A DNA stretch of 64,000 bases from Poseidonibacter parvus. GTDB taxonomy: Bacteria; Campylobacterota; Campylobacteria; Campylobacterales; Arcobacteraceae. Under the pieces are notes generated by a model that was not told the DNA's origin, did no database searches, and worked only from the letters and a program-made list of their open reading frames with translations. Shown here one piece after another: positions 1 to 64,000 of the stretch. The stretch spans positions 2,170,001 to 2,234,000 of the forward strand of contig NZ_CP019070.1 in the NCBI RefSeq assembly GCF_001956695.1, written 5' to 3'. Both the position numbers and the translations under genes were made by a program. Positions within the stretch are counted from its first letter, which is position 1; each line of letters opens with the position of its first letter.

Positions 1-139
1 GTTTATCTTCATTTTCAATTTGATATTTATAATAATCATCTAAACCTTTTTCTTCAAATATTTTATTTTCATCTTCTAAATTAAATAATGCTCTTGAAGA
101 AATTGCAATTACTAATTTTTTGTTTAAATCATATCCCAC
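1..139 (-). CDS. 5'-nucleotidase (NT5C1/PF06189-like), N-terminal part, runs off window
   Basis: Only the first 46 codons are visible; the gene continues beyond base 1. The translation begins VGYDLNKKLVIAISSRALFN and continues with a LEDENKIFEEKGLDDYYKYQ-like stretch. This is the typical opening of cytosolic 5'-nucleotidases of the PF06189 family, which dephosphorylate nucleoside monophosphates. I chose a GTG start at 139 because AAGG lies 9 nt upstream and no ATG fits the conserved N-terminus. The family call rests on remembered resemblance of this short segment, so function is moderately secure and substrate is unknown. Confidence 0.6.
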   Translation of the reverse strand, partial: MGYDLNKKLVIAISSRALFNLEDENKIFEEKGLDDYYKYQIENEDK

Positions 140-455
140 TTTAATTAACCTTAATTTTTTTCTATTATACAAATATTAAACTATAAAATAAATTTTTTCT
201 ATAAAATACAAAAGAAAAATTCAAAATATTGATATTTTATATGTTTAATGACATAATAATTATTTAATTTTTAAGAGCCCTATTTAAAAGCAATAAAAAT
301 ATTATTTGTAAATAATAAAATAATATTGATATTTTTTAATAAAAACTTGTAAAAATTACACATTGATATTGATTATATACAATAAGGTTATAATTTTATA
401 ATAAAAAAAGGATTTTTCTTTTAAAATCATAATTAATAAGAATAAAGAGTAATAA
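140..455. other. AT-rich divergent intergenic region
   Basis: 316 bases without a supportable gene separate the divergent 5'-nucleotidase and sixA-like genes. The stretch is extremely AT-rich. It holds an exact 14-bp direct repeat, AATATTGATATTTT at 225-238 and 322-335, with a partial third copy near 359. Two TATAAT hexamers (389-394 and 397-402) are plausible -10 boxes for the plus-strand gene. I see no RNA gene or ORF here. Confidence 0.5.
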
Positions 456-938
456 ATGAAAAAACTATATATTGTAAGACACACTAATAAAGCTAATGAA
501 AAACCTGGTCAAGATGATTATGATAGAGAATTAAGTCAAAAAGGTATTGAAGAAGCTAGAAAAATAGCTCAAAAGTTTGTAGATAAAAATGTTACTACTG
601 ATTTAATTGTATCAAGTCCTGCACACAGAACTAAGCAAACAGCTGAAATATTTGCAGAAGTGCTAAATTATGATAAATCAATAATGTATAATGAAGTTTT
701 ATATATGGCATTTGTAAATGAACTTCTTGAGACAATATCATACACATTTGATACAGTTGAAAATATGATATTAATTGGACACAACCCATCTTTAACTGCG
801 CTTGCAATTACTCTTGTAGATTTTAAAGAGAAATTTGAAATAGGTGGAATTATGGAAATTGAGTTTGATTGCAATTCATGGATTGATATATCAAAAGAAA
901 ATGCAAAATTGGTTTCTTATATATATCCTGAAGAATAA
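456..938 (+). CDS. sixA: SixA-like histidine phosphatase
   Basis: A 160-residue member of the histidine (phosphoglycerate mutase-type) phosphatase superfamily. The N-terminal LYIVRHT carries the RH catalytic pair with His near residue 9. LIVSSPAHRTKQTAEI supplies the second Arg, and LIGHNPSL supplies the second catalytic His. Length and motif spacing match SixA, which removes phosphate from histidine phosphotransfer domains; short phosphatases of this branch can have other substrates, so the physiological target is inferred. AAGAG precedes the ATG. The gene is monocistronic and ends convergently with mnmE across a perfect palindrome. Confidence 0.8.
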   Translation: MKKLYIVRHTNKANEKPGQDDYDRELSQKGIEEARKIAQKFVDKNVTTDLIVSSPAHRTKQTAEIFAEVLNYDKSIMYNEVLYMAFVNELLETISYTFDTVENMILIGHNPSLTALAITLVDFKEKFEIGGIMEIEFDCNSWIDISKENAKLVSYIYPEE

Positions 939-944
939 AACAAA

Positions 945-970
945 AGATAAAAGTAAATTTACTTTTATCT
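945..970. terminator. Bidirectional terminator between sixA-like gene and mnmE
   Basis: A perfect 26-bp palindrome with arms AGATAAAAGTAAA and TTTACTTTTATCT lies between two convergent genes (stops at 938 and 984). It is AT-rich, so the stem is weak, but symmetry and position suit a shared terminator. Confidence 0.6.
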
Positions 971-983
971 CAAATCTTTAAAA

Positions 984-2351
984 CTATTTACCTAAACAAA
1001 ACTCTCCAAACATTACATCTAACATTTGGTCATTTTCATATGGTCTTGTAATATTTGATATATTTTCTAAAGCTTCTGTTATATGATGAGCAAAGAATTC
1101 TAACTCACCACTATCAAGTGGCATAATAGATTGCTCTATATGAGATAGCGTTAATTCAACTGATGATACTTGTCTTTTTGAAACAAGAGTCATTTCATCA
1201 CTATGTGTATTTGAATCTAATATTGTTTCAATATTTTTTATAAGTGGATTTATATCTTGTTTTGTAGATAATTCAATAAAATCACTTATTAAAGATTTAT
1301 CAAAGCTATTTTCTAAATCAGATTTATTTAAAACTTTTATGATCTCTTTTTCTTTATTTGAAGATATTAAATCTATAATTTTTTCATCTTCACTATCACA
1401 AGTTTTACTATTATCAAATAATGCAATTACAATATCAGCTTCATTAATCGCTTCAATTGATTTTTCAATTCCTATTTTTTCAATAACATCACTTGCATCT
1501 CTAATTCCTGCAGTATCAACTATTTTAATTATATGAGTACCAATTTTTACAGACTCTTCAATAGTATCCCGTGTAGTTCCTGCAATATCTGAGATAATCG
1601 CTCTATCATAGTTTAGAAGCTTGTTAAGTAGCGATGACTTTCCAACATTAGGTTTTCCAATGATTGCCACTTTAAAGCCTTCTATCATTCCCTCACGTCT
1701 TTTACTAGCATCAAGAGTATTTGATAGTTTTACAATAATTTTATCCATTTTATTTTTGATTTGCTCAAAAATATCTGATGGTAAATCATCTTCAGCATAA
1801 TCAATTGAAACTTCTGTATAAGCTAGCATAAATAGTAAATCTTCTCTAATATCATTTACAAAAGATGTTAGTTCACCTTTTAATTGTCTTGCTAATAATT
1901 TAACTGCATCTACGCTTCTAGCTTCAATAATTTTAGAAATTGCTTCAGCTTTTGATAAATCTATTTTATTATTTAAAAAAGCTCTTTTTGAAAACTCACC
2001 AGGGCTTGCAAACCTAGCTCCATGATTAATAGTTTCATTTACAATCATATTTGCAATTGCAACTCCACCATGACATTGAAATTCAATTACATCTTCACCT
2101 GTAAAAGAAAATGGTGCTTTAAAATATAGAACTAAAGCTTCATCAATAACTTCGTCTTTTTTAGAATATAAAGAAGAAAGTGTTGCTAATCGTGGTTGAA
2201 AGTTTGATTTTTTAGAAATTTTTAGAGCGATTTCAAGAGCATTTACTCCTGAAAGTCTAACTATAGAGATTGAACCAATTCCATTGGCTGTTGCTATTGC
2301 AACTATAGTATTATCATCAAACACTTTATTGGTCTTTGCTTCTATACTCAT
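984..2351 (-). CDS. mnmE: tRNA modification GTPase MnmE
   Basis: MnmE (TrmE) works with MnmG to install (carboxymethyl)aminomethyl groups at uridine 34 of certain tRNAs. The 455-residue protein has the N-terminal folate-binding domain (roughly 1-120), the helical domain, and an inserted Ras-like GTPase domain. GTPase motifs are G1 GKPNVGKSS near 232-240, G3 DTAG near 278 and G4 NKSD near 342. It ends with the family's FCLGK, which contains the essential Cys. It is the last gene of the rpmH-rnpA-yidD-yidC-jag-mnmE operon; its start overlaps the end of jag by 26 nt, indicating translational coupling. Confidence 0.97.
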   Translation of the reverse strand: MSIEAKTNKVFDDNTIVAIATANGIGSISIVRLSGVNALEIALKISKKSNFQPRLATLSSLYSKKDEVIDEALVLYFKAPFSFTGEDVIEFQCHGGVAIANMIVNETINHGARFASPGEFSKRAFLNNKIDLSKAEAISKIIEARSVDAVKLLARQLKGELTSFVNDIREDLLFMLAYTEVSIDYAEDDLPSDIFEQIKNKMDKIIVKLSNTLDASKRREGMIEGFKVAIIGKPNVGKSSLLNKLLNYDRAIISDIAGTTRDTIEESVKIGTHIIKIVDTAGIRDASDVIEKIGIEKSIEAINEADIVIALFDNSKTCDSEDEKIIDLISSNKEKEIIKVLNKSDLENSFDKSLISDFIELSTKQDINPLIKNIETILDSNTHSDEMTLVSKRQVSSVELTLSHIEQSIMPLDSGELEFFAHHITEALENISNITRPYENDQMLDVMFGEFCLGK

Positions 2352-3210
2352 TTACAAGTACATATTTGTCGCCTCTTACATTTGTTTTTACAGCAACATA
2401 TTTATTTGGAAATTCATCTCTTAATTTTTTAAGTGCAATATGAACTAAAATACCATCTAAAGGTTTAGTTTTAAAAGTACCTTTTTCTTTAATTACTTCT
2501 ATTACAGGTTCTAAATAAGTATAGATTGAAGCTTCTTGATTTTTTAAAAACTCTGCTACTTCTAATCTTAGCATTAATCCATACTTTTCATTTATCCAAT
2601 TAAATAAAATATAAGATAAGGCTTTATATCTATAACCTTCTTTTCCAATTAATAAAGCAGAATCATCACCTGTAAATTCAACATATAAAGTTTCTTCATC
2701 ATAGAAATCTACTTTAATATTATCGATTTTGTAACAAGTATTTGAAAAAAGTAAATCCATTCCAGCTTTTATTTCGTTGATAATATCTTGTTTATCTTTT
2801 TTTACCACTAAAGAAGAAAGTTCATTTGAAGCTTCATCTTCATTGTAAAAGTTATCAAAAATTTTATCTTTTGAAGTATCTTTTGGAACTTCATTTAAAA
2901 TAGGCTCTTCTTTTAACTCTTTAGCTTTTTTTACTATTTCATCACTTTTATTTGAATCTTCAATTCTTTTAGAAACATCTTCAATTTTTACATCTTTTTT
3001 TCTAAATGTTTGTGATGCTGATTTTTTTTCATATTTATTACAATTATCTTTATAACAAACTTGAATAATAGCAGTTTTTTTACCAAGCCCAAGGAAACCC
3101 TTGCTTGGCTGTTGAATTACATCAATTTCTAAATCTGTAATTGAACACTTAAAATCAGCTGTTGCTAATTCGTAAACTTCTTCTAAACATTTAGCTTCAA
3201 ATTTTTTCAT
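2326..3210 (-). CDS. jag: Jag/KhpB-type RNA-binding protein
   Basis: 294 residues with an N-terminal Jag_N region (about 1-50, including GFLGLGKK). A charged low-complexity linker follows (about 60-135). The C-terminal half has a KH-type fold with the GKEGYR GxxG loop and then an R3H-like segment. In Gram-positives the homologue (SpoIIIJ-associated Jag, KhpB/EloR) binds RNA and affects cell elongation; in Campylobacterota its role is not well defined. Its place directly after yidC is conserved across bacteria and supports the call. Confidence 0.9.
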   Translation of the reverse strand: MKKFEAKCLEEVYELATADFKCSITDLEIDVIQQPSKGFLGLGKKTAIIQVCYKDNCNKYEKKSASQTFRKKDVKIEDVSKRIEDSNKSDEIVKKAKELKEEPILNEVPKDTSKDKIFDNFYNEDEASNELSSLVVKKDKQDIINEIKAGMDLLFSNTCYKIDNIKVDFYDEETLYVEFTGDDSALLIGKEGYRYKALSYILFNWINEKYGLMLRLEVAEFLKNQEASIYTYLEPVIEVIKEKGTFKTKPLDGILVHIALKKLRDEFPNKYVAVKTNVRGDKYVLVNEYRSKDQ

Positions 3211-3222
3211 TGTAAATCCCTA

Positions 3223-4854
3223 TTATTCTGCTTTTTGTTTTTCCGCTCTTTTTCTTTCAAACATTTTATTAATGTAATACTGTTGTGAAATTGTAAACAC
3301 GTTATTTACGAACCAGTATAATGTAAGTCCTGCAGGGAACCATAAGAAGAAGAATGTGAAAATAATTGGTAACATTTGGAATATTTTCTTTTGCATTTCA
3401 TCTTGCATTGTATTTGGCGTAATTTTTTGTTGTAAGTACATTGAAGCACCCATTAAAATTGGTAATACAAAGTATGGATCCATTTCAGCTAAATCATGTA
3501 CCCATAGCATCCATGGTGCACCTTTTAACTCAATAGCATTTAATAAAACTCTATATATTGCGAAGAATACAGGAATTTGTAAAATTAATGGTAAACATCC
3601 ACCCATTGGGTTTGCACCATGTTTTTTATATAATTCCATCATATGCATAGATTGTTTTTGCTTATCATCTTTATATTTAGCTTGAATATCTTTCATTTTT
3701 GGTGCTAAATCTTTTAATTTTTGCATAGATACCATACCTTTGTATGATAAAGGATAAAGTACTAATTTAATTAAAATAGTTAATATAACAATTGTCCAAC
3801 CCCAGTTTCCAACATAACTTTGAATAAATTGAAGTAATAAGAACATAGGTTTTGCAATAAATGTAAACCAACCATAATCAATTACATCAATTAATTCAGG
3901 ATTTAAAGCTTCTAAATCTCTATGATTTTTAGGACCCATGAAACCTGAGAAAGAGATATTACTTCCACCATGAACAAAAGCTTGAACATCTGAATTTGAG
4001 TCAGGCATTAAAGAAACACTTAATGACTTTTCAAAATTATAAATTAAACTTGTATAATATCTATCAAAACTAGAAATAAATTTTGCACCAATAATATCTT
4101 TATTTTTATCTAAATCACCATCTTCAATTGTTTCTAAAGTACTATCATTTAATTTTGCGATAAAACCATGAACTGCATACATATCAGCTAAAACATTTGG
4201 TCTATATCCATTTGTAATAAAAAATTGCTGATTGTTTGTAGAAGAAACTTTTAAATCATAGTGTCCATCAGGATAGATTGTAAACTTTTTAGTTAAAACT
4301 GTATTACTTAATGTCTGAGTTAATACTAATTCTTGAACATTACTTGTAGCATCAATATTAGCAGAACTTGCAACAGTTGCAACTTTGAAAGCTTCAGCAT
4401 TTAAGTTTGCATCTGCAAATCTAACTTCTAAAGGTCTTAATTGATTAACTTCAAATAATTTGATTTGATTTAAATCTTCATCTTTATATTTTTCTTGAGT
4501 TAAAGTAACTTGAGCAACTCTACCTAAAGTATCAATTTCAATAATATTTTTTGCTGTTTTAATAACAGAAACTATTTGTGAACTTGCAATTGTTTTTGGA
4601 GATAAGGCTGCAACTTGGTTCGACATATCAATTGGATTGCCATTTACATCTGTTGATACCATTTGCGTAGTAGACGTTTTTACATCTGGAGCACTGTTTT
4701 CTTGTGTTGTTTGCTCTACTTTAGCTTGAGCAGCTTTAGCTTCTTGCTGTGGTTTTAATACTAAAAACTCATAAGCTATAAAAAATACAAAAACGACTAC
4801 TGTCATTATAAGCATTCGTTTTTGCATTCCGTTATTTTGATTCATATTGTTCAT
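3223..4854 (-). CDS. yidC: Membrane protein insertase YidC
   Basis: YidC inserts and folds inner-membrane proteins, alone or with SecYEG. The 543-residue protein has the Gram-negative layout: a first membrane segment (about 13-30), a large periplasmic domain (about 60-330), and then the conserved five-helix insertase core. The core begins near FIAKPMFLLLQFIQ and includes GMVSMQKLKDLAPKMKDIQ and MGGCLPLILQIPVFFAIYRV. It ends with a Lys/Arg-rich tail. The start overlaps yidD by 23 nt, as expected in the rpmH-rnpA-yidD-yidC cluster. Confidence 0.97.
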   Translation of the reverse strand: MNNMNQNNGMQKRMLIMTVVVFVFFIAYEFLVLKPQQEAKAAQAKVEQTTQENSAPDVKTSTTQMVSTDVNGNPIDMSNQVAALSPKTIASSQIVSVIKTAKNIIEIDTLGRVAQVTLTQEKYKDEDLNQIKLFEVNQLRPLEVRFADANLNAEAFKVATVASSANIDATSNVQELVLTQTLSNTVLTKKFTIYPDGHYDLKVSSTNNQQFFITNGYRPNVLADMYAVHGFIAKLNDSTLETIEDGDLDKNKDIIGAKFISSFDRYYTSLIYNFEKSLSVSLMPDSNSDVQAFVHGGSNISFSGFMGPKNHRDLEALNPELIDVIDYGWFTFIAKPMFLLLQFIQSYVGNWGWTIVILTILIKLVLYPLSYKGMVSMQKLKDLAPKMKDIQAKYKDDKQKQSMHMMELYKKHGANPMGGCLPLILQIPVFFAIYRVLLNAIELKGAPWMLWVHDLAEMDPYFVLPILMGASMYLQQKITPNTMQDEMQKKIFQMLPIIFTFFFLWFPAGLTLYWFVNNVFTISQQYYINKMFERKRAEKQKAE

Positions 4855-5179
4855 CCTTGTTTTTCCACTGTCGGTTTTTAACTACAAAATATTTATTGTT
4901 TTTTGTTGGAACATACCAATAAACTATTTTGATTTTTTCAAAATTTACATTTTGAAGTTTTTTTAACTTTATAACTGGATAATCTATTCCACCAGAAAAA
5001 AGTTGATTACATTTTAATACGCGTGATATTGTAAAATAAATCGCCTTAAAAAACGTATTATTATCTAGTTGCCATAGGGCATATTGCGAACAAGTTGGAT
5101 AATATCTACACGATCCAAATGAAATCACACTCAAATACCTCTGGTAAAACCTAATAAAGTATTTAAAAATTGTTTTCAT
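4832..5179 (-). CDS. yidD: Membrane protein insertion efficiency factor YidD
   Basis: YidD is a small membrane-associated protein that aids YidC-dependent insertion. The family signature FIRFYQRYLSV followed by CRYYPTCSQYALWQL is present near residues 9-40. At 115 residues it is longer than the usual core (about 70-85); the C-terminal 40 residues are a basic extension with no recognised domain. The ATG overlaps the rnpA stop (ATGA), and the 3' end overlaps yidC, so translation along rnpA-yidD-yidC is probably coupled. Confidence 0.93.
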   Translation of the reverse strand: MKTIFKYFIRFYQRYLSVISFGSCRYYPTCSQYALWQLDNNTFFKAIYFTISRVLKCNQLFSGGIDYPVIKLKKLQNVNFEKIKIVYWYVPTKNNKYFVVKNRQWKNKDEQYESK

Positions 5180-5511
5180 TGTAGTAATTCAAGTCTTTTA
5201 AATGCAAAATCAAAATCTTTTTTTAGCTGTGAGAAGCTTTTATCGTGTATTGTATTTTTAACAACAAAAATATATTTACCGGATTTGATTTGATTTTCGT
5301 AAGTAGCAAATAAAGCTCTCATTCTACGTCTTGCTTTATTTCTTAATACTGCGTTTCCTACCTTCTTTGAAGTTACAAAAGCAGCGTTTAATGTATCGTT
5401 AGAACCAAAAAAAGCGACAAATGATGACGTATGCCATCTTTTGCCGCTTTTATATAGTTTATTAAAATCTTTCGAGCTATTTAGTCGATGTCTTTTGCTT
5501 AAACAGCTAAT
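5176..5511 (-). CDS. rnpA: Ribonuclease P protein component, ATT start
   Basis: Protein subunit of RNase P, which trims tRNA 5' leaders. Translation of 111 codons gives [20 protein letters not shown] near the start, then the family signature around [11 protein letters not shown]-type residues (here [11 protein letters not shown]) and a C-terminal [14 protein letters not shown]. No ATG, GTG or TTG lies between the in-frame upstream TAG and the conserved N-terminus. The only good candidate is ATT at 511-509, preceded by AAAGG at a 9-nt spacing inside the end of rpmH. The stop overlaps the yidD ATG (ATGA). Synteny rpmH-rnpA-yidD makes identity secure; the start codon is inferred. Confidence 0.9.
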
Positions 5512-5633
5512 CTTTTTCTACCTTTAGCTCTTCTTGCTTTAATAACTTTTCTACCATTTTTAGTAGCCATTCTGATTCTAAAACCATGCGTTCTCTTTCT
5601 AGGAGTGTTATGTGGTTGATATGTTCTTTTCAT
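5499..5633 (-). CDS. rpmH: 50S ribosomal protein L34
   Basis: A 44-residue protein reading [19 protein letters not shown] with a C-terminal [11 protein letters not shown], which is the universal L34 sequence. It starts at the ATG at 5633 with AGAGGAA upstream and a TATAAT promoter 40 nt before. Its last four codons overlap the start of rnpA. It is the first gene of the operon and probably sets transcription for rnpA, yidD and yidC. Confidence 0.97.
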
Positions 5634-5642
5634 GTTAGTTAT

Positions 5643-5676
5643 TCCTCTATATTCACTAATTAAGTTGGGGATTATA
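5643..5676 (-). promoter_or_regulatory. rpmH operon promoter -10 and RBS
   Basis: On the minus strand a perfect TATAAT lies at 5676-5671 in an AC-TATAAT-CC context. The ribosome-binding sequence AGAGGAA is at 5649-5643, just before the rpmH ATG. There is no strong -35, which is common in Campylobacterota promoters. Confidence 0.6.
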
Positions 5677-5699
5677 GTTAAACCAAGCTTAAGATTTCT

Positions 5700-7631
5700 T
5701 TAGTTTTGTTCTATTTCCTTCTCTTTTTTTTCTATTGGCAGAATTATTTGAAATAATGCACCTTTAAAAGAACTTGAATTATATTCAAATTTTACATTTT
5801 TTACATTAATATATCCACCTAAATGATTAGAAATTATTTGTTCACTCATAAACAATCCAATACCAGTACCTTGCGATTTTTCTTTAGTTGTAAAATATGG
5901 CTCAAATATTTTACTTGTATTATTTAAGTCAAGACCATTTCCATTATCTTTTATTTCAATAATAAACTTATTATCTAAAACTTTTGAATTTATAAATATA
6001 TATTTCTTTGTATCAATTTTTGATACAGCATCAATTGCATTGTTTAAAATATTTATTAATACTTGTAAAAGCTCATTTTCTAAAGTATTAAGTACTATGT
6101 CATCTATTTCTTCTATAATAAAAATATCATTTTCTGTACATTTAGTTTCAATTAAATTTAAAGACTTTTGAAATAAAGCACTAAACTTAAACTCATTAAT
6201 TGTTTTTGTTGTCTTAAAATAGTTCCTAAAATCATCAATTGTTTGAGAAAGATATTGAACATGTTTATTAATCTTATCCATTGCATCATTTTCAAAATCT
6301 TTATCTAATATTCCATTTTCTCTTTGTACTTTAATACCTGTTGTAATTGTAGATATTGTGGATAGTGGTTGTCTCCATTGGTGAGCAATATTTCCAATCA
6401 TTTCACCCATTGCTGCCATTTTTGATTGATGGGCTAAAATTCTATCTGTTTTAATATTCTTTTTTATTTGATGTTCTATTTCTTTTGTATATTTAATAAA
6501 TTCAGACTCAAGAATTTTTGAAATATAAATTAATACTAATAATAAGATTAGTGTAAGAGTAAAACTAATATATAATAATTGTTTTAATTCTTCATTATTT
6601 GTTTTTAATAATTCCTTATTCTTTATTTCCATTTCTTTATAGAAATCATCCATATAAAAACCTGTTCCTATTATCCACTTCCAATCTTTAATCCCATCTA
6701 CATAACTTATTTTATTATTTTTTGCTTTTGTAATTGGTTTATCATTATGAGTATATGTCATAAACCCAGCTTTAATTTCAGATTTTTTTTTCATCTCTTT
6801 CATCATTTTTTCAGGATTTCTAACAAGCATAAGGTCTTTTATATTTTTTCCAATTGCATTTTTATTATGATAACTAATGTAGTTTCCATCATAGTCTAGT
6901 GCAAAGATATATGATTCTTTTCGATAATGATATTCACTAAGTTTTTTTGATAAACTATTTTTTAATTCAATATCAAAGTCTTTTATATATTCTCCAGTTC
7001 CTATAAACCAATTAAAAGGTTCAAAAAATTTAAAGTAACCAACTTTTTCTAGCTCTTCACTTTGATTTTCATCTTTTGCCCAATACCATTTATAAAAAGT
7101 TGAATCCTTTTTACTTAGAATTTCATTCATTCTTTGAATTAGAAAAGTCCCTTTTTTGTCTTTATAATTCCACATATTTTTATTTTCTAGATTTGTTTTA
7201 ATTGGATGTAATATATTTGTTCCAAGCATTGAATAGATAAATAAATATCCTCGTTCTTCATTAAACCTAATATCTCTTAATGCATCTTTTATAAGTTTGA
7301 TAATTTCATTTTGTTTTTTGTCTTGATTATTTTTGTATATTGATAAGGCAATATTATAAGCATTATCTACTTGTAATTTTAATTCTTTTTTTAGTTTTTT
7401 TCTTTGATTGGCTTTTTCATCTAAGATAGTTTGTTTAATTTTTTGTACTTGGAATTTTATTAAATCTTTATTGATTTCTATATATTTTTTCTCCAATTTT
7501 TGAGCTTCAAGCTTGAATCTTTCAATATTTTGGAAATATAAGTAAAAGGTTAAAACTCCTGAAATTATAAGCGTTAATAAAACAGGAATATACTTAATAA
7601 GATTAAGTATTCTTCTTTCTTTGATTTTCAT
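5700..7631 (-). CDS. Orphan sensor histidine kinase with tandem Cache domains
   Basis: 643 residues. A membrane segment (about 12-32) is followed by a coiled region. Two Cache_2-type sensory modules come next, one around GYLFIYSMLGTNILHPIK and FNWFIGTGEYI, the second around SYIFALDYDGNYISYH and WKWIIGTGFYMDDF. A second membrane segment lies near 352-372. The H-box NIAHQWRQPL has its His near 416, and the HATPase has NAIDA, DNGNGLD and GTGIGL. Cache modules usually bind small organic acids or amines outside the cell; the ligand is unknown. No response regulator gene is adjacent, so the partner is elsewhere. It lies downstream of clpB in the same direction, about 80 nt away. Confidence 0.88.
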   Translation of the reverse strand: MKIKERRILNLIKYIPVLLTLIISGVLTFYLYFQNIERFKLEAQKLEKKYIEINKDLIKFQVQKIKQTILDEKANQRKKLKKELKLQVDNAYNIALSIYKNNQDKKQNEIIKLIKDALRDIRFNEERGYLFIYSMLGTNILHPIKTNLENKNMWNYKDKKGTFLIQRMNEILSKKDSTFYKWYWAKDENQSEELEKVGYFKFFEPFNWFIGTGEYIKDFDIELKNSLSKKLSEYHYRKESYIFALDYDGNYISYHNKNAIGKNIKDLMLVRNPEKMMKEMKKKSEIKAGFMTYTHNDKPITKAKNNKISYVDGIKDWKWIIGTGFYMDDFYKEMEIKNKELLKTNNEELKQLLYISFTLTLILLLVLIYISKILESEFIKYTKEIEHQIKKNIKTDRILAHQSKMAAMGEMIGNIAHQWRQPLSTISTITTGIKVQRENGILDKDFENDAMDKINKHVQYLSQTIDDFRNYFKTTKTINEFKFSALFQKSLNLIETKCTENDIFIIEEIDDIVLNTLENELLQVLINILNNAIDAVSKIDTKKYIFINSKVLDNKFIIEIKDNGNGLDLNNTSKIFEPYFTTKEKSQGTGIGLFMSEQIISNHLGGYINVKNVKFEYNSSSFKGALFQIILPIEKKEKEIEQN

Positions 7632-7710
7632 TTGTCTTCTTAGTAATTAGTTCTGATATAAGTATAACATATAATCGTCATACTTATATCTTGACATTTG
7701 ATAATTTATA

Positions 7711-10287
7711 TTATGAAATATTAACAATTACCTCATCATTTACTACATCAAACTCTACTTTTGAACCTTCAAAAATTTTATCTTCTAATATTAAATCTGC
7801 AAGTTTATCTTCAACTATTTCATAAATAGCTCTTTTTAATGGTCTTGCCCCATATACTGGATCATATCCAGCTTTGGCTACATAAGCTTTTGCGTTTTCG
7901 CTTAATGAAATATGTATATCTTTTTGCTCTAATTTCTCTTTTATACTATTAAACATAATATCAACAATATTTGTAATTGCTTCAAGTCCAAGTTGCTCAA
8001 ATATTACAATATCATCAAGTCTATTTAAAAACTCTGGTTTAAAGTATGCTTTTAAATCATCTAATACTTCTTTTCTTCTTTGTTCTTTATCTGATATATC
8101 AATAATTTTAGCACTACCAATATTAGATGTTAAAATTATAATAGTATTTTTAAAATCTATTGTAACACCTTTGTTATCTGTTAATCTTCCATCATCTAAT
8201 ACTTGTAATAAAATATTAAATACATCAGGATGAGCTTTTTCAATTTCATCAAATAATATTACAGAATATGGTTTTCTTCTAACTGCTTCAGTTAACTGTC
8301 CACCTTCATCATATCCAACATATCCAGGTGCAGCTCCTATAAGTCTAGATACTGCATGTTTCTCCATATACTCACTCATATCAAATCTAATTAGTGATTT
8401 TGGATCATCAAATAAAAACTTAGCAAGAGTTTTTGCAGCTTCTGTTTTACCAACTCCTGTTGGTCCTAAGAACATAAAAGAACCAATAGGACGTGAATCA
8501 TCACTTAATCCTGCTTTATTTCTTTTAATAGCTCTAGATATAGCTTTTAAAGCTTCATCTTGCCCTACTACATCTTCTTTTAACACAGACTCAACTTGTA
8601 ATACTTTTTGTTTTTCTGAATCCATCATTTTATTAACAGGAATTCCTGTCCATCTTGAAACTATTCCTGCAATTGCGTCTTCATCTACAGAATTTCGAAG
8701 AAGTGTTCCTTCTTTTTGCATTCTATTCCATTTTTCTTCATTTTCTTTTATTTTTGTTTCTAATGCTGGGATTTCACCATATTCAATAGATGCTGCTTCT
8801 TCAAATTTAGATTCTCTTTTTGCACGCTCTGCTTTTGTTTTTAGTTCATCAATTTTTGCTTTTAATTCACTTGTAGCATTAAAAGTCTCTTTTTCATTTT
8901 CAAATCTAGCTTCAAGGTTTTGTTTTTCTTCTGTTAAGTTAGCTAGTTCTTTTTCAATTTCTTCTAATCTATCATCATTCTTTTTACTTTTTTCCATTTT
9001 TAAAGCTTCTTTTTCTACATTAATAGTTTGAATTTCTCTTTTTAATGTTGAAAGAACCGTTGGTTCTGATTCAATTTGCATTTTAAGTTCAGCTGCTGCT
9101 TCATCAATTAAATCAATTGCTTTATCAGGTAGAAATCTATCTGTTATATATCTATTTGATAACTTTGCTGCACTTATTAGTGCTGAGTCATTAATAGTAA
9201 CATTATGATGCGTTTCTAGTTTTTCTTTTATTCCTCTAAGAATTGATAATGCTTCATTTACTGTTGGTTCATCAACATTTACAGGCTGGAACCTTCTTTG
9301 CATTGCTGTATCTTTTTCAAAATACTTTCTATACTCTTTTAATGTTGTTGCACCTATTGTATGTAATTCTCCCCTTGCAAGACTAGGTTTTAAAATATTT
9401 GCTGCATCCATAGAGCCTTCACTTGCACCAGCTCCTATGATTGTATGAATTTCATCAATAAACAGTATTATATTTCCTGCTTTTTTTACTTCATCAATTA
9501 CTGATTTTAATCTATCTTCAAATTCTCCTCTATATTTTGCACCTGCTATTAGAGAACTCATATCTAAGCTTATTACTTTTTTATTAAGTAAAGAAGTTGG
9601 AACATCTTTGTTTACAATTCTTTGAGCTAAGCCTTCGGCAATTGCAGTTTTACCAGTTCCTGGTTCTCCTAGAAGTATTGGATTGTTTTTTGTTTTTCTT
9701 ATTAGAATTTGCATCATTCTATTAATTTGCTCATCTCTACCAATTACTGGATCTAGTTCCCCATCAATAGCCATTTTGTTTAAATCAATTCCATATTTTC
9801 CTAAAGCTTCAAGATTATCATCGCTACTTGCTGAATCAATTGTACTTCCAGCTCTCATAGCTTCTAGTTCTTTTGTAGCATCTCTTAGATTAATATATTT
9901 ACCTAATACTTCTTTTAACTCTTTTGAGTCAAAATTTGAAATAAGCCAAGTATCAATAGCAATAAACTTATCTCCTTGTTTTGCTGCTTGTCCTTCTGCT
10001 TTTTCTAGACTTTGAACTACGTTTCTTGATAATTTTATATTCTCTTTTGTTACTGATGAAACTGCTGGTAATTTTCCTGCATATGATTTAGCTTCTAATT
10101 CAATTGCAGCTTTATCAATATTCATCTTATTTAATAACTGGTTTAATACCGAGTTTGTATTTGTTAATAAAGCCCAAAGTAAATGTATTACTTCTACTTC
10201 CTGATTTTTATTATGTAAAGCTAATGCAACAGACGAATCTATTGTTTCACTTAGTTGGTTTGTTAGTTTTTCAAATAATTTATTCAT
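7711..10287 (-). CDS. clpB: ATP-dependent disaggregase ClpB
   Basis: 858-residue Hsp100 chaperone that works with DnaK to dissolve protein aggregates. It contains the Clp N-domain (about 1-145), NBD1 with Walker A GEPGTGKT near 207-214, and the long coiled-coil middle domain that distinguishes ClpB from ClpA/ClpC (about 400-525). NBD2 carries Walker A GPTGVGKT, and the C-terminal part contains [13 protein letters not shown]. Length is typical. The upstream region has a near-consensus sigma-70 promoter with both an HspR-type and an HrcA-type operator (separate entries), so heat-shock control looks likely. Confidence 0.97.
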
Positions 10288-10288
10288 A

Positions 10289-10315
10289 TTAGCACTCCTT
10301 TAGTTTAACTGCTAA
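10289..10315. promoter_or_regulatory. CIRCE (HrcA) operator of clpB
   Basis: Reads TTAGCACTC, nine bases, AACTGCTAA on the plus strand. The first arm matches the CIRCE consensus (TTAGCACTC-N9-GAGTGCTAA) exactly and the second matches at 7 of 9 positions. It lies between the -10 box and the clpB ATG, where HrcA binding would block transcription. Confidence 0.8.
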
Positions 10316-10319
10316 TAAA

Positions 10320-10349
10320 ATTATAGCACCTTGAGTGTATGTTTGTCAA
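10320..10349 (-). promoter_or_regulatory. clpB sigma-70 promoter
   Basis: On the minus strand TTGACA (10349-10344) and TATAAT (10325-10320) are separated by 18 bases. Both hexamers match consensus exactly, which is unusual in Campylobacterota, where -35 boxes are normally poor. Confidence 0.8.
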
Positions 10350-10350
10350 G
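10330..10350. promoter_or_regulatory. HAIR (HspR) operator over the clpB -35 box
   Basis: Reads CTTGAGT, seven bases, TGTCAAG on the plus strand, against the HAIR consensus CTTGAGT-N7-ACTCAAG: one arm perfect, the other 5 of 7. It covers the -35 hexamer, so HspR binding would be expected to repress. Confidence 0.75.
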
Positions 10351-10424
10351 TAATTTGAAAAAGAAATTATAAAGCCTCTTTTTATTAAAGATAATATACT
10401 ATTTGAAAAAAGATTGGATTATAT

Positions 10425-10991
10425 ATGTTATGTGGTATTGATGAAGCTGGTCGTGGGCCTTTGAGTGGGCCTTTAGTTGTTGCTGGATTAAGACTTAAAA
10501 AAGAGATTAAAGAATTAAATGATTCAAAAAAATTAAGTGAAAAAAAAAGAGAAGAACTATTTCCACTTATAATTGAAGACAGTGATTATCATATAGTTTT
10601 TAAAAGCGCAAAGCAAATTGATGAAAAAGGTTTAAGTTATTGTCTAAAAACAGCAATTGAAGAAATCATGCAAAATGTAAAAGCAGATGAATATTTAATG
10701 GATGGGAATACATCTTTTGGAATAAATACCTTACAACATAAAATAAAAGCCGATGCAACAGTAAAAGAAGTTAGTGCAGCTTCAATTTTAGCCAAAGTGT
10801 CTAGAGATAGATATATGAAAAAAATTGCACCTTTATATCCAAACTATGATTTTGATAAACACAAAGGCTATGGTACAAAAGCTCACGTAGAAAAAATTAA
10901 AGAGTTTGGAAGATGCTCTGAGCACAGATACACGTTTAGATTAAAAGCTTTAGGTGAAGAAAAAATTGGTGTTCAAAAGAACTTATTTTAG
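10425..10991 (+). CDS. rnhB: Ribonuclease HII
   Basis: 188 residues. RNase HII cuts the RNA strand of RNA/DNA hybrids and single ribonucleotides in DNA. The start MLCGIDEAGRGPLSGPLV has the DEAGRGP signature with the two metal-binding acidic residues at positions 6-7. DATVKEVSAASILAKVSRDR and YPNYDFDKHKGYGT are the later family blocks. The 3' end overlaps the convergent sensor kinase gene by 4 nt. Confidence 0.96.
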   Translation: MLCGIDEAGRGPLSGPLVVAGLRLKKEIKELNDSKKLSEKKREELFPLIIEDSDYHIVFKSAKQIDEKGLSYCLKTAIEEIMQNVKADEYLMDGNTSFGINTLQHKIKADATVKEVSAASILAKVSRDRYMKKIAPLYPNYDFDKHKGYGTKAHVEKIKEFGRCSEHRYTFRLKALGEEKIGVQKNLF

Positions 10992-12994
10992 TTCTTTTTC
11001 ATCTTTTTTGCTAAGGTAATTTTAAAGCAAGCACCTTTTACATCTTTTCCTAAATATTTAAAATCTACATTTGAAGCTTCAATTTTTCCAAATAAATGTT
11101 TTGTAATAATTTCATGAGTCATATATAATCCAATACCAGTTCCAACTGATTTGTGCTTAGTTGTAAAATAAGGCTCAAATATTTTTAATAAGTTTTCTTT
11201 TTCTATTCCAAAAGCATTATCTTTAATGCAAATAATACAGTTTTCTTCATCCTTATAAGCATCAATAATAATACATTTCTTTTCAATATCTTTTTCATTT
11301 AATGCATCAAAAGCATTGTTTATAATATTTAGTAAAGACTGAAGTAATTCATTTTCATAAACTTCAATGATAATATCATCAATATTTAATACTAAATCAA
11401 TTTTTTTATTTTGGACTTGTGATTTAAAAAAATATGTTGCACTATGTATTAATTTTTTAATATTAACTTTGCTTTTTACTCTGTCTTTATTTAAAAAGTT
11501 TCTAAAGTCTTCAATGGTCTGAGATAAATACATACCACTTTTGATAATCTGTTCCATTGAATCATCTATATCTTCTTTTTTTGTCATATTTAAATTATTT
11601 GAAATTTTTAATCCACTTGCTACTGTTGTGATAACTGATAAAGGCTGTCTCCATTGATGTGCAATATTTTCTAACATTTCACCCATTGCAGCTTGTCTTG
11701 ATTTTTGAATAAATAAATCTTTTTGTTTTAATACTTCTTGTTCTAATTTTTTTCTTTGATCTATATCTTGATGAATTCCTACAACTAATGTAGGTTTATC
11801 ATCTTTATCTCTTTTTACAATTGAGCCATTACTATATATCCATTTATAATTACCATCTTTACAAAGCATTCTAAATTCTACTTCATATTGTGATTTTTCT
11901 CTATTTTCATGTTTTTTAAATTCCTCATTTATTAAAGGTATATCTTCACTATGTATTAAAGTAAAAAAATCAGATAAATCTTTGATATCATCTTTTTTAT
12001 ATCCTATGATTTGTGCCCAAATATCATTTGTTTCATTTTTATTTGTTTTTGGGTTCCAACTCCAAGTTCCAAGTTTTGCACTTGAAATTGTAAGGTTTAA
12101 AAGTTTCTTAGCTTCTTTTCTTTTTCTAATTTCTGAATTTAGTTTTCTATTAATTAACAGTACAAATATTATAATAAAGAAAGAAATCACAAGTATGCTT
12201 AGCATTGAGGAGAAATAACTCTTTTCATATACAATAGAAAGCCATTTATTAAAAATTTCCTGCTTTTCTTTTTTTGGAACTGTTAAAATTGCCTTATCTA
12301 AAATTGATTTTAATAAGGGTTCATCATTTCTTGTAGCAATTCCTAATTCCCATCTTTCATCAAATTTACCTGCAATTTTAAGCTTACCTACAAAGTCATT
12401 TTGAATCTGATATCCTACTGTATATAAAGTTCCAATAAAACCAAAAAAATCATTATTTTGTAATTTTGTTAATCCATCCTTTACATTTTCTACATATACA
12501 AGATTAATAAAGGGATATTTTGTTTTGATAATTTCTGTGTAAGCATAATCTTTTACAATCCCAATCTTTTTACCCTTTAAATGCGAAATATCATCTATAA
12601 ATAATTCATGAATTTGGGTACTTATTACTAAAGGAATATCGAAATAAGCTTTTGTGAAATCTAAATATTTTAAACGTGATTTAGTAGGCATTATTAAAGA
12701 GAACATATCACATTTCCTTTTTTTCCCTAACTCTAAAGATTGACTCCATGTTTTACTTTGAACAAGTTTTATTTCAATATTAATATTCTTTTCTAATATC
12801 TTAATATAATCAGCTGTCATTCCAATATGCTTAGTATCCTTAATCATTTCATAAGGCATCCAGTTAGGATCAACACAAAGATTTAATGACTTTTTATTTA
12901 ATAGGTATTCTTTTTCAAGTTTTGTTAATGATAATTCATTTGAGAATAAAAAAGTAAATGTAAGAGTTAATAAAAGAAACAAATTTTTAACCAT
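10988..12994 (-). CDS. Orphan sensor histidine kinase with periplasmic SBP_bac_3 and PAS
   Basis: 668 residues. A signal/anchor (1-18) is followed by an extracytoplasmic amino-acid-binding-protein-like domain (about 25-250; LNLCVDPNWMPYEMI, KGKKIGIVKDYAYTEI). A membrane segment lies near 262-282. A PAS_3 domain with PAC motif follows (about 300-410; VEFRMLCKDGNYKWIYSNG, VVGIHQDIDQR). The kinase H-box NIAHQWRQPL has its His near 444, and the HATPase has NNAFDAL and GTGIGLYM. The SBP domain suggests sensing of an amino acid or similar small polar ligand. No response regulator is nearby. Confidence 0.87.
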   Translation of the reverse strand: MVKNLFLLLTLTFTFLFSNELSLTKLEKEYLLNKKSLNLCVDPNWMPYEMIKDTKHIGMTADYIKILEKNINIEIKLVQSKTWSQSLELGKKRKCDMFSLIMPTKSRLKYLDFTKAYFDIPLVISTQIHELFIDDISHLKGKKIGIVKDYAYTEIIKTKYPFINLVYVENVKDGLTKLQNNDFFGFIGTLYTVGYQIQNDFVGKLKIAGKFDERWELGIATRNDEPLLKSILDKAILTVPKKEKQEIFNKWLSIVYEKSYFSSMLSILVISFFIIIFVLLINRKLNSEIRKRKEAKKLLNLTISSAKLGTWSWNPKTNKNETNDIWAQIIGYKKDDIKDLSDFFTLIHSEDIPLINEEFKKHENREKSQYEVEFRMLCKDGNYKWIYSNGSIVKRDKDDKPTLVVGIHQDIDQRKKLEQEVLKQKDLFIQKSRQAAMGEMLENIAHQWRQPLSVITTVASGLKISNNLNMTKKEDIDDSMEQIIKSGMYLSQTIEDFRNFLNKDRVKSKVNIKKLIHSATYFFKSQVQNKKIDLVLNIDDIIIEVYENELLQSLLNIINNAFDALNEKDIEKKCIIIDAYKDEENCIICIKDNAFGIEKENLLKIFEPYFTTKHKSVGTGIGLYMTHEIITKHLFGKIEASNVDFKYLGKDVKGACFKITLAKKMKKN

Positions 12995-13147
12995 AATTCT
13001 CCTAATATTTTAAATAAATCTTTTATAATTATTTTAACATTAATATATATAAAAGTGTATATGATTGTATAAATTATAAGAGTTAATTTCAACTATTTTT
13101 TAAGAAAATTTGATAAAATATATACATAAAAATTAAAAGGAATATAA

Positions 13148-13486
13148 ATGCAATTAAATGTATCACCTGAGGTAATACTATCTCAACTTGGTTATTCAAA
13201 AAGTGATTCTTCAGTACAACAAGCAGAAAAGATGATTTCATCTACAGATAATTTTGATAAATTTTCTAAACATATTTTTTCACTAAATGATCATTTAAAA
13301 AAGATGAACGCTTATGTTGGTTTATCAAATAAAACAGACTATCTAAAAATTAAATGTGATGAGAATGATGCGGATGCTATTTTAAAAGAGTTTCATGATG
13401 AAGTTTCACACTGGGCAGATAAATACAATGTAAAACTTCAACAATTAGATAAAAAACCTATTTATTATATTTTAGGAACAGTTTAA
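13148..13486 (+). CDS. Conserved-looking small protein of unknown function
   Basis: 112 residues, soluble, no signal peptide and no cysteine. I do not recognise a family. The N-terminal 50 residues (MQLNVSPEVILSQLGYSKSD onward) are helical and polar. The C-terminal half alternates charged and hydrophobic residues and ends PIYYILGTV. A good AAAGGAA ribosome-binding site and a following stem-loop support a real monocistronic gene. It is divergent from the upstream sensor kinase gene. Confidence 0.6.
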   Translation: MQLNVSPEVILSQLGYSKSDSSVQQAEKMISSTDNFDKFSKHIFSLNDHLKKMNAYVGLSNKTDYLKIKCDENDADAILKEFHDEVSHWADKYNVKLQQLDKKPIYYILGTV

Positions 13487-13511
13487 AATATTTTTTATAA
13501 CTATAATAATT

Positions 13512-13532
13512 AAGACACCTTTTGGTGTCTTT
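13512..13532. terminator. Rho-independent terminator
   Basis: AAGACACC-TTTT-GGTGTCTT followed by T residues; on the opposite strand the stem is also preceded by A-rich sequence. It sits between the convergent small unknown gene and msrB, and could serve both. Confidence 0.8.
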
Positions 13533-13555
13533 AATATTTAAAATTATCTGATATA

Positions 13556-13918
13556 TTATTTTTCTTTTTCAAAATCTATAGAAACTGAGTTTACACAGTG
13601 TCTTGTATTTTTTGAAGTTAACCCTTCACCTTCAAAAACATGACCTAAATGACCACCACAATTATTACATACTATTTCTATTCTTCTTCCATCTGCATCA
13701 GGTACTCTTTTTACTGCACCTTCTAAATTATCATCAAAACTTGGCCAACCACAACCTGATGAAAATTTACTATCTGATTTATACAATGCAGTATTACATT
13801 TTCTACAAGTAAAAATACCTTTTTCATAAAAATCGTTAAATTTTCCAGAAAATGGTCTTTCTGTACCTTTTTTTTCAATAACTCTTATTTCTTCATCACT
13901 TAATTTATTAAATTCCAT
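13556..13918 (-). CDS. msrB: Peptide methionine-R-sulfoxide reductase
   Basis: 120 residues. MsrB repairs methionine-R-sulfoxide in proteins. Zinc-binding CxxC pairs are seen at CRKCNTALY and CNNCGGHLGHVF. The catalytic cysteine is in RHCVNSVSIDF near the C-terminus, and SGCGWPSF is a family block. There is no signal peptide, so a cytoplasmic enzyme is expected. It starts 11 nt after an FAA hydrolase gene and may be cotranscribed with it. Confidence 0.96.
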   Translation of the reverse strand: MEFNKLSDEEIRVIEKKGTERPFSGKFNDFYEKGIFTCRKCNTALYKSDSKFSSGCGWPSFDDNLEGAVKRVPDADGRRIEIVCNNCGGHLGHVFEGEGLTSKNTRHCVNSVSIDFEKEK

Positions 13919-13928
13919 TTTATTTCCT

Positions 13929-14543
13929 TTATGAAGCTATAAATTCTTTTTGAATTAATACTTCATTTTTGTATAATATCTTTCCAATAAATTTATCACC
14001 AATTTCAAATTTTCCAACACCCTTTGGTGTTCCTGACATTATAATATCTCCATCTTCAAAACTTAAAAAAGTATTTGCTTCTTTTATAATATCATTTGGT
14101 TTATTTATCATCATAGAGACATTACCATCTTGTTTTAATTCATCATTGATGAATAATTGAACTTGAAGCTCATTAATATCACCTTCAAAGGCTTTAAATT
14201 CTGAAAAAACTGCTGCCTTATCAAATGACTTAGCTCTCTCCCACGGTAAACCTTTGCCTTTTAGTTTTGATTGAACTTCTCTTAGTGTTAAATCTAAACC
14301 AAAACCAACAGCAGTGATCTTATTTTGCTCTATTACAAAAGAAATTTCTGCTTCATAGTGGCAAGATTCATTTCCTTTTGGGAAAACCAAAGTATCACTA
14401 ATAGCTGAATTTGGTTTAATAAAAAAAACCATCTCATCTGGTGTTTCATTGTTTAACTCTGCAATATGTTCAGTATAATTTCTTCCAATACAAAAAACTT
14501 TTGATGGAATTATTTCTTTATTTTCAATTAATATTTTATTCAT
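13929..14543 (-). CDS. Fumarylacetoacetate hydrolase-family protein
   Basis: 204 residues, the short single-domain FAH type. Motifs: FCIGRNYTEHIAELNNE near 17-33, HYEAEISFVI with the metal-binding Glu pair, LTLREVQ, and GDIIMSGTPKGVG. Members hydrolyse or decarboxylate C-C bonds in 1,3-dicarbonyl compounds (acylpyruvases, oxaloacetate decarboxylases). The exact substrate cannot be read from the sequence. It begins directly after the Sel1 lipoprotein gene (adjacent stop/start). Confidence 0.88.
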   Translation of the reverse strand: MNKILIENKEIIPSKVFCIGRNYTEHIAELNNETPDEMVFFIKPNSAISDTLVFPKGNESCHYEAEISFVIEQNKITAVGFGLDLTLREVQSKLKGKGLPWERAKSFDKAAVFSEFKAFEGDINELQVQLFINDELKQDGNVSMMINKPNDIIKEANTFLSFEDGDIIMSGTPKGVGKFEIGDKFIGKILYKNEVLIQKEFIAS

Positions 14544-15389
14544 CTATTTTATTAATCTCTTTTTTCTCATTAATTCTAATCTACTTTTTGAATAATCACT
14601 TCCTGATTTTTCATAAAAAGTCTTCGCTTTTTCATAGTTTCTTTCAACTCCATAGCCCATTTCAAATTGATATCCTAACCATGACATTGCATATTTACTG
14701 CCTTTTAGTGCAGATTTTTTAAACCATTTGTACGATTCTTTATAATCTTTAGCAACACCATAACCTTTAGCGTAAAGATAACCAACTTTTTCTAAACCAT
14801 AAGTATTATTTTTACTTGCCGTTTTTCTATACCAGTGCATTGCTTTTTTATAATCTTTTTCTACACCCCAACCTTGTTCATAATAATATCCAATTTCATT
14901 TTGAGCAAAAACATCATCTTGAAAAGCAGCTCTTTCAAATAAATTAAAAGCTTTTTTGTAATCTTTTTTTACACCATAAGCACGATCATAAAAATAACCT
15001 AGCTCTCTTAGTGCAATTTTATCATCTTGCTTTGCAGCTTTTTCAAGCCATAAAAAAGAGTTTTTATAATCTTTTTTTTCTAAATAATTAAGCCCTAATT
15101 CTCTTTGAGAATATTTGTCATTTTGCATTGCTGCTTTTGTAAACCAAAAGTCTGCTTTTTCTTTATTTTTTGGAACTATTTTTCCAACATTATAATAGTA
15201 TGCAACCCATGATTGAGAAGTTATATTACCATCTTCTGCTTTTTCTAAATGACAATTAAATTTTTCTTTCTCATCTGTTAATGCTTTACAAGTAGATACA
15301 TTAGAAGATTTTGTTGTTTGATTTAAATTACTTTGAGAACAACCTGTAAAAATAAGTGTTGTTAGTAATAATGTGTATATAAGTTTCAA
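14544..15389 (-). CDS. Sel1-repeat lipoprotein
   Basis: 281 residues. The N-terminal lipoprotein signal has lipobox LIFTGCSQ (Cys near 17), so the mature protein is membrane-anchored, probably periplasmic. Most of the rest is Sel1-type TPR-like repeats: LGYFYDRAYGVKKDYKKAFN, IGYYYEQGWGVEKDYKKAMH, VGYLYAKGYGVAKDYKESYK and LGYQFEMGYGVERNYEKAKT, about 36 residues each. Sel1 repeats mediate protein interactions; the partner is unknown. Cysteine-rich Hcp-type Sel1 proteins are common in this phylum, but this one lacks their paired cysteines. Confidence 0.85.
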   Translation of the reverse strand: MKLIYTLLLTTLIFTGCSQSNLNQTTKSSNVSTCKALTDEKEKFNCHLEKAEDGNITSQSWVAYYYNVGKIVPKNKEKADFWFTKAAMQNDKYSQRELGLNYLEKKDYKNSFLWLEKAAKQDDKIALRELGYFYDRAYGVKKDYKKAFNLFERAAFQDDVFAQNEIGYYYEQGWGVEKDYKKAMHWYRKTASKNNTYGLEKVGYLYAKGYGVAKDYKESYKWFKKSALKGSKYAMSWLGYQFEMGYGVERNYEKAKTFYEKSGSDYSKSRLELMRKKRLIK

Positions 15390-15464
15390 GTTTAACCCTT
15401 TAAATTAATTTTGACTATTTTATCAAAATTGTCATTATTAATAAGAGTTAAACTCTAAAATAGA

Positions 15465-15896
15465 TTATTTTTTTGAAAAATAATTATCAAGTGAGAATTT
15501 TCCCGCACCAAATGAAGCAAAAATTCCTAAAAGTAGTAAGAAATATAATGGTATTTCAAAGCCATTATCACCTGAACTAAACCCATTTCCAATATGTACT
15601 GTTAAAATAGCCACCACCATTGTTCCAATTAAAGGTAAACTAATAACTCTAGTTAATAAACCTAGTGCTAATAAAACCACACCTAAAGACTCAACAGATG
15701 CTGAAATATAAACATTTAATAAAGGAAAGGGAATTCCTAAACTTTCATACCAAGACGCAGTATCTTCAATTGCATTCCATTTATTTAATGCTGGATCTAA
15801 AAATCCATATGCAATAGTAAGTCTAGCTAGTAGAAGAAAAAAACTTTGGAAGTTCTCTAAAAACTTCTGTGAAATATTGTTGATTTTGTTAATCAT
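15465..15896 (-). CDS. DoxX-family membrane protein
   Basis: 143 residues with four predicted membrane helices and the DoxX pattern: LARLTIAYGFLDPALNKW in the first helix, SLGIPFPLLN after it, and VESLGVVLLALGLLTRV. DoxX proteins appear in quinone-linked or oxidative-stress membrane complexes, but the role here is undefined. It is monocistronic. Confidence 0.82.
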   Translation of the reverse strand: MINKINNISQKFLENFQSFFLLLARLTIAYGFLDPALNKWNAIEDTASWYESLGIPFPLLNVYISASVESLGVVLLALGLLTRVISLPLIGTMVVAILTVHIGNGFSSGDNGFEIPLYFLLLLGIFASFGAGKFSLDNYFSKK

Positions 15897-15970
15897 AACT
15901 TATCCTTGTGTTATTTAATATTTCAAAGTATATACAAAGAATATTTAGTTACTGTGTAGTCAATCTTGGT

Positions 15971-16627
15971 TTAATATTTTTCTAATAAGTCATTAATAAT
16001 TACAGAAGTAATACCCCAAATAATTTCATCTTCATATTTGTAAACCCAAACTTTATGTCTTTTATTTCCCCAAGGTTTTTTATAAGTATCAGGTAAACCT
16101 AAATCATCAGCAGGAAAAAGAATCTCTTTTTTCCCTTCTTCATTTATTTTATATGGCTGAATTTCATGTGCTAATGTATATTCAACAGGATCGGTATTTT
16201 TAAAAAAAGAAACTGGAATTAGAAGTGTTTTTTCAACCTCATTTTTATCAATTACCATAGTTTTTAGTACGTTTTTTTTTATCTTTGCAACAAAAGGTTC
16301 AATTACTGCACCAATTGGTGCTACATATGTGTCAAGTCTTCCTATAATTTTTATATCTTCTGCTTTTATCCCTAGTTCTTCATAAGTTTCTCTAAGTGCT
16401 GTATCTTCAAAATTTTTATCAAGTTCTTGTTCAAAACCACCACCAGGAAAACAAATATCACCACCTTGTCTTATATGCGCTGCTCTTTTTTGAAAAAGTA
16501 AATAATACTCACCTTTTATTTTAATAAGTGGGATTAAAACTGCTGAATTAAAAAATCTTTTTCGTCCTAATACACCTGGAGTTTTTGGTAAGTTATTTGA
16601 TAATTTTTTTAAATTTTCTTTTTTCAT
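15971..16627 (-). CDS. NUDIX hydrolase, CoA pyrophosphatase-like
   Basis: 218 residues. The Nudix box is GGGFEQELDKNFEDTALRET followed by YEELG (about 75-98), including the REtxEELG acidic residues that bind metal. The preceding AHIRQGGDICFPGG resembles the NudL/YeaB UPF0035 signature, which suggests coenzyme A diphosphatase activity. The ATG overlaps the bioA stop by one base (TAATG), so translation is probably coupled to bioA. Specificity is inferred. Confidence 0.85.
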   Translation of the reverse strand: MKKENLKKLSNNLPKTPGVLGRKRFFNSAVLIPLIKIKGEYYLLFQKRAAHIRQGGDICFPGGGFEQELDKNFEDTALRETYEELGIKAEDIKIIGRLDTYVAPIGAVIEPFVAKIKKNVLKTMVIDKNEVEKTLLIPVSFFKNTDPVEYTLAHEIQPYKINEEGKKEILFPADDLGLPDTYKKPWGNKRHKVWVYKYEDEIIWGITSVIINDLLEKY

Positions 16628-17895
16628 TATTTTGTCTTTATTTCTTTAATTGCATCAATCATTGTTTTTACTATTTTTCTTAAATCATCTTCTTTTATAT
16701 TATATGAAACAATTGAATATATAAGTTTCCCAAAAGGCCTAATCCAAACTCCATTTTTAACACAATAATCTTGTATTCTTTGAGCATAAGATTCATCTTT
16801 TAATTCTATTACTCCAATTGCACCTATATTTCGTATATCTTTTACTAATTCTAATTGCTTTGCTTTCTCTAATTCATATGTGAAAATTTCTTCAATTTTA
16901 TCTACATTTTTTTTCCAAGAATTATCTTCTAATAAATTTAAACTCTCAATTGCAACGCTACAAGCTAAAGGATTTCCCATAAAAGTTGGTCCATGCATTA
17001 AAATACCTAAGTTTGAATTAGAAATAGTGTCTGATACTTCTTTTGAAGTAATCATAGCAGCCATTGTCATATAACCACCAGTTAAACCTTTTCCAACAGT
17101 CATAATATCTGGTTTTATACCTGCCCATTGGCAAGCAAACATTTTTCCAGTATGTCCAAATCCAGTAGCAATTTCATCAGCTATTAATAAAATATCATAC
17201 TTAGTACATAATTCTCTAGCTTTTTTTAAGAATAATGGATTATAAATTCTCATACCACCTGCACCTTGTACAATTGGTTCTAAAATGAATCCTGCAACTT
17301 CCTTTTCATGTTTTATAAAAGTTTCTTCTAGTGCTTTTATTGAAGCAGAACAATCTACATTAAAACCAAGTTCTGGAGCTTTTGTAAAAATATGTTTTGG
17401 TAAGTAAGAACCATAAATACTATGCATTGAATTATTAGGATCACAAACACTCATTGCTGCAAGTGTATCTCCATGATAAGCATGTTCTAAAGCAATAAAC
17501 TTAAATTTCTTCAAGCCTTTTGCTTCTTGATATTGAATAGTAGTTTTTAATGCAACTTCAACAGAAACCGAACCTGAATCACATAAAAATACACTATTTA
17601 AACCACTAAGCTTTGCTAACTTTTCACAAAGTATAGAGGCTTTTTCATGAGCAATTCCACCAAACATAATATGAGGCATAATATCAGCTTGTTCTTTTAA
17701 TGCATTTGTTAATTTAGGATGATTATAACCATGAATACAACTCCACCAAGAACTCATTCCATCAATTAATTCTTCACCATTTTCTAAAAATATTGATGTT
17801 TTATCAGTCTTTTTTACAGCAAGCAAGCTACTTTTTGAAGGTAATGCATTATAAGGGTGCCAAACGTGTTGTTTATCTAAATCAATCCAATTCAA
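16627..17895 (-). CDS. bioA: Adenosylmethionine-8-amino-7-oxononanoate aminotransferase
   Basis: 422 residues. BioA makes 7,8-diaminopelargonic acid in biotin synthesis using S-adenosylmethionine as amino donor. HVWHPYNALPS at the start and DGMSSWWSCIHGYNHP are BioA-specific blocks. LIADEIATGFGHTGKMFA holds the PLP Asp, and VGKGLTGGYMTMAA holds the PLP Lys. No other biotin gene is adjacent. Start and length fit the family. Confidence 0.95.
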   Translation of the reverse strand: MNWIDLDKQHVWHPYNALPSKSSLLAVKKTDKTSIFLENGEELIDGMSSWWSCIHGYNHPKLTNALKEQADIMPHIMFGGIAHEKASILCEKLAKLSGLNSVFLCDSGSVSVEVALKTTIQYQEAKGLKKFKFIALEHAYHGDTLAAMSVCDPNNSMHSIYGSYLPKHIFTKAPELGFNVDCSASIKALEETFIKHEKEVAGFILEPIVQGAGGMRIYNPLFLKKARELCTKYDILLIADEIATGFGHTGKMFACQWAGIKPDIMTVGKGLTGGYMTMAAMITSKEVSDTISNSNLGILMHGPTFMGNPLACSVAIESLNLLEDNSWKKNVDKIEEIFTYELEKAKQLELVKDIRNIGAIGVIELKDESYAQRIQDYCVKNGVWIRPFGKLIYSIVSYNIKEDDLRKIVKTMIDAIKEIKTK

Positions 17896-17960
17896 AGACG
17901 TTCCTATTTTAAATATATATTCTTATATTATAGCTAAAACATATTTGACAAACTTTTAAT

Positions 17961-20561
17961 TTATAAAGGTAAAGTAATTACTGTTTCTAAACCTTTATAT
18001 TCAATATCATCATAAATATATTTTTTATTATCAGATTCAATTTTACCATTCATATGTTTATCAATAATCTCTTTTGACATATAAAGCCCAATTCCTGTAC
18101 CTTGAGATTTATGCTTAGTTGTAAAATACGGTTCATATATTTTTTCTAGAATATCTTTTCCTACTCCACCTGCATTATCTTTTATTTTAATTAACACCTC
18201 GTTTCCTTCTTTTAAAACATCAATAAATATTAATCTTTTTCCATCTTTTTCATCACAAAATGCATCTCTTGAATTATTTAAAATACTCATTATAACTTGA
18301 ATTAATTCACTTTCAAATGCTTTTATATCAATTGATTCAATATCCTTAAGTACTTTTATTTTTTTATTTTTTAATTTTGAATTTAATAAATCTAATGTTT
18401 TATTACAGCATTCAAATAAAGAAAATTCTGTTTTCTCTTTTGTTGGCTTAAAAAAGTCTCTAAATTCATCAATTGTACTAGATAAACTTGTGGCAGAAAG
18501 TATGATAGAATCTAGAGTTTCAATCATAAATTTATCTTCTAAAATATCTAACTCTTTTTTTATTTTTAAGCCACTTGAACCAGTAGTAATTAAAGATAAT
18601 GGTTGTCTCCATTGATGTGCAATATTTTCCATCATTTCACCAATTGCAGCCATTTTAGATTGTTGAGATAATATCCTATCTTTTTTAAGATTTTCATCAA
18701 CAGCTTTTTTAATTCTTTGTTCTAATTCATTATTAATTAAAATTAATTCTTTTGTTTTCTCTTCGACTTTTAAACTTAATGATTTATTCATTTGTTTTAA
18801 TAGTCTTTGTTTGTATAAAATAGCTAGAATAAGAATAGAAAGTACAGCAATTACTTGCCATATAACTGTAAAATCAAACTCTTTTTTATATTCTATTGTT
18901 AGCCATTTATTTAGAATACTATTTTTTGTTTCTTCATCTAAATTAATTACTATTTTATTTAATATTTTTTGTAATTGCACATCTTCTTTTTGTATTGCCA
19001 TTCTAATACGAGTTACGTCATCAATTTTTCCAGAAATTTTTAAATTATCAATAAATTCAGTTTGTAATTTATACCAAGTTGTAGCATTAGTACCGATAAA
19101 TCCAAAGACTTCTCCATTCTGAACTTTTCTTAATCCTTCATCTAAATCTTTAACAGGAATTATTTGAATATTTTTATATTTATTTTTTACTATTTCTAAA
19201 ATTGAATAATCTTTAATTATTGCAATTTTCTTCTGTTCTATATCTCTGATATTAGAGATAAAAGGTACAAAGTTTTTAGTAATTAATACATGAGGTACAT
19301 AAGCATAAGTTTGCGTAAAATTGAGTAATTCTTCTCTATATTTAGTTTTACTTAAAGCAGGTATTACTTCACATTTTTTATCTTTAATAAATTCTATACT
19401 CTCTTCAAAAGAGTTAGTCGCAACACTAAAAACAGGTAAACCTATTTTCTCTTCTATTAATTTCATATAATCAGAAATAAGACCTTCTATCTTATTATCT
19501 TTAAAATTACTATATGGCATAAAATTTTTAACTGCACATATTCTTATTTCTTTTTTATCTGCTAAATACTTTTTTTCTTTTTCTGTAAACTTTAAGTTCT
19601 CTATTTTTTTATCATAATAAACAAAATCATCAATATCAATTGCTTCTGTAGTTAATCCCATTACATTATATAAGTCATATATTCTTTGTATTTTTTCTTT
19701 TTTTACTTCTCCTAAATGACTAGTTTTAAAATATGCTAATTTTTTTAGCTCTCTTGCTTCATAAAGTAAGGCTTCTTTACTTAAATTTGAAACATTATAT
19801 TTTTCAATAATTAAATCTGCAGCCTCATCCATATTTGAAAAAGCGTAGTTCCACCCTTTTATAGAAGCTTTTTTAAAGTTATCTACAGTTTCAATATCAT
19901 CATTTATTAATTTTTCGCTTGTAAATAAAAAATCACTATACATATCAAAACCATACATTTTAGGGTCAAAAACATTATATTCAATTCCTTTTTGTTTTAA
20001 ATCAAAAGGAGATTTCGATAAATATGCTGAAATAACATCTGTTTTTTTATTAATTAAATCATTAATATCATGAGTGTGTTTTATAAAATTCAAATCATCA
20101 AATTTAATACTATTAGAGCTAATCATAGATTTTAATGATACTTCACTAGCATCATCAATTGTAGTCATGATAGTTTTACCTTTAAAATCTTCTACTACCT
20201 CTATTTTCGATTCTTTTGTAGTTAATAAAACTAAAGGTGTAGCTTGGAAAAGGGCATAAAGAGCAACAATTTTTTGTTTACTTGTTCTTTCTAATAATAA
20301 AGTTTCTCTACCTACAGCAAAATCAAGATTACCTAAGCTTACTTCTTTTGGAATATTAATTCCAAATTCAAAAGGTTTTATTGTTACATCAAGGCCCAAA
20401 TCTTCATAAAAACCTTTTTCTTTTGCTATATAGTAACCCGCAAATTGAAACTGGTTAAACCAAGAAAGTTGAATAGTAACAGGTTTTAAATCTTTTGCAA
20501 GTAAAGTAAATGGTAAAAATATAGTAATGATAAATAAAGATTTTAGGTAATTTATAAACAA
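17961..20561 (-). CDS. Orphan sensor histidine kinase with tandem NMT1/THI5 and SBP_bac_3 domains
   Basis: 866 residues. A signal peptide is followed by an NMT1/THI5-like domain (about 25-290; TIQLSWFNQFQFAGYYIAKE and GLDVTIKPFEFG). A second, SBP_bac_3-type domain covers about 320-560 (IRICAVKNFMPYSNF, KKIAIIKDYSILEIVKNKYK). After a membrane helix near 565-585 comes a coiled coil. The H-box NIAHQWRQPL has its His near 647, and the HATPase has NNSRDA, DNAGGVG and GTGIGLYM. NMT1-type domains bind pyrimidine, thiamine-precursor, nitrate or sulfonate-like compounds. Two distinct binding modules in series are unusual. No response regulator is adjacent. Confidence 0.86.
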   Translation of the reverse strand: MFINYLKSLFIITIFLPFTLLAKDLKPVTIQLSWFNQFQFAGYYIAKEKGFYEDLGLDVTIKPFEFGINIPKEVSLGNLDFAVGRETLLLERTSKQKIVALYALFQATPLVLLTTKESKIEVVEDFKGKTIMTTIDDASEVSLKSMISSNSIKFDDLNFIKHTHDINDLINKKTDVISAYLSKSPFDLKQKGIEYNVFDPKMYGFDMYSDFLFTSEKLINDDIETVDNFKKASIKGWNYAFSNMDEAADLIIEKYNVSNLSKEALLYEARELKKLAYFKTSHLGEVKKEKIQRIYDLYNVMGLTTEAIDIDDFVYYDKKIENLKFTEKEKKYLADKKEIRICAVKNFMPYSNFKDNKIEGLISDYMKLIEEKIGLPVFSVATNSFEESIEFIKDKKCEVIPALSKTKYREELLNFTQTYAYVPHVLITKNFVPFISNIRDIEQKKIAIIKDYSILEIVKNKYKNIQIIPVKDLDEGLRKVQNGEVFGFIGTNATTWYKLQTEFIDNLKISGKIDDVTRIRMAIQKEDVQLQKILNKIVINLDEETKNSILNKWLTIEYKKEFDFTVIWQVIAVLSILILAILYKQRLLKQMNKSLSLKVEEKTKELILINNELEQRIKKAVDENLKKDRILSQQSKMAAIGEMMENIAHQWRQPLSLITTGSSGLKIKKELDILEDKFMIETLDSIILSATSLSSTIDEFRDFFKPTKEKTEFSLFECCNKTLDLLNSKLKNKKIKVLKDIESIDIKAFESELIQVIMSILNNSRDAFCDEKDGKRLIFIDVLKEGNEVLIKIKDNAGGVGKDILEKIYEPYFTTKHKSQGTGIGLYMSKEIIDKHMNGKIESDNKKYIYDDIEYKGLETVITLPL

Positions 20562-20627
20562 GTATAATCCTTTATAGTGAGTTTATACTTTAGCATTTGT
20601 TATATTTATTTATATTTAAAATATAGC

Positions 20628-20655
20628 AGATATCTTAAAATTATTTAAGATATCT
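20628..20655 (-). terminator. Stem-loop after purH
   Basis: Arms AGATATCTTAAA and TTTAAGATATCT with loop ATTA lie just past the purH stop. On the minus strand the stem is followed by only a short T run, so termination strength is uncertain; the T tract is better on the plus side. Confidence 0.5.
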
Positions 20656-20668
20656 TTTTTTGTATTTG

Positions 20669-22201
20669 TTAGTGTAAGAAGTGTCTTTTCCCTGAGAAGT
20701 ATAAAGCCATACCAAATTCATTAGCAGCTTCAATAATTTCGTCATCTCTAATTGAACCACCTGGTTCAATTACACATTTAACACCAGCTTCTTGCGCTGC
20801 ATCAATACTATCTCTAAATGGGAAAAAAGCTTCAGATGCTAATACAGAACCAGATACATCAATACCTAAGTCTTCTGCTTTTCTTAAAGCAGCTTTTGCA
20901 GCATCAACTCTTGAAGTCATACCCATACCAACAGCAACCATTGCAGAATCTTTTACATATACAACACAGTTAGATTTAGTTAATGAAGCTACTTTATAAG
21001 CAATTTCCATATCTTTTTGTTCTTGTTCTGTTGCCGTTCTAGTTGATTTTAACTCAGAATTTTTAACTTCATCATCTTCAACTTTGTCAGCATCTTGATA
21101 TACAAACCCACCATCAACAATTTTAAAGTTAAAAGCATCATTTGCCATTTCTAATTTTGCTGTACCTTGTTTAAATAATTTGATTCTTTTCTTTTTATTT
21201 AACTCTGCTTCAGCTTCTGCTGTAAAATCAGCTGCAAACACAACTTCTAAGAAAATCTCATTCATTTTAATGGCTAAGTCTAAATCAACTACACCATTAA
21301 CAGCAACAACTCCACCAAATGCAGAAATTGGGTCACATCTAAGTGCTTGCTCATAAGATTCTAATAGAGTATCTTTAATAGCAAAACCACATGGATTACC
21401 ATGTTTTACAATACAAACAGCATTGTCATCACCAAAAGCAGATGCAATTTTTGATGCACCTGAGATATCACCCATATTATTAAATGATGCTTCACCTTTT
21501 AGAGTGATAAATTTATTTGATAAGTGATTATCAAATTCGTATAATGCACCTTTTTGATGTGGGTTTTCACCATATCTAGTATCAAATACTTTAACACCCG
21601 TGATAAATTGTTTAGCACCCATACCGTTATTAAATCTTTTGTTCATATAATTTGCAATCATTGAATCATATGCAGCAGTATGCTCATATGCTTTAATCAT
21701 CATATCACGTCTGAATTCAGCAGTGTTAGTGTCATTTTTAAGATTGTTTAAAACTACATCATAATCAATAACATCAGTAACAATAATTACAGAGTCATGG
21801 TTTTTAGCAGCTGATCTAACCATTGCTGGTCCACCAATATCAATGTTTTCGATAATCTCTTCAAAATCATCAGTTTTTTCAATTGTTGCTTTAAATGGAT
21901 AAAGATTTACACATACTAAATCAATACCTTCAACACCTAATTCTTTTGCTTGGTCTAAATGTGATTGCTTATCACGTCTGTGTAAAATTCCACCATGAAT
22001 ATATGGATTTAAAGTTTTAACTCTTCCTTCAAAACACTCTGGAAACTTTGTAACTTCATTTGCTTCAATTACAGCAATACCAGCTTCTTTTAACTTATTA
22101 TATGTTCCACCAGTTGAAATAATTTCATACCCAAGTGTTACTAATTCTTTTGCAAAATTTTCAACACCACTTTTATCACTTACACTAATTAATGCTCTCA
22201 T
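20669..22201 (-). CDS. purH: Bifunctional AICAR transformylase/IMP cyclohydrolase
   Basis: 510 residues. PurH carries out the last two steps of IMP synthesis. The N-terminal MGS-like cyclohydrolase domain starts [20 protein letters not shown] and includes [10 protein letters not shown], and [15 protein letters not shown] follows. The C-terminal transformylase has [26 protein letters not shown] and a terminal SGKRHFLH. It is divergent from nosY. purL is in this window too, at the far side of the nos cluster. Confidence 0.97.
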
Positions 22202-22300
22202 TTACATCTATCCCTTTGATATATTTTAAATACTTATCTTTGTTGATGCGATTATATAAAATAATTAGTTAGTACTAGCTTTTACAATAAACTATTGCTA

Positions 22301-22314
22301 TTGATATATATCAA
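22301..22314. promoter_or_regulatory. FNR/CRP-type site upstream of nosY
   Basis: TTGATATATATCAA is a perfect TTGAT-N4-ATCAA palindrome. Its centre lies about 59 nt before the nosY ATG and about 38-42 nt before a plausible start point placed by TATGTT at 22333-22338. That spacing suits class II activation by an FNR/Nss-type regulator. Confidence 0.7.
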
Positions 22315-22365
22315 CATTATTAATTATTGTTCTATGTTAAAATCTTTTTTAAGAAAAAGGTTAAC

Positions 22366-23193
22366 ATGAAAAATTTATCACTTATCGCATATTTAGATTT
22401 AAAAGAGTCCTTACGAGCAAAATGGTTTGTAGTTTATTCTTTAGTATTTGGTGGAATGATTGCACTGTTTTTTATAGCAGGTGTAACACAATCACAGGTT
22501 ATGGGTTTTAGTGGATTAAGCAGATTATTACTTATGTATATTCAAGTTACTATTGTAATACTCCCTATTTTTATTCTAATAACAACTGTAAGGTCTATTT
22601 CAGGAGATAGAGATAATCATATCTTAGAATATATGTTATCTTTTCCAATTTCCTTAAAACAATATTATTGGGGTAAGATTTTAGGTAGGTTTATTACTGT
22701 TTTTTTACCAGTATTTTTTGCAATGCTTATTGCAATTATCTATGGAGCATTAATTGGAGCTTCAATTCCTTGGGAAATATTCTTTTTATATACAGGTTTA
22801 TTGTTTGCATTATCTTCTGCTTTTCTAGGAATTGCATTTTTTATATCCTCTTTCGTTAAATCAAGTGAAGTAGCACTTGGGATTTCATTTTTTATTTGGA
22901 TATTTTTACTTGCATTTATTGATATAGCTTTAATATCTTTAATGATGCAAAACAGATTTGAAGAGTCAATGATAATTGCAATTGCACTAGCTAATCCTAT
23001 GGAAATATTTAGAGTTGCTGCAATTTCACTTTTTGATCCTGAATTAACTGTTATGGGACCTGTTGCTTTTTATATCTTAGATACATTTAAGCAGTCGACA
23101 TTTGTTTTATTTTCTATTCTTTATCCTATATTATTAGGAATTGGTTTTGCAATGTTAGGATTTAGAATATTTTCAAAAAAAGATTTAGTATAA
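22366..23193 (+). CDS. nosY: NosY-type ABC transporter permease
   Basis: 275 residues with six predicted membrane helices; ABC-2-type permease with family blocks SISGDRDNHILEYMLSFPIS and GKILGRFITVFLPVF. With NosF (ATPase) and NosD (periplasmic) it forms the exporter needed to mature the NosZ copper-sulfur centre. I placed the start at the ATG at 22366, preceded by AAAAAGG with 5 nt spacing, rather than at the upstream ATG at 22327, which lacks a ribosome-binding site. It is separated from nosF: in Wolinella nosY follows nosF, here it leads the cluster. Confidence 0.88.
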   Translation: MKNLSLIAYLDLKESLRAKWFVVYSLVFGGMIALFFIAGVTQSQVMGFSGLSRLLLMYIQVTIVILPIFILITTVRSISGDRDNHILEYMLSFPISLKQYYWGKILGRFITVFLPVFFAMLIAIIYGALIGASIPWEIFFLYTGLLFALSSAFLGIAFFISSFVKSSEVALGISFFIWIFLLAFIDIALISLMMQNRFEESMIIAIALANPMEIFRVAAISLFDPELTVMGPVAFYILDTFKQSTFVLFSILYPILLGIGFAMLGFRIFSKKDLV

Positions 23194-23201
23194 GGGAAAC
23201 T

Positions 23202-23696
23202 ATGAAGAAAAAACTATTAAAAACATTATTAATATCAAGCATACTACTTACAAGTTCAAGTTTTGCAAGTGATAAACTTACAATTAACTTTACAAAAGAA
23301 ACAAGTGGTGAAATAAGAAAATTAAAAATATATAAAAATCCTGCTTGGGCATCAAAAATTAATTTTTCAAATAAAAAGGAAGCTTTTTTCAGCTCTCCTA
23401 AATCTATGTTTGAGTTTTATTTTAATAAAAATAAATGGAAAAAATTTAATGTAAAAACAGTTGATGATATGGAAGATATACTTGTTACTGATTTTAAATC
23501 ACATAAAATAATTGATGCAAAAAAAGCATATTTTATATATGGTTCAAATAAAATATCACCTGCCGGTGATGATTTAGTTTCATTTAGTAGCATTGAAGAT
23601 GCCAAAAACTTTAAAGTTTCAAATAATGGAAGAAGAATATTTAGGTTTAGTGAAGTCTCAAATGCACTAATTAGACTTCTAAATGGTAGAATATAA
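23202..23696 (+). CDS. NosL-like periplasmic protein without cysteine
   Basis: 164 residues with a type I signal peptide (cut after SSSFA). The C-terminal half matches the NosL pattern: KIIDAKKAYFIYGSNKISPA, then GDDLVSFSSIEDAKNF and FRFSEVSNAL. NosL is normally an outer-membrane copper(I) lipoprotein that supplies NosZ. This protein has no cysteine at all, so it lacks both a lipid anchor and the Cys copper ligand of canonical NosL. It sits between nosY and nosZ, and a second, canonical NosL closes the cluster at 32108. I read it as a NosL paralogue whose role may be structural or chaperone-like. Confidence 0.7.
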   Translation: MKKKLLKTLLISSILLTSSSFASDKLTINFTKETSGEIRKLKIYKNPAWASKINFSNKKEAFFSSPKSMFEFYFNKNKWKKFNVKTVDDMEDILVTDFKSHKIIDAKKAYFIYGSNKISPAGDDLVSFSSIEDAKNFKVSNNGRRIFRFSEVSNALIRLLNGRI

Positions 23697-23777
23697 ACTT
23701 TAGTTTCTTACTAAAGGTTATATTTTGTTACTCTTTGAAACATTAAATTTATAAATTTCTTTCTAAATTTATAAAAA

Positions 23778-23797
23778 TTAACACTTAATTAACACTT
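23778..23797. repeat. Direct repeat TTAACACTT, 11-bp period
   Basis: TTAACACTT occurs at 23778-23786 and again at 23789-23797, exactly one helical turn apart. This lies just upstream of the imperfect FNR-type site before nosZ. Such spacing is typical of direct-repeat sites for response regulators. Confidence 0.5.
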
Positions 23798-23799
23798 TC

Positions 23800-23813
23800 T
23801 TGACCTATATCAT
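23800..23813. promoter_or_regulatory. Imperfect FNR/CRP-type site upstream of nosZ
   Basis: TTGACCTATATCAT matches TTGAY-N4-ATCAA at all but the last position. TTAAAAT at 23835-23841 could be the -10, putting the site near -41. It lies about 90 nt before the nosZ start. Confidence 0.5.
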
Positions 23814-23902
23814 TTTTCAAAACAACTCTTACAGTTAAAATTAGTAAAGATTTTTAATAGAAATTATTAAAGAACCTAATACACATGGAAAGGAGTTTTA
23901 AG

Positions 23903-26500
23903 ATGAAACCAATGCTTAGTAAAATTTCTTCTTTACTTATAGGTTCAGCTTTAGCTGTAACTGCAATTAATGCAGCTGAGGGTGAACTTTCAAAAGTAAT
24001 GAAAGATAGAGGTTTATCAGAACAAGATGTTATTCGTGCAGCGAAAACATATAATCCAACAGGGGTTAAAGATAAATATGTAATTTTTTCTTCAGGTGGA
24101 CAAAGTGGACAAGTAATTGTTTATGGTGTTCCTTCAATGAGGATTTTAAAATATATTGGTGTATTTACACCTGAACCTTGGCAAGGATATGGTTATGATA
24201 AAGATTCATTAGCTGTATTAAGACAAGGAAACATAAGAGGTAGAGAAATCAATTGGGGAGATACTCATCACCCTGCACTTTCAGAAATTGATGGAAAATA
24301 TGATGGTAAATGGTTAGCTATTAATGATAAAGCTAATCCAAGAATTGCTGTAATTGACTTAGAAGATTTTGAAACAAAACAGATAGTTCCTAATCCTGTT
24401 TTTAAATCAAATCATGGAGGAGCATTCTTTACTCCAAATTCTGAATATATTATTGAAGCATCGCAATACGCAGCACCTTATGATAACAACTACCATGCAA
24501 TAGATGACTATAAAGAGTCATATAGAGGTGGTGTTACAATGTGGAAATTCGACCATAAGATTGGTAGAATTAAACCAAAAGATTCTTATACAATCGAAAT
24601 GCCTCCTTACCATCAAGATTTATCTGATGCTGGTAAAGGTATTAGTTACGGTTGGGGATTTACAAACTCTTTTAATACAGAAATGTATACAGGTGGGATT
24701 GAAGTAGGTAATCCACCAAATGAAGCGGGTATGTCTAGAAATGATACAGACTTCTTACATGTGTATAACTGGCAAAAACTAGCAGAAGTTGCTAAAGATC
24801 CAAAAAATGTAAAAGTAGTAAATGGACATAATATTATTCCTATGGATATTGCAGTTAAAAATGATGCCTTATTTTTAATTCCTGAACCAAAATCACCGCA
24901 TGGTGTTGATGTTGATCCAACAGGTCAATATTTAATTGTATGTGGGAAATTAGATACTCATGCATCAGTTTATGATTTCACAAAAATTAAAAAACAAATT
25001 GATAACAAAGAATATATTGGTAAAGATCCATATGGTATTCCAATCTTAGATATGAAAAAATCTTTACATGGACAAGCTGAATTAGGACTTGGCCCTTTAC
25101 ATAATCAATATTCGCCAGTAGATGGAGAAGTGTATACTTCATTATATGTTGATTCACAAGTTGTTAAATGGAATTTTAAAGATTTAAAAGTTTTAGATAA
25201 AGAGAATGTTCACTACAACATTGGTCACTTAGCAGGTATGGAAGGTAAAACTGCTGATCCTCAAGGTGAGTACATCATTGCACTTAATAAACTTGCAATT
25301 GATAGATTCCAAAATGTTGGTCCTTTACATCCACAAAATCACCAGTTAATTGATATTTCTGGGAAAACAATGGATTTACTTGTAGATATGCCTTTACCTT
25401 TAGGTGAACCACATCAAGCAGTTGGTATTAGAGCAGAAAAACTACACCCACATGTAAGATATAAAATGGGTACAAATAGTAAAACTGGTAAACAACATAT
25501 TGGTAAAACATTAGCAGGTCAAGAAAGAATTGAAAGAGATGGAAACCATGTAACAGTTTACTCTACATTAGTAAGATCACATATTAACCCAGAAAGAGTT
25601 ACAGTTAATAAAGGCGATTTAGTTACTTTCCATATGACAAATCTAGAACGAGCTCAAGATGAAACACATGGATTTACAATTGGTGGCTTTGATCAACATG
25701 CATCATTAGAACCAGGTGAAACTACAACAATGGAATTTGTTGCAGATATTGAGGGTGTTTTCCCTTACTATTGTACAGAATTTTGTTCTGCACTTCACTT
25801 AGAAATGATGGGATATATGATGGTTAAAGATCCTAACAAAAAATATGTAAGTGCTCAAAAAATGAAAATGAAAACTATGAGTCCAGAAGAATTAAAAGCT
25901 GAATATGATAAAGCTGTTGCAGTAAATGCAGCAACAGATACAGTTATCCAATCAGTAGTTAAATTCCTAAAAGATAATAAATTTGGTGATCATAAAATTG
26001 TTGCTGATTTAGTTACAGATGCTTTTGACCAATATGGACAAATTCCTGCTGAAAAGAAAAAATCTGATGAAGCAGTTAAAGCTGGAAATATGGAAAAAGC
26101 TGTTTTACATGAAGGTATGATTTGGCAATTAATGGTTAAAACTGCTGATGTTGGTATTAGAGCAAAAGATACATTAGTTACAAAAATTGCAACTGAACAA
26201 AGTGCCGCAGCAGCAAGAGGTGCAACTGCATTTGCTGAAGGTGGTTGTAATGGTTGTCACGTAATTGGAAAAGTTTCTTCAGGTCCTGATTTAACAGGAG
26301 TTTTACAAAGACATGAAAATGGTGAGACATGGGTTAGTAAATTTATTATGGATCCAGAAAGTATGTATGAAGATCCATACATTGAAGGAATGATTGATTA
26401 TTTCAAAATGAAAATGCCTAATCAAAATATGAGTGAAAAAGAAACAAAAGATATTATTGAATACTTAAAATGGATTGATGAAAATGCAAACCTTTTCTAG
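23903..26500 (+). CDS. nosZ: Nitrous-oxide reductase, clade II with C-terminal cytochrome c
   Basis: 865 residues. NosZ reduces N2O to N2 in the periplasm. The Sec-type signal peptide (KISSLLIGSALAVTAINAAEG) lacks twin arginines, as in clade II enzymes. The beta-propeller region carries the copper-sulfur (CuZ) histidine blocks (DTHHPALSE, SPHGVDVDPTGQ, GHLAGMEG). The cupredoxin domain has the CuA motif CTEFCSALHLEM from about residue 624. A fused monohaem cytochrome c domain has GGCNGCHVI near 780-788, a feature of the Campylobacterota c-Nos type. I chose the ATG at 23903, which has AGGAG 7 nt upstream, over the one at 23885. Confidence 0.96.
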   Translation: MKPMLSKISSLLIGSALAVTAINAAEGELSKVMKDRGLSEQDVIRAAKTYNPTGVKDKYVIFSSGGQSGQVIVYGVPSMRILKYIGVFTPEPWQGYGYDKDSLAVLRQGNIRGREINWGDTHHPALSEIDGKYDGKWLAINDKANPRIAVIDLEDFETKQIVPNPVFKSNHGGAFFTPNSEYIIEASQYAAPYDNNYHAIDDYKESYRGGVTMWKFDHKIGRIKPKDSYTIEMPPYHQDLSDAGKGISYGWGFTNSFNTEMYTGGIEVGNPPNEAGMSRNDTDFLHVYNWQKLAEVAKDPKNVKVVNGHNIIPMDIAVKNDALFLIPEPKSPHGVDVDPTGQYLIVCGKLDTHASVYDFTKIKKQIDNKEYIGKDPYGIPILDMKKSLHGQAELGLGPLHNQYSPVDGEVYTSLYVDSQVVKWNFKDLKVLDKENVHYNIGHLAGMEGKTADPQGEYIIALNKLAIDRFQNVGPLHPQNHQLIDISGKTMDLLVDMPLPLGEPHQAVGIRAEKLHPHVRYKMGTNSKTGKQHIGKTLAGQERIERDGNHVTVYSTLVRSHINPERVTVNKGDLVTFHMTNLERAQDETHGFTIGGFDQHASLEPGETTTMEFVADIEGVFPYYCTEFCSALHLEMMGYMMVKDPNKKYVSAQKMKMKTMSPEELKAEYDKAVAVNAATDTVIQSVVKFLKDNKFGDHKIVADLVTDAFDQYGQIPAEKKKSDEAVKAGNMEKAVLHEGMIWQLMVKTADVGIRAKDTLVTKIATEQSAAAARGATAFAEGGCNGCHVIGKVSSGPDLTGVLQRHENGETWVSKFIMDPESMYEDPYIEGMIDYFKMKMPNQNMSEKETKDIIEYLKWIDENANLF

Positions 26501-26523
26501 GATTTCAACTTATTAGAGTGATT

Positions 26524-26557
26524 AAAAAGGAAGAATTATCATATTCTTCCTTTTTTT
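26524..26557 (+). terminator. Terminator after nosZ
   Basis: Stem GGAAGAAT with loop TATCAT and ATTCTTCC, extended by A5/T5 pairing and ending in a seven-T run. It suggests nosZ makes its own transcript, with nosB onward restarted at the next promoter. Confidence 0.85.
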
Positions 26558-26558
26558 A

Positions 26559-26572
26559 TTGATAAGTATCAA
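26559..26572. promoter_or_regulatory. FNR/CRP-type site upstream of nosB
   Basis: TTGATAAGTATCAA is a second perfect TTGAT-N4-ATCAA palindrome, right after the nosZ terminator. GATAAT at 26593-26598 is a plausible -10 that would place the site near -40. It probably drives nosBDGC1C2HFL. Confidence 0.7.
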
Positions 26573-26676
26573 TACCAAAAATTTACATTTACGATAATCT
26601 ATATTTATACTTAGTTCTAATTTATGATTTATAAATATAGCTTATATATTAGAACTTAAAAAGAAAGGATAATCAA

Positions 26677-27462
26677 ATGCATCCAAGTTTTATAAAAGCA
26701 AAAATATTTGCTAGTCTTGCTCTTATTATTATGACTATTTCATTTACATTTCCAATGATAGCTTTTCACGGAACATTAAACAAAATACATGATGAAAAAA
26801 TAGATGAGATATCACCAATGGCAATAAAGATATGGAACCTTTACAATCAAGGTAAATACAAAAGTACAACAACTCCAAAAGAAGCTCATAATGATTTATT
26901 AAAAATGATTGATACATCTTCAGAAATAGGTGTAGCTTCTCTTCCTATTTGGTCTTGTTCATTAGAAGCCCCAAACTATCCTAAGAAAGCATTTCCAGAA
27001 GGTATTCCTGTATATTTCCACTTTGATGGTTTTTCAGGTGAAGTTCATGAAATGAATACAATTAATCACTATGTTGGAATGGATCCAATGTGGAGAGGTG
27101 GCCAATTTGAACGAGAAATTGGTATTTATGCGCTTTTAGGATTATCATTATTAATGATATTCTTTATTATTTATGACAAAAAGATTTTAACAAAAATCAT
27201 GATAATTCCAGCAGCACTACCATTACTTTTTATAGCTGATTACTCATATTGGTTATATTGGTTTGGTCACAATCTTCATGATTGGGGTGCATTTAAAATT
27301 AAACCTTTTATGCCTACTGTTTTTGGTGATGGGAAAATTGCACAGTTTACAACACATTCTTATCCTAGTATTGGGTTTTATCTTTTACTTGCAATTGGTA
27401 TTTTTAGTCTTTTAGCAATTTTAGCTAAAAACAAAGCTATAAGAGAAACAGATAATAACTAA
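26677..27462 (+). CDS. nosB: NosB-like membrane protein of the nos cluster
   Basis: 261 residues, about five membrane helices: one at the N-terminus, then a periplasmic stretch (roughly 35-145) with a WSCSLEAPNYP segment, then four helices. Position directly after nosZ and before nosD, with this topology, matches the NosB of Wolinella-type clusters. NosB is required for N2O reduction in clade II organisms but its biochemical role is not settled. AAAGGA precedes the ATG. Confidence 0.8.
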   Translation: MHPSFIKAKIFASLALIIMTISFTFPMIAFHGTLNKIHDEKIDEISPMAIKIWNLYNQGKYKSTTTPKEAHNDLLKMIDTSSEIGVASLPIWSCSLEAPNYPKKAFPEGIPVYFHFDGFSGEVHEMNTINHYVGMDPMWRGGQFEREIGIYALLGLSLLMIFFIIYDKKILTKIMIIPAALPLLFIADYSYWLYWFGHNLHDWGAFKIKPFMPTVFGDGKIAQFTTHSYPSIGFYLLLAIGIFSLLAILAKNKAIRETDNN

Positions 27463-27470
27463 GGTTTTTT

Positions 27471-28682
27471 ATGTATAAAATAATTCTAACTCTATGTCTA
27501 TTATCATTTAATTTCCTAATAGCAGGTATTTTGCAAGATGCTATAGATAAAGCAGCAGAAGGCTCAATACTAAAGTTACCTAAGGGAGTTTATAATGGTT
27601 CAATTATTATTAATAAACCTATTTCAATTATAGGAAAAGAAGACGGAGTTATTATAAATGGTGAAGGTACAGGCACAGTAGTTGAAATAAAAAGCCCTTA
27701 TGTGACATTAAAAAATCTAACAATTGTTAATAGTGGAAATAGACACGATAAAATTGATGCAGCAATCAAATTATCAAACTCTAAACAATCAGAAATTTCA
27801 AATTGTATTATAAAAGATTCACTATTTGGAATAGATGTTGCAATGACAAATAATTCTATTATTTCAAATAACTACATTACTTCAAAAGATCTAGAATTAG
27901 GTTTAAGAGGTGATGGATTAAGACTTTGGTATTCAAATGACAATATTGTAAAAAATAATAAAGTTATTAAATCAAGAGATATGGTAGTCTGGTATTCTCA
28001 TGGTAATGACATTTCTGATAATTTTGGAGAATATAATAGATACTCACTTCATTTTATGTATGCAGGTAAAAATTTTGTTAGAAATAATACTTATCAATAC
28101 AATTCAGTTGGGATTTTCTTTATGTATAGTAAAGACACAATTGCAACAGGAAATATAATAAAGAGTTCTTTAGGAGCAACGGGAATGGGTATTGGCTTAA
28201 AAGATGTATCAAATTTTACATTAAAAGATAATACAGTTATTTACAATGCACAAGGTATTTATATAGATAGATCGCCATTTGAACCTGATTCTAAAAACTG
28301 GGTTGAAAATAACAAAATTCTATATAACTCAGAAGCTATACATTTTCACTCACTTAGTGAAAATAATGTAATTAAAGGAAATACTATCTTAGGTAATATC
28401 GAAGATATTATCAATGATAGTAGAGGTGCAAAAACAGATGAGAATGATATAGAGGGTAATTACTGGGATAACTATGAAGGTTTTGATAAAAATGCAGATA
28501 ATATAGGAGATACTCCCCATAAAGTCTATCAATATGCAGACCAACTTTGGATGTATAATAAAGACGTAAAGTTTTTTTATGGTTCACCTGTAATTACACT
28601 ATTAAATTTTTTAGCAAAACTAGCACCTTTTTCACAGCCTGCATTTTTAATGCAAGACCCAAAACCAAAATTAAAGATGTAA
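27471..28682 (+). CDS. nosD: NosD copper-centre maturation protein
   Basis: 403 residues. A Sec signal (FNFLIAG) precedes a right-handed parallel beta-helix of the NosD/CASH family. Examples are LKNLTIVNSGN, FGIDVAMTNNSIISNNYIT and QGIYIDRSPFEP, repeating about every 22 residues. NosD is the periplasmic partner of the NosFY transporter in CuZ assembly. It lies 8 nt after nosB and 10 nt before nosG. Confidence 0.93.
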   Translation: MYKIILTLCLLSFNFLIAGILQDAIDKAAEGSILKLPKGVYNGSIIINKPISIIGKEDGVIINGEGTGTVVEIKSPYVTLKNLTIVNSGNRHDKIDAAIKLSNSKQSEISNCIIKDSLFGIDVAMTNNSIISNNYITSKDLELGLRGDGLRLWYSNDNIVKNNKVIKSRDMVVWYSHGNDISDNFGEYNRYSLHFMYAGKNFVRNNTYQYNSVGIFFMYSKDTIATGNIIKSSLGATGMGIGLKDVSNFTLKDNTVIYNAQGIYIDRSPFEPDSKNWVENNKILYNSEAIHFHSLSENNVIKGNTILGNIEDIINDSRGAKTDENDIEGNYWDNYEGFDKNADNIGDTPHKVYQYADQLWMYNKDVKFFYGSPVITLLNFLAKLAPFSQPAFLMQDPKPKLKM

Positions 28683-28692
28683 GGATTTAATT

Positions 28693-29436
28693 ATGGCAGA
28701 AATAAAAAAAGACAGAAGAGATTTTATTAAGTTTTCTACTTTAGGAATATTAGGAGTTGCACTAGGTGGAGGAATTATAATAAGCCCCTACGCATTAGAA
28801 GCACAAATGAAACTAAGACCACCTGGTGCAGTTTCAGAAAAAGAGTTTTTAGCTCTTTGTATTAAATGTGGTCAATGTTTACAAGTATGTCCATATCATT
28901 CAATTAAGCTTGCTGATATGGCAAAAGGGCATGGTGTTGGTACTCCGTATATAGATGCTTTAGAGCGTGGTTGTTATGCTTGTACAGCAGTACCTTGTGT
29001 GTTAGCATGTCCAAGTGGTGCACTTGACCATAGTTGTGAAAAACCTGAAGATATAAAAATGGGAATTGCCGTATTAGAATTTCCCAATAAATGTATCGCA
29101 ATTACAAATACACCTGTTCCAAAAGGTCATAGTAAAAAGATTCATGATTTTACAAATAGCCAAAGAAATGTAACCCAACTTGAAAAAGATATGCTAGAAA
29201 AGCTAGATGGGTTTGAAGGCAAACAATGTACTATTTGTGCAGATATGTGTCCAATACCTAATCCACTAAGTGCTATTTCTATGATAGGCAGTGGTAATGG
29301 AAAGAAACCTGAAGTTTATGAAGGATGCATTGGATGTGGAGTTTGTGAAGAGTTATGTCCAGCAAATGAGCCTGCTATTGTAGTCAAACCTAGATTAACT
29401 TATGAAGATTATTATGTTAAAGGAATAAAAGCGTGA
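28693..29436 (+). CDS. nosG: NosG (NapG-type) 4Fe-4S ferredoxin
   Basis: 247 residues. A twin-arginine signal RRDFIKFS at the N-terminus indicates Tat export. Four iron-sulfur cysteine groups follow: CIKCGQCLQVCP, CYACTAVPCVLACP, CTICADMCP, and CIGCGVCEELCP. It is homologous to NapG and is thought to work with NosH to move electrons from menaquinol towards NosZ through the NosC cytochromes. The stop overlaps the GTG start of nosC1. Confidence 0.92.
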   Translation: MAEIKKDRRDFIKFSTLGILGVALGGGIIISPYALEAQMKLRPPGAVSEKEFLALCIKCGQCLQVCPYHSIKLADMAKGHGVGTPYIDALERGCYACTAVPCVLACPSGALDHSCEKPEDIKMGIAVLEFPNKCIAITNTPVPKGHSKKIHDFTNSQRNVTQLEKDMLEKLDGFEGKQCTICADMCPIPNPLSAISMIGSGNGKKPEVYEGCIGCGVCEELCPANEPAIVVKPRLTYEDYYVKGIKA

Positions 29437-30038
29437 TTAAAAAAATACTATTTACTACAGCCATTATTATACTTATTTTAGGTTGTTCAGAAAAAAAAGA
29501 AGAAGAAAAAGAGACTTCAAATAAAAAAGAAGCAATAGCACAAACACCATTGAAAATTGAAGTTGAAGAAAATAAAAATATTAAAGAAATAAAAGTTGAA
29601 GAAAAGAAACAAGAAAACAATAAAAATGAAACTTATTACTTTAATTATAATGGTGTAAAGACAGCTTACGACCCAAATTCAAAACCTGCAAATGAAGATG
29701 CAAAAATAAGAGTTAAACCAAGAACTGAACTAGATGCGAATATGCATGTTAGAAGTCCTTATGAAAAGATAAAAGTTTCACTTTTAGTAAAAAGTCTTAG
29801 TAAAGATTTTATCGTAAAATGTTCAGCTTGTCACAACGATTATGCAAATGGAATAATAGGACCTTCATTATTAGAAAAAGACGCAGATTCAATTTTTCAA
29901 AGCATTAGTAAATTTAAAAATGATAAAAATGCAAATGTGCTAATGACAGGATTAGTTAATCAAATGTCAAAGGAAGAGATTAGAAAAATAGCAGATGAAA
30001 TTTATGAATTTAACAAACAAATTAGGGAGTTAAAATGA
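29433..30038 (+). CDS. nosC1: NosC1 monohaem cytochrome c lipoprotein
   Basis: 201 residues. A lipoprotein signal with lipobox LILGC is followed by a long Glu/Lys-rich spacer (about 22-70) and one haem c motif, CSACHN, near 130. A Met ligand may lie in the C-terminal third (LMTGLVNQM). It starts at a GTG that overlaps the nosG stop (GTGA). Position and the CxxCH match NosC1, a proposed electron carrier to NosZ. Confidence 0.85.
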   Translation: MIKKILFTTAIIILILGCSEKKEEEKETSNKKEAIAQTPLKIEVEENKNIKEIKVEEKKQENNKNETYYFNYNGVKTAYDPNSKPANEDAKIRVKPRTELDANMHVRSPYEKIKVSLLVKSLSKDFIVKCSACHNDYANGIIGPSLLEKDADSIFQSISKFKNDKNANVLMTGLVNQMSKEEIRKIADEIYEFNKQIRELK

Positions 30039-30529
30039 AAAATATAATAGCCGTAATTTCAACAATAATAGTTTTAGGACTAATGGCCTATACATATACT
30101 AATGGAAGAGCTTTTCAAGGTGGAGAAGCTGGAAAAATTATTGAAGATATGAAATATTTAGATAATAATTCAGTAAAAGCATCACTTCCAAAAGAAAATG
30201 AAAATATTGAAGAAGACAAAATTAAGGCCTTAAGAGATAAAGCTGGGAGTAATTCAATGTTTACAGTAAGTAATAACTATAAAAGTAAATGTGCTTCATG
30301 TCATGGGCGTGATGGCTCAGGATTACAAAATGGCAAGAAGTTGATGGGTCCAAAACTTATTGGACAATCTGAAGAAACGTTATACAAAGATTTAGTTGAT
30401 TTTAAAGCAGGTAGAAAAGAGAATCTTATTATGAAAGGTTTACTAATAAACTTATCAGAGGAAGATTTAAAAGAGTATGCAAAAGAAATCTCTCAATTCA
30501 AAGCAAGAAGAGATGCTTTAGAAAAATAG
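30035..30529 (+). CDS. nosC2: NosC2 monohaem cytochrome c
   Basis: 164 residues. An N-terminal membrane or signal segment (IIAVISTIIVLGLMAYTY) precedes a class I cytochrome c domain with CASCHGRDGSG near 89 and a later LIMKGLLINLSEEDL. It overlaps nosC1 by ATGA. It is proposed to be paired with NosC1 in passing electrons to the NosZ haem domain. Confidence 0.85.
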   Translation: MKNIIAVISTIIVLGLMAYTYTNGRAFQGGEAGKIIEDMKYLDNNSVKASLPKENENIEEDKIKALRDKAGSNSMFTVSNNYKSKCASCHGRDGSGLQNGKKLMGPKLIGQSEETLYKDLVDFKAGRKENLIMKGLLINLSEEDLKEYAKEISQFKARRDALEK

Positions 30530-30553
30530 CAATTTGCTGTTAGGAAATTAAAA

Positions 30554-31459
30554 ATGGATAAATGGAATACAAGAGCAACAATAAAAAATACAACATTCTT
30601 CTCAACATTTTTTGATAAAACAAAAGAAGGAAAAACATTTCTCTCATATAGAATGAAAAGATGGATTGTAGTTATATCAATTCATTTATTGTTTTTCTTA
30701 TCATTTGCAATAGATATACAAGCTTTAGAAGGAACACTCAATGGTTCAAGGTTTTTAGGATTTCATTTAATTGATCCTTTTACAACTATACAAGTTTTTT
30801 TATCTACTTATCATATGCCTATAAATGTAATTATAGGGACGTCTACAATTGTACTTTTTTACATTTTTATAGGAGGAAAGACTTATTGTTCATGGGTTTG
30901 TCCTTATGGAATTATTAGTGAGATTGGCGAAAAAATTCATAATACTTTAATAAATAAGAAGATAATTAAAGAAAGAAAATTTGATCATAGAATTAGACAT
31001 GTTTTTTGGTTTATGTTTTTGATTATGGCAGCTACAAGTGGTTATTTAGTATTTGAAACTTTTAATGTTGTAGGAATATTAAGTAGATTTATTACTTATG
31101 GTTGGTCTTTAGCTTTAGGCTGGGTATTAGTAGTATTTTTAATTGAAGTATTTTTCTCTCGTCGTGCTTGGTGTACATATGTATGTCCAATTGGAACAAC
31201 TTATGGCTATATTGGAAAAGTAAGTGCACTTAGAGTTCAATGGAATGATAATTGTGACCATTGTATGGTTTGTCATGATGTATGCTTTGAAAATCAAGTA
31301 TTAGATTTAACAAAAGCAAAATATGATAAACAAAGAGAAGAAAAAGGTATAAAAACTCAATATGTAACAGGTGCTGATTGTACTTTATGTGGTAGATGTA
31401 TCGATGTATGTCATGCAGATGCATTAAAATTCGATTTTAGATTAAAAGGTTTAGTATAA
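30554..31459 (+). CDS. nosH: NosH (NapH-type) membrane ferredoxin
   Basis: 301 residues with four membrane helices. Two cysteine pairs face the cytoplasm (CSWVCPYG and CTYVCPIG), as in NapH/NosR/RdxA proteins. Two C-terminal 4Fe-4S groups are CDHCMVCHDVC and CTLCGRCIDVC. It is thought to be the quinol-oxidising membrane partner of NosG. It is one base from nosF. Confidence 0.92.
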   Translation: MDKWNTRATIKNTTFFSTFFDKTKEGKTFLSYRMKRWIVVISIHLLFFLSFAIDIQALEGTLNGSRFLGFHLIDPFTTIQVFLSTYHMPINVIIGTSTIVLFYIFIGGKTYCSWVCPYGIISEIGEKIHNTLINKKIIKERKFDHRIRHVFWFMFLIMAATSGYLVFETFNVVGILSRFITYGWSLALGWVLVVFLIEVFFSRRAWCTYVCPIGTTYGYIGKVSALRVQWNDNCDHCMVCHDVCFENQVLDLTKAKYDKQREEKGIKTQYVTGADCTLCGRCIDVCHADALKFDFRLKGLV

Positions 31460-31460
31460 A

Positions 31461-32099
31461 ATGATAAAAGTTTCAAATCTAACAAAAAAGTTTGCATCTC
31501 ATATTTCATTAGATGATGTAAGTATTGAATTTAATAAAAATGAATATATAGCATTAATGGGACCAAATGGTGCAGGTAAAACTACACTTATTAGATCTAT
31601 TTTAGGATACTATCATCCAAATTCAGGGAATGTATCAATAAATGGTATGGACCCAATTAAACAAAGAATTGAAGTATTAGACAAAATTTCTTTTGTGCCT
31701 CAACTTCCACCTCCAATTAAATTAAATCTTAATGAATTAATTCAGTATATAGAAGCTAGTTCAAACGTTGATAAAGAATTAATTATGCATTATGCAAATG
31801 AGATGAAATTAGATTTAAAAGCAAACTTAAATAAATCATTTTTTAAACTATCAGGTGGAATGAAACAAAAAATGTTAATTGCAATTTCCCTTGCTAAAAA
31901 AAGCAATATTATAATTTACGATGAACCAACGGCAAACTTAGATCCAGTAGCACGTGATGATTTTTATAGACTTTTAAAACAAAATGAAGATGAAAAGATT
32001 CTTCTTTTTGTAACTCATAGGCTTGATGAAGTTAAAGAAATTGTAAATAGACAGATATATATGGACTTAGGGAAAATTGTATCTGATGAAATTGTATAG
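31461..32099 (+). CDS. nosF: NosF ABC transporter ATPase
   Basis: 212 residues. Walker A is GPNGAGKTT near 34-42, the signature FKLSGGMKQKM follows, and Walker B is IIIYDEPTANLDP. It is the ATPase for NosY, whose gene is separated from it by eight genes here. It is needed for assembly of the NosZ copper-sulfur centre. Confidence 0.93.
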   Translation: MIKVSNLTKKFASHISLDDVSIEFNKNEYIALMGPNGAGKTTLIRSILGYYHPNSGNVSINGMDPIKQRIEVLDKISFVPQLPPPIKLNLNELIQYIEASSNVDKELIMHYANEMKLDLKANLNKSFFKLSGGMKQKMLIAISLAKKSNIIIYDEPTANLDPVARDDFYRLLKQNEDEKILLFVTHRLDEVKEIVNRQIYMDLGKIVSDEIV

Positions 32100-32107
32100 G
32101 AACCAAT

Positions 32108-32557
32108 ATGAATAAAAAATTATTAAAAGCTTTGTTTATCTTTACTCTTTTACTCTCATTAACTTCTTGTGAAAAAAAAGTTCATACAGGCGTACATGAA
32201 ATTCATTGGGATAGAGATATGTGTGCTAGATGTATAATGGTTGTAAGTGATAGAAATCAAACGGTTCAAATAGAAAATCCAAACACATCTGAACACCATG
32301 TCTTTGATGATATTGGTTGTACTATATTATGGTTTAAAGACCAAGATATAAAATGGAAAGATCAAGCAATTATTTGGATAAATGATATTAAAACATCAAA
32401 ATGGATAAATGCAAGAACAGCTTTTTATGACACTATGAACGTAACACCAATGGCATATGGTTTTGGAGCTCATGAAAGTAAAGATACAATTCAAGAAGGT
32501 CTAGAAATTATTGATTTTGAAGAAGTTGAAAAAAGAGTATTAAAAATAGGAAGATAA
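32108..32557 (+). CDS. nosL: NosL copper lipoprotein
   Basis: 149 residues. The lipobox LLSLTSC gives a lipidated N-terminal Cys. The copper-site motif DRDMCARCIMVVSD is near residues 37-50, and the family tail includes YDTMNVTPMAYGFGAHES. NosL delivers copper(I) for NosZ. It is the last gene of the cluster and is convergent with purL. It has the Cys ligands that the NosL-like protein at 23202 lacks. Confidence 0.9.
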   Translation: MNKKLLKALFIFTLLLSLTSCEKKVHTGVHEIHWDRDMCARCIMVVSDRNQTVQIENPNTSEHHVFDDIGCTILWFKDQDIKWKDQAIIWINDIKTSKWINARTAFYDTMNVTPMAYGFGAHESKDTIQEGLEIIDFEEVEKRVLKIGR

Positions 32558-32589
32558 AAGTAGTAGCATACTTAAAATGCTACTACTTT
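32557..32589. terminator. Bidirectional terminator between nosL and purL
   Basis: Arms AAAGTAGTAGCAT and ATGCTACTACTTT with a seven-base loop, flanked by A- and T-rich sequence, between convergent stops. Confidence 0.85.
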
Positions 32590-32603
32590 AAAAGAGATTA
32601 GAA

Positions 32604-34817
32604 CTATAAATCTTGTTCAATTACTCTTTTAAATTTATTAAAGTAAGTATCAGATGCAGCATCCAACTCTTTATAAATATCATTGATAGAAATTTTATCA
32701 CCTTGCACTAAACCAAGTCTAGAGCAATCAATATTTTTACTATCAGCTAATTTTTCAAATGCTGCGCAGTTTTCAGGTTTTACTTCAACAATAGCTCTAC
32801 TTAAAGATTCAGAGAAAATATCTTTTGAATCATCTAAAGAAATACTAGCTTCAACTCCAAGTTTTCCAACTACTGCCATTTTAGCTAATGCAATTGCAAT
32901 ACCACCAACATTAACATCTTTTGCAGCTTCTAATAATGAAGATTTATTTGCTTCAATTACTGTATCCCAAAGTTTTAATTCATTTGTATAATTTACTTCA
33001 GGATGAGAACCAGCTACTACTGAATACATTTTTTTCATATATAAAGATCCACCAAACTCAGATTTAGTATCTCCTAAAATATATAAAACATTTCCTTCAT
33101 TTTGAACACAAGAAGGTAAAACTTTGTTTGCATCATCATTAACACCAACCATTGCAATTGAAGGAGTTGGGAAAACACCAACACCATTTGTTTCATTGTA
33201 TAATGAAACATTTCCACCAATTACTGGAGTATCAAGCTCTTTACAAGCTGTTTTAATTCCTTCACAAGAAGCAGCAAATTGCCACATTACTTCAGGATTT
33301 TCTGGATTACCAAAGTTAAGACAATCTGTAATTGCTTTTGGTGTTGCACCACTCATAGCTACATTTCTTCCTGATTCCATAACAGCTGCTGCTGCTCCTA
33401 ATTCAGGGTCAATATAACATAATCTTGTATTACAATCAGCAGACATAGCTAAAGCTTTATCTGTTTCTTTAATTCTAATAGATGAACCATCTAACGAACC
33501 AGGTCCTTTGATTGTATTTGTTTGAACCATTGAATCATATTGAGAATAAACCCAAGACTTGTCAACTACTTCCATATCAGAGAATAAATCATCAAATGCA
33601 GCTTGATTTGAAATTTCTCTATCAAGTTTAATTTCATCAAGTCCATCTAAATATGCTGGTTTTGCAACTGGTCTATCTAAAATAGGAGCTTGTTCAGATA
33701 CTGGTTGAACTGGAACTTCTGCACATTTTTCACCATGCCAGAATAATTCCATATTTCCAGTATTTGTAACTTCACCAATTACAGCAACATCTAATTCCCA
33801 TTTTTCAAAAATATCAATAATAGCTTGTTCGCTACCTTTTTTTGCACAAATAAGCATTCTCTCTTGAGATTCAGAAAGCATAAAATCATAAGGAGTCATT
33901 CCTTCTTCACGTGCTGGAACTTTATCTAAATGCATAATCATTCCAGATTCACTTCTTCCTGCCATTTCAAATGAAGATGAAGTAAGTCCAGCAGCACCCA
34001 TATCTTGAATACCAATAATTAAATCAGCTTTAAATAATTCTAAACAAGCTTCTAAAAGAAGTTTTTCAGTAAAAGGATCACCAACTTGAACAGTTGGTCT
34101 TTTTGATTCATTATCTTCTGTAAATGATGCAGAACTCATAACAGCTCCACCTAATCCATCACGACCTGTTTTTGAACCTACATACATAACTGGATTTCCA
34201 ACACCTTCTGCAAGACCTAAGAAAATCTCATCAGCTTTTGCAAGTCCTAAAGTAAAGGCATTTACAAGATTATTTCCAGCATAACACTCTTCAAATGTAG
34301 TTTCACCACCAATAGTAGGAACTCCCATACAGTTACCGTATCCACCAATACCAGAAACAACACCTCTTAATAAAAATCTATGTTTTTGTGCAATTTCTGA
34401 ATCACCTTCAATTCCAGCAAATCTAATTGAGTTCATATTAGCAATAGGACGTGCACCCATTGTAAATACATCTCTTAAAATTCCACCAACACCAGTTGCA
34501 GCACCTTGGTAAGGTTCAATAAACGAAGGATGATTATGTGATTCCATTTTAAACACAGCAGCATAGCCATCACCAATGTCAATAACACCAGCATTTTCAC
34601 CTGGACCTTGAATAACCCATGGGGCTTTAGTTGGGAAACCATTTAAGTATTTTTTACTTGATTTATACGAACAATGCTCGCTCCACATAGCAGAGAAGAT
34701 ACCAATTTCTACATAGTTTGGTTCTCTTCCTAAAATTTCTTTGATATTATCTAATTCTTCAAGTGTTAAAGAGTGAGCAAGTGCTAACTCTTCTAAATTC
34801 ATGTCTTTGTTTTGCAT
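32604..34817 (-). CDS. purL: Phosphoribosylformylglycinamidine synthase subunit PurL
   Basis: 737 residues, the small PurL type that works with separate PurQ and PurS. Motifs: [12 protein letters not shown] and [20 protein letters not shown] near the N-terminus, [15 protein letters not shown], and [14 protein letters not shown]. It makes FGAM from FGAR, glutamine and ATP. PurQ and PurS are not in this window. Confidence 0.97.
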
Positions 34818-34882
34818 CTTTAGCCTTAAATATGGTAGTTATAATTAAGGCGAGTATATCTAAAAAAGGGTTAAATTTACTT

Positions 34883-35845
34883 TTAACCTTCTACTAAAAT
34901 TTTAACTTCATTATTAACTATTTCTAAAAATAGTTCTTTTTTACCGTTAAAATTTACAGTTGGACTTACATATTTTTGATCCATTAGTATCTTAAACATA
35001 CGCTTATTTAGAGAGTTTGGATAAGGTGTGATACTTATATTTGAAAATCTAATTTTTTTTCTTTCTCTTTTAGAAAAAATTCTTTTTTTATATCTTGAAA
35101 ATTTTTGAAAATCACTTCCATCATCTTTTTTAAATTCAGGCGAGTAATATTTCAAATAACTTTTTATATCAGATTTTTTCCAAGAATCTTTCCATTTAAA
35201 AATAGAAGAAAGAATTAATGAAATTTCTTCTTTTTTAGCTTTTTCAAATTCTTTGTCACTAGTTAATAAAAGTGCGTTATCTAAATCTATATTTTTATCA
35301 AGTTTTTCAAGTTCAGGATTATCTAAAGCGATACATCCTCTTGTATATTTCTCTCTTTCTTCATTTTTTAAAGGCATTCCATGAATCCAAATACCATAAC
35401 CTTTTTTATCTAGAGTTCTATCAAACCTATTAGGATATGATGTAACTAAAGCAAGAGGTCCATAAAACTGGTCTAAATTAGTTTTTTTACTTGTTAATTC
35501 ATATACACCTTCAGGAGTCTTTTTATCACCTTCTAAATATTTATCACCTTCTTTTTCACCTACAATTACACTATTTCTAGTTATTAAACTAGACTGATTA
35601 TCATTGATTTCATAAAGTTCTAATTCAGATTTTTCTTTGTGTGTTAATATTACATATTTTTTTGTTTCATAATAACCTAAATCTACATTTTTATTTTCTA
35701 AGTAATTATCCCAATATTTTTTATCTTTTAAGCTATCTTCAAGTTGTTTCTCTACAGCTGAAAGCCCTTGAAGTCTATATAAATTCACTAAATCATTTGC
35801 AAAAATATTAATAACCATACATAATAAAATTATGATTTTATTCAA
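34883..35845 (-). CDS. YkuD-type peptidoglycan peptidase, Csd6/Pgp2-like
   Basis: About 320 residues. A signal peptide (NKIIILLCMVINIFAND) precedes an L,D-transpeptidase-fold catalytic domain with IWIHGMPL and YTRGCIALDN (the His and Cys of HxxG-type and S/TxGC motifs). An NTF2-like C-terminal domain follows from about residue 215. This layout and length match Csd6 of Helicobacter and Pgp2 of Campylobacter, L,D-carboxypeptidases that trim tetrapeptides and set helical shape. I chose a TTG start at 35845 with GGAG six bases upstream; upstream Met codons at 35857 and 35878 are less well placed. Confidence 0.8.
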   Translation of the reverse strand: MNKIIILLCMVINIFANDLVNLYRLQGLSAVEKQLEDSLKDKKYWDNYLENKNVDLGYYETKKYVILTHKEKSELELYEINDNQSSLITRNSVIVGEKEGDKYLEGDKKTPEGVYELTSKKTNLDQFYGPLALVTSYPNRFDRTLDKKGYGIWIHGMPLKNEEREKYTRGCIALDNPELEKLDKNIDLDNALLLTSDKEFEKAKKEEISLILSSIFKWKDSWKKSDIKSYLKYYSPEFKKDDGSDFQKFSRYKKRIFSKRERKKIRFSNISITPYPNSLNKRMFKILMDQKYVSPTVNFNGKKELFLEIVNNEVKILVEG

Positions 35846-35923
35846 TTGTATCTCCATATTATTTTTTAAGTTGCGCAATTGTATAATACTTGTTCTAATT
35901 TTTTAATAAAAAGTGAATTAACA

Positions 35924-37111
35924 GTGAAAAAAATCATCTTATCTATTATTATATTTTTTAACCTTTTGCACTCTGCAGAAGTTAAAGAAATTCCATGGCC
36001 TTCAGGAGAAAGCTTTCTAACATTTTTAGAAAAATATGCTATTCCCCAAAAATTATATTTCGATCTTGAAAAAGAAGATAAAGAATTATGTTCAGAAATT
36101 GTTGCAGATAAAAGATTTTATCTTTATTTAAATGATGACGAAAGTTTTAATCAAGTTTTAATACCAGTATCAGAAGATATTCAATTACATATTTATAAAG
36201 AAAGTGATGGGACTTTTAAATTTCAAACTTTACCAATAAACTATGTAGAATATAATGAGACAGTTGCAATTCCTGTAACAGTTTCAGTTTCACATGATAT
36301 CCAAAAAGCTACAGGAGATGTTGCTCTTGCTCTTCAATTAAAATCATTGTTTAAAGGTATAGTTGATTTTAGAAAAATGCAAAAAGGTGATTTTATTGCA
36401 TTAAAATATACAAAGAAAAGTCTTCTTGGACGTCCACATGGATTGCCTGAGTTAGATGCGGCAATGGTTGAAATTAGAGGTAAAAAATATTATAGAATAA
36501 AAAATAATAAAGATGATAAATATTATGATGAAAAAGGAAAAGGTTTTACAAAAACATACTTTTTCAAAATACCTTTAACTTACAAAAGAATTTCAAGTGT
36601 TTTTACTAAAAAAAGATGGCATCCTGTTTTAAAGAGATATAGAGCTCACTTAGGTACAGATTTTGCAGCGCCTAGAGGAAGAAAAATATACGCAGCAGGT
36701 GACGGAAGAATTGAATTTAAAGGTCGTAGAGGTGGATATGGTAATACTATTATTATAAACCACAGAAATGGCTATAAAACTCTATATGCTCACCAAAATG
36801 GATTTAGAAAAGGTCTAAAAAGAGGTGCAAATGTTAAAAAAGGTCAACATATTGGATATGTTGGAAGTACAGGACTTAGTTCTGGACCACATTTACATTT
36901 AGGTGTTTATAAAAATGGTAAAGCTGTTGATCCTTTAAAAGTAATAAGAAGACCTAAAACAAATGGTTTAAGTGGAAAACATAAAGCTACATTCTTAGCT
37001 AATTCAAAAAAGATAACTGATAAATTTAAATCAGAAATGCAAAGCGAAAATAGACAAAAAGCTACAAGATTAGATAGACTTACATATAAAAGTGATGTAA
37101 AAAAAATATAA
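35924..37111 (+). CDS. M23 peptidoglycan endopeptidase, Csd3-like
   Basis: 395 residues. A signal peptide (KKIILSIIIFFNLLHSAE) is followed by an N-terminal region with no obvious motif, then a LytM/M23 domain: HLGTDFAAPRGRKIYAAGDG, GYGNTIIINHRNGYKTLYAH and GPHLHLGVYKNG, supplying the zinc His/Asp and HxH. Length is close to Helicobacter Csd3/HdpA, a D,D-endo/carboxypeptidase needed for helical shape. I use the GTG at 35924 because the signal peptide follows it directly. It is divergent from the Csd6-like gene and is followed 12 nt later by mgtE. Confidence 0.83.
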   Translation: MKKIILSIIIFFNLLHSAEVKEIPWPSGESFLTFLEKYAIPQKLYFDLEKEDKELCSEIVADKRFYLYLNDDESFNQVLIPVSEDIQLHIYKESDGTFKFQTLPINYVEYNETVAIPVTVSVSHDIQKATGDVALALQLKSLFKGIVDFRKMQKGDFIALKYTKKSLLGRPHGLPELDAAMVEIRGKKYYRIKNNKDDKYYDEKGKGFTKTYFFKIPLTYKRISSVFTKKRWHPVLKRYRAHLGTDFAAPRGRKIYAAGDGRIEFKGRRGGYGNTIIINHRNGYKTLYAHQNGFRKGLKRGANVKKGQHIGYVGSTGLSSGPHLHLGVYKNGKAVDPLKVIRRPKTNGLSGKHKATFLANSKKITDKFKSEMQSENRQKATRLDRLTYKSDVKKI

Positions 37112-37123
37112 GGATAAAAGTTC

Positions 37124-38476
37124 ATGCCTCAAGATCAAATTATAAAAGACCCTAGTAAACTTTTAGAAGAACTTGAGAACTTACATCCAAGTGATATTGC
37201 AAATAGTCTAAAGAAAATTGAAAAACATAGCGAAGATGACTTTTTCTTCGTTTTAAAAAAACTTCCAGATGACATCTTAGGAGAGGTACTACTTGAGTTA
37301 CCTGAAAACTTAAGAGAAAATGCTTACTCTGAACTTACAATTGAACAATTAACAGAAGCTGTTGATGAGCTTGAATCTGATGATCAAACTGATATTATCC
37401 AAGAGCTTGAAGAGTTCGATGAAGAAAAAGCAAAAGAAATTTATGATGGATTAGAAGCAGAAGATCAAAAAGAAATTGACTGGCTTAAAACTTATGAAGA
37501 AGATCAAGCTGGTTCGTATATGCAGACTGAGCTTTTTTCTGCAAACTTAAATGAAACAATAAAAGCTTCACTAGATAGACTAACAGAAGGAAAAGCACGA
37601 GATGAACTAGAAAATATCCATCAGGTATTTATAGTAAATGATGATAAAAAACTAATTGCTTCAATCTTACTTGAAGATTTAATTATTATTGATTTTAAAA
37701 AAACTTATGCAGAAGTTTTAAGTGAATATGATGAAAATAGGTTTAGTCCTTTTGTTGTTCAAGATAAAGATGATATTGATGATGTTGCAAAAAAGTTTGA
37801 GAAATATGATTTAAATGTAGTTGCAGTTGTAGGATATCAAGATATGCTAATGGGAAGAATTACATCTGATGATATTTTAGATGTAATTGAAGAAAATGCG
37901 ACAGAACAAATGTACCAACTAGCTGGAGTTGATGATGACTTTGAGCATGAAGATAATCTTTTCGCAACTGCTAAAAAAAGAGCAATGTGGTTATGTTTAA
38001 ATCTTGGAACTGCAATTTTAGCTTCATTAGTCATAGGTATTTTTGATGAAACAATTCAAGCTTATGTAGCACTTGCAATTTTAATGCCAATTGTTGCATC
38101 AATGGGTGGAAATGCAGGAACACAAACCTTAGCAGTTATGGTTAGACAGTTAGCATTAGGTAATATTGAACTTGAACACGCAAGAGATGCCGTTAAAAAA
38201 GAAGTAATAATAGCTTTATTTAATGGTTTACTATTTGCTATTATTATGGGTGTGATTGCTTGGGTTTGGTTTGATGAAAAACTTTTAGGTCTTGTAATAG
38301 GTCTGTCAATGATTTTAAACTTATTCTCTGCTGGTTTCTTTGGAGCATCAATACCTTTAATTCTTAAAAAGTTTGATATAGACCCAGCTATTGGAAGTAC
38401 AGTTTTACTTACAACTGTAACAGATATTGTTGGTTTCTTCTCTTTTTTAATGCTTGCAAAAGTGATCTTATTATAA
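37124..38476 (+). CDS. mgtE: Magnesium transporter MgtE
   Basis: 450 residues. The N-terminal superhelical MgtE_N domain (about 10-130, acidic) is followed by two CBS domains (about 130-255). The C-terminal membrane domain has five helices and the ion-path signature PIVASMGGNAGTQTLAVMVR. MgtE is a gated Mg2+ channel sensing cytoplasmic Mg2+ through its N and CBS domains. It is probably cotranscribed with the upstream M23 gene. Confidence 0.95.
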   Translation: MPQDQIIKDPSKLLEELENLHPSDIANSLKKIEKHSEDDFFFVLKKLPDDILGEVLLELPENLRENAYSELTIEQLTEAVDELESDDQTDIIQELEEFDEEKAKEIYDGLEAEDQKEIDWLKTYEEDQAGSYMQTELFSANLNETIKASLDRLTEGKARDELENIHQVFIVNDDKKLIASILLEDLIIIDFKKTYAEVLSEYDENRFSPFVVQDKDDIDDVAKKFEKYDLNVVAVVGYQDMLMGRITSDDILDVIEENATEQMYQLAGVDDDFEHEDNLFATAKKRAMWLCLNLGTAILASLVIGIFDETIQAYVALAILMPIVASMGGNAGTQTLAVMVRQLALGNIELEHARDAVKKEVIIALFNGLLFAIIMGVIAWVWFDEKLLGLVIGLSMILNLFSAGFFGASIPLILKKFDIDPAIGSTVLLTTVTDIVGFFSFLMLAKVILL

Positions 38477-38479
38477 AAA

Positions 38480-38507
38480 ATAACAAAGAATTTTAATTCT
38501 TTGTTAT
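38480..38507. terminator. Bidirectional terminator between mgtE and folE
   Basis: Arms ATAACAAAGAATT and AATTCTTTGTTAT with a two-base spacer between convergent genes. Confidence 0.7.
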
Positions 38508-38515
38508 AAATATTT

Positions 38516-39088
38516 TTATTTTGTTAATGAAGATGAAACTATAGATAAGAACTCATCTTTAGTTTTTTTATTAGATTTAAATAAACCTCTAAGTGCTGAA
38601 GTAACTGTAGTAGAACGAATTTTCTGAACACCTCTCATTTCCATACACATATGTCTTGCATCAATCATAACTGCTACACCTTTTGGTTGTAAATGCTCAT
38701 TTAAAGCATCACAAATTTGCTCTGTTAATTGCTCTTGAATTTGTAATCGTCTTGCAAAAACATCAATAACTCTAGGAATCTTAGAAAGTCCAACAACTTT
38801 TCCATTTGGAATATATGCAACATGTGCTTTACCAATAATTGGAAGCATATGATGTTCACATTGAGAATAAAATTCTATATCTTTTACTACAACCATTTCA
38901 TCATTTGTTGAAGTAAAAAGTGCTTTTTGTAAGATTTCTTTTGGATCTTCTTTATACCCACTACATAAAAACTCTAGTGATTTTCTTACTCTACTTGGAG
39001 TATCTAATAACCCTTCTCTACTTGGGTCTTCTCCAACATGTTCTAATATCTTTTTAATAGAATTTTCGAACTCTTCATTTTTATCCAT
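38516..39088 (-). CDS. folE: GTP cyclohydrolase I
   Basis: 190 residues. FolE converts GTP to dihydroneopterin triphosphate, the first step of folate synthesis. Zinc and substrate motifs: [20 protein letters not shown] and [24 protein letters not shown] is a family block near the N-terminus. It starts 12 nt after the GspF-like gene and ends the secretion-like operon. Confidence 0.96.
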
Positions 39089-39100
39089 AAAATATTTCCT

Positions 39101-40294
39101 TTAACCTTTTATCATATTCCCCATATCCCAAATTGGTACAAAAACTGCAAGAACAATCCACAGAATTAAACTCATAATACCAAGTAAAAAAAATGGCTCA
39201 ATAATAGATGTTAATAAATTGATTTTTTCATTAAATCTATTTTTATATATCTTCTTTATTTCAGCTACTGTAATGTCTAAAGAATTAGATAATTCCCCTG
39301 TATTAATCAGGTTTAAAGCAATATCATTAAAAATATCAGCTTTTTTAAAAGAATGACTTATTCCTTTACCATTTTGTAGTAAATTGTCAATAAGCGACAT
39401 TTTATCTAAAAGGTATTTATTTTTAATTAAAACTTTTGATGAGATAAAAGATTTGTGAAATTCATATTTAGATTTAAGCATAATATCTAAAAGTAAAAAG
39501 AACTTGTACAACTGCATATTCAAATAAATGTCTTTCACTAGAAATATTTTTTTCACTAGTAGTTTGTGAATAAAATATTTAAATCTTTCATCTTTTTTAT
39601 AAAACAAATAACATATAAAATATGCTAAAGGAAATATACTAAGAATTAAAACTATATAGTTTTCAAATAAATACTGAACTTGCAATAATACTTTTGTAGC
39701 AAGAGGAAGTTCTGTAGTTGATTGTTCAAATATTAATTTAAATTTTGGAATTACAAAATAAAAAATTGATATTAATGAAAAGAAAAAACTTATTAGTAAA
39801 ATTATAGGATAAGTAATAGCTTTTATAAAATTCTTTTTTATTTCATTTGATTCTTTTAAAAGTTCATACAAAGCTTTAATATTTTCATTAATATTACCAT
39901 TGTCTTGGGAAATATCAAAAAAAGAACCTACTAAATAATTTATTTTGTAAATTTCTAATTCTTTAGAGATTTTACTATTACTTGTTAGTGAGGTTTTTAA
40001 TGTATTTAAAAAAGATAAAATTGTTTTATCTTTTCTATTTTTAATCAAAATATTCAAACTATCAAGAAGAGTCATATTTGATGAAAGCATAAGGTTTAAT
40101 TCATAAAAAACATTTATTAAATGTTTGTCTTTTATTTGCTTTTTATTATCAAATAAATTTTGAAAATCTAAATTTTTAATTTCTTTGATACTAATTATAT
40201 TTGAAGGTAATTCTTCTTTTGAGATATCACTAGTATTAATATCTTTTCTTTGTATTCCTTTACTATTTTCAAAGGTTAATCTATATTTTTTCAT
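39101..40294 (-). CDS. GspF/PilC-type inner-membrane protein (CtsF-like)
   Basis: 397 residues. Two T2SSF repeats, each helical, are joined by membrane helices near 160-185 and 210-235, with a last one near 365-387. LLDSLNILIKNRK in the first repeat and LINTGELSNSLDIT in the second are recognisable. GspF/PilC proteins are the membrane platform of type II secretion systems and type IV pili; in Campylobacter the homologue CtsF acts in DNA uptake. The start overlaps the ATPase gene by one base. Very Lys/Ile/Asn-rich and AT-rich. Confidence 0.83.
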   Translation of the reverse strand: MKKYRLTFENSKGIQRKDINTSDISKEELPSNIISIKEIKNLDFQNLFDNKKQIKDKHLINVFYELNLMLSSNMTLLDSLNILIKNRKDKTILSFLNTLKTSLTSNSKISKELEIYKINYLVGSFFDISQDNGNINENIKALYELLKESNEIKKNFIKAITYPIILLISFFFSLISIFYFVIPKFKLIFEQSTTELPLATKVLLQVQYLFENYIVLILSIFPLAYFICYLFYKKDERFKYFIHKLLVKKIFLVKDIYLNMQLYKFFLLLDIMLKSKYEFHKSFISSKVLIKNKYLLDKMSLIDNLLQNGKGISHSFKKADIFNDIALNLINTGELSNSLDITVAEIKKIYKNRFNEKINLLTSIIEPFFLLGIMSLILWIVLAVFVPIWDMGNMIKG

Positions 40295-41649
40295 TAATAA
40301 TTTACAACTTTAAAAACTTCATCCATTGATGTAATATTTAAGGATACTTTCATTTTTCCATCATCCATAATTGTTTTAAAATTAATAGTTTTTAGATATT
40401 GTTTGATTTTATTAATATCTTCTTTTTTAAAAATCATTGAAGATATATTTTCGTCTATATTTAAAACTTCTGCTATACATGACCTATCATAATACTTTGT
40501 ATAATTACACTTTTCACAGCCTTTTGCTTCACAATATTTACAATAATTTAATACTAATCTTTGAGCAAGTATTAGTTTTAAAGTACTTGAGATTAAAAAA
40601 GGATCGGCATTTAAATCCATAAGCCTTGAAATAGTTTCAACTGCATTATTTGAATGAATACTAGCTAGAACTAAATGTCCAGTTAATGAAGCTTGCAGTG
40701 CGATATCTAATGAAAACTTATCTCTAATTTCTCCAATGAAAATAATATCAGGGTCTTGTCTTAAAATATTTTTTAATATGACTTCAAAACTCAACCCTAC
40801 TTTTGAATTAACAGCTATTTGCGAAATTGAATCAATTTTATATTCAATAGGATCTTCAACTGTTATTATCTTCTTTTCATCTGAATTTAATTCTTGTAAG
40901 ATTGAATATAAAGTTGTTGTTTTACCAGCACCTGTAGGTCCTGTAATTAGTAATAAACCTTGCGTTAATTTTAAAGCTTTTTTCAAAGTTAAAAATACAT
41001 CTGAAGATAGGCCTAAATCTTCAATGGATTTATTTATATTTTTCTTATCAAGTATTCTTATTACTAGTGATTCAGATTGACTTGTAGGCATAGTTGAGAG
41101 TCTAAAGTCAAAAACCTCACTTTCTACTTTTATTGAAAAACGTCCATCTTGAGGTAGTCTTGTTTGCGTGATATCTAAGTTTGCAATAAGTTTTATATAA
41201 GAAGAAATTATTTTTAATAGTTCAATATTAAAAGAGAAAAAAATCTTTAACTTTCCATCAACTCTAAATCTAAATAATACAAGATCATTAAACTCTTCAA
41301 TATGAATATCACTTGCTCGTGTGATAATTGAAAAGTTTATTAAGCATTCTATAAAGTTTTCTATATGTTTATCATTACTATTAATTTTATCTATTGCTTT
41401 ACATGAGAGTTCAAATAAAGTCATTTTTATATCAAGAAAACTTAATAAAAATAGTAATTCATTAGTAGATATTTGTTTGAATTTTAATACTTTATTAAAA
41501 TCATTATTTATGTTTAATAGCTTTGATTCTTTACAAACGAAGAAGTCTAATGAAATATCATTTTCACAAATAGGAACAATTTTATTTTTTAGAAAATATT
41601 CCTTATCATAAGTTTTAAATAGTTTGTAATCTATAAGAATATTATTCAT
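40294..41649 (-). CDS. GspE/PilB-type secretion ATPase (CtsE-like)
   Basis: 451 residues. Walker A is GPTGAGKTTTLYS, and the Walker B/Asp box is around TVEDPIEYKI and DPDIIFIGEIRD. The His box is GHLVLASIHSNNAVETISRL, and the C-terminal zinc site has CKYCEAKGCEKC. The N-terminal domain is short (about 100 residues). This family powers type II secretion, type IV pili, or in Campylobacter the Cts competence system. It overlaps both neighbours by a few bases, so the four genes form one translational unit. Confidence 0.9.
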   Translation of the reverse strand: MNNILIDYKLFKTYDKEYFLKNKIVPICENDISLDFFVCKESKLLNINNDFNKVLKFKQISTNELLFLLSFLDIKMTLFELSCKAIDKINSNDKHIENFIECLINFSIITRASDIHIEEFNDLVLFRFRVDGKLKIFFSFNIELLKIISSYIKLIANLDITQTRLPQDGRFSIKVESEVFDFRLSTMPTSQSESLVIRILDKKNINKSIEDLGLSSDVFLTLKKALKLTQGLLLITGPTGAGKTTTLYSILQELNSDEKKIITVEDPIEYKIDSISQIAVNSKVGLSFEVILKNILRQDPDIIFIGEIRDKFSLDIALQASLTGHLVLASIHSNNAVETISRLMDLNADPFLISSTLKLILAQRLVLNYCKYCEAKGCEKCNYTKYYDRSCIAEVLNIDENISSMIFKKEDINKIKQYLKTINFKTIMDDGKMKVSLNITSMDEVFKVVNY

Positions 41650-42313
41650 GATGTAACCTTAAATTTATTTTTTTATCTTTATTAGTTAAAAGAACCCTAT
41701 TCTTTTGAACCTCTGTGATTTTATAATCTAAAACTTCATCATTTAGGCTATACCAAGTACTATTTATTAAAATATGATTTGCAACAATTGCTTTTAATTC
41801 AAGTTTATTATTAGTTTTTCTAATTTCTTTTTCAACCTTTTTTGACTTAATTTCAGAACTTACTTTCTTTTGTTTCTTTTTCAAATAATATTTTTTAAAT
41901 TCAGTATTAATCTCAAAATTATAAATATTTAGATTTTTCGTTTTTGAAATATTTAATAAACTAATATTTGAATAATTATTTAGATTTTCTAGTTTATTTA
42001 TAAGATCTTTGATTTTTAAAATAGAAGTTTTACCTTTAATAAGTAAATTATTATTCTTATAATCAATAAAGTCTATTTTTATTTTGCTAGAAGCTAGATA
42101 CTTCTGTAGATCATTTATAATTTTAAGATATGATTTATTAAACTTTTTATTTTTAAGAGATTCTAAATTATATTCATTTGATCTTATTAATTTAGTATTG
42201 TAATCTACATAAAAATAAAGGTAGAAATAAACAAAAAATAGAGGTAATATAAATAATTGTAATTTAACTTTATTACTACTTTTACAGTAACTATTTACTA
42301 TTGATTTTAACAT
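41642..42313 (-). CDS. PilO/PilP-like inner-membrane assembly protein
   Basis: 223 residues, not recognised by name. One membrane helix near 18-36 (LFILPLFFVYFYLYFYV) is followed by a helical segment, then a small alpha/beta region (about 65-135) like PilO/GspM. The C-terminal LELKAIVANHILINSTWYSL and ITEVQKNRVLL resemble the PilP/GspC homology region. It may therefore combine functions that are separate genes in other systems. In Campylobacter jejuni the small membrane proteins CtsX and CtsR occupy similar operon positions. It overlaps GspE by 8 nt. Confidence 0.55.
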   Translation of the reverse strand: MLKSIVNSYCKSSNKVKLQLFILPLFFVYFYLYFYVDYNTKLIRSNEYNLESLKNKKFNKSYLKIINDLQKYLASSKIKIDFIDYKNNNLLIKGKTSILKIKDLINKLENLNNYSNISLLNISKTKNLNIYNFEINTEFKKYYLKKKQKKVSSEIKSKKVEKEIRKTNNKLELKAIVANHILINSTWYSLNDEVLDYKITEVQKNRVLLTNKDKKINLRLHHE

Positions 42314-43187
42314 TTAAAATACTTGTAAATATTTTTTTTGAACTTACTTCGCTAATACTATTAGATACTAAATTCTTTTGGTAATACTTTAAAAATAAAT
42401 ATATATTATTTTTATCTTTTGACTGTACTTTTATCTTCATGTGAGTACCTGTATAATTTAATGAAATTAATTCTAATCCATATTTACTAACAGTATTTAT
42501 TAGTTTATTGTACTCTTCTTCATAAGGTTTAAATTTTAGAGTTTTTAAAGTTTTTAAGTATTCATTTTTTATGATCTCTTGTTTCTTTTGAATATCTTTT
42601 GTATAGGAAAGCTCTTCATAGTTTTTATAACCTACTGAGGCACCAATACATACAAATATATAAGACAAATACAAAAGAAAAACTTTTTTACTTTTTTCAT
42701 TAATATTCTTTAAATTCGAAATATTTGAAGATATTAAATTCTTTTCTATTATCTTTTCAATTTCAAAATCATCCAAGTGAACAACATTTTTAATTGTGAT
42801 ATTAAAATTTTTATTTATATACTTTAAGAGTTCATTTTGAGAATATTCTTGATTAATTTTTTGGTAGGTATAAATTTTGTTTTTTTGAAATATAACAAAA
42901 GAATCTTTTGTTATATAAAGAGTAAATTCAGTTGATACTTCTTTTTTTGTATGCAACAATTCAAATATCATATATTTAAATTTATTATCAAAAATGAAGA
43001 TTTGGTATTGATTTGAATATTCAAGGAAAATACAATAAATAGTATTTGAAGAATTGTAATTTATATTATTTAACTTTAAAGAAGTATATACAAATTTTTT
43101 AATATTTTTTTCTAATATTTTTTGTGAAACATCAATTATGATACTTCTTATATCAGAATCTTTTGCAATATTTTCCATATAAACCAA
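42291..43187 (-). CDS. PilM/PilN (GspL)-like inner-membrane protein
   Basis: 298 residues, recognised only from architecture. A cytoplasmic N-terminal half (about 1-160) has alternating strands and helices. A single membrane helix follows (LLYLSYIFVCIGASVGY, about 172-190), then a periplasmic coiled segment and a PilN/GspL-like ferredoxin-fold tail (about 220-298). This is the layout of GspL or a short PilM-PilN fusion. It is the first gene of the secretion-like unit, 106 nt after era, and overlaps the next gene by 23 nt. Confidence 0.5.
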   Translation of the reverse strand: MVYMENIAKDSDIRSIIIDVSQKILEKNIKKFVYTSLKLNNINYNSSNTIYCIFLEYSNQYQIFIFDNKFKYMIFELLHTKKEVSTEFTLYITKDSFVIFQKNKIYTYQKINQEYSQNELLKYINKNFNITIKNVVHLDDFEIEKIIEKNLISSNISNLKNINEKSKKVFLLYLSYIFVCIGASVGYKNYEELSYTKDIQKKQEIIKNEYLKTLKTLKFKPYEEEYNKLINTVSKYGLELISLNYTGTHMKIKVQSKDKNNIYLFLKYYQKNLVSNSISEVSSKKIFTSILNVKINSK

Positions 43188-43293
43188 CTTAAAATAATTT
43201 TATAAGTTACTTTATAATAAAAAAATTATATTTTAATTAAAAATAATAATTAATATTTTTATTTAAAAATTAATTCTAAACAGAAATATCTGT

Positions 43294-44178
43294 TTAGAAT
43301 GTTACATCATAACCAAGCTCTCTAAGACCTTGCTTATCTTTTGTCCAGCCTTTTTTAATTGAAACAAATAGTTCTAGGAAACATTTTCTTCCAGTTAATT
43401 TCTCAATTTTTAGTCTTGCGTCTTTTCCTATTCTTTTAATAGCTTCTGCATTCTTACCAATAATCATTCCCTTTTGTGTTCCTTTTTGAACAATAATAGT
43501 AGCTTTGATTACATCGATTTTTGGTTTTTCTTCTACTTTATTAATAAGTACATCTGTTTCATATGGAATTTCATCAGAAATATTCTCAAAAATTGATTCT
43601 CTAATAAACTCTTTAAAAATATCTCTCATATGTTCAGTTGTCATGATTTCAGGGTCAAATAAATATGGATGTTCTGGTAAGTGCTTAACAACATCATCTA
43701 AAATATTTCCATGCGTTGTACCCTTTTTAATTGATACTGGAATAATTGATTCATATTTATCAGAATGAACTTGATACTCTTTCATTTTTTCTAATACTTC
43801 TTCGTTAGTAACATTATCAACTTTTGTAAGTAATAAAATATGTTTTACATTTTTTTTGTTTTTAACTAAAAAATCTTCGTAATGAGTTAGTTTATCTGTA
43901 ACAGGTGCTAAAAATAGAATTAAATCACAATCACCCATTGCTTTTAATGCTTCATCTAACATGAATTTATTTATAAGTTTTTCTGTTTCATGGATACCTG
44001 GAGTATCTACAAATACAATTTGATCATCTTCATGCATTACAATTATATTTGATCTTTTTCTTGTAGCATTGGCTTTATGTGAAACCATTGCAATTTTTTC
44101 ACCAACTAGCCAGTTTAATAGTGAACTTTTACCTGCATTTGGACGTCCTACTACTGATACATAACCACATTTAGTCAT
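43294..44178 (-). CDS. era: GTPase Era
   Basis: 294 residues. Era binds 16S rRNA and helps small-subunit assembly. The GTPase domain has G1 GRPNAGKSS near 11-19, G3 DTPG and G4 TKVD. The C-terminal KH domain contains VIKATIIVQKGTQKGMIIGK with the KH GxxG loop. Its length and order are typical. Confidence 0.96.
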   Translation of the reverse strand: MTKCGYVSVVGRPNAGKSSLLNWLVGEKIAMVSHKANATRKRSNIIVMHEDDQIVFVDTPGIHETEKLINKFMLDEALKAMGDCDLILFLAPVTDKLTHYEDFLVKNKKNVKHILLLTKVDNVTNEEVLEKMKEYQVHSDKYESIIPVSIKKGTTHGNILDDVVKHLPEHPYLFDPEIMTTEHMRDIFKEFIRESIFENISDEIPYETDVLINKVEEKPKIDVIKATIIVQKGTQKGMIIGKNAEAIKRIGKDARLKIEKLTGRKCFLELFVSIKKGWTKDKQGLRELGYDVTF

Positions 44179-44257
44179 TTTTTCTCCTTAAGCAATTTAT
44201 TGCTCTAATATTCCGCAATATTAGCATCTTTGTGATTATAGAGGGGTAAAGCAGTTT

Positions 44258-45778
44258 TTATCGTCGTCTAAAACTTAAACTTTTTAGTAAATCTGCTTTT
44301 GTAATATCTTTATTATTATTTAAATCAGCAATAGTTCTTGCTACTTTTAATACTTTGTTTATACTTCTAAAAGTTAGCTCATAAGAAATAATAGCTTTTT
44401 GGAAAAGAAAAGAAGATTCCTCATCTAAAATACAATATTTTTTTATATCTTCATCTTTCAACTTACCATTTAATTCACTTTGTCCTCTATTTTTTTGAGC
44501 AATAAAAGCATTTATTACATTTTGGTGTAACTCTTCTGAACTTACTGTATTTTTAGAATCATTTGAAGTATCATTCATAACAACATATAAATCAATTCTG
44601 TCTAAGAATGGGTCTGATAATCGGTTCTTATATCTTTGAATTTCTGCTTCATTACATCTGCATTGTTTAATGCTTGAAAGTAAATTTCCACAAGGACATG
44701 GGTTCATAGATGCAACAAAAATAAACTTTGTTAAATATTCTGTTTTACTATTTACTCGTGAGATTAATATTTTATTATCTTCTAAAGGCTCTCTCATAGC
44801 TTCTAAAACTGATTTCGAGAAATGTGGCAATTCGTCAAAGAACAAAATACCGTTGTTGCTAAGTGCAATTTCTCCTATTTTTGCATTTGTACTTCCTCCT
44901 CCAAAAATTGAAGATTTTGTAGAACTGTGATGAGGATTTCTAAAAGTTCTAATAGGTACAAAATCGATTTCTTTATAATCTAAAGCTTGCAGTTTTGCTT
45001 TTTCAAGTATTTCTTCAAGACTCATTGGTGGAAGTATATTTTTAATTCTTTTACTAATCATTGATTTTCCACATCCAGGGGAACCTTCAAAAATCAAATT
45101 ATGATTTCCTGCAGCACTAATTAATGCTGCAAATTTTGCATTTTCTTGTCCTATTACATCAGAAAAATCTTCTTCATATTTTTTATCATAATAGAATTTC
45201 TCATCATTAATATCTATTGTTTCATATTCTAAAGTAGTTGATTTATATTTGTATTTTTCTTTATCATCATTATTCTTTAAATTAAAAAATTCTATTGCAT
45301 TTTTTAGATTATTTACAACATATATTTCTAAATTAGGTATATTAGATATATATTTTGCACTTTCTTCACAAACTAAAAGTTTTTTAATTCTTTTATTTTT
45401 AGCTAAAGATAAAACAAGAGGAAAGATTGTGCTTGTATCTTTAATATCACCATTTAAACTAAGCTCCCCAAAAACATGAAAATCGCAGAATACATCTTTT
45501 TTTAAATCATATAAAGCAATTTGTAATGCAATTGCTAAATCAAAATGTGTACCTTTCTTTTTAACATCTGAAGGGGATAGATTAATTGTAATTTTTAGTG
45601 GAGGGAATTTGTATTCATTCATTAAAAGTGCAGATTTAACTCTATCTTTTGATTCTTGAATACTTGTTGAAATTAATCCAACAATAGTAAATGATGGCAA
45701 ACCTTTTGTAAATGTTGATTCAACATTAATATTTAAAGCGTCAATTCCATCTAAAGAAGCAGAATTTATAATTTTCAA
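44258..45778 (-). CDS. comM: YifB/ComM-type AAA+ protein
   Basis: 506 residues. The N-terminal Lon-like S5 domain (about 1-170; TKGLPSFTIVGL, KITINLSPSDVKKKGTHFDL) is followed by a Mg-chelatase-type AAA+ domain. Walker A is GSPGCGKS, Walker B is GILFFDELPHFS, and NPCPCG is the zinc-like block. The C-terminal Mg-chelatase domain ends RTIADL followed by NNNKDITKADLLKSLSFRRR. ComM is a helicase that promotes branch migration during natural transformation, which fits with the competence-like genes nearby. Confidence 0.9.
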   Translation of the reverse strand: MKIINSASLDGIDALNINVESTFTKGLPSFTIVGLISTSIQESKDRVKSALLMNEYKFPPLKITINLSPSDVKKKGTHFDLAIALQIALYDLKKDVFCDFHVFGELSLNGDIKDTSTIFPLVLSLAKNKRIKKLLVCEESAKYISNIPNLEIYVVNNLKNAIEFFNLKNNDDKEKYKYKSTTLEYETIDINDEKFYYDKKYEEDFSDVIGQENAKFAALISAAGNHNLIFEGSPGCGKSMISKRIKNILPPMSLEEILEKAKLQALDYKEIDFVPIRTFRNPHHSSTKSSIFGGGSTNAKIGEIALSNNGILFFDELPHFSKSVLEAMREPLEDNKILISRVNSKTEYLTKFIFVASMNPCPCGNLLSSIKQCRCNEAEIQRYKNRLSDPFLDRIDLYVVMNDTSNDSKNTVSSEELHQNVINAFIAQKNRGQSELNGKLKDEDIKKYCILDEESSFLFQKAIISYELTFRSINKVLKVARTIADLNNNKDITKADLLKSLSFRRR

Positions 45779-45896
45779 AGAATATCCTTTAATAATATTT
45801 AAAATTATTATAGCTTATTATTTACTCTTTTTACTTATACTATCAATCAAAATTGTTATAATGCAATTAATTAAATAATACAACAATAGGAAAATA

Positions 45897-47186
45897 ATGA
45901 CATCAAATAAAAAATCTTTTGGACTATGGAACGCAATATTTTTAGGAATTGGTTCAATGGTTGGAGCTGGAATATTTATAGTAATTGGACAAGCAGGAGC
46001 AATTGCTGGAAATTTTGTAATAGCTTCTTTTCTTATTGCAGGAATTATTGCTTTATTATGTGGATACTCACTTAGTAAACTTTCAGTTACCTATCCAAGT
46101 CGTGGAGGGATTATTGAGTATTTAGTCCAAGCATATGGAAAAGGTTTATTTTCTGGATCATTAGGAATACTTTTTTATTTTGCTCAACTTATATCAATTG
46201 CAGCTGTAGCAAAATCTTTTGGTACCTATGCTAGTACATATTTAAAATCAGGAATAAATGACTTTAATATTAATATGTTTGCCTTAATAGTATTAGGAGT
46301 ATTTGTAATTATAAATCTACTAGGGGCTGCTTTTATTTCTAAAATAGAATCATCAATTGTCATTATTAAGTTAATTGCTTTAATCATTTTTACCTTTACT
46401 GCAATACTTTATATTGAACCTTCACATTTTAGTTTTAAAAATAGTCCCAGTTCTTTGACAATTTTATACTCATTGGGATTAACTTTTTTTGCTTTTCAAG
46501 GTTTTAGTGTTATTACAAATAGTGTTGAAGATATGGATAATCCTTCTGATACAATGTTAAAATCTATGATAATCACAATAATTTTAGTAGCAATTTTATA
46601 TATAAGTGTGAGTATCGCTGTTTTTGGGAATTTAAGTTTGGAACAAATTATTAAAAGTGAAGACTTTGCACTAGCTAAAGCTGCACTACCTATATTTGGC
46701 ATATTAGGATTTAAACTAATAGCAGCAACTGCATTATTAGCAACAGCCTCTGCAATTAATGCAACACTTTATGCAGCAACACAAATAGGCTATACTTTAG
46801 CAAAAGAAGGTGATTTACCTAATGTTTATCAAAGACATATTTATCATAATACAGAAGGGCTTATTATTTCAGCTTTAATTGTAGTACCTATGATATTATT
46901 TTTGGATTTAGGAACAATTGCATCAATTGCTGCCATCATAGTTTTATTAATACAAGAATTAACACATATTGGCCATTTATTTGTAATAAAAGAAACAAAA
47001 GCTAATATCTTTATAATTATCTTAAGCATATTAGGTACTTTTTTAGCTGCAGGGTTTGCTATATATTATACATCTAAAGAAATTAATTACTTTTTCATTT
47101 ATATTCTAATTACTTTTATTATTGCATTTATTATTGAAATATTACTTCGGAAATTAAATAAAAGAGAAATAAAAGAACAATGTTAA
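45897..47186 (+). CDS. APC-family amino acid permease
   Basis: 429 residues with about 12 membrane helices. The first-helix motif IFLGIGSMVGAGIFIVIGQA is the APC substrate-binding glycine segment. Later blocks are YLVQAYGKGLFSG and FFAFQGFSVITNSVEDM. The protein probably imports or exchanges an amino acid or polyamine; the substrate is not readable. It is monocistronic and divergent from comM. Confidence 0.85.
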   Translation: MTSNKKSFGLWNAIFLGIGSMVGAGIFIVIGQAGAIAGNFVIASFLIAGIIALLCGYSLSKLSVTYPSRGGIIEYLVQAYGKGLFSGSLGILFYFAQLISIAAVAKSFGTYASTYLKSGINDFNINMFALIVLGVFVIINLLGAAFISKIESSIVIIKLIALIIFTFTAILYIEPSHFSFKNSPSSLTILYSLGLTFFAFQGFSVITNSVEDMDNPSDTMLKSMIITIILVAILYISVSIAVFGNLSLEQIIKSEDFALAKAALPIFGILGFKLIAATALLATASAINATLYAATQIGYTLAKEGDLPNVYQRHIYHNTEGLIISALIVVPMILFLDLGTIASIAAIIVLLIQELTHIGHLFVIKETKANIFIIILSILGTFLAAGFAIYYTSKEINYFFIYILITFIIAFIIEILLRKLNKREIKEQC

Positions 47187-47285
47187 GTAAATGTCTTGTA
47201 CTTTTTAATTTTTAATATCAATACAAACTATAAATTGGTATAAATATATCTTATATAATTTAATAAATTTAAAGGAAAATACTTT

Positions 47286-47663
47286 ATGAAATTAATGTCA
47301 TGTCCAGAATGTCAAAGTGAAATTAAAGAACAGTTAGGAACAGTTTGTCCTAAATGTGGATATACAGTTGGATATTTTAATGAAACAAATAAAAGACCAA
47401 AGTATGCAAAGTTTTTTGCACTTAGCGTGTTTTTACCTTTTATAACGTTTATAACTATCATTTTTACATCAATAAATACTATAAGTTTTATATTTGGAGT
47501 TATTGTTTTTTTATTTTCTGCATATAAATCTTTTCCATATTTTTATAGGAATTTATTTATCACAAAATTTGAAAAAATATTCTTTTGGTTAGTTTGGATA
47601 TTAGTAAATAGTTTGCTTTTATCTATGATATATAATGTAGTTCATAAACTGCAGTTAGTTTAA
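47286..47663 (+). CDS. Small zinc-ribbon membrane protein
   Basis: 125 residues. An N-terminal zinc ribbon (CPECQSEIKEQLGTVCPKCG, residues 5-24) is followed by three predicted membrane helices (about 44-62, 64-82, 98-118). No known function. AAAGGAA precedes the ATG. Proteins of this design are common and varied, so I give no role. Confidence 0.7.
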   Translation: MKLMSCPECQSEIKEQLGTVCPKCGYTVGYFNETNKRPKYAKFFALSVFLPFITFITIIFTSINTISFIFGVIVFLFSAYKSFPYFYRNLFITKFEKIFFWLVWILVNSLLLSMIYNVVHKLQLV

Positions 47664-47692
47664 TAAGTTAAAGAAAAAGAAAAAATATTAAT

Positions 47693-48211
47693 TTATTTTT
47701 TCTCTTCTTTTAGTTTTTTCTTCCACTCTTTTTCAAACTTCTTTCTTTTTAAAAAAGATAAGTTTTCAATAAATAAGTGTCCTGATAAATGTTCCATTTC
47801 ATGTTGCCATGCAACAGCTAAAAAACCTTCAGTTTCCATTATTTGTTTTTCGCCTTCACGATTATAGTATTCAACTACAATATGTTCAGCTCTTGTAACA
47901 TCTTCAGTAAACCCAGGTACACTTAAACAACCTTCTGTAAAAACTTGCTCACCATCTTTATGAGTAATTACTGGATTAATAGCTTCAATTAAATTTTCTT
48001 GGCTTTGAACATCTTCTTCATCTGGTAAACAAATGATTAAAATATTTAAAGGAATAGCAACTTGAATTGCAGCAAGTCCAACACCAGCATGATCAATCAT
48101 AGTTTCGTACATATCATCTAAAAGTGTGTGAAGTTCTGAGTCGAACTTCACAACATCTTCAGACTTTAATCGAAGTAATTTATTTGGATAAGTTATAACT
48201 TCTCTAATCAT
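47693..48211 (-). CDS. def: Peptide deformylase
   Basis: 172 residues. The enzyme removes the formyl group from new proteins. The three family motifs are GVGLAAIQV (GxGLAAxQ), EGCLSVPG (EGCLS with metal Cys), and QHEMEHLSGHLF (HExxH with metal His). It lies 8 nt after clpP and is the third gene of a tig-clpP-def unit: a trigger factor, a protease and a deformylase, all acting on nascent or new proteins. Confidence 0.97.
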   Translation of the reverse strand: MIREVITYPNKLLRLKSEDVVKFDSELHTLLDDMYETMIDHAGVGLAAIQVAIPLNILIICLPDEEDVQSQENLIEAINPVITHKDGEQVFTEGCLSVPGFTEDVTRAEHIVVEYYNREGEKQIMETEGFLAVAWQHEMEHLSGHLFIENLSFLKRKKFEKEWKKKLKEEKK

Positions 48212-48219
48212 TAGATTTA

Positions 48220-48804
48220 CTACTTATGTTTAGCGATAACTTCGTCAATAAGACCATACTCACAAGCTTGAGGTGCACTCATAAAGTTATCTCTTTCAGT
48301 ATCTTCAGCAATTTTTTCAACTTTTTGACCAGTTTGTTCTGCAATCATTGCATTTAAATCGTCTTTCATTCTTTGAATTTCTTTTGCTTGAATTTGAATA
48401 TCAGTTGATTGACCTTGAGCACCACCACTTGGTTGGTGAATCATGATTCTTGAGTTAGGAAGAGAATATCTCTTTCCTTTTACTCCAGCTGATAATAAAA
48501 ATGCACCCATAGATGCAGCTTGACCAATACAAATAGTACAAACATCAGGTTTAATATAATTCATAGTGTCATAAATAGACATTCCACTAGTAATTACTCC
48601 ACCTGGAGAGTTTATGTATAAATAGATATCTTTATCTGGATCTTCAGCTTCTAAGAATAATAATTGAGCAACAATAGTTGATGCTACTTGATCATTTACT
48701 TCACCACTTAACATGATGATTCTATCTTTAAGAAGTCTTGAATAAATATCGTAACTTCTTTCTCCTCTTCCAGTTTGTTCAACTACATATGGTATATAAC
48801 TCAT
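48220..48804 (-). CDS. clpP: ATP-dependent Clp protease proteolytic subunit
   Basis: 194 residues. The catalytic Ser is in [12 protein letters not shown] and the His in [14 protein letters not shown], with the catalytic Asp near the C-terminus in [32 protein letters not shown] is the typical N-terminus, including axial-loop residues. It lies 25 nt after tig. Confidence 0.97.
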
Positions 48805-48829
48805 TTTTTATCCTATAACCTAAAAGGTT

Positions 48830-50131
48830 TTATTTTGCTAATTTTTCGTCTAATAATTTAGTAATTACTTTTTCTTCAATCATAGACATTTTAATTGCTG
48901 GAAGGTATCCTGCTTCTTGATATTGTTTTAATACATCTTGAGGATTTTGTCCCATTTGCATTGCTTCGTAGTATAATACTTGAGAAACTTCTTGATCTGT
49001 AACATCAACACTCTCAGCTTTTGCTAATGCATCAACGATGAATGTAGCTTTAACAGAATTTTGTGCATCTTCTTTTAATTCTTCTCTCATTTCTTCAACT
49101 TTAGCAGCATCTTCTTGTAAAGCTTTAATTTCGTCTTCACTCATAGATCTTACTTTGTTGTTTAATGCTTGATTAACTTCTTGATCAACAACAGTTGATG
49201 GTAATGCGAAAGTTAATTTTTCAACTAAAGTTTCTAAATATGCAGGTTTTAATTCTTCTCTGTAGTATTTATTTTTTGCTTCAGCTTTCATTTGCTCTTC
49301 AAGTTTTTCTTTTAATGTATCAACAGTTACATTTTCTTCACCTGGTAACATTTTTGCAGCGAATTCGTCATTGATTTCACCAGCAGCTTTTTCTTGAATT
49401 TCATGTAATTTTACTTTAAATACAGCTTCTTTACCAGCTAAATCAGCTGATTGGTATTCTGCTGGGAAAGTAACAGTGATATCTTTTTCTTCATCATATT
49501 TCATACCAATTACTTGATCTTCAAATCCTGGAATAAATGAACCAGAACCGATGTGTAATGCAAATTTCTCAGCTTTTCCACCATCAAATGCAACACCATC
49601 AACAAAACCTTCAAAATCAATTAAAGCGTGATCTTGGTCTTTAACCATTCTTTTTCTAGCAATTTTAGTTAATGGTGCAGATTGTGCAGCCATTTCTTCT
49701 AATTTAGCATCAATTTCTTTTGCATCTATTGCTTTGTCTTCAACTTCTGGTAAGAATGATTTATAATCACCTAATTCTACTGCTGGTTTACAAGCAACTG
49801 ATACTTCAACATCAATTGAACCATCTTCTTTTTTATCAAATTTAGTAATTGAAGGCTCACCTACTAAATCTTCATTAGTAATGTTTAATTCTTTTAAACC
49901 ATCTGCTAAGATTGCTCTTAATGCTTCACCTTCAGCGTCTTCAGTTAATTTATCTGCATATCTTTGTTTTACAACAGCAACAGGAACTTTACCTTTTCTA
50001 AAACCTTGAATATCCATAGTTTTAGCAGCTTGTTTAGCTACTTTATCTAAGTTAGTGTCAATTGTTTCTTTTGTAATTGTTGCAGATACTACTGCGTTTG
50101 CTTCGTCTACTTTATTTGCTTTGAATTCCAT
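48830..50131 (-). CDS. tig: Trigger factor chaperone
   Basis: 433 residues. The ribosome-binding domain carries the GFRKGKVPVAVVK signature near 43-55. A PPIase (FKBP-like) domain follows (about 155-240; HALIDFEGFVDGVAFDGGKA), then the long helical C-terminal arm. I use the ATG at 50131 with GGAG eight bases upstream; a TTG directly before it is possible. First gene of tig-clpP-def. Confidence 0.97.
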   Translation of the reverse strand: MEFKANKVDEANAVVSATITKETIDTNLDKVAKQAAKTMDIQGFRKGKVPVAVVKQRYADKLTEDAEGEALRAILADGLKELNITNEDLVGEPSITKFDKKEDGSIDVEVSVACKPAVELGDYKSFLPEVEDKAIDAKEIDAKLEEMAAQSAPLTKIARKRMVKDQDHALIDFEGFVDGVAFDGGKAEKFALHIGSGSFIPGFEDQVIGMKYDEEKDITVTFPAEYQSADLAGKEAVFKVKLHEIQEKAAGEINDEFAAKMLPGEENVTVDTLKEKLEEQMKAEAKNKYYREELKPAYLETLVEKLTFALPSTVVDQEVNQALNNKVRSMSEDEIKALQEDAAKVEEMREELKEDAQNSVKATFIVDALAKAESVDVTDQEVSQVLYYEAMQMGQNPQDVLKQYQEAGYLPAIKMSMIEEKVITKLLDEKLAK

Positions 50132-50221
50132 CAAATTTACTCCGATTGTTATAATTTAACCGTGATTTTATCTAAATATTACTAAGCCTTTTATAAAATA
50201 CATTTTTAAAGGAGTTTTACC

Positions 50222-51952
50222 TTGCAATTTTTATACATAAATGTGATTTACTTAATGCTAATACCAGCTTTTATTTTAATGTTTTTTATAATCACAAAAA
50301 AGAATTCATTTGAACAATATTTTTCAAAAGATATATTAGAGAAACTTTCTGTTTCAAACCAATATTCCTCAAATAAAGCTAGAAATATAACTTTATTTAT
50401 TTCATTACTATTTATGATAATAGCACTCGCACGTCCAGTTGCAAATGAAAAAACACACGAATCAAAACAAGAGCTAAATGCAGTTATAGTTGCAATTGAT
50501 GTTTCAAAATCCATGCTAGCAAATGATATTTATCCAAATAGATTAGAGTTTGCAAAGAAAAAATTACTTGATATTATAGAAATTTCAAAAACAAATGCAT
50601 TAGGAGTTATTTTATTCGCAAAGTCCTCATTTATCCTCTCACCAGTAACTCAAGATTTTACATCTTTAAAAATATTAATTGAAAACTTAGATACAGGAAT
50701 CAATTTTGATAATGGAACTAATATCTATTCAACATTAGAAACAACAAATAAATTATTAAAAGACTTTAAGCATAAAAACCTAATCTTATTAAGTGATGGA
50801 GCAGATAAAAAAAACTTTGAGGAAGAAATAGAGTTTGCAAAACAAAACAACATAAATATTTACACAATTGCAACTGCAAGTAAAAAAGGCTCAGCTATTA
50901 AACTTAAAGATGGAAACTATTTAGTTGATACTAAAGGCAATATTGTAAATGTAAGATTAAATGAGAATATCAAAGAATTAAGCTTAAAAACAAATGGTGC
51001 ATATATTAACTATTCATTAGATTCAAATGATATAACTCAGGTTTTAAATGAGATTAATTCAAAATCACAAAAACAAGAGTTTGAAGAAAAAAGATTTAAA
51101 ACTTATACTGAACTTTTCTATTATCCTCTTGGCTTGGCTATATTTTTAATACTAATTGCTTTTTCATCATTGCCAAAATTAAGCTTTAAAAATAAAAAAA
51201 ACATAATTTCAATTTTTCTATTATCTTTATGTTTTAATTTACAAAATACAAAGGCAGCTACTTTTGATTTCCAAACAATCAATGATGCAAAAAACGCTTA
51301 TAAGGCTCAAAATTATGGAAAAGCTGCAAAAGAGTTTTCAAGTATAAAACAAAGCTCCCAAGCTAAATATAATCTTGCAAATTCACTTTATAAAGAAGGT
51401 AAATTTAAAGAAGCTATAAATGAGTATAAAAGTATAGAAAGTGATGATAAAGATTTAAACTATCAAAAATTTCATAATCTTGGAAACTCTTACGTAAAAG
51501 CAAAAAATTTACAAGAAGCAAAAAAAACTTATGAAGAAGCACTAAAATTAAAGAATGACAAACAAACAAAAGAAAACCTAGATTTAGTTAATAAAGCATT
51601 AAAAAAACAAGAGCAAAAAAATAAAGGTAATAAAAACAAAAAAGATAAGAATAAAGACAAGAAAGAAAATAAAGATAAGAAGAAGAATAAAGATTCAGAA
51701 AAAGAGAATTCAGATAAAAAAGATAAAGACCAAAAGCAAGATAAAAACAAAGATAAAAAAGATACACAGAATAAAAAAGAAGAAAATAAAGACAAGCAAA
51801 ATAAAAAAGATACACAAGTAAAAAAACAAAATGAAATATCAGATTTAGAAGAGCAAAAATGGTTAAAACAATTAGATAATCAAAAAACAAACTCTTTAAT
51901 GAAAAAAATGGAATCTAAAATACAGAATAGTAACTCGCAAAATCCTTGGTAG
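50222..51952 (+). CDS. Bat-type VWA/TPR membrane protein
   Basis: 576 residues. Two N-terminal membrane helices (about 5-22 and 55-73) flank a short loop. Next comes a von Willebrand A domain with the MIDAS motif DVSKSM near 91-96 and the SDGAD block. A membrane helix lies near 300-320, then TPR repeats (about 350-455), and a tail of about 80 residues made largely of Lys, Asp, Glu, Asn and Gln. This combines BatB and BatC of the Bat (aerotolerance-related) loci in one chain. AAAGGAG sits seven bases before the TTG start. No MoxR or BatA gene is adjacent. Confidence 0.8.
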   Translation: MQFLYINVIYLMLIPAFILMFFIITKKNSFEQYFSKDILEKLSVSNQYSSNKARNITLFISLLFMIIALARPVANEKTHESKQELNAVIVAIDVSKSMLANDIYPNRLEFAKKKLLDIIEISKTNALGVILFAKSSFILSPVTQDFTSLKILIENLDTGINFDNGTNIYSTLETTNKLLKDFKHKNLILLSDGADKKNFEEEIEFAKQNNINIYTIATASKKGSAIKLKDGNYLVDTKGNIVNVRLNENIKELSLKTNGAYINYSLDSNDITQVLNEINSKSQKQEFEEKRFKTYTELFYYPLGLAIFLILIAFSSLPKLSFKNKKNIISIFLLSLCFNLQNTKAATFDFQTINDAKNAYKAQNYGKAAKEFSSIKQSSQAKYNLANSLYKEGKFKEAINEYKSIESDDKDLNYQKFHNLGNSYVKAKNLQEAKKTYEEALKLKNDKQTKENLDLVNKALKKQEQKNKGNKNKKDKNKDKKENKDKKKNKDSEKENSDKKDKDQKQDKNKDKKDTQNKKEENKDKQNKKDTQVKKQNEISDLEEQKWLKQLDNQKTNSLMKKMESKIQNSNSQNPW

Positions 51953-51987
51953 AACTTTGCGAATTTAGATAAGCGGAAAACTAAATA

Positions 51988-53115
51988 TTAGTAGTTTTTA
52001 GATTTTCTCATTTGAAGTAACTCTCTTTGAACAGAAATATTTACATCTTCATTTGGTTCATAATCAAGTGAATAATTTCTTCCATCATAATCAACAGAAT
52101 TTAAAATTACTTTAATAGCTTCAAGTCTAGCTTTATGTTTATCATCTGATCTAACTATATGCCAAGGTGCTGATCTTGAAGTCGTACGTCTTAACATCTC
52201 ATATTTCTTTTCAGAAAACTCATCCCATAAATCTTGCGCTTGCATATCAACTTCAGAAAATTTCCATTGTCTTAATGGATCTTGAATTCTTCTATCAAAT
52301 CTTCTTTTTTGTTCTTCTTTTGAAACTGAGAAATAAAGTTTGATTAATATCATTCCTTGTCTTACTAAATCTTGCTCAAAATTAACAACATCTTCCATAA
52401 AAATTTCATGTTCTTCTTTTGTACAAAATCCAAAAATAGGCTCTACCATTGCTCTATTGTACCAAGACCTATCAAATAGTACTATTTCACCACCTGTTGG
52501 GAAACGTTCAACATATCTTTGAAAGAACCATTGTGTTCTTTGAGTTTCTGTTGGCTTACCAAGGGCTACAATTCTGTAATGCTTATTATTCATATATCTA
52601 GTCATACGTCTAATTGCACCACCTTTTCCAGAAGCATCTCTTCCTTCAAAGATAATAATCATTCTTTGCGAATTTGATTCTAAATGATTTTGAAGTTTAA
52701 TTAATTCAATTTGATATTTTTTTAATTCTTCAAGATCGTATATTTTTTGTATACCTTCAGCTAAAATTTCAGGATTAAGCTTTTTATAATTACCTAAAAT
52801 TGCAATTAATTCTTCATTTTCTTTTATTAATTTTGATAACTGTTCATTTTCAAAACTATTATTTTTTTCTTCATTTTTAATAACAGTTGGTTCTATAGTA
52901 TCCTCTTTTACGATTATTGAATCTTTAAATTTAAGCATCAAATCTAAAGCTGTTTTTTTTGTTAGACCATCTTTTCTAGTATATCCTAGTACTTTTACGT
53001 ATCTTTTTCTTTCATATTGAAATCTTGCAATATATTTTTTTCCAAAAGTAGGATGGGCAGCTTTAGAAATATATAATCCACTATGGTTTGTTTTCTCAAA
53101 ATCACTTAAATTCAT
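51988..53115 (-). CDS. ppk2: Polyphosphate kinase 2, long form
   Basis: 375 residues. PPK2 uses polyphosphate to phosphorylate nucleotides (or the reverse). Walker A is FEGRDASGKGGAIRR, the lid is around ALGKPTETQRTQWFFQRYVE, and Walker B is VLFDRSWYNRAMVEP. It has an extra N-terminal region of about 110 residues (short AP2/integrase-like KKYIARFQYERKRYVKV segment, then coiled coil) ahead of the kinase domain. It lies 2 nt after a second ppk2. Confidence 0.9.
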   Translation of the reverse strand: MNLSDFEKTNHSGLYISKAAHPTFGKKYIARFQYERKRYVKVLGYTRKDGLTKKTALDLMLKFKDSIIVKEDTIEPTVIKNEEKNNSFENEQLSKLIKENEELIAILGNYKKLNPEILAEGIQKIYDLEELKKYQIELIKLQNHLESNSQRMIIIFEGRDASGKGGAIRRMTRYMNNKHYRIVALGKPTETQRTQWFFQRYVERFPTGGEIVLFDRSWYNRAMVEPIFGFCTKEEHEIFMEDVVNFEQDLVRQGMILIKLYFSVSKEEQKRRFDRRIQDPLRQWKFSEVDMQAQDLWDEFSEKKYEMLRRTTSRSAPWHIVRSDDKHKARLEAIKVILNSVDYDGRNYSLDYEPNEDVNISVQRELLQMRKSKNY

Positions 53116-53117
53116 AA

Positions 53118-54044
53118 TTATACAGACCTTGCAAATTTATTTTCTTGTTCCATATTTCCTATCTCTTCTGTACCTGAAATTAAGATATTATCATCAGTTT
53201 TTATATGTTCATCATCTATTTTATTAGGATACTCAACATGATCTAAAATATATTTTATACAATTTATTCTAGCTTGTTTTTTATCATCACTTTTAATAAC
53301 AGTCCATGGTGAAACGTCAGTATTTGAAGCCATTAACATTGAAAACTTAGCAATTGTATATTTATCCCAAAGTTTTTGAGACTCTTTATCTACAGGTGAA
53401 AGCTTATATTGTTTTAAAGGATCTACTTCTCTTTTTTTGAATCTTTTTGCTTGTTCTTTTTTAGAAACTGAAAAATAGAATTTCATTAAAATAATTCCTG
53501 ATTTTACAAGCATTTGCTCAAATTCAGGAACTTCTTTTAAAAATTCATGATGTTCTGTTGTTGAACAAAATCCCATTACAGGTTCAACTCCAGCTCTGTT
53601 ATACCATGACCTATCAAATAGTACAATTTCTCCCGCACTTGGAAGATATTGAGTGTATCTTTGAAAATACCATTGAGAGGTTTCTCTATCACTTGGTTTC
53701 TCTAGAGCAATAACTCTAGCACCTCTTGGGTTTAAATGTTCAGTAATTCTTTTGATAGTTCCACCCTTACCAGCAGCGTCTCTACCTTCAAAAATCATAA
53801 GAACTTTTAATCCCTGCTCTTTTACATGATTTTGGAATTTTAATAATTCAATTTGAAGTTTAGTTAGTTCTTTTTCATACTCTAAAGTATCTTTTTTAAC
53901 CCAAATTTGGACTTTCTTTGATTTTTTCTTTTTCTTATTTTTCGAATTTGAATCTTTATCTTCTTTATTCTCTTTTTCTAGTGAAGAGTTTAAATCTTCT
54001 AAATCTTTTATTTCGTTATGAATAATATCTCTATCTTTTCCCAT
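53118..54044 (-). CDS. ppk2: Polyphosphate kinase 2, short form
   Basis: 308 residues. It has the same catalytic signature as its neighbour (FEGRDAAGKGGTIKR, VLFDRSWYNRAGVEP, DPLKQYKLSPVD) with a basic/acidic N-terminal stretch of about 45 residues. It lies 12 nt after nspC. The two copies are clearly diverged, so they probably differ in substrate (ADP versus GDP or NMP), but which is which cannot be read here. Confidence 0.9.
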   Translation of the reverse strand: MGKDRDIIHNEIKDLEDLNSSLEKENKEDKDSNSKNKKKKKSKKVQIWVKKDTLEYEKELTKLQIELLKFQNHVKEQGLKVLMIFEGRDAAGKGGTIKRITEHLNPRGARVIALEKPSDRETSQWYFQRYTQYLPSAGEIVLFDRSWYNRAGVEPVMGFCSTTEHHEFLKEVPEFEQMLVKSGIILMKFYFSVSKKEQAKRFKKREVDPLKQYKLSPVDKESQKLWDKYTIAKFSMLMASNTDVSPWTVIKSDDKKQARINCIKYILDHVEYPNKIDDEHIKTDDNILISGTEEIGNMEQENKFARSV

Positions 54045-54056
54045 TAATTTAATCCT

Positions 54057-55214
54057 TTATGAAAGTCTGCTTATATACTCATTATATCCAAAATTGTTTA
54101 CAATTTGATAACATGAATCTGATACTTTAATTACAATTGATGGTAACTTTATTCCATTAAATGTGGTAGTTTTTACCATTGTGTAATGTATCATGTCTTC
54201 TAAGATTATTTTATCACCAATTTTTAAGGGCTTATCAAAAGAGTAATCTCCGATTATATCTCCAGCTAAACAAGTATTTCCACCAAGTCTATAAGTAAAC
54301 TCTTTTTCATTTGCAAGTGCACTATTTCTAATATCTGCACGATATGGCATTGCAAGAGTATCTGGCATATGTGCTTCTGCTGATGTATCTAAAATTGCTA
54401 AATTCATTCCATTTTTAACTACATCCAAAACAGTTGCAACTAAATAACCAGTTTGCCATCCAACAGCTTCACCTGGTTCTAGATATACTTCAAGGTGTGG
54501 ATATCTTAATTTAAACTCTTTTAATAATTTAATTAAACCAACAACATCATAATCAGCTCTAGTAATATGATGTCCTCCACCAAAATTTACCCATTTTAAT
54601 TGTGAGAAATATTGTGAAAAGTTTTTTTCAAATGCTTCAAGTACACCTTCAAGAGCATCAACATTTTGCTCACAAAGTGCGTGAAAATGAAGACCTTCAA
54701 CACCTTCAAGATTATTTTCTTCAAAGTTTGCTTTTGTAATACCTAATCTTGAATTAACAGCACAGGGATTGTATAAATCTACCTCAACAGATGAATACTC
54801 AGGATTTATACGTAAACCTATTGAAGTTTTATTTATTGCTTTTTGTCTGTATCTATTTAATTGGTTAAAAGAGTTAAAAACTAAGTGGTTTGAAAGATCA
54901 ATTATTTCTTCAATTTCTTCATCTTTAAAAGCAGGAGAGTAAGTATGAACTTCTCCACCAAACTCATTTTTAGCAAGAAGTGCTTCATGTAATCCTGAAG
55001 CACAACAGCCTTTTAAATATTTTTTACACAACTCAAAAGTTGAGTATAAAGAAAAACCTTTTAAAGCTAAAAGAATATTTACATCAGCTTCATCTTGCAC
55101 TTTTTTTAATAGTTTTAAATTCTTTTCAAGTAAGTCTTGTTCACATACAAAACTAGGACTTGGAAGTTTTTCAAAACTATCTACTGTTTGATTAATCTTC
55201 TTCAAAAGGCTCAA
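54057..55214 (-). CDS. nspC: Carboxy(nor)spermidine decarboxylase
   Basis: 385 residues. PLP enzyme of the alanine-racemase fold group [18 protein letters not shown] at the N-terminus and [15 protein letters not shown] carry the PLP Lys. [43 protein letters not shown] and LEPGEAVGW are NspC blocks. It decarboxylates carboxyspermidine (or carboxynorspermidine) to the polyamine. The likely start is TTG at 55214, inside the rubredoxin gene (23-nt overlap), so the two are probably translationally coupled. Confidence 0.92.
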
Positions 55215-55359
55215 AGTCCTCTTTTGTTACACCACAATCAGGACATTCCCAATCTTCTGGAATGTCTTCAAATGCAGTTCCTGCTTCTATTCCTGAATCT
55301 GGATCTCCAAGAGCTGGGTCATAAATATAATCACATACTGTACAAATATACTTTTTCAT
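55192..55359 (-). CDS. Rubredoxin
   Basis: 55 residues: [20 protein letters not shown] then the second site [13 protein letters not shown]. The four cysteines in two CxxC pairs bind one iron. Rubredoxins carry electrons to oxygen- or peroxide-detoxifying proteins. It lies between the dehydrogenase and decarboxylase genes for carboxyspermidine, 33 nt after the first and overlapping the second. AAGGAA precedes the ATG. Confidence 0.95.
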
Positions 55360-55392
55360 TTTAATTCCTTTTTATTTTTTTATATTTTTTTA

Positions 55393-56601
55393 TTAGTCTA
55401 CTGGTAAATCTAAAATTGTCCAAGGTAAACCTTGAGTCATAAGTTCATCCATAAATGGTTTTGCATCAAACTCTTCTATATTAAAGACACCTTTTCCATC
55501 CCAAATACCCTGATAAATCATTTTAGTTCCAATCATCGCTGGAACTCCTGTAGTATAAGAAACTGCTTGAGCTCCCGTTTCTTTATAACACTCTTGATGG
55601 TCACATATATTATAAATATATACTTTTTTCTTTTTACCGTCTTTTATACCTTCGATAATACAACCAATATTAGTTTTTCCAACAGTTCTTGGTCCTAGTG
55701 ATGCAGGATCTGGTAAAAGTGTAGCTAAAAACTCAATAGGAATAATTTTTTGTCCCTTGTGCTCTACTTCTTTAATACCTAACATCCCTACATTTTGAAG
55801 GCAATTCATGTGTTGAATATAAGCATCACCAAATGTCATAAAGAATCTAATTCTTTTTAAACCTTTGATATTTTTACATAATGATTCTAATTCTTCGTGA
55901 TATAAAAGATAAGAAGGTTTTACACCAACTTCTGGATAGTCATGCTCAACTCTAATTTCTAAAGGTTTAGTTTCAATCCACTTACCCTCTTCCCAATATC
56001 TACCATTTGAAGAAACTTCTCTTAAGTTAATTTCAGGGTTAAAGTTTGTTGCAAATGGGTAACCGTGATCACCTGCATTACAATCCATGATGTCAATATA
56101 GTTTATCTCATCAAAAAGGTTTTGTTGAGCATAAGCACAAAATACACCTGTAACTCCAGGATCAAAACCAGAACCTAAAAGAGCTTTTACATTTGCTTTT
56201 TCAAATTGCTCTTGCTTTGCCCATTGTTCTTTGTATTCAAATTTTGCTTCATCTGGATGTTCGTAGTTTGCAGTATCTACATAATCAACACCTGTTTGCG
56301 TACATGCATCCATAATTGTTAAATCTTGATAAGGTAAAGCAACATTTAAAACAACACGTGGTTTTACTTCCTCGATTAATTTTACTAAAGAAGGAACATT
56401 ATCTGCATCTACTGATGCAACATTTATAACTACGTTTTGATTTTTTTTGATATCACTTGCAATTGCTTCACATTTTGATATGGTTCTTGATGCTAAAGTA
56501 ATCTTTTCAAATGTATTTATGTTCATTGCACACTTAGTTGTTGCAACACGGCTAACGCCACCAGCTCCGATAATTAAAATACCTGTATTAGTATTTGCCA
56601 T
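55393..56601 (-). CDS. Carboxy(nor)spermidine dehydrogenase (saccharopine dehydrogenase family)
   Basis: 402 residues. The Rossmann start is ILIIGAGGVSRVATTKCAMN, and GVDYVDTANYEHPDEAKFEY and LLGSGFDPGVTGVFCAYAQQ are family blocks. It condenses aspartate semialdehyde with a diamine (putrescine or diaminopropane) to a carboxy-polyamine, which NspC then decarboxylates. This alternative spermidine route is standard in Campylobacterota, which lack SpeD/SpeE. Function follows from pairing with nspC. Confidence 0.92.
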   Translation of the reverse strand: MANTNTGILIIGAGGVSRVATTKCAMNINTFEKITLASRTISKCEAIASDIKKNQNVVINVASVDADNVPSLVKLIEEVKPRVVLNVALPYQDLTIMDACTQTGVDYVDTANYEHPDEAKFEYKEQWAKQEQFEKANVKALLGSGFDPGVTGVFCAYAQQNLFDEINYIDIMDCNAGDHGYPFATNFNPEINLREVSSNGRYWEEGKWIETKPLEIRVEHDYPEVGVKPSYLLYHEELESLCKNIKGLKRIRFFMTFGDAYIQHMNCLQNVGMLGIKEVEHKGQKIIPIEFLATLLPDPASLGPRTVGKTNIGCIIEGIKDGKKKKVYIYNICDHQECYKETGAQAVSYTTGVPAMIGTKMIYQGIWDGKGVFNIEEFDAKPFMDELMTQGLPWTILDLPVD

Positions 56602-56680
56602 CTTTACCTCTTTTAATTTATATTAACTATTATTATATTATATTTTAAGTAAATATTTGTTAAAGTTGCGAATTATATAT

Positions 56681-57070
56681 GGGGATGATTTGGCTTCGAT
56701 TAGAGCATTGAAGTCTAGTTGCATGTCGGCCTGAACACGCCGTTATACGGTTCATTTTTTTTAAACGCAAATAATACTAATTATTCTCCAGCTTACGCAG
56801 CAGCGTAAGTTTTAATTTAGACTCCCCTTAAGTGGGTCGAGACTAGGAGGCTCATTCTACTGATGCTATATAGGTAGATTTAAATGGGCTCACCCTAATA
56901 GCTTATCTTTAAAGAGTTGATTTAACTTTAAAGAGACATTCCTAATCTTATCTTTCATAAGCCTTGCAGGTTGAGCTTATGATAAGTGAAATTGATCGAC
57001 CTCTTCTAAACATGTAGACGCTATGCGGATATGTTTTAAGACTCCGGTTCAATCCCGGACATCTCCACCA
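56681..57070 (+). ncRNA. ssrA: Transfer-messenger RNA
   Basis: 390 nt. The 5' end GGGGATGATTTGGCTTCGAT and the 3' end GGTTCAATCCCGGACATCTC followed by CACCA form the tRNA-like part, with CCA encoded. The tag reading frame runs from GCA at 56767 to TAA at 56808 and encodes ANNTNYSPAYAAA. tmRNA rescues stalled ribosomes and tags the product for proteolysis; clpP and tig are nearby. Its 3' end is a common integration site for islands. Confidence 0.97.
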
Positions 57071-57077
57071 AAAAATT

Positions 57078-57117
57078 ATTTTATCTATACAAGTCCTATT
57101 TTATCTATACAAGTCCT
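57078..57117. repeat. 20-bp tandem repeat after ssrA
   Basis: ATTTTATCTATACAAGTCCT is present twice without interruption (57078-57097 and 57098-57117) and is followed by ATTTTAT again. It partly forms the left arm of the ssrA terminator. Confidence 0.85.
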
Positions 57118-57133
57118 ATTTTATAGGTCTTTT
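57112..57133 (+). terminator. Probable ssrA terminator
   Basis: AGTCCTAT-TTT-ATAGGTCT with one T/T mismatch, followed by TTT. It includes the end of the second 20-bp repeat. Confidence 0.55.
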
Positions 57134-57336
57134 AAAGATTATTTCCATACCTAATAAAAACTTTAGTCACCTATTAGACACCCTAAAAATAAATTTCAAA
57201 ATTTACACATATAATTCAAAAATTTAAATTATACTTTTTAGTTTTTACAATTTTTATATTAATTTTTTATTACAATAGGTAAAATGTAATCGTTTTTAAG
57301 AGTAAATATTAAGATTAATGTAAATTTAATATTTTG

Positions 57337-57342
57337 TATAAT
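57337..57342 (+). promoter_or_regulatory. -10 box of candidate small RNA
   Basis: TATAAT preceded by TTTTG, about seven bases before the first hairpin region of the candidate RNA. There is no convincing -35. Confidence 0.5.
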
Positions 57343-57348
57343 ATAATA

Positions 57349-57441
57349 AAAACAATAAATGCGAAAGCAAGATGATTATTCATCACTTGGGCTGGTCTTT
57401 CTGATAGACTAAAAGGGTTCTTCTTTGAAGAGCCCTTTTTT
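57349..57441 (+). ncRNA. Candidate structured small RNA
   Basis: About 93 nt with no ORF but dense secondary structure: TGC-GAAA-GCA (57360-57369, GNRA loop), GATGA-TTAT-TCATC (57371-57384), GTCT-TTCTGAT-AGAC (57395-57409), and a GGGTTCTTC-TTT-GAAGAGCCC terminator with a T run. A TATAAT lies just upstream. It does not match tRNA, SRP, 6S or tracrRNA features that I know. It could be a regulatory RNA of the island or an antisense RNA to the convergent gene at 57440. Confidence 0.5.
57415..57441 (+). terminator. Terminator of the candidate small RNA
   Basis: Nine-bp stem with one G-T pair (GGGTTCTTC/GAAGAGCCC), three-base loop, followed by seven T residues. On the other strand an AAAAGGG-side A run makes it usable for the convergent gene too. 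Confidence 0.85.
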
Positions 57442-58273
57442 ATTGCTCTTTTTTCGGAAACTTAAATTCATATATTCTTTTATTTAAATTAAATTTCTCA
57501 TTGAACTCATCTTGTGTTATATGATGATGTGAATTTATATAATACTCATTTTCAATATTCCCAAGGTGTTTTTTTAATGAAACATAATGATAATTAGAAT
57601 TTTTTCTTCTTACAAAAATCATATCTGTTTTTAAGTTAGATAATTTTAGAGATTCTTTTGTAAAAACATACAATGGTTTGTATAAGGTTTTTTGAATCCA
57701 TGAAAAAGCTTGAATTTTATTAATATCACATCCATCTAATTCATAATCATGTGTTAAGTTTGATTCATAAAATATGTTCTTAATAAATTCATCTTTTGTT
57801 GTTTTAGAAAATATTTTTTTTCCATCTTCAACATGATAATCTTTATATCCAATTAAATGAGGAAAATTCTTTAGATTAACATTTATTTTAATAGGCATTT
57901 CATTTTTAAATATTTCTTCAAATGTTGTTTTTAAAGACTTCTGTATTCTATTTAAATTATTATTATATAAACTAAAATCAAGCGTCATATTTTTATATGT
58001 AAAAGTTTCTAAAAAATAAAAAAGTAAAGCTTTGTAATTTAAATATTCTAATTCAAGCTTTTCAGGAAATTTTGTATCTTCAATATATTGTTTTATATAT
58101 TTATCTTTTTTTATTTTCAGTTCATTGATAATTTCTCTTTGAGTTTCATGTTTTTTAAGTTCATTCTTAAAGTTATCAATTATATCTTCTAAATAATCTT
58201 CTTTAATTAATGACTCAATTAATTCATTAATTTTAATCTCTTTATTCTCTTTGTATTCTGTTTCTAAATTCAT
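57440..58273 (-). CDS. Unknown protein, possible PBECR4-type nuclease domain
   Basis: 277 residues, no signal or membrane segment. The first 100 residues are Glu/Lys-rich coiled coil. From about 120 on, the order of blocks NLKNFPHLIGYK, TTKDEFIKNIFYE, IQAFSWIQKTLYKPLYVFTK, LKTDMIFVRRKNSNYHYVSL and NEYYINSHHHIT resembles the PBECR4 (phage Barnase-EndoU-ColicinE5/D-RelE-like) nucleases often found with mobile elements. This match is from memory and is tentative. It is the last gene of a coupling protein, J-protein, unknown protein unit. Confidence 0.6.
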   Translation of the reverse strand: MNLETEYKENKEIKINELIESLIKEDYLEDIIDNFKNELKKHETQREIINELKIKKDKYIKQYIEDTKFPEKLELEYLNYKALLFYFLETFTYKNMTLDFSLYNNNLNRIQKSLKTTFEEIFKNEMPIKINVNLKNFPHLIGYKDYHVEDGKKIFSKTTKDEFIKNIFYESNLTHDYELDGCDINKIQAFSWIQKTLYKPLYVFTKESLKLSNLKTDMIFVRRKNSNYHYVSLKKHLGNIENEYYINSHHHITQDEFNEKFNLNKRIYEFKFPKKEQ

Positions 58274-58315
58274 AGTGTAATTATATATAAAATTAATACA
58301 AAGCTAGTTAAATTT

Positions 58316-59194
58316 CTATTTCCCTTTAATTTTTTTCAATTTATCGTAAGCACTATTTATATTTTGAGTAATTTCAGTATAAAGTTCAATTTCATCTAAA
58401 TTCTTATCAGGATGATAAATAGAAACTAAAGCCCTATACGATTTTTTGATATGTGAAAAATCATCATTTTCACTTACTCCTAAAATGATATAAGCACTTT
58501 GAGAATAGAATCTTTTAAGTTCATCTGCTATATGTTCTAAGTTTTCATACTCTTCATAAATAGTTTCTTCTTTAGTTTCCTTATATGAACCTCTAAAGTC
58601 TTCTTTGTATCTTTGTTCTCTTTTCTTTGAATCATTATCTCTATAGCCATTATATGAGTTCTTAGAGCTATAATCATCTTCTTTTTTTGAATAATCATTA
58701 TTTGATTGTTCTTTATTTCTATTTGAGAAATCTTCACTTTCATTATATGAATATTCTTGTTTTTCATTGTGTGAAGAATTTGAATAATTTTCTTCTTTTT
58801 TTGTTCTGAAAAAGAAACCTTTTATAACAAGTAAAATATCTTTAATCCAATTAAAGAGCCTAAGTATTTTATAAAAAATAGATACAAAGAAAAAGTAAGT
58901 ATTAGAAGTCATATTTTTAATACTTGTAAAAATATCAGCTATAAAGGAAAATACGAATTTTACATGAGGTATTATAAGTCCAACAGAAACAACAATATCT
59001 TCATTTAGAAGTATATGAGTTTTACTTGTAGCTGTAATTAAATAGTAAGAAAATAATAAGATTATAATTCTATAAATTGGTTTTTCAAATCTCTTTGAGA
59101 TGAAATAAGATATAGCAAATACTATTAAAATCATTACTGAGTTATCAAAGTTTAAAGAATCAATATCGTTTAAAAAAGTTTCTAAATATTCCAT
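58316..59194 (-). CDS. Membrane-anchored J-domain protein
   Basis: 292 residues. The N-terminal half has three or more membrane helices (about 18-32, 38-56, 95-125). A Ser/Asn/Lys/Glu-rich hydrophilic linker follows (about 130-215). A C-terminal J-domain holds YIILGVSENDDFSHIKKSYR and the HPD motif in IYHPDKNLDE. J-domains stimulate Hsp70 (DnaK). There are no zinc-finger or C-terminal DnaJ domains, so it is a type III J-protein. It begins 2 nt after the coupling-protein gene and probably works with it. Confidence 0.82.
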   Translation of the reverse strand: MEYLETFLNDIDSLNFDNSVMILIVFAISYFISKRFEKPIYRIIILLFSYYLITATSKTHILLNEDIVVSVGLIIPHVKFVFSFIADIFTSIKNMTSNTYFFFVSIFYKILRLFNWIKDILLVIKGFFFRTKKEENYSNSSHNEKQEYSYNESEDFSNRNKEQSNNDYSKKEDDYSSKNSYNGYRDNDSKKREQRYKEDFRGSYKETKEETIYEEYENLEHIADELKRFYSQSAYIILGVSENDDFSHIKKSYRALVSIYHPDKNLDEIELYTEITQNINSAYDKLKKIKGK

Positions 59195-59196
59195 TT

Positions 59197-60714
59197 TTAA
59201 AACTCTACATTTTCAAGATCAACGTAAGAAATATTATCATTGATATTTTTATAATTAATAGCATAAGGTTTCATTTTTGAAAAACCATTAAACATAAAAT
59301 CTTTGTAGTAAGGTTTTATATTTAATTTTAAAGGCTTTTTGTTTGCATATATAAATAAAGCTTCATCATCTTGCATGGTTCTAATTTCACTTGCACTCAT
59401 TACATTATTCTTTTCAAAAACTGGTTCACCTAGTGCTGATTGTTCTAGAGTTTTTTTATGTCCAAACATTCTTTCAAGATTTGAGGCTAAATCTAAATCA
59501 GCACCACTTAGAATTAATTTACTTGCAACTCCACCATCAAGAATAGTTTTAGCTTTATTTACTGAATACACTTCGTTTAATTGGCTAATACTTTGAATGA
59601 TAATAGAAATTGAAACTTTGTATTTTCTAATAGTTGTAATAATAGAAGGAAATTTTGGAATATTCATATTTCCAAACTCATCAAGTAAACAATAAATTGG
59701 TAAGTCTTTTTTAGATGGTATCTTTTCCATCATTTCATTAAATAATTGAGAATAAAAAAGACTTAATAAAAAAGAATATTGTTCTTGATATTGTTGTTCT
59801 ATTCTAATATATACAACTGATTTTTCTTCTCTAAACTTCTTAAAATCAATATTATGTGAATAAGTTAATTTTTCTAAATTATCATTTATACCTATTGGAC
59901 TAAGGGCAATATTAGCAGTAGAAATAAAAGATTGAATAGTTTTCTCATTACCTGTAACAAATCCCTTATATTCATTAAAAGTTTTATCATCTGCATATCT
60001 TTTTACAAAGTCATCTAAAGGCTGTCCGTTTGTACCAAAGTTATTAAGCATATATCTAACATTTGCTAGATTAATATATTTTTTATCACCCGTACCTTTT
60101 AAAACTTTTATCAGAATTGATATAAAGTTTTTAGCTCCATCACTCCAGATTTTATCATCTGCATTACTTCCTTTTAACCCTGATGAGCTTATTAATATCT
60201 CGCTAACCATATCAATACTCATAGAATCATTTGCATAGTCTAAAGGATTGTATCTTATGGATTCGTTTAGGTTTTTTGGATCTAGTACATGAATATGGTA
60301 ACCTTTACTTTTTAAGTAACCACTTGTTTTTTCAAATATCTCTCCACTTAGGTCTGTAATAACCATAGAAGTCTTCCCAGAACCTAGTTTATAGATATTA
60401 GGTAATACGAAAGAAGTTGTTTTACCTCCACCAGTTCTAGAAATTAAAGCAAGATGATTAAAGCTCTCTTTACTCGTTAATCTTTTATTTTTTCCATCTA
60501 TTAATAGTCCATCATTAAACTTTGAAAAAAGCTTTGATTCATCGGCTCTTTTCATCATTCCATCATCTTTATTAAAGGGTTTAAATAGAAGGTAATATAT
60601 CCAGTAGAATGGATTTAAAAATCCTATTCCCAAACCTTTAAAGAATTTAAGTACGAATTTAAGCATAAAAAATATTATTAGTAAAAGTATAACAAGCTGA
60701 ACAATATTATCCAT
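59197..60714 (-). CDS. VirD4/TraG-type coupling protein
   Basis: 505 residues. Two N-terminal membrane helices (about 4-30 and near 36-45) precede the FtsK-like ATPase. Walker A is ISRTGGGKTTSFVLPN (about 91-106), TSMVITDLSGEIFEKT follows, and Walker B is LPIYCLLDEFGNMNIPKFP. Coupling proteins bring relaxase-bound DNA, and sometimes effectors, to a type IV secretion channel. No VirB genes are seen here, so the element may be mobilisable rather than self-transmissible. Confidence 0.9.
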   Translation of the reverse strand: MDNIVQLVILLLIIFFMLKFVLKFFKGLGIGFLNPFYWIYYLLFKPFNKDDGMMKRADESKLFSKFNDGLLIDGKNKRLTSKESFNHLALISRTGGGKTTSFVLPNIYKLGSGKTSMVITDLSGEIFEKTSGYLKSKGYHIHVLDPKNLNESIRYNPLDYANDSMSIDMVSEILISSSGLKGSNADDKIWSDGAKNFISILIKVLKGTGDKKYINLANVRYMLNNFGTNGQPLDDFVKRYADDKTFNEYKGFVTGNEKTIQSFISTANIALSPIGINDNLEKLTYSHNIDFKKFREEKSVVYIRIEQQYQEQYSFLLSLFYSQLFNEMMEKIPSKKDLPIYCLLDEFGNMNIPKFPSIITTIRKYKVSISIIIQSISQLNEVYSVNKAKTILDGGVASKLILSGADLDLASNLERMFGHKKTLEQSALGEPVFEKNNVMSASEIRTMQDDEALFIYANKKPLKLNIKPYYKDFMFNGFSKMKPYAINYKNINDNISYVDLENVEF

Positions 60715-60812
60715 AGAAAGCCTTATTTTTAATTGTATTTATTTTATATTAAAAATAGTTATTTTTTGCTTTGCAAGATAAATCTTTTTGTAATTTGATT
60801 TAGTCTGTTTTT

Positions 60813-61301
60813 TCATCTAAAGTGTGAGCTTTCACGTGAGTAAGATTTATCTTGTTTTTGTTTATCCCGTCTTATTTCTCTTTCTTTGATATTTTCAAAC
60901 TCTTTTGTTTTAGAAGTATATAAAGTATCAAGCCCTAGAGTTTTTAATCTATATTTCTTCTTTTCATAAATTACCCCTAAAGTTTGACCTCTTTTATATA
61001 CTTCAAAACCATTATTCTTTAAATAGTTATCTAGAAAAGTTTGTGAAGTAGCCTTATTTAGTATTCTTTCTAGATTCTCTTTGATCTTGTCTTTTAATGT
61101 TTTTGTATTTCTTTTTGTTTTAATCTCTTGCTCGTTTTGTTTATCTTTTGAAAGGTCTTTTGTTTTTTCGTAGTGTCTAGTTTTTCCAAGCTCTTTATAT
61201 TTCAAGTTTTTATAGCTTTCTATCTCTTTTTGAATATATGCAAACTCTTTTTTTGAGAGTCTAATTCTTTTTTGTCCTTCAATTTCATTTGCACTTATCA
61301 T
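60813..61301 (-). pseudogene. Probable C-terminal fragment of a relaxase
   Basis: 162 residues, basic and coiled, starting at the IS boundary: its first Met codon lies three bases from the IS end with no ribosome-binding site. The C-terminal FLDNYLKNNGFEVYKRGQTL, then GVIYEKKKYRLKTLGLD, resembles the tail of MOB-type relaxases (RGxxxGV-xxxKYRLKxLGL). The catalytic N-terminal part with Tyr and His triad is absent. Location next to the coupling-protein gene supports a relaxase. I take it as truncated by the IS event. Confidence 0.55.
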
Positions 61302-61304
61302 TAG

Positions 61305-61328
61305 TGGAGTGGTAACATGAATTCATAC
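61305..61328 (+). repeat. Left terminal inverted repeat of IS3 element
   Basis: Begins TGGAGTGGTAAC and ends AATTCATAC; matches the right end except at position 6 and at three bases in the middle. Confidence 0.85.
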
Positions 61329-61376
61329 TCGGAATTTAACAATTCTGAGATAAAATAAAATGAATAAAGGTTACAA

Positions 61377-61673
61377 ATGAGAAAGAGTAAATACAGTAAA
61401 GAGTTCAAAGATTCCACAGTACAATTAATTTTAAATGATGGTGAAAGCGTTGTAAAAGTAGCAAAAGATTTAGGTTTAAATACAAAGACATTATATCATT
61501 GGGTTACTATATATAAAAAAGCTCATAATATACCAATACGAGATATAAATTCTTCTTCTAAAGAAAGTGATAATGAAGAACTAAAACGACTGAGACGTGA
61601 GAATAAAATACTAAAACAAGAAAGAGACATTTTAAAAAAGGCAGCAGCATACTTCGCAAAAGAAACTCTATAA
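61377..61673 (+). CDS. IS3-family OrfA
   Basis: 98 residues. Helix-turn-helix_Tnp_1 protein: RKSKYSKEFKDSTVQLILND then VVKVAKDLGLNTKTLYHWV. The C-terminal leucine zipper is rich in Glu/Leu/Lys (LKRLRRENKILKQERDILKK). The slippery AAAAAAG lies near codon 87, where a -1 shift would fuse it to OrfB as the active transposase. Confidence 0.93.
   Translation: MRKSKYSKEFKDSTVQLILNDGESVVKVAKDLGLNTKTLYHWVTIYKKAHNIPIRDINSSSKESDNEELKRLRRENKILKQERDILKKAAAYFAKETL
61634..61640 (+). other. Programmed -1 frameshift site of the IS
   Basis: AAAAAAG in the phase A-AAA-AAG of orfA. Slipping back one base continues AAA GGC AGC and enters the frame that leads through YAWIFENKKSFSIKLMCKV into orfB. Confidence 0.8.
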
Positions 61674-61720
61674 GGTATGCTTGGATATTTGAGAATAAAA
61701 AGAGTTTTAGCATTAAGCTT

Positions 61721-62551
61721 ATGTGTAAAGTTGTTAAAGTAGATTTATCTTCTTATTACCATTGGATAAAAACAGGGTCTGTTGTAAAAAAAGTAGATAA
61801 AAAACTTAATGAATTAATTGAGATTATTTTTCTTCAAGGTAGGAATAACTACGGTACTCGTAGGATTAGAGATAAACTAAAAGAATTATATGGATTAATT
61901 ATTTCAAGAAGACGTATTTCAAATATCATGAAAGATTTAAATCTAAAAGTTAAAATGAAAAGAAGATATAAAAATACAACTGATTCTAATCATAATCTGC
62001 CAATTGCACCTAATATCTTAAATAGAGACTTTTATGCTTCAAGTCCAGATCAAAAATATGTAGGGGATATTACTTACATTCCAACAGGTGAAGGCTGGTT
62101 ATATTTAGCAACGGTAATTGACCTATACTCAAGAAAAGTAGTTGGCTGGAGCATGGATGATACGATGAAAGTATCATTGGTAAATGATGCATTAAGTATG
62201 GCAATACTTCATAGGAATCCACCTTCTGGACTCATTTGGCACACAGATAGAGGCTCACAATATGCTTCTTATAGCCATAAAGATTTATTATTAAAAAACA
62301 ATATTACACAAAGTATGAGTCGAAAAGGCAATTGCTGGGACAATTCTGTTGCTGAGAGTTTTTTTAAATCATTGAAACAAGAATTAGTTTATAACACATA
62401 TTTTTATACAAAGAAACAAGCTAAAAAAGAGATATTTGAATATATTGAATTTTATTATAATAGAGTTAGAAGTCATAGTTATGTAGGAAATTTATCTCCT
62501 GTTAAATTTGAAGAAAAACAAAATGCGTTACAAAGTGAAATGGTGGCTTAG
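61721..62551 (+). CDS. IS3-family OrfB (DDE transposase)
   Basis: 276 residues from the first ATG; the conserved N-terminus extends further upstream in frame to the orfA frameshift. HTH_21 region is NNYGTRRIRDKLKELYGL. The rve integrase core has the DDE residues in VGDITYIP, WHTDRGSQY and NSVAESFFKSLK. It ends NLSPVKFEEK. No internal stop, so the element may still be active. Confidence 0.95.
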   Translation: MCKVVKVDLSSYYHWIKTGSVVKKVDKKLNELIEIIFLQGRNNYGTRRIRDKLKELYGLIISRRRISNIMKDLNLKVKMKRRYKNTTDSNHNLPIAPNILNRDFYASSPDQKYVGDITYIPTGEGWLYLATVIDLYSRKVVGWSMDDTMKVSLVNDALSMAILHRNPPSGLIWHTDRGSQYASYSHKDLLLKNNITQSMSRKGNCWDNSVAESFFKSLKQELVYNTYFYTKKQAKKEIFEYIEFYYNRVRSHSYVGNLSPVKFEEKQNALQSEMVA

Positions 62552-62567
62552 GGATAAGCAAAAAAGT

Positions 62568-62591
62568 GTATGAATTTTAGTTACCTCTCCA
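62568..62591 (-). repeat. Right terminal inverted repeat of IS3 element
   Basis: On the minus strand begins TGGAGAGGTAAC and ends AATTCATAC, mirroring the left end. Confidence 0.85.
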
Positions 62592-63084
62592 CTTCAATTA
62601 AATTAAAAATACTCTTATCAAGAGAAAAAAAGTGTTGTGATATATTTTTATTTTCTTCACATACAAATTCAGATTCAAAAAAGCTTGGAGCTCTCCATTC
62701 TAATTCAATGCCTGAACTGTTAGCTTTGTCTTCTACTTCAATCTGCCCTTTTGGTTTTTTACCTTTATCTTGTCCCCATTCTTGATTAGTATAAATTAAA
62801 AGTTTTGTGATACTAGGATAATCTCTTTTTGCCTTATCTATTGTATCAAGTAAATCTTTTTTATGTTCAGAAATTCGTACTTCATAAAATTTTGCTTGCC
62901 AACCTATTACTTCATTATCAACTTCAATAGGATTTGTTTCTACTGCAGACTGATTTTTATAACGAAAGATTCCATAAGGTTGTTTATATTCTTTACAAAA
63001 TAATAAGTAAGAAAACCATTCAAAGTTTTCTGTGCAATTGTCACTAAATTTAGCTTGAAATATTTTCCAGTTTGGTTTTATCAT
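62581..63084 (-). pseudogene. N-terminal part of a PD-(D/E)XK-like, probably defence-related protein, truncated by the IS
   Basis: 167 codons; the last few residues (VER and stop) are encoded by the IS end. MIKPNWKIFQAKFSDNCTEN and GIFRYKNQSAVETNPIEVDN followed by EVIGWQAKFYEV read like a restriction-endonuclease-type fold: conserved acidic residues then QAK. TKLLIYTNQEWGQDKGKK and IELEWRAPSFFESEFV continue it. Such domains open large STAND/P-loop defence proteins. The rest of the protein is missing. Family placement is inferred, but truncation by the IS is seen directly. Confidence 0.6.
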
Positions 63085-63281
63085 TTTTTCTTCTTGTATA
63101 AATAATTTAATTTGATTATATCAAAGAAAAAGATAATAACAAGTAACTTCAATTACTCTCAAATAAACAACTCTTTTCATAAAATAAGGATAAACTACAA
63201 TTTTAAAAGATGTTCATAATCTTTCTTTATAATTCTTAAGATTTTTACCTTGTCTTTAGATATAGGGCTGTGTATCTAATA
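63085..63281. other. AT-rich intergenic region
   Basis: 197 bases with no gene. A possible short ribosome-binding stretch precedes the truncated nuclease gene. I see no terminator with a clear stem. Confidence 0.4.
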
Positions 63282-64000
63282 CTATTCATTTATATAATAT
63301 TGAACTTCAAATTTTAATATTTCATTTTCATTATTTTCTTCCATTGCTTGAATAATATTACTATTTACCTTTAAATCATTCTCTAAATTAATATATTCAT
63401 TATATAGACCACTTTTAATTACTTTTGCTAGTTCAATGGAGAAACCTTCTTTTAAAAGTTTAATCATTTGAATATCACTCGTTCCATACTTTATTCTATC
63501 ATAGAAGCTACTTTCGATTAACTCGAGGTCATTTAATATTTCTACATATGGCATTAAATTGAAATCTATAAAATCTTGCTCTTCTTTAATCCTTAATATA
63601 GCTATGTTAACTTTTTGACTTGGAGATTTTCTTGATAAGTCAATGTACAATTCTCTAAAACCATCCTGATATGGAGATGTTATCTCACCCCATCTTCCAC
63701 CAACATAAATATATGAGTCTTGTTTAACATTCTCCCAGTACCATATAAATTTATTAATCATTTCATTATAGGAAGTCCCTGTTCCTCTCCATTCTAAAAA
63801 CATAGAGTAAAAAGCTTTTGCTTTATCATTCTCTATACGGCTAAAGTTGGCAGAAGATTCATCCTTTAATCTTATTCTAAATAAAAATATTTGAGCAATA
63901 AGGAATATTAACCTATCTGAGGTAGATATAGGTTCAATATTTTTTGAATTATTATAGTTTTCTTCTAATTGTCTTTCATTTTCAAATATATCAAAGTCAT
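63282..64000 (-). CDS. Unknown protein, C-terminal part, runs off window
   Basis: The frame is open from its stop to the window edge: codons upstream of the Met at 63803 read DFDIFENERQLEENYNNSKN and on to RIENDKAKAFYSMFLEWRG without a stop. The gene therefore starts beyond 64000, and at least 239 residues are seen. It is soluble, acidic, no recognised motif. The tail has LLKEGFSIELAKVIKSGLYN and a C-terminal ILKFEVQYYINE. I do not recognise a family. Being next to a broken defence-type gene on an island, a defence role is possible but not shown. Confidence 0.6.
   Translation of the reverse strand, partial: DFDIFENERQLEENYNNSKNIEPISTSDRLIFLIAQIFLFRIRLKDESSANFSRIENDKAKAFYSMFLEWRGTGTSYNEMINKFIWYWENVKQDSYIYVGGRWGEITSPYQDGFRELYIDLSRKSPSQKVNIAILRIKEEQDFIDFNLMPYVEILNDLELIESSFYDRIKYGTSDIQMIKLLKEGFSIELAKVIKSGLYNEYINLENDLKVNSNIIQAMEENNENEILKFEVQYYINE

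Follow-up and report, generated by a model that had tools for sequence, protein, structure and literature searches.

In Campylobacter jejuni, groESL and hrcA-grpE-dnaK are controlled by HspR and HrcA, and clpB is under HspR only (PMC7464140, PMC12131804). Repression of Pgro and Phrc requires both repressors, PclpB being repressed by HspR alone (PMC7464140). At Pgro, the two proteins bind cooperatively and in mutual contact; HrcA, which is helped by GroE, loses its binding on heating, and HspR is active up to 45 C (PMC7464140, PMC8533110). HrcA also binds Phrc in vitro, yet this promoter is not deregulated in an hrcA mutant (PMC7464140). In Helicobacter pylori, groESL and hrcA-grpE-dnaK are likewise under both repressors and cbpA-hspR is under HspR (PMC6102357, PMC6032397); the joint action at the groE and dnaK operons of Helicobacter and Campylobacter, mentioned with the original prediction for the present locus, agrees with these reports. 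H. pylori differs from the system described here in that stress protease genes are reported to lie outside the HspR regulon and the two repressors bind independently. The HspR-controlled clpB genes of Streptomyces and Bifidobacterium share a HAIR with the present locus, with no CIRCE listed at clpB (PMC6102357, PMC9004370). Conversely, the HrcA-controlled clpB of Mollicutes (Spiroplasma) shares a CIRCE at its promoter, under HrcA only and, in the part of that source available to us, with no HAIR described (PMC5138195). In openly accessible papers, a search outside which most subscription papers lie, we found neither a description of a dual HspR/HrcA clpB promoter nor papers on Arcobacter heat-shock promoters. 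Based on operator sequences and on the analogy with C. jejuni groESL and hrcA-grpE-dnaK, we consider it very probable that HspR and HrcA jointly repress clpB here, forming a compact two-repressor heat-shock switch.

Layout of the clpB promoter

The window, that is, the whole 64,000-nt stretch of DNA that was analysed, contains clpB and its upstream region with the following features:

7711..10287, minus strand: clpB, ATP-dependent disaggregase of 858 aa (open reading frame; TIGR03346 chaperone_ClpB, 1175 bits; ClpB_D2-small and Clp_N matches)
10287, minus strand: clpB start codon ATG
10330..10350, minus strand: HAIR, predicted HspR operator, CTTGACA-AACATAC-ACTCAAG (from sequence, family conservation and loss of the right arm without hspR)
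10344..10349, minus strand: -35 box TTGACA, within the left HAIR arm
10320..10325, minus strand: -10 box TATAAT, with TGC just before it (extended -10)
10289..10315, minus strand: CIRCE, predicted HrcA operator, TTAGCAGTT-N9-GAGTGCTAA (from sequence, chance expectation and family conservation)
10295..10300, minus strand: Shine-Dalgarno sequence AAGGAG, overlapping the right CIRCE arm (from sequence)
10425..10991, plus strand: divergent neighbour gene, probably rnhB (RNase HII), outside the clpB switch (open reading frame; named by reading the protein sequence)

Read along the minus strand from 10350 to 10285, the region comprises CTTGACA-AACATAC-ACTCAAG, GTGC, TATAAT, TTTA, TTAGCAGTT-AAACTAAAG-GAGTGCTAA, T and ATG. 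Both hexamers match the full consensus with an 18-nt spacer between them, and the CIRCE lies between the -10 box and the ATG. The original prediction of exact TTGACA and TATAAT hexamers in the minus-strand clpB promoter was right in letters and coordinates, and it correctly placed a HAIR over the -35 box (10330-10350, containing TTGACA at 10349-10344) and a CIRCE just downstream of the -10 box (10315-10289, after TATAAT at 10325-10320). One arm of each element is perfect, as had been claimed: compared with CTTGAGT-N7-ACTCAAG, the HAIR matches at 5/7 positions in the left and 7/7 in the right arm (12/14 arm bases, with correct spacing), and compared with TTAGCACTC-N9-GAGTGCTAA, the CIRCE matches at 7/9 and 9/9 (16/18 arm bases), neither operator being perfect here. 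The left HAIR arm is inseparable from the -35 box, and transcription likely starts at about 10313, inside the left CIRCE arm.

The predicted arrangement shares with C. jejuni Pgro and Phrc two repressors, a HAIR upstream, a CIRCE over the start site and joint repression (PMC7464140). In contrast, the region bound by HspR there extends from -37 to -106 at Pgro and from -16 to -111 at Phrc, upstream of the core promoter, whereas the HAIR at this clpB covers the -35 box. An HspR footprint over the clpB core promoter, from +18 to -63, is also known from C. jejuni PclpB (PMC7464140), but an HrcA operator or HrcA control is unreported for that promoter; clpB is no HrcA target in C. jejuni and is a predicted one here. 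A clpB promoter with both operators therefore sets this genome genuinely apart from C. jejuni.

Allowing up to 3 mismatches, 0.01 CIRCE sites were expected in the window and one was found. Genome-wide (2.87 Mb), there were five sites versus none for a reversed control, located at groESL (perfect), htpG, clpB, hrcA-grpE-dnaK and, with 3 mismatches, within a coding gene. HAIR sites do not stand out in number (4 with up to 3 mismatches in the window versus 2.9 expected), and whole-genome HAIR counts were uninformative, the reversed control giving more matches than the real pattern. Because the HAIR count is at chance level and half of the element is the -35 box, its significance rests instead on conservation and on the decay of the arm outside the -35 box in genomes without hspR. 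The HAIR/CIRCE pair at clpB is not a chance occurrence.

Repressor genes and conservation within the family

The genome that carries both operators in one promoter also carries both repressor genes, the presence of which had been proposed as a check. hspR (L106:2241-2633; PF13411, 60.5 bits) lies behind cbpA (L106:1368-2228), and the cbpA-hspR promoter itself contains a HAIR, at position -78 relative to cbpA and with a single mismatch; the identification of hspR thus rests on a MerR-type gene downstream of cbpA with a predicted autoregulatory HAIR. hrcA (263 aa) is the first gene of the hrcA-grpE-dnaK operon, which has its own CIRCE. Its product scored 235.6 bits against NF003033 (E 7.6e-70), slightly below the cut-off of 248, and matched TIGR00331 at the N-terminus only; judged from this score, the HrcA of this genome is divergent. 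A search of the genome with the Pfam model PF01628 returned no HrcA match, a false negative that is overruled by the operon context and NF003033 and that warns that the general Pfam model misses the HrcA of this group. Another small MerR-like protein, weakly similar to HspR (NF047375, 38.6 bits), is encoded at L102:1801-2139, two genes upstream of htpG, and comparable weak MerR-like/HspR-like matches occur in G082, G086, G091 and G130.

We compared the clpB upstream regions of 90 genomes of the host's family, Arcobacteraceae. HAIR and CIRCE are both present at clpB in 79 of the 90 genomes (76 of the 79 distinct), with a start-to-start spacing of 33 bp in 4, 34 bp in 48 and 35 bp in 27. In the family alignment, the HAIR arms reach 1.86 bits per base, compared with 0.61 in the spacer and 0.40 in the upstream flank, and the CIRCE arms reach 1.87, with a spacer value of 1.12 that is raised by the Shine-Dalgarno sequence and an A-rich stretch. 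A CIRCE within 4 mismatches is present in 88/90 promoters, its right arm being near-invariant. Both repressor genes and the comparative evidence for both operators support the prediction of clpB as a target of HspR and HrcA in a compact double-repressor arrangement, and as judged from these comparisons the dual clpB promoter is a functional-looking, family-wide variant of the known HspR/HrcA circuit. In the genus g6, two genomes (G044, G045) have a clpB with neither operator; in g7, searches of two others (G048, G049) matched hspR and hrcA and returned nothing for clpB.

GGAG overlaps the CIRCE in 72/88 of the family elements, the right arm containing the Shine-Dalgarno sequence, as would be expected if the CIRCE acted mainly in RNA as a temperature-sensitive hairpin over the ribosome-binding site. 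This explanation is extremely unlikely, since the predicted fold is weak (-6.1 kcal/mol, z -0.9; -4.0 kcal/mol if the transcript starts two bases later) and since left-arm position 7, which faces the Shine-Dalgarno sequence, is changed to A or G in 72 of 72 overlaps, whereas a hairpin switch would require pairing there to be kept. We rejected an RNA thermometer on both grounds. In the 16/88 promoters with a distant CIRCE, position 7 is C. The left arm may be maintained in a form that does not base-pair with the ribosome-binding site; against a firm conclusion stands the hrcA CIRCE, which often carries the same change without a Shine-Dalgarno overlap.

Loss of hspR and origin of the dual promoter

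An hspR match was found in 36/36 tested family genomes with the dual clpB promoter and was missing from 10 of the 11 without a HAIR at clpB (Fisher p 4e-10 for HAIR at clpB versus hspR in 49 genomes, kinship ignored). Two clpB promoters read afterwards as a forward check followed the same pattern, G060 (hspR-positive) having a HAIR and G054 (hspR-negative) a decayed one. When promoters were anchored on the -35 box, hspR-positive genomes showed 0-2 mismatches in the right HAIR arm at clpB and hspR-negative ones 3-7, with G050 counted among the latter and one hspR-positive value of 6 (G089) attributable to a mis-anchored promoter; at the hrcA promoter, the ranges are 1-3 versus 1-7 (rank-test p 1.8e-7 and 1.1e-6, kinship ignored). 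CTTGACA is kept in 9/12 hspR-negative clpB promoters while the right arm decays, which separates the promoter need from the operator need. Since hspR-negative genomes are confined to three genera (g8, g9 and g6), the independent losses are few, perhaps three. Exceptions are G050, with an hspR match and no HAIR in an assembly that is 7% contaminated, G059, with no hspR match yet a HAIR at hrcA, and G167 from outside the family, with a HAIR and no hspR match.

These data bear on whether only HrcA matters at clpB, the HAIR being a -35 box that happens to be followed by a matching right arm. The chance-level HAIR count in the window and the identity of the left arm with the -35 box would fit; nevertheless, we regard this as very unlikely, because the family conserves the right arm, located within the promoter spacer, and loses it together with hspR while the -35 box stays, and because most of the order's other families likewise have a HAIR at clpB. 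The converse, in which only HspR matters as in C. jejuni and the CIRCE is weak or vestigial, draws on the HspR-only control of C. jejuni clpB (PMC7464140, PMC12131804), on the two deviating bases in the left CIRCE arm here and on C. jejuni Phrc, where binding of HrcA in vitro goes without deregulation in the mutant. It is improbable in view of the family-wide retention of the CIRCE and its near-invariant right arm; moreover, the CIRCE at clpB is usually retained in lineages lacking hspR and is perfect in 5 genomes of g8, a genus without hspR.

Outside the family but within the order, 39 clpB promoters could be read; a HAIR-like element with up to 4 mismatches is present in 32 of them, usually at -50 to -65 and in some further away, and a CIRCE-like element with up to 4 mismatches in 4. 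Three named contigs from outside the family (L013-L015) have a HAIR and no CIRCE at clpB. G305, the sole genome with hrcA among seven f5 genomes searched, has both operators at clpB; G105, where neither hspR nor hrcA was matched, has a CIRCE alone; and the CIRCE-like sites at clpB in L215 and L233 are weak. Given that the HAIR stands alone in the majority of promoters sampled outside the family and that only HspR control is reported for C. jejuni clpB, the CIRCE at clpB seems to have arisen within the family; by sequence, HrcA control of clpB appears to have been superimposed, throughout the family, on an HspR switch that was there before. Alternatively, the CIRCE may have been lost elsewhere, as many other families have no hrcA match at all. 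On balance, gain is the probable course: HrcA control would have been added to an HspR-only clpB promoter and to htpG, the main chaperone operons sharing both repressors, with the CIRCE alone taking over after hspR loss and becoming near-perfect. To the same joint reading belongs the fusion of operator, promoter and ribosome-binding site at clpB within about 60 bp, one arm of each operator doubling as -35 box or Shine-Dalgarno sequence. The heat-shock regulon would thus have been rewired as a gene under a single repressor acquired a second and, in some lineages, ended up under that second one only, the first repressor gene and its operator having disappeared together. The lineages of the family are a natural set of variants in which the contribution of double repression could be probed.

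Proposed switch and other promoters of the regulon

What the sequences show is the operators, the repressor genes, their conservation and the joint loss of hspR and the HAIR arm; binding by the two proteins, their joint and cooperative repression and the way heat is signalled are inferred. At growth temperature, HspR on the HAIR would cover the -35 box and HrcA on the CIRCE the start site and ribosome-binding region, together excluding RNA polymerase from the clpB promoter. Upon heat, HrcA would lose DNA binding, by analogy with the C. jejuni protein, an intrinsic thermosensor that GroE assists, and repression by HspR would weaken, so that clpB would be transcribed from its near-consensus sigma-70 promoter.

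The hrcA-grpE-dnaK promoter has the same HAIR/CIRCE layout, at 33-35 bp (mostly 34), in most hspR-positive family genomes. The groES upstream region contains a weak element resembling a HAIR, TCTTAGT-N7-ACTCAAA (L101:1820-1840), which precedes the CIRCE start by 54-55 bp in most hspR-positive genomes and was not found there in the five hspR-negative genomes read. The shared layout at hrcA-grpE-dnaK and the looser one at groESL would place clpB in the same co-regulated set. The centres of HAIR and CIRCE lie 37-38 bp apart at clpB and hrcA in most cases; at groESL, where the HAIR-like element is weaker, the distance is 57-58 bp. As this difference is about two helical turns, both proteins would, going by the spacing only, keep the same relative face. 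The fixed spacing at clpB is only suggestive of cooperative repression by HspR and HrcA, and at clpB and hrcA promoter geometry alone could fix it.

A CIRCE is also located upstream of htpG (L102:2617-2643; G000:C1:1087116-1087142) and is found within 4 mismatches in 29/30 family genomes read. Behind it lies a conserved block resembling CTTTAGC-N7-TATAAAG, absent from two hspR-negative genomes, which might be a degenerate HAIR or the core promoter. Separately, the 21-mer CTTGTATGTCTCACAGTCAAG occurs on either strand in at least 6 identical copies in the genome (e.g. at G000:C1 613637, 1933366, 2092196, 2385679, 2679873 and 2813611) and is perhaps part of a repeated element such as the rRNA operons.

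Follow-up and report, generated by a model that had tools for sequence, protein, structure and literature searches.

A candidate lineage-specific small RNA with an intrinsic terminator, convergent with an orphan gene at the edge of a tmRNA-gene island in Poseidonibacter parvus

The locus and its island

The sequence analyzed here (the window) is a stretch of 64,000 nt from the 2.87 Mb genome of Poseidonibacter parvus (GCF_001956695.1, NZ_CP019070.1, positions 2,170,001-2,234,000 of the forward strand). The region of interest contains the following features, in window coordinates.

56681-57070, plus strand: tmRNA gene ssrA, into whose 3' end the island probably integrated
57111-57133, plus strand: probable tmRNA terminator hairpin, from sister-locus comparison
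57162-57184, plus strand: 23-bp direct repeat, probable integrase arm site, with an exact second copy at genome positions 2240857-2240879
57337-57342, plus strand: TATAAT, a possible -10 box from the sequence, not significant
57350-57444, plus strand: candidate transcript of ~94 nt, based on the terminator, the fold and a jump in G+C; the 5' end is placed ~7 nt 3' of the TATAAT
57359-57412, plus strand: 17-codon ORF (MRKQDDYSSLGLVFLID), no Shine-Dalgarno sequence seen
57411-57439, plus strand: intrinsic terminator of 13 pairs, with a T-run of 6 counted from the last C
57440-58273, minus strand: orphan gene of 277 aa, convergent with the candidate RNA, no convincing relative

The position at an island edge, put forward in a preliminary description of this DNA, was borne out. 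The second copy of the 23-bp repeat adjoins a tyrosine integrase gene, and beyond it the tmRNA 3' end recurs in degenerate form, as judged by eye (L063, ~13690-13830). Right of the island, after this degenerate end, the apparent start of another integrase gene was seen by eye, which suggests that one island has followed another at this site. A 20-bp unit is repeated 2.4 times in the interval separating the tmRNA gene from its hairpin (57077-57124); this repeat was not seen in three sister loci.

The island encodes the orphan, a membrane protein with a DnaJ domain and a VirD4-type coupling protein. It also carries a HamA/HamB pair and, beside a transposase with an integrase core domain that we take to be of the IS3 type, the C-terminal part of a relaxase. 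The relaxase is reduced to its C-terminal 162 codons, adjoining the transposase (60813-62551), and is whole in a sister island (G081; L087:3006-3830); with this remnant, the island is probably unable to start its own transfer. From their profile matches, the HamB-type helicase (PADLOC HamB1, 9.5e-73) and HamA (Pfam HamA, 1.6e-10) are predicted to be a Hachiman defence pair, carried on the same island as the RNA (L063:5983-9274, the 3' part lying in the window from 63282). A 167-aa ORF (62581-63084) matches residues 1-167 alone of the 1570-aa Avs4 profile (2.2e-84), and would be either a defence-gene fragment or a stand-alone N-terminal domain.

The convergent gene had been described as nuclease-like. 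We found it to be an orphan without recognizable toxin or nuclease features. The protein has no match in Pfam, PADLOC or NCBIfam, chance-level matches in PHROGs (best E 0.07) and no solved relative. Among 104 family genomes its own was the single match (1/104). Among 398 genomes of the order, seven matched at E <= 0.01 including its own, and the six others, at 7e-4 or weaker, are taken as chance, given the number of genomes. No relative was confirmed in viral contigs or genome contigs, and tblastn in 12 loci tested gave no match. A single-sequence fold prediction was unusable (mean pLDDT 41). The orphan's ATG is preceded, six bases ahead, by a TATAAT (58273-58290), as in leaderless mRNAs (compare the excerpt of PMC3847290).

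An intergenic terminator without a gene end

The terminator is the sole statistically real element among the described features. By itself it folds with a z of -5.20, with 0/200 shuffles as good, and it accounts for the strong fold of the whole 99 nt (z -5.17, equaled by 0/200 shuffles). Both strands of the window were scanned, which gave five terminator-like sites from four hairpins. One lies inside ssrA and three mark the end of a gene on the same strand as the site; the fifth, at 57411, is alone in the 64 kb in being intergenic and lacking an own-strand gene end. The candidate RNA thus has a Rho-independent terminator on its own strand, as an intrinsically terminated sRNA should. The T-run extends into the stop codon (57440-57442) of the gene on the minus strand, confirming that the candidate would end on the stop codon of the facing gene.

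This arrangement, in which the orphan's stop codon adjoins the hairpin, also allows for there being no RNA gene at all. The hairpin would then just end transcription of the orphan, along with stray plus-strand transcription, and the promoter-like site would be AT-rich noise. Such an explanation fits the frequency of TATAAT, the weak upstream fold and the lack of conservation in BLAST and covariance model searches, all described below. It fits less well with the asymmetry of the T-run (T6 on the plus strand, T4 on the minus strand), since the minus-strand reading of the hairpin, which would serve the orphan, fails the T-tail rule that the plus-strand reading passes. Nor does it account for the G+C jump across 57359-57440, and in our search a hairpin was found at just two of the eight convergent gene pairs in the window. 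We consider it unlikely, though far from negligible.

The terminator might otherwise belong to the tmRNA gene, which lies on the same strand 341 nt away on the 5' side, with no intervening gene. Here the 57411 hairpin would act as a back-up stop for transcription that reads through from the tmRNA gene, and there would be no separate promoter. The hairpin at 57111-57133 is short, in keeping with this proposal; it is largely kept in three sister loci, and one of its five consensus pairs is changed on both sides in one sequence. Since ssrA has this hairpin of its own, it does not need the terminator at 57411. In addition, the interval between ssrA and the DnaJ gene in two sister islands (G081 and G122) leaves no space for a second such terminator. 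We rate a back-up role as very unlikely.

Upstream fold, base composition and a short reading frame

The preliminary description gave three short hairpins and a strong terminator. All are present in the predicted fold, which consists of a 3-bp stem with a GAAA loop, a 5-bp stem (57371-57384), a 6-bp stem and then the 13-pair terminator stem. The terminator withstood comparison with shuffled sequences; the upstream hairpins are weak, with a z of -1.62 for 57350-57410 (61 nt, terminator excluded; 11/200 shuffles as good). Other cuts gave z -2.07 (57359-57412; 7/200 shuffles) and z -2.63 (57350-57390; 3/200). With values in this range, the upstream hairpins are at best suggestive. The GAAA-loop stem is in the optimum when the terminator is included, and is replaced by a different pairing when it is left out.

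Base composition changes sharply at ~57359, and the raised G+C spans 57359-57440. The G+C of 57359-57410 is 40.4%, versus 21.2% for noncoding DNA as defined by a gene map built from ORFs of at least 60 codons; the noncoding places in the window that reach 40.4% number four. A G+C-rich noncoding stretch at 55215-55392 lies upstream of an ORF starting at 55214, possibly owing to a misplaced start codon.

The candidate had been said to contain no ORF, which is incorrect: the ATG at 57359 opens 17 codons, ending with a TAA at 57410-57412. This ORF runs into the terminator, the stem of which begins within the TAA, much as a normal gene stops on its terminator. Together with the sharp composition change, this would suit what is left of the 3' end of a protein gene, or else a very short mRNA, with the G+C jump marking DNA of other origin. 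As ORFs of at least 17 codons arose in 204/2000 shuffles (~10%), the ORF is no evidence of coding, and the missing Shine-Dalgarno sequence also speaks against translation. A back-translated C-terminal pattern hit four viral contigs, none of which resembled the same protein end in frame. We regard a gene remnant as improbable.

The promoter-like site

The TATAAT noted in the preliminary description is indeed present. It is uninformative, because the window holds 160 copies (81 on the plus strand, 79 on the minus strand), three of them on the plus strand between the tmRNA gene and the terminator. No two-hexamer sigma-70 match was called on the plus strand at the candidate site, and the scanned region contained 31 such matches versus 30.9 expected. 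The extended -10 of Campylobacter is TGxTATAAT in the excerpt of Dugar et al. 2013 (PMC3656092), and the candidate is inexact in this respect, because its TG directly adjoins the TATAAT. The excerpt of PMC3847290 gives the -10 motif as gnTAnaAT. The promoter, which we infer, is at the level of the AT-rich background.

Homologue searches

Over the window, the tmRNA gene alone reached an Rfam gathering threshold, in agreement with the earlier statement that the candidate does not resemble tmRNA, SRP, 6S or tracrRNA. At loose thresholds the best family for the candidate was GibS (25.8 bits versus 115 needed). BLAST against 60 genomes gave matches in 10, including its own, and no homologue: the 10 matches in the nine other genomes all fall in bases 1-43 of the 109-base query, where it is AT-rich at its 5' end, and the sequences shown for them have no corresponding hairpin series or terminator. 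The own genome has one full-length copy and 28 short partial matches (E 0.0014 to 0.77).

Covariance models were built from the one sequence, with the terminator (R1) or without it (R2). No homologue emerged from R1 in 398 genomes, where nine, including its own, were reached at E <= 0.1; six of nine other loci were realigned, and the four alignments shown match through their terminators. Within the genus, R1 reached six of 10 genomes, including its own, at E <= 1, and the three loci realigned all matched through terminators. R2 reached five of the 398 genomes, including its own (best other E 0.017 per genome). Because single-sequence models detect just fairly close relatives and the collections hold one genome per species, relatives may exist in other strains. 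Phage and plasmid searches found no RNA homologue. An 18-base pattern had eight matches among genome contigs, in scattered phyla and with little similarity beyond the pattern, versus ~7 that we estimate by chance, and another pattern had no matches in viral contigs.

Sister islands

The coupling protein is present in seven of 104 family genomes, including its own. In G081 and G122, the tmRNA end is followed by the arm site and then directly by the DnaJ gene, with no RNA and no orphan; at the far end of the G122 island, a similar repeat precedes a tmRNA 3' end recognizable by eye. G114, G113 and G107 carry a different small gene of 108-113 codons after the DnaJ gene. In G011, the arm site behind the tmRNA gene is followed by another gene and, at a greater distance, by only a fragment of the DnaJ gene, and in G093 the contig stops before the equivalent region. 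R1 found nothing at the equivalent place in the seven loci tested, its best score (18.7 bits) lying elsewhere. Thus, the conservation in homologous islands that had been set beforehand as a condition for the RNA was not seen, the comparable islands being without both the RNA and the orphan gene. Their joint absence from two sister islands makes the pair look like one cargo insertion of ~1.1 kb. It does not show that the RNA and the orphan work together.

Interpretation

Our preferred reading, held tentatively and somewhat short of an even chance, is that the candidate is a lineage-specific, intrinsically terminated transcript of ~94 nt (57350-57443, plus strand), which would have arrived together with the convergent orphan as ~1.1 kb of cargo adjoining the site at which a mobilizable island integrated into the tmRNA gene, and which, if functional, would most likely be an ordinary base-pairing sRNA. 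The terminator with its strand bias, the setting in an island and the absence from two sister islands are established; the promoter, the transcript itself and any function are putative. The terminator, its standing as a lone intergenic site, the separate hairpin of ssrA and the G+C jump together make a real plus-strand transcript slightly more likely than not; a functional sRNA is somewhat less likely.

Such an sRNA might pair in trans, or with the 3' end of the orphan mRNA that shares its terminator. Among the start regions of 11 genes in or near the island, that of HamA paired best with the RNA; it was rejected as a target, as 15/200 shuffles were as good. The geometry would also permit a tail-to-tail effect on the orphan mRNA. 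More speculatively, the RNA and the orphan might together make up a new type of cargo module, the convergent sRNA acting through the 3' end of the orphan mRNA to control an effector in defence or addiction; we rate this as highly unlikely.

If transcribed, the candidate would add one lineage-specific sRNA to the cargo of tmRNA-gene islands in Campylobacterota-like bacteria. As the island also bears Hachiman, an RNA traveling with an orphan would be a modest lead on accessory regulation. The candidate alone decides no open question.

Comparison with known systems

The regulatory or antitoxin role first suggested for the candidate found no support in the featureless orphan, the lack of a repeat array of the type III kind or the pairing with the 11 gene starts, none of which stood out. 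Type III toxin-antitoxin systems (ToxIN) have a short RNA beside one gene on a mobile element. The candidate is alike in adjoining one gene on such an element, but it is convergent with that gene, whereas the type III RNA carries a tandem repeat array and precedes its toxin gene on the same strand; neither property was found here. In the type I pair txpA/RatA, the two genes are convergent and their 3' ends overlap.

The candidate shares this convergent orientation and the overlapping 3' ends, and its absence together with the orphan from two sister islands would also suit an RNA antitoxin paired with the orphan gene. A type I system, however, joins a small hydrophobic toxin to an antisense RNA, whereas the neighbour here is a 277-aa protein without a family match, the overlap is the shared terminator only unless there is read-through, and the RNA contains no repeats. 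An antitoxin is thus extremely unlikely.

Another close parallel is with the strain-specific sRNAs of Campylobacterota. They are usual in C. jejuni, four strains of which yielded 24 candidates (Dugar et al. 2013, PMC3656092, in the excerpt consulted). The candidate differs from these in being known from sequence alone and in its inexact extended -10, and resembles them, as far as that excerpt describes them, in being a compact gene in AT-rich DNA that is confined to a single lineage.
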